Assembly (NCBI GenBank): GCA_030426085.1
Contig: JAUHYW010000088.1
Span: 1 to 37,285 of the forward strand
Direction: 5' to 3'
Origin: a bacterium
Lineage (GTDB): Bacteria; Myxococcota_A; Bradymonadia; UBA7976; UBA1532
Length of the DNA stretch: 37,285 bases
The stretch's first letter is position 1, and every line of letters begins with the position of its first letter. Below the pieces are notes generated by a model, which saw only the letters and a program-made list of their open reading frames with translations, was not told where the DNA came from and searched no databases. The translations under genes and the position numbers were made by a program. Below are positions 1 to 37,285 of this stretch, piece by piece.

Positions 1-573
1 GAGGTCGGCGAGGGCCTCGGTCGTCATCCGCAGCTTGCCCGCGAGGCCGCCGCGCAGCGCCCGCAGGCGGAAGAGGTGGGGGTGGTCGGGGTCGAGGTGG
101 GCCCCCGGTCCGCTGAGCGCGGCGTCGAGCAGCGCGAGCACGGCGGGCGGCTCGGCGGCGTTCACCGACGCTTCGATCCGGTCCAGCGCCATCTCGCTGA
201 GGTCGCCCGCCTCGTCGGTCAGCGCGGCGGCGGGCAGCGTGGCGGTCATTTGCAGGAAGCGGGTCGCCTCGTCGAGCGCGCCCACCGAGAGCGCGGCGTA
301 GGTCGCCAGCACCGCGGCGTCGGCGTAGTCGGCCAGCGGGAGGCCGGCGGCGCTCAGCCCGTCGATGGCGTCGATGAGGTGCCGGGCGCCGGCCTCGGGG
401 TCGCCGGCCTCGAGCGCGGCGACGGCGGCGTCGAGGTGGGCCTCGGCGGCGGCTTCGGCGCGGGCGGTGGCCCCCGCGTCGGCGCCGGCGTCGGCCGGCT
501 CGGCGCGGGGGCTGCCGGTGAGTCCGATCGCGCACAGCGCGACGGCGCAGAGCCAGGGCGTCAGGCGGCGCAT
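1..573 (-). CDS. Exported helical-repeat protein, C-terminus cut by window edge
   Basis: The frame runs open from an ATG at 573 to the window edge, giving the first 191 residues of a longer protein. The N-terminus (Arg-Arg, then a hydrophobic run WLCAVALCAIGL) is a plausible Sec signal peptide with cleavage near SPRA. What follows is Ala/Leu/Asp/Glu-rich and reads as amphipathic helices with a TPR-like rhythm (for example AALEAGDPEAGARHLIDAI and the later LLDAALSG). No catalytic motif is visible. It lies 18 nt downstream of the P-loop ATPase on the same strand, so co-transcription is likely. The product is unrecognised; a periplasmic helical-repeat scaffold is the most I can infer. The ribosome binding site is weak (GACGAG), so the exact start is less certain than the frame. 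Confidence 0.6.
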   Translation of the reverse strand, partial: MRRLTPWLCAVALCAIGLTGSPRAEPADAGADAGATARAEAAAEAHLDAAVAALEAGDPEAGARHLIDAIDGLSAAGLPLADYADAAVLATYAALSVGALDEATRFLQMTATLPAAALTDEAGDLSEMALDRIEASVNAAEPPAVLALLDAALSGPGAHLDPDHPHLFRLRALRGGLAGKLRMTTEALADL

Positions 574-591
574 CTCGTCGGCCGGTCGGCC

Positions 592-1197
592 TCAGCCCCG
601 GGCCTTGCGGCGCCACTCGCCGACGAGCCCTTCGAGGGCGGCGAGGCCGAAGGTGATCTTCTTGAAGAACGAGGCGCTGTGGGGCACGACGACGCACCGC
701 GGGTGCGGGCTCCACAGGCGGCGCAGGCGGTGGTCGAGCGCCCGGGCGGCGGCGTTGTCTTCGACCCGGATGGGGTTGCCGCCTTCGATGGACATGTCGC
801 CGAGCGCGGCGGTCTCGAAGAAGAGCACGGCGTCGTAGCGGGCCCGCTCGGCGTCGAGGGTGGTGTCGAGCGCGGCGAAGAAGTCGTCGGGGCCGTCGGG
901 CCAGTAGGCGGCGCCGTCGACGGTGCCCCGGTCGCAGATGAGGATCCGCTCGGGGTACAGCGCGCTCTGCACGTCTTCGAGGTTGCGCTGGACGTGGTAG
1001 ATGGCGGTCTGCACCGCGCGGCGGGCGGCGGGGTCGTCGGTCCGGGGGAAGCCGCCCGAGAAGAGCGTGGTGGCCGACTCGGGCACGATGACGACGGCGT
1101 CGCCGATCTCGCGGCGGAAGAGGTCGGCGGCGGTGGTCTTGCCGCCGCCGGGGCCGCCGGTCAGGGCGATGCGGCACGGTCGGGTCGATGGGTCCAT
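592..1197 (-). CDS. AAA_28-type P-loop ATPase/kinase
   Basis: A 201-residue soluble protein. The Walker A motif GGPGGGKTT is at residues 14-22. A Walker B-like strand ILICDRGTVDG at about 85-95 supplies the acidic residue. The 'alTGGPggGKTT...vpEsA' opening and the later 'CDRG' strand are typical of the AAA_28/NadR-C-like P-loop group, which is close to small-molecule kinases. Family knowledge gives ATP binding, but the substrate is unknown. I start at ATG 1197 because the conserved N-terminal strand begins just after it; the frame stays open upstream but the extension is Arg/Pro/His-rich and overlaps the next gene. Its neighbours are an unrelated exported protein downstream and the CxxCH protein upstream. 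A kinase of a nucleoside or cofactor is possible but unproven. Confidence 0.75.
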   Translation of the reverse strand: MDPSTRPCRIALTGGPGGGKTTAADLFRREIGDAVVIVPESATTLFSGGFPRTDDPAARRAVQTAIYHVQRNLEDVQSALYPERILICDRGTVDGAAYWPDGPDDFFAALDTTLDAERARYDAVLFFETAALGDMSIEGGNPIRVEDNAAARALDHRLRRLWSPHPRCVVVPHSASFFKKITFGLAALEGLVGEWRRKARG

Positions 1198-1295
1198 GGG
1201 TCCATCTGAGCCCAGGGGTGCCCCGGACGCAAGCGGTTGTCGAGAGCGGGTCGGGTGAGCGGTCAGGGGCTGGGCCCGAGGCCCGCCGCGCGCGG

Positions 1296-2282
1296 TCAGT
1301 AGATCCGGCGGGCGGTGTGGGGGGTCCAGGTGTGGCAGCGGCCGCACCAGGCGTGCGGGCCCCAGGGGAAGGTGATGATGTAGTTCATCCACGCCATCGA
1401 GTCGAAGAAGCGCAGGGTGTGGCAGACATCGCACGACAGGACGTAGCCCCCGCGCTGCATCACCTGCTGGATGAGCAGGCCGCCGCCCAGGTTGAGCGAG
1501 GCGCTGCCGCTCGGCTTGATGAGCAGGTTGGTTCCGAAGCCCCACCGGCCGCCGTAGGGCACGACGCCGCTCTGGCCGCCGGTCTGCGAGCCGCTGCCGG
1601 TCGACTTGCCGGTGCGATCGACCTCGATGATGACCGGCGTCGACCCCTGCCCGCTCCACGCCTTCATGCCTTCGACGAGGGTCCACATGGCGGTGGCGCT
1701 GACGACCCAGCCCCAGATCGTCCAGGCGCCTTCGGAGGGCGAGGAGAAGCCGCCGCCCCGCAGGATGTTGCTCAGGAGCCGGCGTTGATAGGTCTCGCGG
1801 CCCTTGAGGACCCCGGCCTTGCCCCACAGGAACTTGCGCCACGCGTTGACCGGGGTGAGCGATGAGGTCTGCTGCTGCACGAGGATGCGGTTGAGCGGCG
1901 CGCCGATCCGCTTGGTGAAGACCACCTCGAGCATGGCCCGGGTGCACGCCACGACGACCTCGTTGACGTTGGTGACGTGCGCGTAGGGGTAGGTCGAGCC
2001 GAAGAGCTTGCGCAGGATGGGGTCCATCTGGCCGCCGGTGAGCTTGTCCCCCAGGCTCTTCATGTCGCTGACTTTGTTCCGCCGCATCCAGATCGGCAGG
2101 GAGTCGACGAACTGCCAGCCGGTCAGGTGCTCGAACTTCTTGACCGGCTCCATCTTGGCGTAGCGGGTCGTGGGCAGCTTCTTGCCGACGCCCCGGATCA
2201 GGTCCATCACGCCGGTCACGGTCACCTTGCCGATCTTCTTCTCGATCTCCTTGCCGACGATCATCCCCAGGTTCAGTGGCAT
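1296..2282 (-). CDS. Unrecognised Lys-rich protein with paired CxxCH motifs
   Basis: A 328-residue protein with a strong GGAGGGAGG ribosome binding site just before ATG 2282. I do not recognise the family. The N-terminal half is basic (MPLNLGMIVGKEIEKKIGK, later TTRYAKMEPVKKFEHLTGW) and much richer in Lys than its Arg-dominated neighbours. Around residues 190-205 is a hydrophobic, Trp-rich stretch (WTIWGWVVSATAMWTLVEG) that could be one membrane or buried helix. A Gly/Ser-rich segment follows (STGSGSQTGGQSG). The C-terminus holds two cysteine pairs, CDVCH and CGRCH, about 30 residues apart with aromatic residues between them. CxxCH is the haem c attachment motif, but there is no signal peptide, so a zinc-binding site is at least as likely. 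Its gene stands between the acyltransferase pair and the ATPase, with gaps of 66 and 98 nt. Confidence 0.6.
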   Translation of the reverse strand: MPLNLGMIVGKEIEKKIGKVTVTGVMDLIRGVGKKLPTTRYAKMEPVKKFEHLTGWQFVDSLPIWMRRNKVSDMKSLGDKLTGGQMDPILRKLFGSTYPYAHVTNVNEVVVACTRAMLEVVFTKRIGAPLNRILVQQQTSSLTPVNAWRKFLWGKAGVLKGRETYQRRLLSNILRGGGFSSPSEGAWTIWGWVVSATAMWTLVEGMKAWSGQGSTPVIIEVDRTGKSTGSGSQTGGQSGVVPYGGRWGFGTNLLIKPSGSASLNLGGGLLIQQVMQRGGYVLSCDVCHTLRFFDSMAWMNYIITFPWGPHAWCGRCHTWTPHTARRIY

Positions 2283-2348
2283 CCCCCTCCCTCCTCTCTG
2301 TCGTCTGGGGTCTACCGTATCACGGCATGGAAGGTGTGGGGGTTCGTT

Positions 2349-3122
2349 CTACTCGCCGGGCAGCCCCCGGCGCAGGTCATCGACGCATCGCCGCAGGCGC
2401 TCGGCGGCGAGCGTGGCGTGTCCGGTGATGCGCTCGGGGGCGCCGAAGTCGATCCGGACCGGGATGCGGGGGGCGCGGGCCATGCGCCAGTAGTGGCCGA
2501 TGAAGGGGTCGTCGCCGACCCAGCAGCACGCGGGGTCGGTGAAGCGCATGGCCACCGGCACGACCGGCGCGCCGAGGCGGCGGGCGAGGCCGAAGATCCC
2601 CCGGTGGAACGGCAGGACCCGGTCGCCGCGGGTCGTCGTGCCCTCGGGGAAGACGAGCACCGAGACGCCGGCGTCGAGCGCCCGCCGGGCCCGACGCAAG
2701 GCGGCGGCGCCGCTGGCGGGGTCGCCGCGCTCGACGAAGTTGAGGCCCAGGCGGGCGAGGGTCGGGCCGATGAGCGGCCAGCGGGCGGCCTCGCGCTTGG
2801 CGATGGGCGCGCAGGGCACCAGCGCCGAGAGGAGGAGCGGATCGAGGTAGCCCAGGTGGTTGGCGACGATGATCGCCGGGCCCTCGGGCGCGGCGCCGGC
2901 GATGCGCAGCCGCAGCCCGTGGATGTCGACCAGGGCGGCGCACACGTCGCGGTAGCGCTCGGCCTGCGCGCGCATGCGGGCGGCGGGGGTCGGGGCGTCG
3001 ATGCGCTGCCAGCGGTGGCGCAGGGCGATGGCGGCGAGGGCGGCGATGCGCTCGAGGGCTCGCGCCGTATCGCGCATGGGGCCCGAGCGGGCGACGGGCA
3101 GGGTCGTGGTGAGGGTGTTCAT
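2349..3122 (-). CDS. PlsC-like 1-acylglycerol-phosphate acyltransferase
   Basis: A 257-residue glycerophospholipid acyltransferase-like protein. The catalytic NHLGYLD block (H-x4-D, residues 88-94) and the FPEGTTTRG block (158-166) are the two diagnostic LPLAT/PlsC motifs. In this family the His/Asp pair transfers an acyl group from acyl-ACP or acyl-CoA to a lysolipid or another hydroxyl acceptor at the membrane. ATG 3122 overlaps the stop of the upstream GNAT-like gene (TGATG), so translation is probably coupled. The partner gene suggests an acyl transfer pathway rather than bulk phosphatidate synthesis: pairs of an N-acyltransferase and a PlsC-like O-acyltransferase make amino-acid lipids (OlsB/OlsA) in other bacteria. 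That pathway assignment is inference; the catalytic family is well supported. Confidence 0.85.
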   Translation of the reverse strand: MNTLTTTLPVARSGPMRDTARALERIAALAAIALRHRWQRIDAPTPAARMRAQAERYRDVCAALVDIHGLRLRIAGAAPEGPAIIVANHLGYLDPLLLSALVPCAPIAKREAARWPLIGPTLARLGLNFVERGDPASGAAALRRARRALDAGVSVLVFPEGTTTRGDRVLPFHRGIFGLARRLGAPVVPVAMRFTDPACCWVGDDPFIGHYWRMARAPRIPVRIDFGAPERITGHATLAAERLRRCVDDLRRGLPGE

Positions 3123-3919
3123 CAGGCCGCCTCCCGGGCCGCGACCGTCGGCGGGACGAGCGGACGCCGACGGCCGAAGCCGCTGCGCACATAGCGCCGC
3201 AGCGTGGCGAGGCTGTAGTGGCCCACCTGCACCACCTCGTCCCCGGCGTCGATGTCGAGCAGGTCGCGATACCACGCGTTCAGGGTGTCGGCCCGGTGGT
3301 GGTAGCGCCGATCATCGGCTCGCTTATGGAAGACGGTGCCCTGCACGCTGCCCCGGAAGACGAAGCGCTCGGGGTCCAGCGGGGCGTCGGGGGCGATGTG
3401 GATGGCGTCGCGGTAGCGGGCGTCGATGGCCCGGGCGATGCGGCGGTGGGTCTCGGTGGGGCGGGCCACGAACGGGGACGGGTAGACGTCGTCGAAGCCG
3501 AGGGCGACGTTGCCGATGCTGCTGAGCACGCAGGCGACGTTGGTGATCCACACCCGGCCGTGCGGGCGGCGGGTGAAGAGGTACTGCATGGCGAGCCGCC
3601 CGGTGAGGCGGTGGGTGAGCCGGCGCCCGCGGGCGTCGGGGTGCACGCAGGTCAGGCCGAGGTGCAGGACGGCCGGCACCCGGGGCACGTCGAGCAGGAT
3701 GGCCGAGCAGAAGCCGAGCATGCGGCCGCTGCGGTCGCGGGCGACGGTGATGACCTTGTCGTCGAGCGCGGCGTCGCCCCGGAAGCACTGGTAGTCGGGC
3801 AGCGCGGGGAAGCAGGCCCGGCCGACGGCGCGCAGCTCGTCGACGAGGGCCCGGCGGGCGGCGGGTCGCATGCGCCGCCCGGGTCGGTGATGGAACACGA
3901 TGGAGATGTCTCGGGACAC
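3122..3919 (-). CDS. GNAT-fold acyltransferase, coupled to PlsC-like gene
   Basis: A 265-residue protein. Residues about 86-110 (LHLGLTCVHPDARGRRLT followed by a helix) match motif A of GNAT acetyltransferases: a beta strand, then R/Q-x-x-G-x-G/A-like loop residues that bind the CoA pyrophosphate. The preceding strand GRMLGFCSAILLDV is also typical. The start is GTG 3919, preceded at 6 nt by AGGAGG (3926-3932 region); no better ATG start fits. The stop overlaps the ATG of the PlsC-like gene by one base, and the pair looks like one transcription unit. A role in N-acylating an amino acid or amine before O-acylation by the partner is plausible but inferred. About 230 nt separate it from the lipoprotein gene upstream, so it probably has its own promoter. 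Confidence 0.7.
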   Translation of the reverse strand: MSRDISIVFHHRPGRRMRPAARRALVDELRAVGRACFPALPDYQCFRGDAALDDKVITVARDRSGRMLGFCSAILLDVPRVPAVLHLGLTCVHPDARGRRLTHRLTGRLAMQYLFTRRPHGRVWITNVACVLSSIGNVALGFDDVYPSPFVARPTETHRRIARAIDARYRDAIHIAPDAPLDPERFVFRGSVQGTVFHKRADDRRYHHRADTLNAWYRDLLDIDAGDEVVQVGHYSLATLRRYVRSGFGRRRPLVPPTVAAREAA

Positions 3920-4077
3920 GGGATCCTCCTCGGCCGCCTGCGGTGTCGTCTGTTTTCCGACGGCCGAGCGAGGAGTACCGCCGACGCGTGGCCATCGAGT
4001 GACCGGGCGTCGAACGCTGGGCGGCGCGCCATGAACATCATGGCGGCGGGCGGGGGTCCGGTTGGCGACGGGGCGGT

Positions 4078-4116
4078 GCCCGGCGGCGCACGGGCGGGGT
4101 GCCGCTGGCGCCGGGC
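4078..4116 (-). terminator. Candidate terminator of the TULIP lipoprotein pair
   Basis: A perfect 8-bp inverted repeat, GCCCGGCG (4078-4085) and CGCCGGGC (4109-4116), with further pairing possible in the 23-nt spacer. It begins 37 nt past the stop codon of the second TULIP-like lipoprotein in the direction of transcription. There is no T-tract, which is common for terminators in very GC-rich genomes. Confidence 0.4.
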
Positions 4117-4152
4117 TGGCATCGGGCCGACGCCCGGATGCCACCCGGGGGC

Positions 4153-6420
4153 TCACTCCGGCGGCATGTCTTCCGGCGGCATGTCTTCTGGCGGAGGCAT
4201 CTCGATGCCTGCCGCGGGGGCGATGGTCAGCCCGATCTCGAGGCCGCCTTCGAGGCTGATCCGGCCCCGGTCGATGCGCGGGGCGCCTTCGAACCCGGGG
4301 GCGATGGTCAACCCCAGCAGGCGGGGGGCGTACTCGGCGAGCGCCGCCGGGTCGACGGCGATGGGATCGACCCCGAACGCCAGCCCCTCGCCGAGCGCGT
4401 CCTGCACCATCGGCCAGACGACGCGCAGCAGCAGCCCCCGCAGGGCGGTGGCGTTGAGCAGCGGGAAGTCCTGGCCCTGCTGGAGGAGCACGACGTCGAC
4501 GTCGGGCTCGTCGGCCACCTCGAGCGCGATCTGAGCCCCGTCCACCGCGATGCCGGCGCCGACGGCGAGGCTGATGGCATAGACATCGGCCGCCTCGGCG
4601 CCGGCCGCCTGGGTGCTCATGCGCAGGTCGCCGATCTGGACTTGCAGCGGGAACGCGCTGCCGAGCGGGGCCGGGACGAGCACCGGCGGGGTGCGGGCGT
4701 CGAGCACGACGTCGCCGAGCACGCCCGAGAGGTCGTCGGGCAGCGGGGGGCTGATGTTGAGCAGCCGGGTGCGCCAGACCTCGTGCAGCAGCCCGTTGAG
4801 CAGCGCCAGCCGCATCGAGGCGCCGATGCCGTCGCCCTGCACCTCGACCCACATCGGCGAGGAGAGCACCGGCACGCCGGGGTCGGGGTGCGGGGCCTCG
4901 ACCGGCCCCGGGTGCTGCACCCGGGCGTCGAGCACGAGCTGCATCAGGGTGGCCCGCTCGAGCACGAGGCCGGCGGGGGTGATCTGGAGCGAGAGGTCGA
5001 GCGGCGGCACGCCGGCGATGCCGGTGTCGAACTGCAGCGGGATGTCGGCGATGGTGCCCAGCACCGAGTCGAGCGCCGAGTCGAGCAGCGCCGGGAGCTG
5101 GTCGGTGATCAGGCCGGCGATGAGGTCGCGGGCGAGGTCGCGCACGATGTTGCCGAGCAGCGTGCCCAGGCTGTCGACGAGCGCGTTGGCCGTCTCGTTG
5201 GCGTAGCGCCCGCGCACCGACTCCAGGTTGACCTGCACGTCGCCCACGGTGATGGCGAGCTCTTCGGGGGCGCCCTCGGCGGGGGCGGCGAAGTCGATGT
5301 CGACCCGGGCGAAGGCGGCCAGCCCGGCGATGATGCTGCCGTTCAGGTCGATGGCCTCGTCCTCGATGATGAGCTGGCCTTCGGTCTCGACGGTCACCGC
5401 GGGCAGGACCAGGAACAGCTCCAGGCCCTCGGCGGTGAACATCATCTCGACGTCGGGCCGGCCGAGGTCGACCCCGGCGATGAGCAGGTCGAGCGGCTCG
5501 CCCTCGGCGATCTGAGGGTCGCCGAGCAGGCTGTCGAGCTGCACGAGCTGCACGAGGATGTCGAGCACCTGGGCCACGTCCGCCGCCCGCAGCTCGCCGC
5601 CTTCGACCGGCACGCCGACCAGCTCGTCGGTGTCGAGCAGCGCCTGATCGACCCGCAGCGAGGCGGCGCCTTCGATGGTGACCCCGTCGGGGTCGACCCC
5701 GGCGTACTCGGCGGCCCACAGCACGTCGCGCACGTCGTAGGTCGGCTGGGGCTGCACCCCGTCGTCCGCGGTCACCTCGATGCGGTTGACCCCGAAGATG
5801 GCCGGGATGGCCACTTCGAAGCGGCCGTCGGCGTCCACCTCGGCCTCGGCGCCGTTGACCCGCACGGTGACCGGGCCCGCCGAGTCGGTGGCGGTGCCCG
5901 AGACGGTCAGCGTGTCGCCCCCCGCCCCGTTGAGGATGGCGCCCCGCTCGGGGCTCTCGACCAGCAGCGTGGGCGGCCCGTCGTCGACGAAGACCGCCGC
6001 CCGGCCGCAGATCTCGCCGGCGCAGGCCAGCACCGTGGCCGGGCCCTCGCCGGAGAACGTCAGCACGCCCTCGCCGTCGATGGCGCCGACGACCGACGGG
6101 GCGACGTCGTAGCGAATGGCCTCGGCGGGCATCGGCGCCCCGAAGCGGTCGAACACGGTCGCCTCGACCTGCACCTCGGCGTCGAGCGCGTAGAGGCTGC
6201 GCCGGGGCGCCAGCTCGACCTCGACGAAGGCCGGCCGGGGCGGGGCCATGTCGGGCGGGGGCGCCATGTCGGGCGGCGGGCCGGCGTCGGGCACCGGGCC
6301 GCTGTCGGGATCGACGATGGGGCCCTGGTCGACCGCCGCGTCGTCGACGGGCACGTTGGTCGCGTCGGTGCAGGCCCCCAGCGCGAGCGCGAGCAGGGGC
6401 AGGATCGGATGTGGCCTCAT
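4153..6420 (-). CDS. Lipoprotein with Ig-like and putative TULIP domains (second of pair)
   Basis: A 755-residue lipoprotein. The signal ends in lipobox LGAC (Cys17), followed by an Asp/Pro-rich linker with PPPDMA repeats. Residues about 65-146 and 150-232 look like two bacterial Ig-like beta domains. From about 250 onward the sequence alternates hydrophobic strands with long helices (about 410-455, LLGNIVRDLARDLIAGLITD) and contains LLNGLLHEVWRTRLLN at about 541-556. The last resembles the 'lN.lL..lw.aG.l' element of BPI/SMP-like TULIP lipid-binding proteins. The C-terminus repeats PPEDM. Its ATG overlaps the stop of the upstream paralogue (ATGA), so the two are co-translated and may work as a heterodimer. 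A lipid-carrying or envelope role is inferred; lipoprotein status is well supported. Confidence 0.7.
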   Translation of the reverse strand: MRPHPILPLLALALGACTDATNVPVDDAAVDQGPIVDPDSGPVPDAGPPPDMAPPPDMAPPRPAFVEVELAPRRSLYALDAEVQVEATVFDRFGAPMPAEAIRYDVAPSVVGAIDGEGVLTFSGEGPATVLACAGEICGRAAVFVDDGPPTLLVESPERGAILNGAGGDTLTVSGTATDSAGPVTVRVNGAEAEVDADGRFEVAIPAIFGVNRIEVTADDGVQPQPTYDVRDVLWAAEYAGVDPDGVTIEGAASLRVDQALLDTDELVGVPVEGGELRAADVAQVLDILVQLVQLDSLLGDPQIAEGEPLDLLIAGVDLGRPDVEMMFTAEGLELFLVLPAVTVETEGQLIIEDEAIDLNGSIIAGLAAFARVDIDFAAPAEGAPEELAITVGDVQVNLESVRGRYANETANALVDSLGTLLGNIVRDLARDLIAGLITDQLPALLDSALDSVLGTIADIPLQFDTGIAGVPPLDLSLQITPAGLVLERATLMQLVLDARVQHPGPVEAPHPDPGVPVLSSPMWVEVQGDGIGASMRLALLNGLLHEVWRTRLLNISPPLPDDLSGVLGDVVLDARTPPVLVPAPLGSAFPLQVQIGDLRMSTQAAGAEAADVYAISLAVGAGIAVDGAQIALEVADEPDVDVVLLQQGQDFPLLNATALRGLLLRVVWPMVQDALGEGLAFGVDPIAVDPAALAEYAPRLLGLTIAPGFEGAPRIDRGRISLEGGLEIGLTIAPAAGIEMPPPEDMPPEDMPPE

Positions 6421-9173
6421 TGGCCGAAGCTCCCGTCGAGGATGAAGTGGGTCCGCTCGCCGGTCAGCGAGGCGCCGCGCAGCCCGAGCCGGGTGCCCCG
6501 GGGCACGCCGTACTCCGAGAGGCTGTCGGGCAGCGCGAAGTCGGGGATGGGCACCGCCGGCAGCAGGTCGTTGAGCGCCCGGCCGGCGACGGCCTGCACG
6601 ATGCGGGTGAGGTCGCGCTCGATGGCCTCCCGGGCGCCAGCCGACAGCGCGATCTGGTCGATGACCAGATCGAGGCTCTCGATCTGCACCCCGTCCTGGC
6701 CGCCGAAGATGAGCTGGTCGTCGATCAGCTCGACCCCCGCGGTGACCGCCGCCGCCAGCCGCACCCGCAGCGGCTCGTCGAACAGCCCGGGGTAGACCAC
6801 CGTGGCCACCGCCGGGCCGAGGTGCAGCCGCACCCGGTTGTCTCCGATGCCCTCCGCCGCCGGCGGCAGCCGCACGTCGAGGCCGATCTGCGTGCCTTCG
6901 GGCAGGCCGCCGAGCAGCGCGCCGGCGTCGGCGAAGCTGAAGAAGTCGGCCCGCCACAGGCGGTGCAGCACCTGGTTGACGACGCCCAGCGAGAGCGAAG
7001 CGCCGACGGTGCCCCGGGGGTTGATCGCGTAGCGGGACGGCGCGGCCACCAGGGGCACGCCGGCCGAGGGGGTCGCCTGCCGGGTGTCGCCGTCCACCTG
7101 GGTGGCGATGCCGATGCGCATCCGCTGAGCGTTGACGTTCACCTGATCCAGCGCGACGCCCAGCGACAGGTTCACCGCCGGCGAGCCGTCGAGGGTCGGG
7201 ATCTGGAAGGCCTGGCTGAGCGCGGCGAGGTCGAGCCCTTCGAGCACGCCCGAGAGCAGCGCGTCCAATTCGCTCTGGAGGAAGCCCCGCATCGCGCTCA
7301 CCAGCTCGTTGCGCACCAGGCCCTCGAAGGCGCCGAAGAGCAGATCGACCGCCCCGTCGAAGATGCCCCCGATGCCGTCGATGTCGAGGTCGATGTTGCC
7401 GACCCGGATCTCGTTGATGCCCCGCAGGCGCACCCGGGGGCGGCCGTTGTTCAGGTCGACATTGAAGGTGAGATCGACGGTGAGCTCGCTGACGGTCACA
7501 TCACCGCTGACGGTGACCGTGCCGGTGGTGCGCACGTCGAGCCGCACGCTGCGCAGCGTCGCCCGGAACCGGATGCCGCCGTCCACCAGGGTCGTCGTCA
7601 GGCCGTTCGGCCCGCCGATGCGGATGCCTTGATACCGCGCGCCGAAGCGTACGGTGCAGCCGATGAACGGCAGGCTCAGCCGGCAGTCGTTGGGCACGAT
7701 GGGGTTCTGGGCTTCGAGGGCGTTGTCGACCGTGGCCACCAGCTCGGGCGAGTCGATCACCCGCCGCAGCAGATCGGCGAGGCTGGTGATGGGGTTGTTG
7801 GGGGTGCCGTCGTCGACCGCGCCCTGGCCCAGGTGCAGGCCGATGGCGTCGAAGAGCGAGCGGCCTTCGGCGAGGTAGGCGTCGGCGGCGAAGAAGGCGC
7901 AGAAGGTGCTGTTCTCGTTGCCGAAGGCGTCCCGGGCGACGAGGGTCTGCACGTTGAGGCCCCAGGCGGGGTCGACGTCGACCGCGAAGCGCCCGCCCGC
8001 GTCGAGCTCGACCGGCTCGCCGTCCACCTCGAAGACCGCGAGGCCGGCGATGTCGGCGACCTGCCCCTCGACCCGCGCCGGCTGGCCTCGCTCGACCATC
8101 TGCCCCGAGACGCCCTCGCAGGTGATCGAGGGCCCGCCGGCGTCGACGAGCACCTCGACCGCGTCCTCGAGCGCGACGTCTTCGTGGGTCGGCCCGGCGA
8201 CCCGGACCCCGAGGGTGTAGCGCCCTTCGGCCACCGCCAGGAACCGCCCCGCGCCGAAGCCGGGCAGCTCGGGGGCGGCGGTCCACTCGATGGGGGCGCC
8301 GTCGAGCACGTTGCCGAAGATGTCGGTGACCGTCGCCGGGTAGCCGATGACCGCGCCGACCGAGAAGACCGGCTCCTCGGGGTCGAGCTGGGCCACGAGC
8401 GCCGCCGGCAGCCCGGGGCGCACGACGAGCAGGGTGTCGCCGTCGACCGCGGCCCCTTCGAGCGCGCAGGCGACGTGATAGCGCCCGGCGCCGGTGGCCT
8501 CGATCGTGTCGTCGAAGACCGCGATGCCCGGGGTCTGGGGGCTGACCGTGACCATCGCCCCACTGGGATCGAGGGGGTTTCCCCACGCGTCGACGGCGAC
8601 GCAGCGCACGTCGGCCGCGCCGCCGGCGTCGATCTCGGGCGGATCGACGATGGCCCGCACGCTCACCGGCGCGCTCGGCTGGACCTCCCACCGGCTGGGC
8701 GAGGCGTCGCGCAGCCCGAGGCCGGGCGCGGTGCAGGTGACCTCGTAGGCCCCGGCCCGCTCTCCGACGAAGGTCGCGGTGTCCTCCCCATCCCGGATCC
8801 AGCCCTCTTCGGGGCGGATCTCGATGCGGGTCTCGACCCCGAGCACCGATCCGTCGTCGTCGCCGAGCGCGGTGCAGGTGACCCGATTCTGGATGCCGGC
8901 CGCGGTGATCGAGGCCCCGAGGCTGGTCTCGACGGCGACGACGACCTCGGGGATCTCGGTGATCGCGTCGGGCAGCCGCATGTCGGGGGGCGGCGGGGCG
9001 GCGTCCGGATCGACGACGGCGTCGAGCGGGCCCGAGTCCGCTTCGAGCGGGGGCGGCAGCTCGGCGTCGGCGGTCGGCTCGGGTTCGCTCGGCGCCGGCT
9101 CGTCGTCACAGGCGGCCAGACCGAGGGCGAGCAGCAGGCCGAGGCCGCTGCGGGCGAGGGTGGGCGTGCGCAC
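6417..9173 (-). CDS. Lipoprotein with Ig-like and putative TULIP domains (first of pair)
   Basis: A 918-residue lipoprotein starting at GTG 9173, with GGAGG 8 nt upstream. The lipobox LAAC places the acylated Cys at residue 22, followed by Asp-Asp and a Pro/Asp/Glu linker. Residues about 75-450 form four beta-rich Ig-like units; recurring elements such as VDAWGNPLD, VTDIFGNVLDGAPI and ARDAFGNENS are typical of bacterial Ig/invasin-like repeats. The C-terminal half holds strand-rich sequence, an amphipathic helical stretch (GIFDGAVDLLFGAFEGLVRN) and VVNQVLHRLWRADFF, the same TULIP-like element as in the downstream paralogue. The architecture matches that gene but with more Ig units, which indicates tandem duplication. 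Binding of lipid or another hydrophobic ligand at the envelope is my inference. Confidence 0.7.
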   Translation of the reverse strand: MRTPTLARSGLGLLLALGLAACDDEPAPSEPEPTADAELPPPLEADSGPLDAVVDPDAAPPPPDMRLPDAITEIPEVVVAVETSLGASITAAGIQNRVTCTALGDDDGSVLGVETRIEIRPEEGWIRDGEDTATFVGERAGAYEVTCTAPGLGLRDASPSRWEVQPSAPVSVRAIVDPPEIDAGGAADVRCVAVDAWGNPLDPSGAMVTVSPQTPGIAVFDDTIEATGAGRYHVACALEGAAVDGDTLLVVRPGLPAALVAQLDPEEPVFSVGAVIGYPATVTDIFGNVLDGAPIEWTAAPELPGFGAGRFLAVAEGRYTLGVRVAGPTHEDVALEDAVEVLVDAGGPSITCEGVSGQMVERGQPARVEGQVADIAGLAVFEVDGEPVELDAGGRFAVDVDPAWGLNVQTLVARDAFGNENSTFCAFFAADAYLAEGRSLFDAIGLHLGQGAVDDGTPNNPITSLADLLRRVIDSPELVATVDNALEAQNPIVPNDCRLSLPFIGCTVRFGARYQGIRIGGPNGLTTTLVDGGIRFRATLRSVRLDVRTTGTVTVSGDVTVSELTVDLTFNVDLNNGRPRVRLRGINEIRVGNIDLDIDGIGGIFDGAVDLLFGAFEGLVRNELVSAMRGFLQSELDALLSGVLEGLDLAALSQAFQIPTLDGSPAVNLSLGVALDQVNVNAQRMRIGIATQVDGDTRQATPSAGVPLVAAPSRYAINPRGTVGASLSLGVVNQVLHRLWRADFFSFADAGALLGGLPEGTQIGLDVRLPPAAEGIGDNRVRLHLGPAVATVVYPGLFDEPLRVRLAAAVTAGVELIDDQLIFGGQDGVQIESLDLVIDQIALSAGAREAIERDLTRIVQAVAGRALNDLLPAVPIPDFALPDSLSEYGVPRGTRLGLRGASLTGERTHFILDGSFGQ

Positions 9174-9199
9174 GGCGGTGTCCTCCGTTCCGAGTCGCG

Positions 9200-9205
9200 A
9201 TGATA
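9200..9205 (-). promoter_or_regulatory. Candidate -10 element for the TULIP pair
   Basis: On the minus strand TATCAT (9205 to 9200) matches five of six bases of a sigma-70 -10 box and would start transcription about 20 nt before GTG 9173, leaving room for the GGAGG site. No convincing -35 box is seen, so this is tentative. The rest of the 9174-9396 divergent gap shows nothing else clear. Confidence 0.28.
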
Positions 9206-9396
9206 GCCGAAGGCGCCGGATGCATGGAAAGGCGGCGCCGATCACGCGCTGCTGCTTGCACGGCCCGTTCCCCCGGCCGGTCGGCTTGTGACGAGGGGTC
9301 GATCGGCGCTATGACGCCGCTCGCCGACCCGACCGCTGCGCGTCCGGGCGGCCCCACACCGCACCGACCGCCGGCCGCCGCCGGCATCGAGGCCCC

Positions 9397-9951
9397 ATGC
9401 GCGACGACGACATCGCTCCCCGCCGTCTGATCTGGCTCGACGATCCCGAGACCGACGCCTCCATGGAGATGGAGGTCTACCTCGAGATGGAGGTCGACGG
9501 GCTGCTCTATGCCCTGCTCGTGCCGATGGATCTGCCGGCCTTCGTCTACCGCCAGATCGACGCCGACGGCGGGTTCGAGCTGGTCGAAGGGGCCGAGCTG
9601 AAGGGCCTGCGCAAGCACATCGGCGACGCGCTCAAGGATTGGGGGGTCCAGGCCCGTCTGAAGGACGGAGATCTGTGGCTGGTGGGTGACCCGCCGGATG
9701 ACTTCTTCGAGGACTGCGAGGGCATCGAGGCCGAGACCGAGGAGGGGCCCGAGGAGTTCGCGGTGCTGGTTCAGCTCGACACCGGCGATCACACCTTCCT
9801 GGTGGCGACGCCGGTGGTGCCCGAGCTGATCCCGGCCCGCCTCGACGCCGGCCGCGCCCGCCCGCTGACCGACGACGAGCTGGCCGATCTCGAAGAGACC
9901 TTCCGGGCGGCGCTGGCCCGGTTCGAGGACGAAGACGAGGAGAAGCGCTGA
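9397..9951 (+). CDS. DUF3727/DUF1292-like acidic protein
   Basis: A 184-residue, strongly acidic soluble protein. The N-terminal half (residues about 10-65, with [20 protein letters not shown] and PMDLPAFVY) resembles DUF3727, in which an acidic strand leads into 'evdGqeYaLLlPvd.P'. The second half repeats the idea ([20 protein letters not shown], then [10 protein letters not shown]), so the protein may contain two related beta modules. No catalytic residues are evident. Proteins of this type are best known from cyanobacteria and plastids, where the function is poorly defined. GAGG lies 5 nt before the ATG. The stop overlaps the thiolase start (TGATG), so the two are made together, although no functional link is obvious. 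Confidence 0.65.
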
Positions 9952-11159
9952 TGTCGTCGGAGAAGATCGAGATCGCCGTCGTCGCCGCCGTGCGCACCCC
10001 CATCGGCCGGCTGGCCGGCGCCCTGGCCCCCATCCGCCCCGACGACATGGCCGGGCTGGTCATCGCCGAGGCGGTGCGCCGGGCGGGCGTCGAGCCGGAG
10101 GCGGTGGACGAGGTCGTGTTCGGCTGCGCCAATCAGGCCGGCGAGGACAACCGCAACGTGGCCCGCATGGGCCTGCTGCTCGCCGGCCTGCCCCAGTCGG
10201 TGCCGGGCATCACCGTCAACCGGCTGTGCGCCTCGGGCCTCAGCGCGGTCAACGCCGCCGCCCGCACGATCGCCGTGGGCGACGCCGAGGTGATGGTGGC
10301 CGGGGGCGTCGAGTCGATGAGCCGCGCCCCGTGGGTCATGCCCAAGGCGGCGAAGGCGTTCCCGGTGGGCAACGTCACGGTCTACGACAGCACGCTCGGC
10401 TGGCGCTTCCCCAACCCGAAGATGGAGGCGATGTTCCCCCTCGAGGCGATGGGGCAGACCGCCGAGAACCTCGTCGAGCGCTACGACATCGCCCGCGAGG
10501 CCCAGGACGCGTTCGCGCTCGCCAGCCACGAGAAGGCGCTGGCGGCGATCGACGGCGGGCTGTTCGCGGACGAGATCGTCGGGGTCGCGGTGCCCCGACG
10601 CAAGCAGGATCCGCTGGTGGTCGACACCGACGAGGGCCCTCGCCGGGGCAGCAGCATGGCCGCCCTGGCGAAGCTGCGGACGGTCTTCAAGAAGGGCGGC
10701 ACGGTCACCGCGGGCAACAGCAGCACGCTCAACGACGGGGCCTGCGCCCTGGTGCTGATGCGCAAGGATCGGGCGCTGGCCGAGGGCCGGACGATCATGG
10801 CGACCTACCGCGCCTCGGCGGCGGCCGGGGTCGACCCCCGGGTGATGGGCATCGGCCCGGTGCCGGCCACCCGCACCTGCCTGAAGCGGGCCGGGGTCGC
10901 GCTGGACAGCGTCGACCTCATCGAGCTCAACGAGGCGTTCGCCGCGCAGTCGCTGGCGGTGATCGGCGAGGCGGGTATGGATCCGGCGAAGGTCAACGTC
11001 CGGGGCGGGGCCATCGCCCTGGGTCATCCGCTCGGGTGCAGCGGGGCCCGAATCCTGACGACCTTGATCCACGCGCTGCGCGCCCGGGGCGGCGGCCGGG
11101 GGCTGGCGACGCTGTGCGTCGGCGTGGGTCAGGGGGTCGCGACGCTCATCGAGGTGTGA
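9951..11159 (+). CDS. Thiolase (acetyl-CoA acetyltransferase / 3-ketoacyl-CoA thiolase)
   Basis: A full-length 402-residue thiolase. The nucleophilic Cys93 lies in [10 protein letters not shown], the NEAFA block is at about 327-331, His359 in [16 protein letters not shown], and the second catalytic Cys389 in LCVGVGQG. These residues carry out reversible Claisen condensation or thiolytic cleavage between acyl-CoA and acetyl-CoA. The 'NRLCaSGL' form and the GNSSxLNDGA segment are closest to the degradative PcaF/FadA-like branch, but the sequence cannot separate acetoacetyl-CoA from longer 3-ketoacyl-CoA substrates. It is coupled to the DUF3727-like gene through a one-base stop/start overlap. 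No other beta-oxidation or polyhydroxybutyrate genes are near. Confidence 0.92.
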
Positions 11160-11167
11160 TCCGGGCG

Positions 11168-11182
11168 TGGCACGCGGCTTGC
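11168..11182 (+). promoter_or_regulatory. Sigma-54 (RpoN) promoter, -24/-12
   Basis: TGGCACGCGGCTTGC matches the RpoN consensus TGGCACG-N4-TTGC at every defined base, with the required 10-nt spacing between the -24 GG and -12 GC. It starts 9 nt after the thiolase stop and lies 44 nt before the start of the DUF4235-like gene. Transcription would begin near 11194. No enhancer-binding regulator is encoded in the window. Confidence 0.7.
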
Positions 11183-11185
11183 GAC

Positions 11186-11209
11186 GGGTGGTGGGCGAAA
11201 CCATCACCC
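11186..11209 (+). terminator. Hairpin in leader of DUF4235-like gene
   Basis: GGGTGGTGG (11186-11194) pairs with CCATCACCC (11201-11209) over nine base pairs, including one G-U, around a GCGAAA loop. It can serve as terminator for the thiolase unit. It overlaps the predicted sigma-54 start site, so only its 3' part would be in the new transcript. Confidence 0.4.
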
Positions 11210-11226
11210 CGACCCGGGAGCCACCC

Positions 11227-11508
11227 ATGCCCGACCTCGAAGAGATCGCCTTCGCCGCCCTCGCCTCGGCCGCCACGATCGGCGCCGCCGCGCTCACCCG
11301 CAAGCTGCTGTCCGTCGCGTACGAGAAGACGACGGGCAAGGCCCCGCCCCGCAACCCCGCTGACGACGAGACGACCTGGAGCAGCGCCATGCTGTGGGCC
11401 GCGCTCTCCGGCGCGACCGCCGGCCTGAGCCGGGCGGCCGCCCGCCGGGGCAGCGCCGCGGCGTGGGAGGCGGTGGCCGACGACGACGCGCCGGTGCCCG
11501 AGCGATGA
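11227..11508 (+). CDS. Small DUF4235-like membrane protein
   Basis: A 93-residue protein. It resembles DUF4235: an N-terminal hydrophobic helix (FAALASAATIGAAALTRKLL), a central segment with Pro-rich 'TGKAPPRNPADDETTW', and a second helical part (SSAMLWAALSGATAGLSRAAARRGSAA) whose 'RrGsaAaWe' ending is typical. One or two membrane helices are likely. The function of the family is not established. ATG 11227 is preferred over an upstream in-frame start because it follows GGGAG and keeps the sigma-54 promoter outside the gene. The promoter at 11168-11182 implies inducible, RpoN-dependent expression, which is unusual for such a gene. Confidence 0.7.
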   Translation: MPDLEEIAFAALASAATIGAAALTRKLLSVAYEKTTGKAPPRNPADDETTWSSAMLWAALSGATAGLSRAAARRGSAAAWEAVADDDAPVPER

Positions 11509-11630
11509 GCGGCCGGACTTGAAAGCCCGGGCGTGGCGATTCGGGGCCTGCGGGTCCGAGGCCGAGGCAGATCGCCCGGCCCCTGCCCTGATTCGCACCC
11601 GCCCGGACAGCCCCCCGCGGAGCCGACGTA

Positions 11631-11661
11631 TGGCCTTCGGAACCCTCGACATCCGAAGCCA
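11631..11661 (+). promoter_or_regulatory. Leader hairpin before TonB/AgmX-like gene
   Basis: TGGC-C-TTCGGA pairs with TCCGAA-GCCA (one bulged C, 10-nt loop) just before the ribosome binding site of the next gene. It could affect translation or end a read-through transcript. The remainder of 11509-11676 shows no clear promoter. Confidence 0.28.
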
Positions 11662-11676
11662 TCGCCGGAGGCTCAC

Positions 11677-12630
11677 ATGCATCGCCGCGACCCCCGCCGG
11701 GAACACTCCGTCCTGTTCGACCTCGACGCCCTCGCCCGCACGCAGGGCGATGGCGATCCCTTCGAGGCGCCCCCCTCCCCCGCCGCGGCGCCCATCGCCG
11801 CTGTTCACTGCCCCCCGCCGCCCCGCCGGTGGGTGCCCATCCTGACCACCGTGGCGCTGATCCTGGCCGGCTCGCTGGCCCTGGCTGCCGTCGGGGGCGC
11901 CACCTGGCACTTGATGACCCGGACCCAGCCGACCCCGCCGGCGCCCGAGCCGACCCGGATCGCGGTCGGTGATCCCACGCCGATGCCTTCGTCGCCGGTC
12001 GACCAAGCGGCGCCGAGTGCCATCGAGGGACCCACGCCCACGGTCGCAGATGCACCGCCGGCCGCGCCCGAAGCGGCGCCCGAAGCCGAAGCCGAAGCCG
12101 AAGCCCGAGCCGAGCCCGAAGTGGCCGCGCCGACGCCGCCCCGCCCGACGACCCGCCGCGCCGAGCCCCGCCGCCCGCGCCCGACCCGCACGGCGCAGCG
12201 CGCGGCCGCCGCCGAAGACCGCCCCGAGACCACGCCGCCGCCCGTCGCGCCCGCCGTCGCCGCCCAGCCGAAGGCCGAGCGGGAGGCGCTCGACGACGTC
12301 GATCGCATGCTGCGAGGCCTGGACGCCGATCGTCCCGAGACCCCCCGCCCGCCGGACGTGGTGCACACCGCCGTCGCGCTGCCCGAGCGCCTCACCCGGC
12401 GCCAGATCCTGCACGCCGTGCGGCGGGTCGGGCCGCGCATCAATCAGTGCGGGGGCGAAGGCACCTATCGCGCCCGGCTGCGCATCACACCCGCCGGGCG
12501 GGTGGAGCGCGTCACGGTCACTGGCGGCGCGCCCGGGGCCCGATCGTGCGTCGAGCGCCACGTCCGCGGCATGAGCTTCCCCCGCTTCGGGGGGGACGCC
12601 ATGAGCATCGAGCTGCCTTTCCGGATGTGA
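11677..12630 (+). CDS. TonB/AgmX-like envelope protein
   Basis: A 317-residue protein with GGAGG 6 nt before the ATG. Residues 1-50 are cytoplasmic and Pro-rich; one membrane helix spans about 52-78. A long Pro/Ala/Glu/Arg linker follows, including tandem Ala-Glu repeats (about 130-150). The C-terminal domain (about 250-317) has a Cys in RINQCGGEGTYRARLRI, then 'TPAGRVERVTVTGG', a second Cys in ARSCVERHV and 'MSFPRF'. This layout (two Cys, 'G.v..v.v', '...fP.f') matches the AgmX/PglI C-terminal domain of myxobacterial proteins, which is TonB-like. A periplasm-spanning energy-transfer or motility-related role is known for relatives; the actual partner is not evident here. The gene ends 38 bp from the convergent GlpD gene. 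Confidence 0.75.
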   Translation: MHRRDPRREHSVLFDLDALARTQGDGDPFEAPPSPAAAPIAAVHCPPPPRRWVPILTTVALILAGSLALAAVGGATWHLMTRTQPTPPAPEPTRIAVGDPTPMPSSPVDQAAPSAIEGPTPTVADAPPAAPEAAPEAEAEAEARAEPEVAAPTPPRPTTRRAEPRRPRPTRTAQRAAAAEDRPETTPPPVAPAVAAQPKAEREALDDVDRMLRGLDADRPETPRPPDVVHTAVALPERLTRRQILHAVRRVGPRINQCGGEGTYRARLRITPAGRVERVTVTGGAPGARSCVERHVRGMSFPRFGGDAMSIELPFRM

Positions 12631-12641
12631 TGGGTCTGGAA

Positions 12642-12663
12642 CCGGTCGGCTGGCACCGACCGG
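12642..12663. terminator. Bidirectional terminator hairpin between convergent genes
   Basis: A perfect 8-bp stem, CCGGTCGG (12642-12649) and CCGACCGG (12656-12663), around a CTGGCA loop. It fills most of the 38-bp space between the stop of the TonB/AgmX-like gene and the stop of GlpD. It lacks a T-tract on either strand, but position and symmetry fit a shared terminator. Confidence 0.55.
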
Positions 12664-12668
12664 ATGGC

Positions 12669-14330
12669 TCAGCCCTCCTCGGGCTCCGCGCCCCCGTCCG
12701 CGTCAGCGCGTTCATCGCCCGCCGAACCGGGCGGCGGCTGATCGAAATACGCCCGCCACCGCTGCTCGGCCGCCTCGCCGAAGAGCACCCCGCACGCCCG
12801 CCACAGCCCGCGCGCGTCGGCCATGGCCTCGACGTCGTGCACCATCGCCAGCTCGGTCCGCCGGCGCAGGAAGTCTTCCAGAGTCACGATCATGTCGCCC
12901 TGCGCCATCTGCTCCAGCTCGGCGACGGTGTATGGCGGCTGACGGATGAGCCGCTCGGCCTTGGACGGATCGCGCCGGATGCGATCGAGGATCATGAAGG
13001 CGTGCCGCCCGTGCCGCCGCCAGATGCGGGCTGCGGTCGAGGCGCCGGCGCCGTCGTCGTCCCGATCGAGCCCGAGCGCCCGCGCCTGCCGGAAGAACGA
13101 GCGCCGCTCGGCGGGCCCCGGCTCGCCGTACCACGCGCACTCGGCCGGCGGGGCCCCGATGCCGATCTCGGCCACCGCCGCCACCACCTCGTCGCCCACG
13201 TTGAGGCAATCGGTCAGCTTGCCGCCGAAGATGGTCACCACCCGCTCCCGGGCGTGGGTCTCGATGGCGTGCTTGCGCGACAGCTTGAGCCAGTCCACCG
13301 CGTCGACCGCGTCGTCCTTGGCGACGACGAGCGGCCGCACACCGACCCGCTCGGCGATGATGTCGGCCTCGGTCAGCGGCGCCTCGAGGTCCAGCCGCTT
13401 GTTGATGTTGTCGAGCAGGTACTGCCGGTCATCGTCGGTGACCTCCGAGATCGGCCCGTCGACCTCGGTGTCGGTGGTGCCGATGACCGTGCGGTGGCCC
13501 ATGGGCAGCGCGAAGAACGGGCGCCCGTCGTCGGTGAAGAACGACAGCACCCGCCGGTGCCGGGTCAGCCGGCGCACGATGATGTGGGTGCCCTTCGACA
13601 TGACGTGCCGGTGGCGGGTGGTGTGTCCGATGAGCGCGTTGAAGCGATCGGCGAACGGCCCGCAGGCGTTGACCAGCGCCCGACAGCGGGTCGTCCACTC
13701 GGCGCCGGTGCGCACGTCGCGCATCGCCACCGCCCAGCCGTGGGCGTCGCGGGTCGCGCCGAGCGCCTCGACGTAGTTGACGCAGGCCGCGCCGTCGTCG
13801 AGGGCCGAGCGCACGAAGCGGAAGACGAAGCGGGCGTCGTTGTCGACGATCTGCGACTCGGAGTGCTCCATGCCGCCCCAGCCCTGGCTGGTGTCGACGA
13901 TGGGCTCCTCCTCGGCCAACCGGCGCAGCGGGTGATAGCGTGGCCGGCGGGTGTAGGCGCTGCCGATGAGCCAGTAGATGAGGGCCCCGAGGTAGAGCAG
14001 GAACGGGTGCCAGCGAAACGCGCGCTCGATGAGCGTCAGGTGGCGGATCTCACGCACGCTCGACGGGTAGGCCGCCATGAGGCGATTGCGCGAGCGACAC
14101 AGGTCGCGGACCAGCCCGATCTCACCCGACTCGAGGTACTTGAAGCCGCCCCACGCGAGGTTGGAGGACGCCTGACTCGTCTGCCCGGCGAAGTCGCCCC
14201 GGTCGACGAGCGCCACCCGGATCCCCCGCCCGGCGAGCGCCGCCGCCGAGACGGCGCCGTTGATGCCCCCGCCCACGATGATGACGTCGAACGCCTCTGC
14301 TGCGAGCCGTTCGCGCTGAGTCTCGCGCAC
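12669..14330 (-). CDS. glpD: Glycerol-3-phosphate dehydrogenase, FAD-dependent
   Basis: A 553-residue GlpD-type flavoprotein that oxidises sn-glycerol-3-phosphate to dihydroxyacetone phosphate and passes electrons to the quinone pool at the inner membrane. The FAD-binding fingerprint FDVIIVGGGINGAVSAAALAG is at residues 14-34. The conserved loop after it reads SSNLAWGGFKYLESGE (canonical SSKLIHGGLRYLE), and FALPMGHRTVIGTTDTE is the substrate-site strand. The C-terminal helical domain is present. The start is GTG 14330, with GGGAG 7 nt upstream. The C-terminal tail is Asp/Ala/Glu-rich and likely disordered. No glycerol kinase or facilitator is nearby. The family is clear; the divergence of the substrate loop makes a related sugar- or glycerol-phosphate oxidase a minor alternative. 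Confidence 0.88.
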   Translation of the reverse strand: MRETQRERLAAEAFDVIIVGGGINGAVSAAALAGRGIRVALVDRGDFAGQTSQASSNLAWGGFKYLESGEIGLVRDLCRSRNRLMAAYPSSVREIRHLTLIERAFRWHPFLLYLGALIYWLIGSAYTRRPRYHPLRRLAEEEPIVDTSQGWGGMEHSESQIVDNDARFVFRFVRSALDDGAACVNYVEALGATRDAHGWAVAMRDVRTGAEWTTRCRALVNACGPFADRFNALIGHTTRHRHVMSKGTHIIVRRLTRHRRVLSFFTDDGRPFFALPMGHRTVIGTTDTEVDGPISEVTDDDRQYLLDNINKRLDLEAPLTEADIIAERVGVRPLVVAKDDAVDAVDWLKLSRKHAIETHARERVVTIFGGKLTDCLNVGDEVVAAVAEIGIGAPPAECAWYGEPGPAERRSFFRQARALGLDRDDDGAGASTAARIWRRHGRHAFMILDRIRRDPSKAERLIRQPPYTVAELEQMAQGDMIVTLEDFLRRRTELAMVHDVEAMADARGLWRACGVLFGEAAEQRWRAYFDQPPPGSAGDERADADGGAEPEEG

Positions 14331-14370
14331 CGCTGCTCCCTCCGCGCCGAGCCGGAAGCCGACGCCGCGG

Positions 14371-14700
14371 TCATCGTGCAGCGTCGGGCGGTCGCTGGCA
14401 ACCTCTCCGACGCGTTGCGTCGTGCAGCGTACGATGCCCCGGCCGACGCCCGGGTCGCGGGCCCCTGACGGGCAGAGCGGGACCGTTCGGTCGGTGCCCG
14501 GCCTCCCGCGCGATCGGCGCCCCGCCGTGGGCCACCGACAGGCTGCCGCCGTCGATGCGGACCAGCTCGGCTTCGAGGCTCGGCGACTCGGGGCGGGCGG
14601 GCGTCGGGGCGGTGGGTGCGCCCCCCGCGGCGGGGGACCGATCGGGCGCAGGGTCGGGGGTCAGGCGGGCCAGCAGGATGCGGACGAGGCGGAAAGTCAT
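14371..14700 (-). CDS. Putative small protein with amphipathic N-terminus
   Basis: A possible 109-residue protein starting at ATG 14700, with GAGGAG 9 nt upstream (a GTG immediately before gives a 6-nt spacing). The start MTFRLVRILLARL is amphipathic and could sit on a membrane. A Pro/Ala-rich linker follows, then ELVRIDGGSLSVAHGG. For the first ~70 codons third positions are almost all G or C, like real genes here. The last ~35 codons lose this bias, so the true end may be earlier or the tail may be decayed. I recognise no family. If it is not a gene, the 460-nt stretch 14331-14790 between GlpD and the HD-like gene is non-coding. Confidence 0.35.
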   Translation of the reverse strand: MTFRLVRILLARLTPDPAPDRSPAAGGAPTAPTPARPESPSLEAELVRIDGGSLSVAHGGAPIAREAGHRPNGPALPVRGPRPGRRPGHRTLHDATRRRGCQRPPDAAR

Positions 14701-14790
14701 CACGGGCTCCTCGCGCGAGCGCTCATACAGGACCTACCGACCAGCGGACCGGATCTTACCGTCCGAGCGTGAATTGCAGGGCAGCCCGCA

Positions 14791-15381
14791 TCACCCGCGC
14801 GCCGACCGCCGCGCGAGACATCGCCGACCGTCGGACCCTGCGATCACCGTGAACGACCGCCCCCGGGCCCGCTCCACGCGACCGGCGAGCGCCAGGTAGC
14901 GGTCGTCGTCGACACCGAGCGCGGCCAGCCAGTCGGCGAAGTAGGCGTCGAGCCGGTCACTGTTGGGCACGTCGCCCCGCAGGTACAGCTCGAAGTCCTT
15001 GCGGTTCTGCACCTTGTCGGCGATGAGCAGCCGGGCCACCGCGGGCAGCGGGCTGCGCGGTATCTGCGCCGGGCGGGGCATCGGCGACAGGTAGGCGTTG
15101 GCGGTGTGACGGTAGGCCATCGCCAGCGCGACCGCCCGGGGGTCGAGCCCCCGCCAGAGATCGGGCCGGGGCCAGCTCGCGGCCAGATCGGCGTCGGCCT
15201 GAACCATGGGGTGCAGGCACCACGCGTCCTGCTCGACCGGCGCCGCGCCGAGCGCGTCGAGGATGTCCAGCCCCTCGTCGATGTGGGCCACCAGCGGCCG
15301 CCCGCTGCGCGCGGCGCGGCGGTCGCCGTACCACGCCGCGATCACCGCATACGCCCGACGGTCGCGCGCCTCGGCGCCCAT
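14791..15381 (-). CDS. HD-like hydrolase-type protein
   Basis: A 196-residue soluble protein with a good GGAGGGGAG ribosome binding site before ATG 15381. Its organisation (AHIDEGLDILDAL at about 26-38, then WCLHPMVQADADL at about 52-64) recalls HD-fold hydrolase-like proteins and small phage-type relatives with an 'LHP..Q.D' motif. The segment DKVQNRKDFELYLRG follows, with DAYFADWLAALGV after it. The His residues could ligate metal, but a full HD signature is not clear, so the enzyme class is only suggested. It lies 20 nt after the SGNH/NHL gene and ends the MBOAT unit. A functional tie to envelope O-acylation is not apparent. Confidence 0.5.
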   Translation of the reverse strand: MGAEARDRRAYAVIAAWYGDRRAARSGRPLVAHIDEGLDILDALGAAPVEQDAWCLHPMVQADADLAASWPRPDLWRGLDPRAVALAMAYRHTANAYLSPMPRPAQIPRSPLPAVARLLIADKVQNRKDFELYLRGDVPNSDRLDAYFADWLAALGVDDDRYLALAGRVERARGRSFTVIAGSDGRRCLARRSARG

Positions 15382-15401
15382 GGCTCCCCTCCCCCCGCGG
15401 C

Positions 15402-18400
15402 TCACCGCGCGGCCTCGGCGGCGAAGGCCCGCCGCAGCCTCGGCGCGGTCCACGTCTCGTCGTACACCACCCGGGCCCCCTCCAGCACCCCCTGGCCGTA
15501 CTCGTCGTAATTCGCGAAGCGGGCCACCCGCACCCGCGCGACCCGGGCGGCGCCGGCGGCCGGATCGTCCTCCAGCAGCGCCCGCAGCGTGCCCAGAGCC
15601 AGTGTCCGAGCGGTCTCCGGCGCCCGCCAGCCGTCGGGCGCGTCGGCCAGATCGACGAACAGCCGCAGCTCGCCCCGGACCCGCTCCGCTTGCAGGCGGC
15701 TGCCGGGCACGGCCGGACCGCTCCACGACCCGGCGCCGTCGAGCGCGGTGCGCAGCGGCGGGCGGTCATCCTCCGGCTGAGGTACGGGCGGGCGATCCCA
15801 GCCCGGGCGGCGGTCGGCGAAGTGCGCGATGAGCGCGGGGGTCAGCGCGTGGGCCACCCGGGCGGCGGCCGCGTCGATGGCCCACGGCGCGGGGTGGTTG
15901 CGATCGTACGGCGGCGCGCCCCACGGGGCGGCGTCGAGGTGATCGGCCAGCAGCATCTCGCCCAGGTGCAGCACCGGGATGCCGGTGCCCTCGAACGTCT
16001 CGAACAGCGGGCGCATCATCCGCCGCGGGGCCCGCAGGCCCTCGTCGCCCCGGGCGATGAGCGGCGCGCTGTCGAGGGCGAAGACCCGGGTGTCGTAGCG
16101 GCTCGCCGTGCGGCGCAGGCGATCGACCGCCGCGGCCACCGCGTCGGGCCCGTCGAGCCCCCGCAGGAAGGTGCCCGCCGAGTCCTGGAGGCCGAAGATC
16201 AGCGCGTCGGGCGCCAGCCCGGCGTCGACCGCGTCCTCGAAGAGATCAACGAGCTGGCTCAGCTTACCCCCGGCGCGGGTCCGCTGGTACAGCACGACGC
16301 CCGCCCCGGCCCGATAGCCCAGCTCGGCCTCAAGGTGCTGCTCGAGGCGCCGACCGAAGCTGTACGGGCCGAGCATGTCGCTCACCGCCAGGTACGACGA
16401 GCCGATGAGCAGCACGACGTAGGGCCCGGCGCGGGTCTGGCTCGGCGGGCGCCACTGCGCGCCCAGGTGGCGATCGGGGCGCAGCCGGCGCTGGGCGGTG
16501 CGGCCGCTGCGGGCGCCGTAGCGCTCCTGCATGCCATAGAAGACCTTGCGGGTCGGCGTATGACTCAGCCGGGCCGCGCCGAGGATGCCATCCTGGATGG
16601 CATGGATCCGCGAACGCTGCCGCTCGGCGTAGAACAGCGTGCCGGTGGTGGCATCCAGCGCCATCGCCCCCCGATGCCAGGGGCTCATCCAGGCGTCGCG
16701 CTTCTGATTGGGCAGCATCTCGGCCCAGCCGAAGGCCCGGGGCTTCATCCAGGGATACACCCGGCGGTCGTCCAGCGAGAAGAAGCGCAGGTGCTTGCTC
16801 GCGGCGAGGACCGGGCGGGGTGTCTCGTGCCAGTCCTGCACCAGCAGGCCGTCGTAGCGGGGCACGTAGAGCATGTCGTGCAGCCCGAGCAGCCGCACCT
16901 GATCGAAGCGATAGGGGAAGTACGCCCCCCGGCGCTCGGGCAGCGGGGTCGGGGCGGTATTGCCGAAGATCGGGGCCCCGAGGGTGAACGGCCGATCGGA
17001 CCGGCCGGCGAAGATGCGGCTGTCGGCGTCGGCGACCCACAGCCGGCCGTCCGGCGCCACGGCCATGGCCCGCAGACGGGGCGCGTCGAGCAGGCGCTCG
17101 GTCCGCCGCTCGGCGGGGGTGTAGCGCAGCACCCCCTGCCCGCGATCGAGCACGAGGATGGCATCTCCATGAGATCGGATGGCGTCGATGGTGTGCCATC
17201 GGGGGCCATCGACGACATAGGCCGTGGTGACGACGCCGTGGGCCAACCGGCGCAGGTGGCGCCCGCGATCGGTGGTGAACCACACCGCGTCGCCCACGAT
17301 GAGCGGATCCCGGGGCCGGGCCAGGAGAGCGTCGGTCGCCGGGCCGTCCGCATGGCCCGCCCGGCGGGGCTGCCCGGCGAGCAGGCGGGTCGTGGCGAGA
17401 TCCCCGACGAGCGCCCGCAGGACGTGGTTGCCGGTGTCGGCCACGACCACCCGCCGGCCGCCGGGGGCGACGGCGATGCCTTCCACGCCGAGGGTCAGCG
17501 CCCGCCACGCCGGCCCCTCGGCGTAGCCCCGCTCGGGGCTGGCCATCAGCGTGCGATCGGCCCCCTCGGGGGCGACCATCGCGGTGCGGGGCGGCGCGTG
17601 ACCCAGCGGGGCGCCGATGGCATGCAGCAGGTTCAAGGCCAGCAGCCGATTGCCCTCGGGCCACAGGTGGCAGTGGTCGATGAAGTGGCCGTCGGCGAAC
17701 AGCGGGTGGTCGAGCGGCACGAAGCGCGCCCGAGGGTCGTGGGGGCGGTCGATCAGGCCCGACAGCTCGGCCATCAGCCCGCCGAGGTGCCGCCGGCTCA
17801 GGGCGTCGCCGAAGAAGCCATCCGACAGCGGCGGGGCGAAGAAGACCGCCCGGCGCCCGGTGGCGCGGATCCGGCGCACGATACGGTCCAGCGCCCGCCA
17901 CTGCGCCGACCGGTCGCCGGTGATGCGGTCGGTGTAGTGTCGGCGGACGCGGGCCCGGCCGGCATCGACGGGTCCCGACTCGCCATCCGCGATCGGGATC
18001 AGCGCCGCGGCGGGGTCGGGCACATCGGCCGCGCGGTGGCGCAGCAGCGGCACGATCCGCCGCAGACCCAGCCGGGCCTCGCGCAGCGTCAGCGCGGCCC
18101 ATCGCAGCGGATCGAGGCCCCGATCGCGGACCGCCGGGCGCAGATCGCACAGCCACGCCCGGCTGCAATCGGCGGCGGCGTGCACGGCGGAGAAGACGCG
18201 GGGGTTCAGCTCGATGATCAAGCCGGCGCGCGCCTCGGGGTCGACCCGATCCAGCTCGGCGACGATCCCCTCGACGTCCCCCACCAGGAGCCCGTTGAGC
18301 GCCACCTGATGCAATGACTGAGGCGCCTCCGGCCCCAGGTGCCGCCGCATCCCGTCGATCACTCTCTGGCTCTGCCAGTCAGCCACCCGCCCGGCCATGA

Positions 18401-18653
18401 CATCCCCCGCGAGCACCGAATCGCCGACGAGCAGCCACGGATCGGGGTCCTCGGCCGCCCGCTCGAGCTGGCGGCGCAGGCTGTCGCCGTCCACCACGGG
18501 CATGTCGTCCGGCTCGGGGGCCCCCAGGCGGGCGAGCCCGATGATCAGATCGGCGCTCAGCACCGCGAGCAGCATGAACCACAGCGCCCGGCGGGCGGAG
18601 GGCGGCGGGGGCTGGACCTCGCCGTGATGCCATCGGGTGGTGCGAGATGCCAT
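15402..18653 (-). CDS. Membrane-anchored SGNH / beta-propeller / SGNH protein
   Basis: A 1083-residue protein. One membrane helix is at about 23-43 (LWFMLLAVLSADLIIGLARL). Domain 1 (about 70-350) is SGNH-like: Ser79 in LLVGDSVLAGD and a D-x-x-H pair at Asp326/His329. The middle (about 385-715) holds NHL-type propeller repeats such as GVEGIAVAPGGRRVVVADTG and LRAMAVAPDGRLWVADADS. Domain 2 (about 742-945) is a second SGNH fold with GSSY (751-754) in place of GDS and a D-x-x-H pair at Asp917/His920. A beta-rich tail ends the protein. Its ATG lies one base after the stop of the MBOAT gene, so it is probably the periplasmic SGNH partner in O-acyl transfer, as AlgX/AlgJ are to AlgI. The double-SGNH-propeller layout is unusual; the glycan acceptor is unknown. 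Confidence 0.75.
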   Translation of the reverse strand: MASRTTRWHHGEVQPPPPSARRALWFMLLAVLSADLIIGLARLGAPEPDDMPVVDGDSLRRQLERAAEDPDPWLLVGDSVLAGDVMAGRVADWQSQRVIDGMRRHLGPEAPQSLHQVALNGLLVGDVEGIVAELDRVDPEARAGLIIELNPRVFSAVHAAADCSRAWLCDLRPAVRDRGLDPLRWAALTLREARLGLRRIVPLLRHRAADVPDPAAALIPIADGESGPVDAGRARVRRHYTDRITGDRSAQWRALDRIVRRIRATGRRAVFFAPPLSDGFFGDALSRRHLGGLMAELSGLIDRPHDPRARFVPLDHPLFADGHFIDHCHLWPEGNRLLALNLLHAIGAPLGHAPPRTAMVAPEGADRTLMASPERGYAEGPAWRALTLGVEGIAVAPGGRRVVVADTGNHVLRALVGDLATTRLLAGQPRRAGHADGPATDALLARPRDPLIVGDAVWFTTDRGRHLRRLAHGVVTTAYVVDGPRWHTIDAIRSHGDAILVLDRGQGVLRYTPAERRTERLLDAPRLRAMAVAPDGRLWVADADSRIFAGRSDRPFTLGAPIFGNTAPTPLPERRGAYFPYRFDQVRLLGLHDMLYVPRYDGLLVQDWHETPRPVLAASKHLRFFSLDDRRVYPWMKPRAFGWAEMLPNQKRDAWMSPWHRGAMALDATTGTLFYAERQRSRIHAIQDGILGAARLSHTPTRKVFYGMQERYGARSGRTAQRRLRPDRHLGAQWRPPSQTRAGPYVVLLIGSSYLAVSDMLGPYSFGRRLEQHLEAELGYRAGAGVVLYQRTRAGGKLSQLVDLFEDAVDAGLAPDALIFGLQDSAGTFLRGLDGPDAVAAAVDRLRRTASRYDTRVFALDSAPLIARGDEGLRAPRRMMRPLFETFEGTGIPVLHLGEMLLADHLDAAPWGAPPYDRNHPAPWAIDAAAARVAHALTPALIAHFADRRPGWDRPPVPQPEDDRPPLRTALDGAGSWSGPAVPGSRLQAERVRGELRLFVDLADAPDGWRAPETARTLALGTLRALLEDDPAAGAARVARVRVARFANYDEYGQGVLEGARVVYDETWTAPRLRRAFAAEAAR

Positions 18654-18654
18654 A

Positions 18655-20046
<1,392 letters not shown>

Positions 20047-20055
20047 CGGCGGCGG

Positions 20056-20577
20056 TCAGCGGGCGGGGCCGGCCGGGGACCCGTCGGGGGCGACCGGGCC
20101 GGGGGGTTTTCCGCTCGGGGGCGGCGCGGGGTTCGGCGGCGCGGGGCTCGGTGACGCCGGACGGGGCGCGCGGGCGGCGGCGCGGGCCTCCTCCAGCGCC
20201 CCGCCGAGGCGGGCGACCTCGGCCTCGAGCGCGCCGATGCGGGCCTCGAGGGCCCGGGTCCCGGCGGCGTCCGGCTGGACCCCGGCCACCTCGGCCTTCA
20301 CCGATCCCAGGGCCAGGTACAGCGCGACGAGCCAGACGACGGGCAGGGCCACGGCGAGCACGAGCACCCACCGGCGGGTGCGGGCGGCCACCGGGCGCAT
20401 CGGCGGGGGCACGGTCGCCGCCTGCGCCATCAGCGCCTGCCACGCGGCATCGAGGGAGTCGGCGAGCGCGGTCGCCCCTTCGGGGTGGCGCAGCAGGAAC
20501 TGGCCCGTGTCGGTGCGCTCGACGGTGACGGGCTCGACGGGGGGCGCGGCGGGCGGCGTGGGCATGGGGGCGGGCAT
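20056..20577 (-). CDS. Single-span membrane protein with coiled coil
   Basis: A 173-residue protein. The N-terminal cytoplasmic part has a compact segment 'VERTDTGQFLLRHPEGATAL', followed by helical sequence. A single hydrophobic helix (WVLVLAVALPVVWLVALYLAL) is at about 70-90. A coiled coil follows (ALEARIGALEAEVARLGGAL), and the Pro/Ala/Ser-rich C-terminus is probably extended. I recognise no family. It ends 9 nt before the MBOAT gene, so it belongs to that unit and may be an assembly or anchoring factor for it; this is an inference from position. ATG 20577 is chosen as the most upstream in-frame ATG consistent with the 52-nt gap to the cytochrome gene; ATG 20565 is an alternative. Confidence 0.6.
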   Translation of the reverse strand: MPAPMPTPPAAPPVEPVTVERTDTGQFLLRHPEGATALADSLDAAWQALMAQAATVPPPMRPVAARTRRWVLVLAVALPVVWLVALYLALGSVKAEVAGVQPDAAGTRALEARIGALEAEVARLGGALEEARAAARAPRPASPSPAPPNPAPPPSGKPPGPVAPDGSPAGPAR

Positions 20578-20629
20578 ACCGCCGCGGGCGGGCGGTGTCA
20601 ATTCGGGCCGGGCGCGCCGGGCCCGGGCC

Positions 20630-22228
20630 TCAGCCGCGTCGGCTGCGTCGGCCGACGAGGGCCAGCGCGGCCAGCAGCGCCAGCGGGGCAGGTGCTCCGG
20701 GGCCGCCGGGCACCGCGCGGCAGCCTTCGGGCGCGTCAGGCACCGGCGCGTCGGGGTCGGGCTGATCGCCGAGGCCCATGTCGGGGGTCTCGATCGGGCC
20801 CATGTCGGGCGGAAGCGGCGCCCGGAGCGCGATCTGACCCACGGCCTCGGCGATGGGCTCGGGGGCCGACTGCCCATGCTCCAGCCACAGGTCGTAGAGC
20901 ATCTGCCCGCTGTCGTCGGTCCGGTTCTCGTCGCGCAGGAACTCGACGTAGGCCCGGGAGGTCGTCTGGTAGCGCAGCACCGCCCGGATGCTCAGCGGCC
21001 CGGGCGCGCTCTCGGGCACCATCACCACGTAGGGCGCCTCGTCCCAGTGGGCCAGCGCGCCGTCGGGCAGGGTCGGATACGTCCGCCCCACCGGCTCGGT
21101 GCCCGGCGCCGGGCGGAAGCCGCGGGGCGGGATGCGATCGTCGAGCAGCCGGTTGTCGGAGAGCATGAAGTGGAAGCTCTCGAGGTTGCCCCCCTGGTTC
21201 AGCCGGGCCTCGTAGGTCCGGAGCTGGGGGTCGTTCAGCCGATCGGCGCTGGCCGCGTCCCACACCCCGCTGTGCAGCAGCAGATCCCCCGCCCCGTCGC
21301 GCACCTCGACCTCGAGCCAGCAGCGGCGCCCCTCGGGGTAGCCGGTGGGCAGCTTGTGCCCGCTCTGGTTCTCGACCCGCACGGTGAACTCGACCAACCC
21401 GCCCCAGCTCGCCACCTCGGGCGCCTGCACGGTGACCTCGGCCGCGCTCTGCAGCATCTCCCGGGCCTTGTCGGCGGCGTAGAGGAAGGCGTCGGCCTCC
21501 TCGGGGTAGACCGAGGCGAGCACGGTCGGCATCCAGACGTTGCCCCCGGCCAGATCGTGGGCGTGCAGCGTGCGCTCGGGCGGCCCGTCGCGGTTGGACA
21601 GCAGCCCCGGGGTGCCGGGCATGTGGCAGTCGACGCAGCCTTCGCCCTCGCTCCAGAACGCGCTGTTGCGCCACTCGGTGTAGGTCCGCTCGATGGGGAA
21701 GCCGGTCAGCGGGTTGGTCACGTCATGGCACAGCCCGCACAGCTCGCTCGACGTGACGAAGTCGCTGGGCGCGGTCATGTGCTCGGCGAACCCGCTGCCG
21801 TAGCGGCCGTAGCTGATCGACTCGTCGGCCACCGAGAACTGGCTGTTGCCGATGTGGCCGTCGCCCTCCTCGAGCCGGTGGCAGAAGTCGCAGTCGACGC
21901 CCGAGGCTCGATCGGTCGCGTTCAGCCGGCTGCCATCGGGGGGATCGGCCCGGCCCTCGAGCCAGCCCCGGGGGCTGTGGCAGCGCAGGCACAGATCGCC
22001 CGACCCCTCCACGTCCTGGTTGGCGATGGCCAGGGCCGCCAGGAAGATCGGATCGCGGGCGGCGTTGGCCATCATCGAGCCGGTCCAGGTGTCACCCGCT
22101 GATCCGTCGAAGCCACGATGGCAGTTGTTGCAGGTGGCCGGGTCGCTGAACCGGAACCGCAGCTCGCCGGGCTGAGTGCCGGGCAGCTGGATCTGGAACA
22201 GCGCCGCCACGGCGAGCAGCGCGACCAT
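20630..22228 (-). CDS. Five-haem c-type cytochrome with MYXO-CTERM-like tail
   Basis: A 532-residue exported protein with AGGAGG 5 nt before ATG 22228. Five CxxCH haem c sites occur: CNNCH (33-37), CLRCH (80-84), CDFCH (113-117), CGLCH (164-168) and CVDCH (198-202). The spacing resembles multihaem cytochromes of the c554/NrfA-like or octahaem-related group. From about 210 on there is no more haem; a beta-rich domain (VEFTVRVENQSGHKLPTGYP) follows. A Pro/Asp linker leads to GCRAV at about 505, then a hydrophobic helix and GRRSRRG, the layout of MYXO-CTERM sorting tails that myxosortase processes. Electron transfer at the cell surface is the likely role. The short N-terminal hydrophobic segment is a minimal signal peptide. 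It heads the MBOAT gene group. Confidence 0.85.
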   Translation of the reverse strand: MVALLAVAALFQIQLPGTQPGELRFRFSDPATCNNCHRGFDGSAGDTWTGSMMANAARDPIFLAALAIANQDVEGSGDLCLRCHSPRGWLEGRADPPDGSRLNATDRASGVDCDFCHRLEEGDGHIGNSQFSVADESISYGRYGSGFAEHMTAPSDFVTSSELCGLCHDVTNPLTGFPIERTYTEWRNSAFWSEGEGCVDCHMPGTPGLLSNRDGPPERTLHAHDLAGGNVWMPTVLASVYPEEADAFLYAADKAREMLQSAAEVTVQAPEVASWGGLVEFTVRVENQSGHKLPTGYPEGRRCWLEVEVRDGAGDLLLHSGVWDAASADRLNDPQLRTYEARLNQGGNLESFHFMLSDNRLLDDRIPPRGFRPAPGTEPVGRTYPTLPDGALAHWDEAPYVVMVPESAPGPLSIRAVLRYQTTSRAYVEFLRDENRTDDSGQMLYDLWLEHGQSAPEPIAEAVGQIALRAPLPPDMGPIETPDMGLGDQPDPDAPVPDAPEGCRAVPGGPGAPAPLALLAALALVGRRSRRG

Positions 22229-22317
22229 GAGACCTCCTCGTCCCCCGGGCCATGGTGGGGCAGCGGCCGGTCCGGATCAAGCGCTGCCGGGCCGCGGGCA
22301 CCGACGGGGCCCGGGGG

Positions 22318-23922
22318 CTACTCGAGCCGCTCGAGGGTCAGCGCCCCGAGATAGCAGAAGCGGCCCGTCCCGGCGGGGCTGACGGCGACCTCCAGCTCGG
22401 CCTCGCCGAGCGCATCGGGGGTGAAGTCGAGGGTCGCCGTCCGGTCGCGGTTGTCCCCCACCTCGAGGTCAGCCTGCGCGGCGCCGATGGTGTAGCGGGT
22501 CAGCCGACCCAGGGCGCCGTCGGTGCCGGTGCGCGCGGCGAAGAGGACCGCTCGATAGCGCCCGGCGGGGTCGAGCCCGTCGACGCGCAGCCGGCCGGGG
22601 CGGGTCAGACCGTCGGCGTGGTCATCGAACGAGCCGCAGAAGAAGGTGTCGGCGGTGGCGCCCCCCGGCAGCCCGAGGGCGTTGTCGGCGATGCCCTGGC
22701 GGTTGACGCCGCCGAAGGCCCGGGTGACCCGCAGCCCGATCGAGGTCGGCTCCCCCTCCGCGTCCCGCAGCCCGCGCCGGGCGCCGTTCACCGGGCCGTC
22801 GAAGCCGTTCCACCGCTCGGGCCAGTCGGCCCCGACGTCGTCGTCGCCCACGTCCACGTTCACGATCTGACCCGGAAGCAGGCCGCGGGCCGGCACTCTG
22901 CCATCGGGGCCGCCGACGACCCGCCGCCCGGTCATGCCATCGACGGTGGCCTGCAACCGGGCCGCGGCGCCGGCCTCGATCCGCCACGGGGTCAGACCGG
23001 CCACCGCCCGGTCGTAGATCGTCGAGTAGATGACCAGCCCGTTGAGGTACTGCCCGGTGCGATCGGCGTGATAGTCGTCGTCGCCGTGCAGCCGCAGGGC
23101 GTCGGGCTCGGCGAGGTGGGCCTCCCAGGCGTCGCCCGCCGGGGCCACCACCACCGGCGGATCGACCGGCGCCTCGGCGTTCTCGGGGATGGAGCGATCG
23201 GCGGCGTCGTTGTAGTGGAACCGGAGCTGGGCCTGCATCTCGGCCGGGTTGGCGAAGGTGTTGGGGTAGATGCCATGGTCCGGATGCCGGGCCCAGGTCT
23301 CGTAGAGGATGACCCGGGCGCCCGGGCTCGACGCCTTGACCCGATCGTGGAACCACGTCGCGTCGGCCTTGAACTGCTCGGGCCGGCCGAAGTTATCGGT
23401 CGGCCGGGTCGACAGCTCCTGGAGCACGACGACGTCCCAGTCGCCCTCGTCGACCCGCGCCAGCGTCTGCGGCCGCTCGGTGCGGTGGCCCTGCAACGAC
23501 TCGCCGCCGAAGGCCGAGTAGACCACCTCCGGATCGGGCCAGCCGGCGTCGTTGGCCAGGGCGTCGACCACCGCGGGGACCGGGCCGCCGAAGGTGAAGC
23601 TGTTGCCGATGAAGAGGATGCGGGCCGGCGGATCGAGCTGCGGCGGGGCGGCGTCGACCCGGGCGTCGGGGATGGGATCGGTGTCCGGCCCGGCGTCGAC
23701 GATGTGATCGGCGTCGGGCAGACGCGATGCGGCGTCGGTCGCCGCGTCGGTGGACGAGGCATCGGGCGCCGTATCGAGCGCAGGCCCGCTGTCGATCGGG
23801 CCGCCGTCGAGCGCCGCGCGGTCCGGCGGCGGGGCGTCGCCAGGCGAGGCGTCGTCGCAGCCGAGCGCCGCCCCGAGCAGGCCGATCGAGCAGACGAAAC
23901 GCAGGGCCGTGGGGGCGCGCAT
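22318..23922 (-). CDS. SGNH/GDSL-type esterase-like lipoprotein
   Basis: A 534-residue lipoprotein with GGAGGGAGGA before ATG 23922. The lipobox is ALGC (Cys22), followed by a ~75-residue linker rich in Asp and Ala. An SGNH-type domain begins at about 101: ILFIGNSFTFGG carries the candidate nucleophile Ser108, and block II-like 'VVYSAFGGESLQGH' and block III 'VVVLQELSTRP' follow. The distal His/Asp dyad may lie near 'DDDYHADRTGQYLNGL'. The C-terminal ~200 residues are beta-rich with no recognisable motif. Family knowledge suggests hydrolysis of an ester on a sugar or lipid at the cell envelope. It lies 89 nt upstream of the cytochrome gene on the same strand and could be part of that group. 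Substrate unknown. Confidence 0.7.
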   Translation of the reverse strand: MRAPTALRFVCSIGLLGAALGCDDASPGDAPPPDRAALDGGPIDSGPALDTAPDASSTDAATDAASRLPDADHIVDAGPDTDPIPDARVDAAPPQLDPPARILFIGNSFTFGGPVPAVVDALANDAGWPDPEVVYSAFGGESLQGHRTERPQTLARVDEGDWDVVVLQELSTRPTDNFGRPEQFKADATWFHDRVKASSPGARVILYETWARHPDHGIYPNTFANPAEMQAQLRFHYNDAADRSIPENAEAPVDPPVVVAPAGDAWEAHLAEPDALRLHGDDDYHADRTGQYLNGLVIYSTIYDRAVAGLTPWRIEAGAAARLQATVDGMTGRRVVGGPDGRVPARGLLPGQIVNVDVGDDDVGADWPERWNGFDGPVNGARRGLRDAEGEPTSIGLRVTRAFGGVNRQGIADNALGLPGGATADTFFCGSFDDHADGLTRPGRLRVDGLDPAGRYRAVLFAARTGTDGALGRLTRYTIGAAQADLEVGDNRDRTATLDFTPDALGEAELEVAVSPAGTGRFCYLGALTLERLE

Positions 23923-23960
23923 GAGTCCTCCCTCCGACGCCGCCGCGGGCGTCGACCGGG

Positions 23961-23975
23961 GACCGTCGCACGGTC
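23961..23975. repeat. Short palindrome in divergent region
   Basis: GACCGT-CGC-ACGGTC, a perfect 6-bp inverted repeat, 38 nt upstream of the lipoprotein esterase start. It could be an operator or a leader hairpin. The 305-nt gap 23923-24227 otherwise holds only a tandem GACAGT repeat near 24087-24101 and the candidate promoter for the subtilase. Confidence 0.28.
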
Positions 23976-24165
23976 GCCGGACGGGGTAAAGCCTCACTCA
24001 CGGCAGACCGGATACGGGCGTCGCCCCTGCTCCACCCCAGCGAGCGGCGGGGTGTGACCCTCGATGTCTCCGGCGCAGGGCACCCCGACAGTGACAGTGA
24101 CCCGCCCCACCCCGGGCGGACTCGGCCGGCGCTCTATCACGCTCATTACAGACCCTGCCTGCGCC

Positions 24166-24195
24166 TTGACTCGCGGCCGGAGCGATGCCTACGCT
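24166..24195 (+). promoter_or_regulatory. Candidate sigma-70 promoter for the subtilase
   Basis: TTGACT (24166-24171) and TACGCT (24190-24195) with an 18-nt spacer. The -35 box matches five of six consensus bases and the -10 box three, acceptable for a GC-rich myxobacterial sigma-A promoter. Transcription would begin about 25 nt before ATG 24228. Confidence 0.4.
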
Positions 24196-24227
24196 GCCGG
24201 AGCACTCATGGACGACCGAGGCATGAC

Positions 24228-25934
24228 ATGGCCCGCAAACCCCTCGCGCTCACGCTCGGCATCTCCGCCCTCGCGCTGCTGTGGCTCACCCGGGCTGGGG
24301 CTCCGATCCAGGTGGGCGAAGGCAGCGGCCCGGCCGCCGCCCGCTCGGCCCCGGGCACGCTGGTCCTCGACCTGCGGGACGACCTCGACGATGGCGCCCT
24401 GGCCGCCTTCGAAGAGCGCCACGGCCTGAAGCTCGAGCTGTCGGCAGCTGCCTCCCGGGACGAGGCGCTCTTCCGGGCCGAGGTCGCCGACATGGCCGCG
24501 ACCGCCCGGCGGCTGGCGGGTGACGCCGACGTCGAGGTGGTCGAGCCGGTGGTCGAGATGCAGGCGCTGGGCTACCCCGACGATCCCCTGTGGGACGCGC
24601 AGTGGAACATGCGCCAGATCGGCGCCCCCGCGGGCTGGTCCGCCGGGGCCGGGCGGGGGGTGACCGTGGCCGTGCTCGACACCGGCATCACCCCGGTGGC
24701 CGACCTGGACGGCATCGCGATGGCCGAGGGCCACGCCTTCGTGCCCGGGGTCGAGTCCGCGCTGGACGATCACGGACACGGGACGCACGTCGCCGGGACC
24801 ATCGCTCAGGCGACCCACAACGGCGAGGGCGTGGCCGGGGTCGCCCCGGGGGTCACGCTGGTGCCGTACAAGGTGCTGTCGGCCCACGGCGGCGGATCGT
24901 CCGATCGCATCGCCGCGGCCATCGACCACGCGGTCGACGCGGGGGTCGATGTCATCAACATGAGCCTCGGCGGCCCGCCCTCGGCCGTGTTGACCAAGGC
25001 CGCCGACGCCGCCGCCGAGGCGGGGGTGCTGGTGGTGGCCGCCGCCGGCAACTCGGGCCGCCGGGGCCTGGGATCGCCGGCCGACGGCAAGCTCGTCATC
25101 GCGGTGGGCGCGACCGGGCCGAAGGGCGACAAGGCGCCCTATTCGACCTACGGCGTGGGCGTCGAGATCGCCGCCCCGGGGGGCGACACGACAGTCGAGG
25201 GCGGCGGCATCCTGCAAGACACCGTCGATCGCGACGCGGGCCACGCCTTCAAGGCGTTCCAGGGCACCTCGATGGCGACCCCGCACGTCAGCGGCGCCCT
25301 GGCGGTCCTGCTCGGCATGGGGGTGGCGCCCGGCGCGGCGGTGGACGTGCTCTTCCGCACCGCGGTCGACGTCGGCGGCGACGGCTTCGACGAGATCTAC
25401 GGCCACGGGCGCATCGACCTCGGCGCCGCGGTGAGCGCGGTCGTCTGGCGTGATCGCCTGCCCCGGTTCGCCGCGGCGGCCCTGCTGGCCACGGCGCTGG
25501 GCCTGTTGATGGGCTTCGGCCCCGGCCGACGGATCCTCATGGCCGGCGTGGCCGCCTGGGCCGCCGGCGGGCTCTTCTTCCTGGCGTGGCTGCCCATCTC
25601 GCCCGGCGGCGGGCTGGCGTGGCTGGCGATGGATCCCATGCGCTGGCTCGGCGCGTGGATGGGGCCCGGATGGACCCACTCAGCGTGGGTCGCCGCGGCG
25701 TGGGTCCCGCTGCTGGTGACTTTCTTCTTCGGCCTCAACCGCAAGCTGGCCCCGTGGGTCGGCGGCTTCGCGCTCGGCTGCGGGGTGAACCTGCTCTCGG
25801 GCGGCCTCGACGGCACGCTGGCCCCCCTCGGCGGCGGGGGCTGGGCCGGCCCGTGGCTGCTGGGGCACGCGGCGCTGTGCCTGATGGCGGCGGTCGCGGT
25901 CGGCGCGGCCCTGAAGATGGAGTACTCGGCGTGA
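24228..25934 (+). CDS. Membrane-anchored subtilisin-like serine protease
   Basis: A 568-residue S8 peptidase. A signal-like helix is at 5-22. A ~90-residue prodomain (residues about 40-115) precedes the catalytic domain, with Asp151 in VAVLDTGI, His184 in HGHGTHVAGT, oxyanion Asn275 in AAAGNSG and Ser348 in GTSMATPHVSG. All catalytic residues are present. After about 430 come several hydrophobic segments (FAAAALLATALGLLMGF and others up to about 560), giving perhaps five membrane helices. The active site would face the periplasm. Cleavage of an envelope protein or processing of exported proteins is likely; substrate unknown. GAGG precedes ATG 24228. The last codons overlap the small downstream gene. 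The polytopic C-terminal domain is not typical for secreted subtilases. Confidence 0.88.
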   Translation: MARKPLALTLGISALALLWLTRAGAPIQVGEGSGPAAARSAPGTLVLDLRDDLDDGALAAFEERHGLKLELSAAASRDEALFRAEVADMAATARRLAGDADVEVVEPVVEMQALGYPDDPLWDAQWNMRQIGAPAGWSAGAGRGVTVAVLDTGITPVADLDGIAMAEGHAFVPGVESALDDHGHGTHVAGTIAQATHNGEGVAGVAPGVTLVPYKVLSAHGGGSSDRIAAAIDHAVDAGVDVINMSLGGPPSAVLTKAADAAAEAGVLVVAAAGNSGRRGLGSPADGKLVIAVGATGPKGDKAPYSTYGVGVEIAAPGGDTTVEGGGILQDTVDRDAGHAFKAFQGTSMATPHVSGALAVLLGMGVAPGAAVDVLFRTAVDVGGDGFDEIYGHGRIDLGAAVSAVVWRDRLPRFAAAALLATALGLLMGFGPGRRILMAGVAAWAAGGLFFLAWLPISPGGGLAWLAMDPMRWLGAWMGPGWTHSAWVAAAWVPLLVTFFFGLNRKLAPWVGGFALGCGVNLLSGGLDGTLAPLGGGGWAGPWLLGHAALCLMAAVAVGAALKMEYSA

Positions 25935-26152
25935 GCGGGGTGAACCTCGAAGGCCAGCTCGAGCGGGACGCGTTCGGCGGCCCGGTGCTGATCCTGCGCA
26001 CGGCCGATGGCAGCTACCAACTCCAGGGCGAGGTGCCATCGAAGCTCGTCGGCCTCCGGGTGCGGGTGAAGGGCGCCGAGGCCCCCGCGCAGTTCGGCTT
26101 CGGGATGGTCGGACCGATCATCGACGTGAGCCACATCGAGCCCTGCGACTGA
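25931..26152 (+). CDS. Small DUF5818-like beta protein coupled to the subtilase
   Basis: A 73-residue protein starting at GTG 25931, overlapping the subtilase stop by 4 nt (GTGA). The sequence runs as short beta strands: an initial 'VNLEGQLERDAFGGPVLILRT', a 'DGSYQLQGE' turn, then 'LVGLRVRVKGAE' and 'VGPIIDVSHIE'. This pattern of 'G.Le......vL.t.dG..y.L.G...l.G..VrV.G' resembles DUF5818, an OB-like fold of unknown role. There is no signal peptide. Coupling with the protease suggests a regulatory or folding role, but this is inference. Confidence 0.55.
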   Translation: MSGVNLEGQLERDAFGGPVLILRTADGSYQLQGEVPSKLVGLRVRVKGAEAPAQFGFGMVGPIIDVSHIEPCD

Positions 26153-26239
26153 ATCACGCGACCCGCTGACCCTCCCCCACCGTCGTCGCGTCACACCCCC
26201 CACCGACCTTTCAACACTATCACATCCGCCTCCGATGCC

Positions 26240-26268
26240 TTGTGCCATGAGTGTATACTCCGGATACT
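26240..26268 (+). promoter_or_regulatory. Candidate promoter for hybrid kinase
   Basis: An unusually AT-rich patch for this genome holds TTGTGC (26240-26245), a 17-nt spacer and GATACT (26263-26268). A second -10-like box TATACT lies at 26254-26259. Both are partial matches, so the exact start is unclear. The region is 60-80 nt before ATG 26326. Confidence 0.33.
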
Positions 26269-26325
26269 GTGAGCCACCTGCCGCGCGCCCGACCCCATCG
26301 GCGCGGCGGACACCCGGAGGTCCGA

Positions 26326-28521
26326 ATGGCATCGCCCACCCGACCGACGCAGCTCGCATCCGCCCCCCCGCTGCCTCGGCTCCTGCTGTCGCTCACCGCT
26401 CTCGTCACCCTGGCCGGCATCGTCGCGCTGGGGTGGTGGACCACGTCGACCTGGCTCACCCTGACCCGCGCCAGCGCGGACTATGTCAAGCTCCAGCAGC
26501 ACATCGGTGACATCCGACTGTACGATGAGATGCTGACCATGTCGTGTCGGATGGCGACGCTGACCGGGGACGCCTTCTGGGTCGGGCGCTACAACGACAC
26601 CGAGCCGAAGCTGAGGGGGACGCTGGAAGACGCCATCCGCCTCGCGCCGTCCTTCCGGGCGTACCTCGAAGAGACCCGGGCCGCCAACGACGAGCTGGTG
26701 CACATCGAGCGCCGCGCGCTGATGCTGGTGGATCAGGGTGCGCTCGAGCAGGCGGCGAGCCAACTCGCGGATAATCCCTACAAAAAACACAAGACAGACT
26801 ACGGCAATGGCATGACCCGCGCGCTCGGCCGCATCCACGCCGACGTCGAGCAGACCCTGGGCGAGAAGGCCCGTGTCGCCCACTTCGCCCGGGTGGTGTC
26901 GGCCGTCGTCATCCTGCTCATCATCGTCTTGTGGGCCCTGGCGTGGCGCGCGCTCAGCGGGTGGCACACAGCGACCGCCGACGCCCGGGTCCGCCTCGTG
27001 CGCCTGCACGACCGGCTCGACGACGCGGTGCTCGCCGCGCGGATGGGCGTCTTCTCCCTCGACGATCAGGGCCGCAGCGGCACGCTCTCCGATCGGGCCC
27101 GCGCGCTGCTCGGCCTCGGCCCACACTCGACGCTCTCCGAAGATGTGCTGCTCGCGCAGGCCGCCCCCACCGACCGGGAGCGGCTGCGCAGCGCCCTGCG
27201 CGAGAGCTGGCAGCCCGACGGCGCGGGCGCCAGCACCGTCGAGTTCCGGGTCGTCCACCCCGAGCGAGGCCGCCGGTGGCTGCGAGCGGCGTGGCGCGCC
27301 GACCACAACGGGCGTCCGGGGCGGGTGCTGCACGGGGTGCTTCAGGACATCGACGACCAGAAGCGGCTGACCGCGGCCCTGTCCGACCGGGCCGAGGCCC
27401 ACGGGCGGCTGGCCGAAGAGCGGCTGGCCCACTCGCAGGCCCTCGTGCGCGACATGCAGCAGATCGAGACCCACGAGCGCCTGCGGCTGGCCCACATCCT
27501 CCACTGCGACTTGCAGCAGCTCCTCTTCTCGGCCCGCATGCTCGCCGCCACCGAGCGGGACCGCCACCAGGGCGACCGCAGCCGGCTGAAGTCCATCGTG
27601 GATACGCTCGACGAGGCGATCGCCGCCACCCGGGGGCTCACCGCCCGCATCGCCCCGGCCCCGATCGAGGATCTGGGGCTCGGCGGCGCCCTCACCGCCC
27701 TGGCCGAGCTGGTCGACCAGCGCTTCGAGCTGTCGGTCGAGCTGCGGCTGCCCCCCGACCCGCCGGCCGTGCGGGAGGATCTCGTGCGCTTCGTGCACGA
27801 TTGCGTGCAGGAGCTGCTGTTCAACGTCGTACGGCACGCCGGGGTCGACGAGGCCCGGGTCGAGGTCGAGGTGCAGCGCGGCGATCTGATCGCCCGGGTG
27901 GTCGACGATGGGCACGGCTTCGACGCTGGGCGCCGGCGGGCCACCCCGGGGCGGGGCTTCGGGCTCGACGGCCTGAAGCGGCAGGCGGCAGCGTTCTCCG
28001 GTGGGCTGACGATCGAGGCCCGCCCGGGCGAGGGCACCCGGGCCGAGCTGCGGGTGCCGCTGAAGCCGGCCAGCGCGCGGCCCCTGCCCGTCTCCGAGCC
28101 CCGCTCGATCGAGGGCGTCACCCGCATCGTGCACGTCGAGGACAACGCCGCCATGCGCAGCCTCGTGGCCGACGCCATCGCGCGCGAGGCCGATCTGCTG
28201 CTCGTCGCCCAGGGCGAGAGCGGCCCCGAGGGGGTCGCGCTGGCGCTGGACCACCGACCGGATGTCGTGCTGATGGACTACGTCTTCTCGTGGGGCTACG
28301 ACGGCGCCGAGGCCTGCCGCCGCATCCGCGCCGCGCTGCCCGAGACCCGGGTCGTCGCGCTCGCCGGGCTGGCCCGCGATCGGGATCGCATCGCGCTGCA
28401 CGAGGCCGGGGCGGAGGCGGTGGTCTCGAAGCAGACGTCGTTCACCGTGCTGTTCGACGTCGTGCGCCGGGCCCGCCCCGCTGGATCGGGCGACGCCCGG
28501 CAGGCGCCGCCCGATGCTTGA
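26326..28521 (+). CDS. Hybrid sensor histidine kinase (HisKA_3 type) with receiver domain
   Basis: A 731-residue membrane sensor kinase with CGGAGG 5 nt before ATG 26326. Two membrane helices (about 17-38 and 188-208) flank a ~150-residue helical periplasmic sensor domain. A PAS-like domain lies at about 228-347. The phosphorylated His393 sits in ERLRLAHILHCDLQQLL, the NarX/DesK-type H-box; the usual 'HDD' is 'HCD'. The ATPase domain has the N-box QELLFNVVRHA (Asn500), G1 VVDDGHGFD and G2 GFGLDGLKRQA. A receiver domain follows (about 599-715: Glu605/Asp606, phosphoacceptor Asp651 in VVLMDYVFSW, Lys702). It precedes two Amt transporters and a NarL-type regulator, so ammonium or nitrogen status is the natural input by location. 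That is inference; the enzyme class is certain. Confidence 0.9.
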   Translation: MASPTRPTQLASAPPLPRLLLSLTALVTLAGIVALGWWTTSTWLTLTRASADYVKLQQHIGDIRLYDEMLTMSCRMATLTGDAFWVGRYNDTEPKLRGTLEDAIRLAPSFRAYLEETRAANDELVHIERRALMLVDQGALEQAASQLADNPYKKHKTDYGNGMTRALGRIHADVEQTLGEKARVAHFARVVSAVVILLIIVLWALAWRALSGWHTATADARVRLVRLHDRLDDAVLAARMGVFSLDDQGRSGTLSDRARALLGLGPHSTLSEDVLLAQAAPTDRERLRSALRESWQPDGAGASTVEFRVVHPERGRRWLRAAWRADHNGRPGRVLHGVLQDIDDQKRLTAALSDRAEAHGRLAEERLAHSQALVRDMQQIETHERLRLAHILHCDLQQLLFSARMLAATERDRHQGDRSRLKSIVDTLDEAIAATRGLTARIAPAPIEDLGLGGALTALAELVDQRFELSVELRLPPDPPAVREDLVRFVHDCVQELLFNVVRHAGVDEARVEVEVQRGDLIARVVDDGHGFDAGRRRATPGRGFGLDGLKRQAAAFSGGLTIEARPGEGTRAELRVPLKPASARPLPVSEPRSIEGVTRIVHVEDNAAMRSLVADAIAREADLLLVAQGESGPEGVALALDHRPDVVLMDYVFSWGYDGAEACRRIRAALPETRVVALAGLARDRDRIALHEAGAEAVVSKQTSFTVLFDVVRRARPAGSGDARQAPPDA

Positions 28522-28534
28522 GGTCAGCCCCGCC

Positions 28535-28551
28535 CGCCCCCGCCGGGGGCG
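28535..28551. terminator. Hairpin between convergent kinase and Amt genes
   Basis: CGCCCCC (28535-28541) and GGGGGCG (28545-28551) form a 7-bp stem with a 3-nt loop in the 31-bp gap between the two stops. It is a good candidate for a two-way terminator; there is no T-tract. Confidence 0.5.
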
Positions 28552-28552
28552 C

Positions 28553-29887
28553 TCAATCGCCGTTGGCCGGCAGGTCGAAGTCGTAGCCCTGCGCGCCGTG
28601 CAGGCTGACGTCGAGCCCGGCGCGCTCCTGGGCCTCGGTGACCCGCAGCCCGATGGTCTTGTCGAGGATGGTCGCCAGCACCCACGTCGCGCCGAAGGCG
28701 TAGGCCGCGGTGGCCAGGACGCCGACGAGCTGGTTGACGATGAGCCGCGCCGCGCCGCCCTCGAGCACGCCCGCGGTGCCGCCCACCGCCGCGGCGGCGA
28801 AGAGGCCGGTGGCCAGCGCCCCCCACGCCCCGCCGACCCCGTGCAGGCCGAAGGCGTCGAGCGAGTCGTCGTAGCCGAAGCGCCGCTTGAGCAGGCAGCC
28901 CCCGTAGCATGCCACGCCGGCCCCGAAGCCGATGACGAGCGCGCCGGACAAGCCGACGAAGCCGCAGGCGGGGGTGATGCCGACCAGCCCGGCGACCGCG
29001 CCCGAGGCCGCCCCGAGCACCGTCACCTGCCGGGTGTGGGCCCACTCGACGATGATCCAGGCCACCGCGGCGCAGGCGGCGGCGACGTGGGTCACCAGGA
29101 ACGCGTGGGCCGCGGTCGAGTCGGCGGCGAGCGCGCTGCCCGCGTTGAAGCCGAACCAGCCGAACCACAGCATGCCCGCCCCCAGGATGGTGAAGCCCAG
29201 GTTGTTGGGCCGGGGGTCGACGTCCAGCGAGCGCTTGCCGAGCACGATGGCCACCGCCAGCCCGGCCACGCCGGAGCTGATGTGCACCACCGTGCCGCCG
29301 GCGAAGTCGAGGGCGTGCCAGGCGCTGTCGGCCCCGAGCCACCCGCCCGGCCCCCACACCCAGTGGCAGATGGGATCGTAGACCACCGTGGTCCACAGCA
29401 GGGTGAACAGCACGTACGCCTTGAACTTCATGCGCTCGGCGAAGGCCCCGCTGATGATGGCCGGGGTGATGATGGCGAACATGAGCTGGAAGACGGCGAA
29501 CGTGCTGTGGGGGATGCCCAGGCCGTCCATGACGGTCGAGTCGACGCCGTCGAACCTGGCGTGGGCGAAGCCACCGATGAAGCCGTTGCCCTCGCTGAAG
29601 GCCAGCGAGTAGCCGACCAGGACCCATTGCACGGTCACCAGCCCGATGCACAGGAAGCTGTGCATGAGGGTCGAGAGCACGTTCTTGGCCCGGACCATGC
29701 CCCCGTAGAACAAGGCGAGGCCGGGGGTCATCAGCAGCACCATGGCGGCGGATGCCATCACCCAGGCGGTGTCGGCGGCCGACAGGGCCGAAGCGGCGGC
29801 GGCCTCCTGGGCGTGGGCCGGCCCGGCGGCGAGCAGCGCGGCGCCTGCGGCGAGGCGGCCCGGCCATGAGAAGAGCGTTCGAGACAT
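28553..29887 (-). CDS. amtB: Ammonium transporter, Amt/MEP family
   Basis: A 444-residue Amt channel. A cleavable signal peptide ends near AGPAHA-QE (residue 26), as in AmtB of enteric bacteria, and eleven membrane helices follow. Conserved pore residues are visible: the binding-site Asp and first twin-His in DFAGGTVVHIS, the pore Phe in WFGFNAGS, and the second His in FGLHGVGG. The Phe gate is in FQLMFAIITPAIISGAF. The short C-terminal tail (LRVTEAQERAGLDVSLHG) is the cytoplasmic GlnK-contact region. It takes up ammonium at low external levels. No glnK (PII) gene is next to it, unlike the classical glnK-amtB pair. The gene is divergent from the response regulator and convergent with the kinase. 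CGGAGG precedes ATG 29887. Confidence 0.93.
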   Translation of the reverse strand: MSRTLFSWPGRLAAGAALLAAGPAHAQEAAAASALSAADTAWVMASAAMVLLMTPGLALFYGGMVRAKNVLSTLMHSFLCIGLVTVQWVLVGYSLAFSEGNGFIGGFAHARFDGVDSTVMDGLGIPHSTFAVFQLMFAIITPAIISGAFAERMKFKAYVLFTLLWTTVVYDPICHWVWGPGGWLGADSAWHALDFAGGTVVHISSGVAGLAVAIVLGKRSLDVDPRPNNLGFTILGAGMLWFGWFGFNAGSALAADSTAAHAFLVTHVAAACAAVAWIIVEWAHTRQVTVLGAASGAVAGLVGITPACGFVGLSGALVIGFGAGVACYGGCLLKRRFGYDDSLDAFGLHGVGGAWGALATGLFAAAAVGGTAGVLEGGAARLIVNQLVGVLATAAYAFGATWVLATILDKTIGLRVTEAQERAGLDVSLHGAQGYDFDLPANGD

Positions 29888-30005
29888 CGGGGTTCCTCCG
29901 GGGGTGGCGTGGCTCGGTCGGCGCCGAAGATGGCGCGGGTCGCGATGAGTGGACGCCGCGCCTCCAGCCCGGTGCGCGGCGGGGCACGCCGCGGGGGCAG
30001 CGCGC

Positions 30006-30042
30006 GATCGGGCTGATCCTAGCGAGAGGCCGCGGCCCGATC
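30006..30042. repeat. Inverted repeat in divergent Amt/regulator gap
   Basis: GATCGGGC (30006-30013) and GCCCGATC (30035-30042) are a perfect 8-bp inverted repeat with a 21-nt spacer, in the 232-nt space between the starts of amtB and the response regulator. It could be an operator or a hairpin. A second small palindrome TGGCG-N5-CGCCA lies at 30045-30059. No sigma-54 or good sigma-70 promoter is visible here. Confidence 0.35.
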
Positions 30043-30119
30043 TGTGGCGCCGATCGCCAGGGGGGGGTGAAAATCGGGGAACCGGTGGCCGGGCGGGTCA
30101 CCGGGCGAGGGAGGATGCC

Positions 30120-31178
30120 ATGAAGCAGGCACCGATGGGGCCCGAGTGTCGGGTCATGCTGGTCGACGATCACTGGTTCGTGCGCGAGGCGTTCGGCCGC
30201 ATGCTCGACGCCCGCCCCGACATGCGGGTGGTCGCCACCGCCGCCAGCCGGGCCGAGGCCCTCGGCCGGGCCGTCGACGCCGACCCCGACGTGGCGCTGC
30301 TCGACCTGGGGTTGCCCGACGGCAACGGCGTCGATCTGGCGGCGGCGCTGAAGCAGCGCATCCCGCTGGTGCGATGCGTGCTCTTCTCGGCGCACGACAC
30401 CACCGCCATCGCCGGCTGGGCCCGCGGCGGCGCGGTCGACGGGATCATCGGCAAGGACGCCGAGCCGGAGGACGTGCACCGGCACCTCATCCGTATCTGG
30501 CGGCGCCCCCGGGCCCACCGGCCGCTCGTCGGGGCGCCGGTCCCCCACCCGCTCGGCCGGCTGAGCGCGCGGGAACATCAGGTCTTCTTCGAGCTGGGCC
30601 GCGGCCGCACGACGAAGGAGATCGCCGCCGACTTCCGCCTCTCGTCGAGCACGATCGACAAGTACAAGCAAGCCATCCGGGACAAGTTCGCCCTGGGTGA
30701 TCACGACAAGCTCCTGCGGCTCGCGGCGCTGATCTGGCAGCAACGCCCGACCGCCCCCGACGAGCGGCGCGCCGAGCGGGCCCTGGTCGCGGCGTTCGAG
30801 GCGCGGGCGATCGCCCCCGACGGGTGGACCCACCGGGCCTGGCTGTGGGTCGCCTTCCACCGGGTCCTCACCCGACCGCTCGACGAGGCCGCGATCCACC
30901 TGGCCCACGGGGTCGACCGGCTCGCGCGGACCCACGGCACGCCGCCCCCGCCCCGGGTGGCCGTGACCCGAGCCGCCGCCGCGGTGCACGCCCGGCTCGC
31001 CGCCGATCCGGTCCACCTGACCGCTCAGGGGTTCCTCGCAGCGCACCCCGATCTGCTCGGCGCCGATCCCGAGCGGCTGGCCTTCACCGACCCCCCGCCG
31101 TCGGCGCGGGCGGGGGCCCGCGGTGGCTCGACCGACGACCGGGCCATGCCATCGGCCGGTGACAGAGACGCGGCCTGA
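30120..31178 (+). CDS. NarL-type response regulator with extra C-terminal domain
   Basis: A 352-residue regulator with GAGGGAGG before ATG 30120. The receiver domain (residues about 10-128) has Asp16/Asp17, phosphoacceptor Asp62 in LLDLGLPDGNG and Lys112. A LuxR/NarL helix-turn-helix follows (about 145-203: GRLSAREHQVFFELGRGRTT, then EIAADFRLSSSTIDKYK). Normal family members end here at 210-220 residues. This one adds ~140 residues; the part at about 215-325 (WTHRAWLWVAFHRVL, later GVDRLARTHG and FLAAHPDLL) resembles an uncharacterised stand-alone protein family with the 'FtHr.HlrvA...l' motif. It would be activated by a kinase of the HisKA_3 type, such as the hybrid kinase 1.6 kb away. The Amt genes on both sides are likely targets. 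The added domain may sense a ligand; that is speculation. Confidence 0.85.
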   Translation: MKQAPMGPECRVMLVDDHWFVREAFGRMLDARPDMRVVATAASRAEALGRAVDADPDVALLDLGLPDGNGVDLAAALKQRIPLVRCVLFSAHDTTAIAGWARGGAVDGIIGKDAEPEDVHRHLIRIWRRPRAHRPLVGAPVPHPLGRLSAREHQVFFELGRGRTTKEIAADFRLSSSTIDKYKQAIRDKFALGDHDKLLRLAALIWQQRPTAPDERRAERALVAAFEARAIAPDGWTHRAWLWVAFHRVLTRPLDEAAIHLAHGVDRLARTHGTPPPPRVAVTRAAAAVHARLAADPVHLTAQGFLAAHPDLLGADPERLAFTDPPPSARAGARGGSTDDRAMPSAGDRDAA

Positions 31179-31186
31179 GACAGCCG

Positions 31187-31195
31187 TGATATAGT
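31187..31195 (+). promoter_or_regulatory. Extended -10 promoter candidate for second Amt
   Basis: TGATATAGT contains an extended -10 motif (TGn directly before TATAGT, five of six consensus bases). It lies 9 nt after the regulator stop and would initiate near 31202. It sits inside an imperfect inverted repeat CAGCCGT (31181-31187) / ACGGCAG (31202-31208), which could be an operator. Confidence 0.42.
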
Positions 31196-31245
31196 GCTGT
31201 AACGGCAGTGAGGTGGCCCGCTTGCTAGGCTGACGGTGACTCGGA

Positions 31246-31270
31246 CGATGTGATGCCGATGGCCACATCG
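31246..31270. repeat. Inverted repeat upstream of second Amt, possible operator
   Basis: CGATGTG (31246-31252) and CACATCG (31264-31270) form a perfect 7-bp inverted repeat with an 11-nt spacer, between the candidate promoter and the start of the Amt fusion gene. A binding site for the neighbouring NarL-type regulator or a leader hairpin are both possible. The rest of 31179-31391 shows nothing further. Confidence 0.38.
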
Positions 31271-31391
31271 ACGACGCCTGCCCGGCCAGCACTCACGGGT
31301 TCGGATCCCAGCGCGCCACACCGCGCGCCGGATCGGATCAGCCGGGCGACACCATGCCAGCGGACCGCGCCGGCGACGAGGGGGGGATCCG

Positions 31392-31540
31392 ATGACAGGG
31401 AAGACATCGTCGGGGCGCGCGCGCCTGATTCGGGGCTGTTTCTGCTCACGCTGTCGGCGATGGCATGCGCCGTGACATCGCCGAGCCGGGCGGACCCCGG
31501 GCTGCCCCGCGCGATGCACCTCGATGCGCCCGACGCGCCC
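31392..31540 (+). other. Probable displaced 5' end and signal peptide of the second Amt
   Basis: ATG 31392 follows a strong GGGGGG ribosome binding site, but its frame stops at 31473-31475. The next frame, open across this region, encodes a signal-peptide-like segment, SGLFLLTLSAMACAV then TSPSRA. The Amt body is in the same frame as ATG 31392. Removing one GC unit of the (GC)5 tract (31415-31424) and one C of the C9 tract (31538-31546) would join start, signal peptide and Amt in one frame. This may be a sequencing error, a mutation, or a slippage switch. Confidence 0.45.
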
Positions 31541-33548
31541 CCCCCCGCTCGTCGTCGCCCAGGCCCAGCCGGGCCACCCGGCTCGCGCGCCCTCTGCGAC
31601 CGGCTCGCCCGCTGCGACCAGCTCCCCCGCCGCGCCGCCCGCGGCCGCAGCCCCCGGGCGATCCGACCCCTACCCCAATACGACCTGGCTGCTCCTCTGC
31701 GCGGCGCTCGTCTTCTCGATGCAGCTCGGCTTCGCGCTGCTCGAGGCGGGCCTCGTCGAGACCAAGAACGCGGTCAGCGTGCTGTACAAGAACACGATGG
31801 ATCTGTGCATCGGGCTGCTCGGCTTCGCGGTGATCGGCTTCCCGTTGATGACCGGCAACACCCGGGCGCTCTTCGACGTCTTCGATCCGGTCTTCGTGCC
31901 CCCTGACGAGGTCGCCCACGCTGATCCCCTGGCCTACTTCCTGTTCCACGCCGCGTTCGCCGCGACCACGGCCACCATCTGCTCGGGGGCGCTCGCCGGC
32001 CGCATCCGGCTGCGGCCGTACATGGCGCTGAGTTTCTTGATCACCTCGGTGATCTACCCGCTCGTGGCCCGGGTCGCCTGGGTCGACGCCCACCTGCCCC
32101 TGCTCGGCGGCGGGGGCGCCTTCGAGGTGTACGACTTCGCCGGGGGCGTGGTGGTGCACGGCGTGGGCGGCATGGCCGCGCTGGGCGCGACGCTGGCCCT
32201 CGGGCGGCGCAAGAACCCCAACTTCACCGCCCACAACGTGCCCCTGGCCACCGCGGGCATGTTCATCCTCTTCCTGGGCTGGTTCGGCTTCAACATGGGC
32301 AGCGTCACCGCCGGCGAGGTCTCCGACCCCGTCTTCTCGTCGGCCGTGGCCCTCGTGGGCACCAACACCGCGCTGGCGGCGGCCTCGGCCGGGCTGGCGT
32401 CCTACCTGGTGGGCACCCTCTTCATGCGCCTGCCCCAGCTCTCGATGAACCTCAACGGCGTGCTGGCGGGGCTGGTGATCATCACCCCCACCGCGCCGCT
32501 CTTCCCCCCGCTGGCGGCGCTGGCCCTCGGCTTCGGCGCCGGCTCGCTGGTGGCGGTCTACGGCGGGTGGCAGGCCCGACGCAGCGCGACCGGCAGCCGC
32601 ATCGACGACCCGGTGGGTGCCATCCCGGTGCATGGTTTCTGTGGCATGCTGGGCGGGTGCCTGGTCGTCTTCGGGCGCTTCGATCTGGCCGCCGACGAGG
32701 GGCACGCGCTGGCGGCCGACGACGTGGCGGCCCAGCTCATCTTCGCGCTCCTGCTGCCGCTGGTGGCCGCGGGGCTGGTGTGGCTGCTGTTCAAGGTCGC
32801 GGCCCAGTTGGGGGTGCGGCTGAGGGTCAAAGCCGAGGCCGAGGACCGGGGGCTCGACCTGGACGAGCACGGCGAGCGGGCCTACGAACTGCACCTCGCC
32901 CCGCCCAGCGTGCACGACTTCAAGGCGGCCATCCAACACAGCCTCCAGGCGCTGAAGAGCTTCGACTACGTCAACGCCGCGGCCTTCCTGGGGCGCACGG
33001 CGAGCAGCCGGGGCGAGGAGGTCGCCGGCGAGCTGCGCCATCAGGCCCCGTTCCGCACCGACTTCGCGATGTGGGTCACCCGGGCCCAGCGGGAGATCGA
33101 CGCGTGCGTCGACTTCATCGGCGACGCCGAGTTCAGGGGCAACAACCTGCGCAGCCTGCAAGCGGACTTCGACACCGCCCTGCGGGAGCTGGCGACCTAC
33201 CCGGTCGAGCCGGCCGGCGCCCGGCGGCAGGCCTACTTCGAGGAGAAGAAGCGGGCGCTCGATCAGGCCCTGACCCGCATGCTCGAGACGCTCGATCGCT
33301 ATCGCCGGTGGATCAAGCAGAACGAGGATCTGCTGGGCCGCCTCGAGGCCCTCGAGGGGCAGCACCGCAGCCTACAGCTCCGGCTCGAGCAGCCCCCCCG
33401 GGCGACGAGCGAGGGCGACGACACCGGGCACCTGCGCAGCCGGCTCGAAGAGGCCGAGCGCCAGAACCGGGAGTCCGGCGCCCGCGTCGCCGAGTTCGAG
33501 CGCCGGCTGAGGGTGCTCCAAGGCATGGTGGACGATCTCCAGAGCTGA
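31524..33548 (+). CDS. Ammonium transporter fused to cytoplasmic coiled-coil domain
   Basis: A 674-residue protein from ATG 31524; this start has no ribosome binding site and the true one may be 31392 (see the displaced 5' end entry). After a Pro/Ala-rich segment the Amt channel begins at TTWLLLCAALVFSMQLGFAL. The conserved Asp and first His are in YDFAGGVVVHGVGG, the pore Phe in WFGFNMGS, and the second His in IPVHGFCGMLGG, so the pore residues are intact. The channel ends near residue 440. The remaining ~230 residues form a cytoplasmic domain of helices (SVHDFKAAIQHSLQALKSFD and onward) ending in a coiled coil (RLEEAERQNRESGARVAEFE). Amt channels with signalling C-termini act as ammonium sensors in some bacteria. 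With a kinase and regulator adjacent, a sensing role is plausible but unproven. Confidence 0.88.
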   Translation: MRPTRPPPLVVAQAQPGHPARAPSATGSPAATSSPAAPPAAAAPGRSDPYPNTTWLLLCAALVFSMQLGFALLEAGLVETKNAVSVLYKNTMDLCIGLLGFAVIGFPLMTGNTRALFDVFDPVFVPPDEVAHADPLAYFLFHAAFAATTATICSGALAGRIRLRPYMALSFLITSVIYPLVARVAWVDAHLPLLGGGGAFEVYDFAGGVVVHGVGGMAALGATLALGRRKNPNFTAHNVPLATAGMFILFLGWFGFNMGSVTAGEVSDPVFSSAVALVGTNTALAAASAGLASYLVGTLFMRLPQLSMNLNGVLAGLVIITPTAPLFPPLAALALGFGAGSLVAVYGGWQARRSATGSRIDDPVGAIPVHGFCGMLGGCLVVFGRFDLAADEGHALAADDVAAQLIFALLLPLVAAGLVWLLFKVAAQLGVRLRVKAEAEDRGLDLDEHGERAYELHLAPPSVHDFKAAIQHSLQALKSFDYVNAAAFLGRTASSRGEEVAGELRHQAPFRTDFAMWVTRAQREIDACVDFIGDAEFRGNNLRSLQADFDTALRELATYPVEPAGARRQAYFEEKKRALDQALTRMLETLDRYRRWIKQNEDLLGRLEALEGQHRSLQLRLEQPPRATSEGDDTGHLRSRLEEAERQNRESGARVAEFERRLRVLQGMVDDLQS

Positions 33549-33558
33549 TCCCGTCCCC

Positions 33559-33582
33559 CGGGGCGGGGCCGCCCCCGCCCCG
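33559..33582 (+). terminator. Strong GC hairpin after the Amt fusion gene
   Basis: CGGGGCGGGG (33559-33568) pairs with CCCCGCCCCG (33573-33582) over ten base pairs with a 4-nt loop, 11 nt after the Amt stop. Its position in the 64-nt gap suggests a terminator, or an attenuator that lowers expression of the next gene. No T-tract follows. Confidence 0.55.
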
Positions 33583-33612
33583 CCCGCGCCCGGGCGCCGC
33601 CGAGGAGCCACG

Positions 33613-35175
33613 ATGCACGTCTCGCCGCCCATCGTCACCGCCGAGGACGCCCGCCGCTGCGCGCTCGAGCTGGGGTATCGCCCGTTCGTGCTGCGCCCCG
33701 TCGCCTGGCTGGTCTCGATCATCGACGGCGATCCCGAGCGGGCCGGCATCGGCGCGGTGCGCCCCCGCACCCGGCTGAGGCTGGACGGGGTGCCGGTCGA
33801 CTTCGAGCGCCGCGCCGACGGCTGGCTGACGGCGTCGCTGCCGGCCGATCGCCGACCCCACGCCCGGCTGAACGACGGCCCCCTGCCCGCCCCCACCCTC
33901 GTCCTGCGGGGCTGGGACGTCCTGCGGATCGGGCAGGACTCGGTCGTCGTCTGCGCCTACCTGCTGCGGGCGACGACCCCGATCGAGGGCTACGAGCCCG
34001 ACGCCATCCGGCGGATCGTATCCTGCGCGGCGGCCGGCCTGCCGGCGACGTTCGAGCGCAGCGACTCGAGCCTCATCCTGCTGCCGCCCGAAGGCACCCC
34101 GCCCGAGGCCGCCGGCACCGACCGGGCCCGGCTGCACGAGGGCCGGGCGGACGCGGCGCCGACCAGCGGCGTCGGCTTCGTCGCGTTCGAGCGCGATCGC
34201 CGCGCCCGCTATCGGATCGTCTCGCCGCCGGGGGCCTTCGCGCCGGCGGGGCTGGAGCGCGTCGTCGACGCCCGGGACGACGCCCGGCGCCAGGAGACCG
34301 ATCTCGAGCGGCGCTGCGCCATGCTCGACGCCCGCCGGGAGCAGCTCGAGCACGACCGGCGGGCGCTCAAGAAGGCCCGGGCCGAGCTGGCCAGCGACAC
34401 GCTCGCGCTGCACCGGCAGCAAGGCGAGGTCGAGGCCCGGGGCCGCAAGGTCGAGGCGGCCCGCCGCACCCTCGAGGCCCGCCGCCGGGAGTGGTTGCAG
34501 CCCCTGCCGATGGGCGCGCGGCGGGTGCTGGTGCTGGTCGACCCGGCGCTGCCGTGGCAGCCGTCGATGTCCCACGAAGGCCAGAACCTCGACCTGCGCC
34601 TGCCCTGCTTCGCCTTCGGCGACGGCCGCTCGACGGTGCGCTACCTGTCCCACCGCCCGGCGGAGTCGCTGCCGTGGCGGCTCGTGCGGGCGGCGGGGCG
34701 GGCCACCGAGCTCATCCTGCGAGCGAAGCCCGATCTGGTCATCTCCCTCGGGCCGGCGGCGGCGGTGGGCCCGGCGACCTTCGACGTGGCCATCCCCCGC
34801 GCGGTGTACGAGTACCCGGCCCCCGGCGAGTCGATGCAGCCCCGCCAGCTCGAAGGCATGGACGCCACGCTGATCGATCGGGTGCACCGCCACCTGAACA
34901 ACCGGGCCCGCGCCATCGCGCTCGGCTGCGCCGACACCGTCGTCCCCGAGACGCCACAGCACACCGACCTGCCGCCCGACGAGCCGCCGGTGGAGGCGTT
35001 CGACTGCACGGCGGCGGGCATCATCGAGGCCACCCGCGAGCTGGACGTGCCCTACGCGCTGCTGATCCGCTTCATCGACGAGCTGGACGGCAACGGCGGG
35101 CCGGAGATCTGCGCGGCGGTGTTCGAGGCCGTCCTCGACGCCGTCGCGGTGCACTTCAACCAGAGCGGGGGCTGA
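33613..35175 (+). CDS. FHA-like / coiled-coil / nucleoside-phosphorylase-like protein
   Basis: A 520-residue soluble protein with GAGGAG before the ATG. Residues about 42-118 (IGAVRPRTRLRLDG, later ARLNDGPL and GWDVLRIGQDSVVV) follow a beta-sandwich pattern like an FHA domain, though the core Arg/Ser/Asn residues are not convincingly present. A coiled coil spans about 212-296. Residues about 301-517 resemble the nucleoside phosphorylase/MTA-nucleosidase fold: LILRAKPDLVISLGPAAAVG parallels the 'P.viintGsag.l' strand, and EAFDCTAAGIIEATREL and YALLIRFIDELDG parallel the 'ME.aA' and 'vR.iSD' blocks, with Asp489-Glu490 where the family has Ser-Asp. Activity is uncertain. The gene overlaps the convergent TIR-kinase gene by 20 bp. 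A phosphopeptide-reading, nucleotide-handling partner of that kinase is my inference. Confidence 0.6.
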   Translation: MHVSPPIVTAEDARRCALELGYRPFVLRPVAWLVSIIDGDPERAGIGAVRPRTRLRLDGVPVDFERRADGWLTASLPADRRPHARLNDGPLPAPTLVLRGWDVLRIGQDSVVVCAYLLRATTPIEGYEPDAIRRIVSCAAAGLPATFERSDSSLILLPPEGTPPEAAGTDRARLHEGRADAAPTSGVGFVAFERDRRARYRIVSPPGAFAPAGLERVVDARDDARRQETDLERRCAMLDARREQLEHDRRALKKARAELASDTLALHRQQGEVEARGRKVEAARRTLEARRREWLQPLPMGARRVLVLVDPALPWQPSMSHEGQNLDLRLPCFAFGDGRSTVRYLSHRPAESLPWRLVRAAGRATELILRAKPDLVISLGPAAAVGPATFDVAIPRAVYEYPAPGESMQPRQLEGMDATLIDRVHRHLNNRARAIALGCADTVVPETPQHTDLPPDEPPVEAFDCTAAGIIEATRELDVPYALLIRFIDELDGNGGPEICAAVFEAVLDAVAVHFNQSGG

Positions 35176-37234
35176 GCGGCTCGTCCTCGGGCACGACCCG
35201 GCGCACCACCCGCAGGCCGACATCGGCGTAGCGGGCGCCGCCGTAGCGATCGGGGCGCCGGGCGCGGGTCCGGGGGCCGGTGCACAGGCGCCGACGGGGG
35301 AAGGGATCGCTGCCGGGCGCCGCGTCGGCCGCCCAGGCGGCGAGCGGCGCGTCCAGATCGGCCAGCCACGGGCGATGGGGCGGATCGACCGCGGACAGCG
35401 ACACGACCACGCTCTGCCACTCGGCCGCGGTGGGCATGCGATAGCCGTCGGCCTCGGGATCCACCGTCGGCTCGCCCGCCTCGAGGCCCGGGTACGCCGG
35501 TCGGCGCCGCTCGAGCTCGGAGAGATCGTTGCAGTAGCGCGCCGCCTCCCACCATGAGACCCGGACCAGCGGCCGGTTGCCCGGCCCTCGTCGGACCCGG
35601 CCCGTCTCGCGGCCGAGCGCGTGGGCCACACTCTCGAAGTGATGCGCCGAGACCATCCGGGTGGCCACCAGCAGCCGCGCAGAGGCCCGCACCAGCGCCG
35701 GGCGCAGGTTCGAGGGCACCCAGGCGAGCATGCGGGGCCGATCGACGCTCGACGACCGCACCGCCCGGCGCAGCTCGGCCCGGAACCCCTCGACCGTCTC
35801 GAAGCGCGCGGTGGGATCGAAGCGGGTGGCCCGGCGGATGACCTCCCGCAGCGGGTCGCAGCACGGCAGCGTATCGATCTGATCGTCGATGGAGCCATGC
35901 ACGGCCAGGAACCGCCCGCTCAAGGCATAGGCGGTGACTTTACCCAAGCTGTAGACATCGGCCCGAGGCAGGTTGCGTCCGTCGTCGTCGCTGGGGCTGT
36001 GGGCGTCGACCCGCAGCGCCGGGATGTCCTGCCCGGTGTCGATCAGCTCGGGCGCCGCGAACTGGAGCGTGCCCAGGCCGCCCTTGGTGTTGCCGGTCGT
36101 ATCGGGGGCCCAGATGAGATCGAAGTCGGTCAGCCGGGCCCGGCCGTCCGATCCCAGCAGGATGTTCTCCGGCTTCACGTCGCGGTGCACCCACTTGCGG
36201 GCGTGGGTCGCCTCGAGGGCCTCGGCCACGTCGAAGACCGCGTCGAGGCTGCGGGCGACCGAGATCTGCGCCGAGCGCACCGCCCGCCGCAGATCGCCGC
36301 CGGTCAGGTACTCCATCGCGAAGAAGGCCTGCCGCTCGTGCCGCTCGACGTCGGTGAGCACGTCGACGATGCCCGGGTGCCCGATCTCGCGCATGCGCCG
36401 CGCGCCGCGGATGAAGCGATCGATGGATCCCATCTTCGAGGCGTGCAGCACTTTGACCGCGACGGTGCGATCGGTCGACTCGTCCAGCGCGCGCCAGACC
36501 TCGCCGAAGCCGCCCTCCCCCACGAACTCGAGCAGCCGGAAGCGCTCGGCGAGCACCGCGTGCTGCCGGGGCCGATCGAGCATGCGCAGGTTGCGCTTGA
36601 CCGCCCGCAGATCGCGCTCGAGCGCCTCGATCCGGGCGTCGGGCACCCCGTTCGCGTCGAGCTCGTGGCGCCGCTGGAGCCGCAGGTCGTCGATGGCCCG
36701 CTGCAGCCGGGCCCGCTCGAAGTCTCCCACCGCCGCCTGGAGCTGGGCGGCGAGCGCGGCCACCCCCTGGTCGCGCAGGGTGATGCTGACGACCCGGTGC
36801 AGCCCGAACGGCACCGGCCCGTCGTCGGGGCCGGCCCCGCCGATGAAGACCGGCACGATGCGGTGCCCGTCCGCCCGGTTCTCGTTGCGCTGGATGGCCC
36901 GGGCGATGGTCTCCCGGCTCTGCCAGTCGGGCTCGTCGGGCGAGATCAGGACGACGGTGATCGCCGCCGAGTCGAGCGCGGCGATCGAGCGGGCGTAGCG
37001 GTCGGTCCCCGGCACGAGGTCGCCCGAGGTGACCGCTCGGTAATACCGCGAGAGCTGCCCCTTGAGCTGCTGCGCGACGCGCCGCTCGTAGCTCGACGCG
37101 GTGGAGTAGGCGATGAAGAACAGCGGCAGCCCCGCCGGCTTCGAGGCCGCGGGGCGGGCGTACGCCGCCGGGCGCCCGGGGCGGGTCTCGCGTGCCCGGC
37201 GGGGGCGGCCGGCGGCTGGGTCGGTCGATGTCAT
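35156..37234 (-). CDS. TIR - Ser/Thr protein kinase - FGE-like fusion protein
   Basis: A 692-residue protein with three domains. TIR (about 37-165): LPLFFIAYSTASSYERRVA, then ITVVLISPDEPDWQSRETIA, where Glu108 (W-x-x-x-E) is at the NADase catalytic position. A helical linker follows. Protein kinase (about 230-490): GEGGFGEVW loop, Lys261 in VAVKVL, HRDVKPEN (Asp352 catalytic), Asp370 in DFD instead of DFG, and AAPE. FGE-sulfatase-like domain (about 515-685): RPLVRVSWWEAARYCNDLS, GYRMPTAAEWQ and VGLRVVRRV; it is short and lacks the GNVWEW block, so it is more likely a binding module than an active formylglycine-generating enzyme. No membrane helix. The C-terminus overlaps the FHA/PNP-like gene tail to tail. 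An immune or conflict role is known for TIR effectors; here it is inferred. Confidence 0.88.
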   Translation of the reverse strand: MTSTDPAAGRPRRARETRPGRPAAYARPAASKPAGLPLFFIAYSTASSYERRVAQQLKGQLSRYYRAVTSGDLVPGTDRYARSIAALDSAAITVVLISPDEPDWQSRETIARAIQRNENRADGHRIVPVFIGGAGPDDGPVPFGLHRVVSITLRDQGVAALAAQLQAAVGDFERARLQRAIDDLRLQRRHELDANGVPDARIEALERDLRAVKRNLRMLDRPRQHAVLAERFRLLEFVGEGGFGEVWRALDESTDRTVAVKVLHASKMGSIDRFIRGARRMREIGHPGIVDVLTDVERHERQAFFAMEYLTGGDLRRAVRSAQISVARSLDAVFDVAEALEATHARKWVHRDVKPENILLGSDGRARLTDFDLIWAPDTTGNTKGGLGTLQFAAPELIDTGQDIPALRVDAHSPSDDDGRNLPRADVYSLGKVTAYALSGRFLAVHGSIDDQIDTLPCCDPLREVIRRATRFDPTARFETVEGFRAELRRAVRSSSVDRPRMLAWVPSNLRPALVRASARLLVATRMVSAHHFESVAHALGRETGRVRRGPGNRPLVRVSWWEAARYCNDLSELERRRPAYPGLEAGEPTVDPEADGYRMPTAAEWQSVVVSLSAVDPPHRPWLADLDAPLAAWAADAAPGSDPFPRRRLCTGPRTRARRPDRYGGARYADVGLRVVRRVVPEDEPLSPRSG

Positions 37235-37244
37235 CGTCCCGCCG

Positions 37245-37285
37245 TCACTCGCTCTCGGTGGTCGCGGTGAAGCCGATGACGAAGG
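37245..37285 (-). CDS. C-terminal end of an upstream gene, cut by window edge
   Basis: The last 12-13 codons of a minus-strand frame, ending FVIGFTATTESE before TGA (37247-37245). It stops 10 bp before the ATG of the TIR-kinase gene, so the two could form an operon. Too short for identification. Confidence 0.35.
   Translation of the reverse strand, partial: FVIGFTATTESE

Follow-up and report, generated by a model that had tools for sequence, protein, structure and literature searches.

Amt channels are normally tied to nitrogen control by P-II proteins, and little is settled about the regulation of ammonium uptake in bacteria that lack them. The locus described here poses this question in a concrete form: what do a kinase and a response regulator do when they are encoded among two Amt genes with no glnK at the locus? 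The window (i.e. the whole stretch of DNA that was analysed) is an entire contig, C24, of 37,285 nucleotides, from a genome of 10.1 Mb that is distributed over 178 contigs and is 95% complete. An earlier note on this DNA had described a hybrid kinase, a regulator and two Amt proteins as interleaved between positions 26326 and 33548; its coordinates hold and agree with the Pfam domains, the gene order being HK (forward), AmtA (reverse), RR (forward) and AmtB (forward) (Table 1). All four genes lie in high-GC3 reading frames, RR as part of a longer ORF.

Table 1. Genes and gene segments of the ammonium locus, with positions in the window.
Feature	Position	Strand	Basis
HK, hybrid histidine kinase, 731 aa	26326..28521	+	Pfam; two TM segments
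HK sensor domain, residues about 40-185	26443..26880	+	Identity, alignment, AF2 model, fold match
HK H-box, H393-C394-D395-L-Q-Q398	27502..27519	+	Alignment with HK2, L075 and L077
HK C-terminal receiver	28120..28473	+	Pfam PF00072; alignment with HK2
AmtA, transporter-type ammonium channel, 444 aa	28553..29887	-	PF00909, E 2.7e-122
RR, receiver + LuxR/GerE HTH + C-terminal WTH domain, 352 aa	30120..31178	+	Pfam; ATG at 30120
RR tail, eroded copy of uncharacterised helical domain	30777..31064	+	40% to RR2 tail
AmtB, 674 aa: candidate sensor-type Amt (residues 52-456), then helical tail of 216 aa	31524..33548	+	PF00909, E 8.8e-82
AmtB Ks-Amt5-type site codons Q67, E74, N90, D93, T151, S154	31722..31985	+	Alignment to Ks-Amt5; PMC5764959
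AmtB cytosolic helical/coiled-coil tail	32898..33545	+	Pfam search; comparison with Amts of the order

AmtA and RR are transcribed divergently from a 230-bp gap, while HK and AmtA are convergent; as AmtA lies on the opposite strand, the four genes do not form one operon. Upstream of HK, a forward gene (24054-25934) encodes a subtilisin-like S8 protease with membrane segments at its C-terminus. Sixty-four bp 3' of AmtB and on the same strand, an ORF (33613-35175) that could share the AmtB transcript has a coiled coil in its middle and a weak C-terminal match to the PNP/UDP phosphorylase superfamily. Convergent with this ORF, a reverse-strand gene (35156-37234) combines a TIR domain, a Ser/Thr kinase and an FGE-sulfatase-like domain in a single protein, which suggests a role in conflict or signalling.

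The absence of glnK from the locus, as reported in the earlier note, was found to extend well beyond it: P-II gave no match in the whole genome, whereas the same search was positive in 13 of 14 control genomes. P-II was likewise undetected in genome G006 of the same genus and in G001 and G002 of the same family, with one P-II in G004. Furthermore, it was undetected in all five genomes that carry the regulatory module described below, each of them an incomplete MAG, while the two module-free genomes that were searched alongside possess P-II. Since one in two Amt-bearing genomes of this class has no P-II anyway, five out of five is only moderately unlikely, and the tie between presence of the module and absence of P-II is no more than suggestive.

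The module itself was recognised from the closest relatives of HK and RR in the same genome. Both are encoded on contig C73, namely HK2 (E 1.5e-54, 33% identity over residues 11-705 of HK) and RR2 (E 3.6e-41), where they flank glutamine synthetase II (GSII), the third and last Amt gene of the genome and a glutaminase with an EF-hand and ankyrin repeats. The catalytic motifs of this sister locus are intact. The window copy, in turn, lacks GSII and glutaminase. G015 (VGTA01000232), from a different family within the order, carries HK, RR, GSII, Amt and glutaminase in that sequence, and when named genomes with GSII were scanned, further loci emerged: L074 (two RR genes, glutaminase, Amt, GSII, the tail domain as a gene of its own and a HisKA_3 kinase whose sensor is of the PilJ type), L076 (glutaminase, RR, GSII, Amt) and L077 (glutaminase, RR, GSII, HK). 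Such a neighbourhood with nitrogen genes recurs in L074, L075, L076 and L077; HK and/or RR genes stand beside GSII, Amt or glutaminase in four other myxobacterial MAGs. The supposition that kinase and regulator belong together, and in nitrogen assimilation, is thus borne out by the paralogues on C73 and by the recurrence of the pairs, and a test of conservation in related genomes, which had been proposed, gave a divided answer: the linkage of HK/RR to nitrogen genes is conserved, while the exact four-gene locus was seen once, because the same-genus genome G006 lacks any Amt.

A more stringent view was obtained from 377 Myxococcota genomes, among which only the HKs of the window, C73 and G015 matched both the sensor and the core profile, and all three adjoin an Amt gene. 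It could be argued that the four genes are adjacent by chance, given a kinase-rich genome (116 first-look candidates) and a mixed orientation that precludes a single operon. However, the best paralogues of both HK and RR lie about 3 kb or less from the one further Amt locus in a 10 Mb genome, and the same linkage is seen again in other families; chance adjacency is largely refuted and we consider it very improbable. Judged from these gene neighbourhoods, the grouping of HK/RR with Amt genes is not accidental. An HK-RR-Amt arrangement in G002 (C166) was rejected as a member of the same family, its kinase being a soluble PAS-HisKA_3 protein; as this kinase lacks the sensor, the arrangement was counted only as Amt-linked.

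Other Amts of the class likewise have signalling genes next to them (set L050, L053, L055, L056, L040, L042, L048): NifA-like activators with GAF/AAA+ domains and, for G001 and G002, a membrane-bound class III nucleotide cyclase. Directly upstream of GSII, Candidatus Uabimicrobium has a gene for a LuxR-type response regulator (L089:8994-10000). With respect to regulatory DNA, no operator motif stood out as common to the promoters of the window and those at C73 or the other loci. In two related MAGs, the otherwise poorly conserved gap between RR and GSII contains a 16-bp block, ATCAGGAAGTTCCCCA, which is perfectly conserved, has an imperfect inverted partner after it (L076:5730-5775 and L077:2617-2660) and constitutes a candidate RR operator.

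HK is composed of a first membrane segment (residues 19-37), a periplasmic four-helix sensor, a second membrane segment (residues 187-205), PAS_3, a HisKA_3-like DHp, HATPase_c and a receiver, of which HATPase, PAS_3 and the receiver exceed the Pfam cut-offs. As to the earlier assignment to the HisKA_3 type, the core can be aligned with MctS/UhpB-type kinases and the C73 paralogue matches the family, but the window HK itself has no formal match to Pfam HisKA_3. The sensor contains conserved DE-LTMS and W..RY motifs and shares 29-37% identity with those of HK2 and the L075 and L077 kinases, with no such relationship in the shuffle control. In the case of the L077 kinase, the sensor (37% identical) is better conserved than the kinase core (32%), the shuffle control falling far below. 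Sequence searches found no solved relative of the sensor; an AF2 model built from three sequences predicts a four-helix bundle (pLDDT 83), the best fold match of which is the sensor of Rhodopseudomonas palustris HK9 (Foldseek TM 0.86 on the target; 3va9, VIA Z 16.7 over 124 residues at 1.7 A), a protein whose function has been described as unknown (PMC3831638).

Close behind HK9 in the fold comparison are the ligand-binding domains of Tar, Tsr, PcaY, MCP2201 and Vc1313, which bind amino acids and aromatic or organic acids. This resemblance raises an alternative, in which HK and RR control nitrogen genes but read a periplasmic amino or organic acid (e.g. glutamine, glutamate or a peptide breakdown product), AmtB being unrelated to the kinase. 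The conserved neighbours GSII and glutaminase, both enzymes of glutamine metabolism, point in the same direction. Conversely, every strict full-length member of the HK family in the phylum scan adjoins an Amt, and helical bundles match widely, so no ligand was deduced for the HK sensor from its fold. We regard this alternative as rather unlikely, although the modelled Tar/HK9-like sensor may serve a ligand other than ammonium. Of the earlier proposal of an ammonium-linked two-component system, the link to nitrogen genes is supported, whereas the ammonium part rests on AmtB and not on the sensor of the kinase.

RR exceeds the Pfam cut-offs for Response_reg (PF00072) and GerE (PF00196) and retains D62, S90 and K112 in its receiver. 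Its pairing with a HisKA_3 kinase had been put forward as a natural fit for a NarL-type regulator; the paired paralogues speak for the two belonging together, but the presumed phosphorylation of RR by HK is weakened by the H-box of the window HK, which reads H-C-D-L-Q-Q in place of H-D-x-L-Q. In this motif, the acid that follows the phospho-acceptor H393 is replaced by Cys, with an Asp at H+2 and Gln398 kept; the relatives have HDGLQQ (HK2), HDELQP (L075) and HDDLQQ (L077). The phosphatase activity of NarX requires its DxxxQ residues, and HisKA kinases depend on the acid adjoining the His for their kinase activity (PMC3510030). Additionally, the HK receiver has D651, while its conserved Thr/Ser position is occupied by Ala (Thr in HK2), and the tail of RR no longer has YHET and YS.ERL, two of the three motifs (WTH..HL, YHET and YS.ERL) that intact copies of this domain display. 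The lack of the H+1 acid, of the receiver Thr/Ser and of an intact RR tail together imply that the window copy may be partly inactive. Taken further, these features, the NarX and HisKA precedents and the mere 33% identity of HK to the C73 copy would fit a decaying duplicate, with an HK that is kinase-poor or phosphatase-only, an uncontrolled RR and little role in ammonium. Against this stand intact ORFs of 731 and 352 codons, the presence of the ATP-site motifs of HK and of D, S and K in the RR receiver, and the Asp at H+2, and outright decay appears improbable to us.

The tail of RR belongs to a domain of about 130 residues (WTH..HL, GYHET, YS.ERL, PDL.PLP) without a Pfam family (L154-L180, L074:7943-8401, L037:6267-6686). 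The domain is mostly stand-alone, and ORFs of L161, L166 and L180 look like acetyltransferase fusions; within its class, fusion to RR is confined to two loci, those of HK/RR and Amt in this genome. In L074 the domain has a gene to itself, located between GSII and HK, and in the present genome it is fused to RR, which amounts to a fusion link. Searches for a solved relative returned none (best phmmer E 0.035), and an AF2 model from two sequences was discarded as too poor for use (pLDDT 44).

The two Amt proteins had been called different, and they are so by sequence, AmtA being of the transporter type and AmtB nearest to the Ks-Amt5 type. The closest solved structures of AmtA are Af-Amt1 and E. 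coli AmtB, and it is 70% identical to the Amt of C73. AmtB is closest to Ks-Amt5 (6eu6; E 1.8e-51 in a reverse search), followed by 8qj3; that AmtB, unlike AmtA, is nearest to ammonium-sensor Amts is, on these alignments, new here. The NH4+ site of Ks-Amt5 comprises Q24, E31, N47, D50, T51, T109 and T112 (PMC5764959). Six of these seven positions, including both acids, are kept in AmtB (five identical, T112 as Ser), the counterpart of T51 being L94, so that the site reads Q, E, N, D, L, T, S in AmtB and Q, E, N, D, F, T, S in 8qj3. None of the 22 other Amts compared from these genomes has this set of six residues, nor does any of them have Q24 or D50. The 216-residue, charged tail of AmtB has no Pfam family above cut-off and no histidine kinase domain, and no other Amt of the order was found to carry a tail of this type.

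These features are open to a second explanation, namely that AmtB is simply a long-tailed uptake Amt of the ordinary marine type, the sensor-site residues being due to chance or ancestry. In the tree, a group with 100/100 support unites AmtB with Ks-Amt5, 8qj3 and the NifA-linked Amts and excludes the AmtA type, but AmtB sits on a very long branch and the tree does not settle which member is its sister; a clade of AmtB with the two sensors was not rejected (p-AU 0.28), and a position as sister to Ks-Amt5 was neither supported nor rejected. The NifA-linked Amts of the class, moreover, share E31, N47, T109 and S112 with AmtB. The pore residues W144, F103, F223, S227 and both His are kept, which fits transport, and of the positions that block Ks-Amt5, F27 is Phe while Y30 and F34 are Leu, so transport by AmtB is still possible. 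On the other hand, Ks-Amt5 has the same pore residues and yet does not transport (PMC5764959), and Q24 and D50 occur only in AmtB, Ks-Amt5 and 8qj3 among the 27 rows of the alignment, where PDB entries are represented by aligned search stretches. An ordinary uptake function is accordingly a possibility of some weight, and one that we hold to be more probable than the other alternatives while doubting it.

The locus is best read as a divergent copy of a two-component module for nitrogen that is independent of P-II and may be paired with an Amt that senses ammonium. The wider claim, that this is the second copy of a module which replaces P-II-based nitrogen control in the lineage, we judge to be evenly balanced. 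In the proposed mechanism, the membrane-bound HK would perceive a nitrogen-related signal through its periplasmic four-helix sensor and pass it, by presumed phosphotransfer, to the NarL-type RR. RR would then regulate amt genes at the window, as the sister pair would regulate glnII-amt-glsA at C73, with the divergent promoters between these genes as putative targets. AmtA would act as the uptake channel, and AmtB, as a sensor-type Amt, would most likely report external ammonium via its cytosolic helical tail. A bolder form of this mechanism, in which AmtB binds NH4+ at the Ks-Amt5-type site and its tail signals in trans to HK and RR through some putative contact with the kinase, seems unlikely. 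If true, it would amount to a split receptor, with the sensing Amt, the kinase and the regulator each encoded on its own at a single locus that substitutes for P-II control. In any case, the locus and its relatives provide a concrete candidate, a HisKA_3-like kinase and a NarL-type regulator whose genes are linked with amt, glnII and glsA in myxobacteria that lack P-II; C73, with its intact catalytic motifs, is the better starting locus.

No published P-II-free, Amt/GSII-linked NarL-type system was found in the open-access literature searched, which is not proof of absence, and the known systems resemble the locus in part. As in the AmtB-GlnK pairs of E. coli and relatives, AmtA is of the transporter type with conserved pore and C-terminal helix motif, whereas this genome lacks a P-II match. 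GrtK-GrtR of Burkholderia glumae, a two-component system and not an Amt, has likewise been proposed as a sensor of external ammonia; the input of GrtK is PilS-like with six TM segments, the HTH of GrtR is of the Fis type, and the system is not amt-linked and acts at high ammonia (PMC12918730), whereas the window HK has two TM segments and RR a GerE HTH. With NarX/NarQ-NarL and MctS-MctR, the window pair shares the kinase core, the RR architecture and the periplasmic four-helix sensor fold, but it differs in the missing H+1 acid, the extra PAS and receiver of HK, the extra RR tail and the nitrogen-assimilation neighbourhood. AmtB resembles 8qj3/8qpf (deposited in the PDB as 'Ammonium transporter', 644-661 residues with a C-terminal extension), which has the same six site residues and departs from Ks-Amt5 at the same two places. 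Finally, like Ks-Amt5, the ammonium sensor histidine kinase of Candidatus Kuenenia stuttgartiensis (PMC5764959, 6eu6), AmtB has the six retained site positions described above, no glnK neighbour and a cytosolic C-terminal extension; it differs in T51, and in that Ks-Amt5 carries its kinase fused to the Amt, whereas the extension of AmtB is helical and kinase-free and the window HK is a separate two-TM protein with another DHp type. For Ks-Amt5 no response regulator was named, while here a sensor-type Amt adjoins both a kinase and a regulator, an arrangement in which signalling by an Amt can be tested directly.
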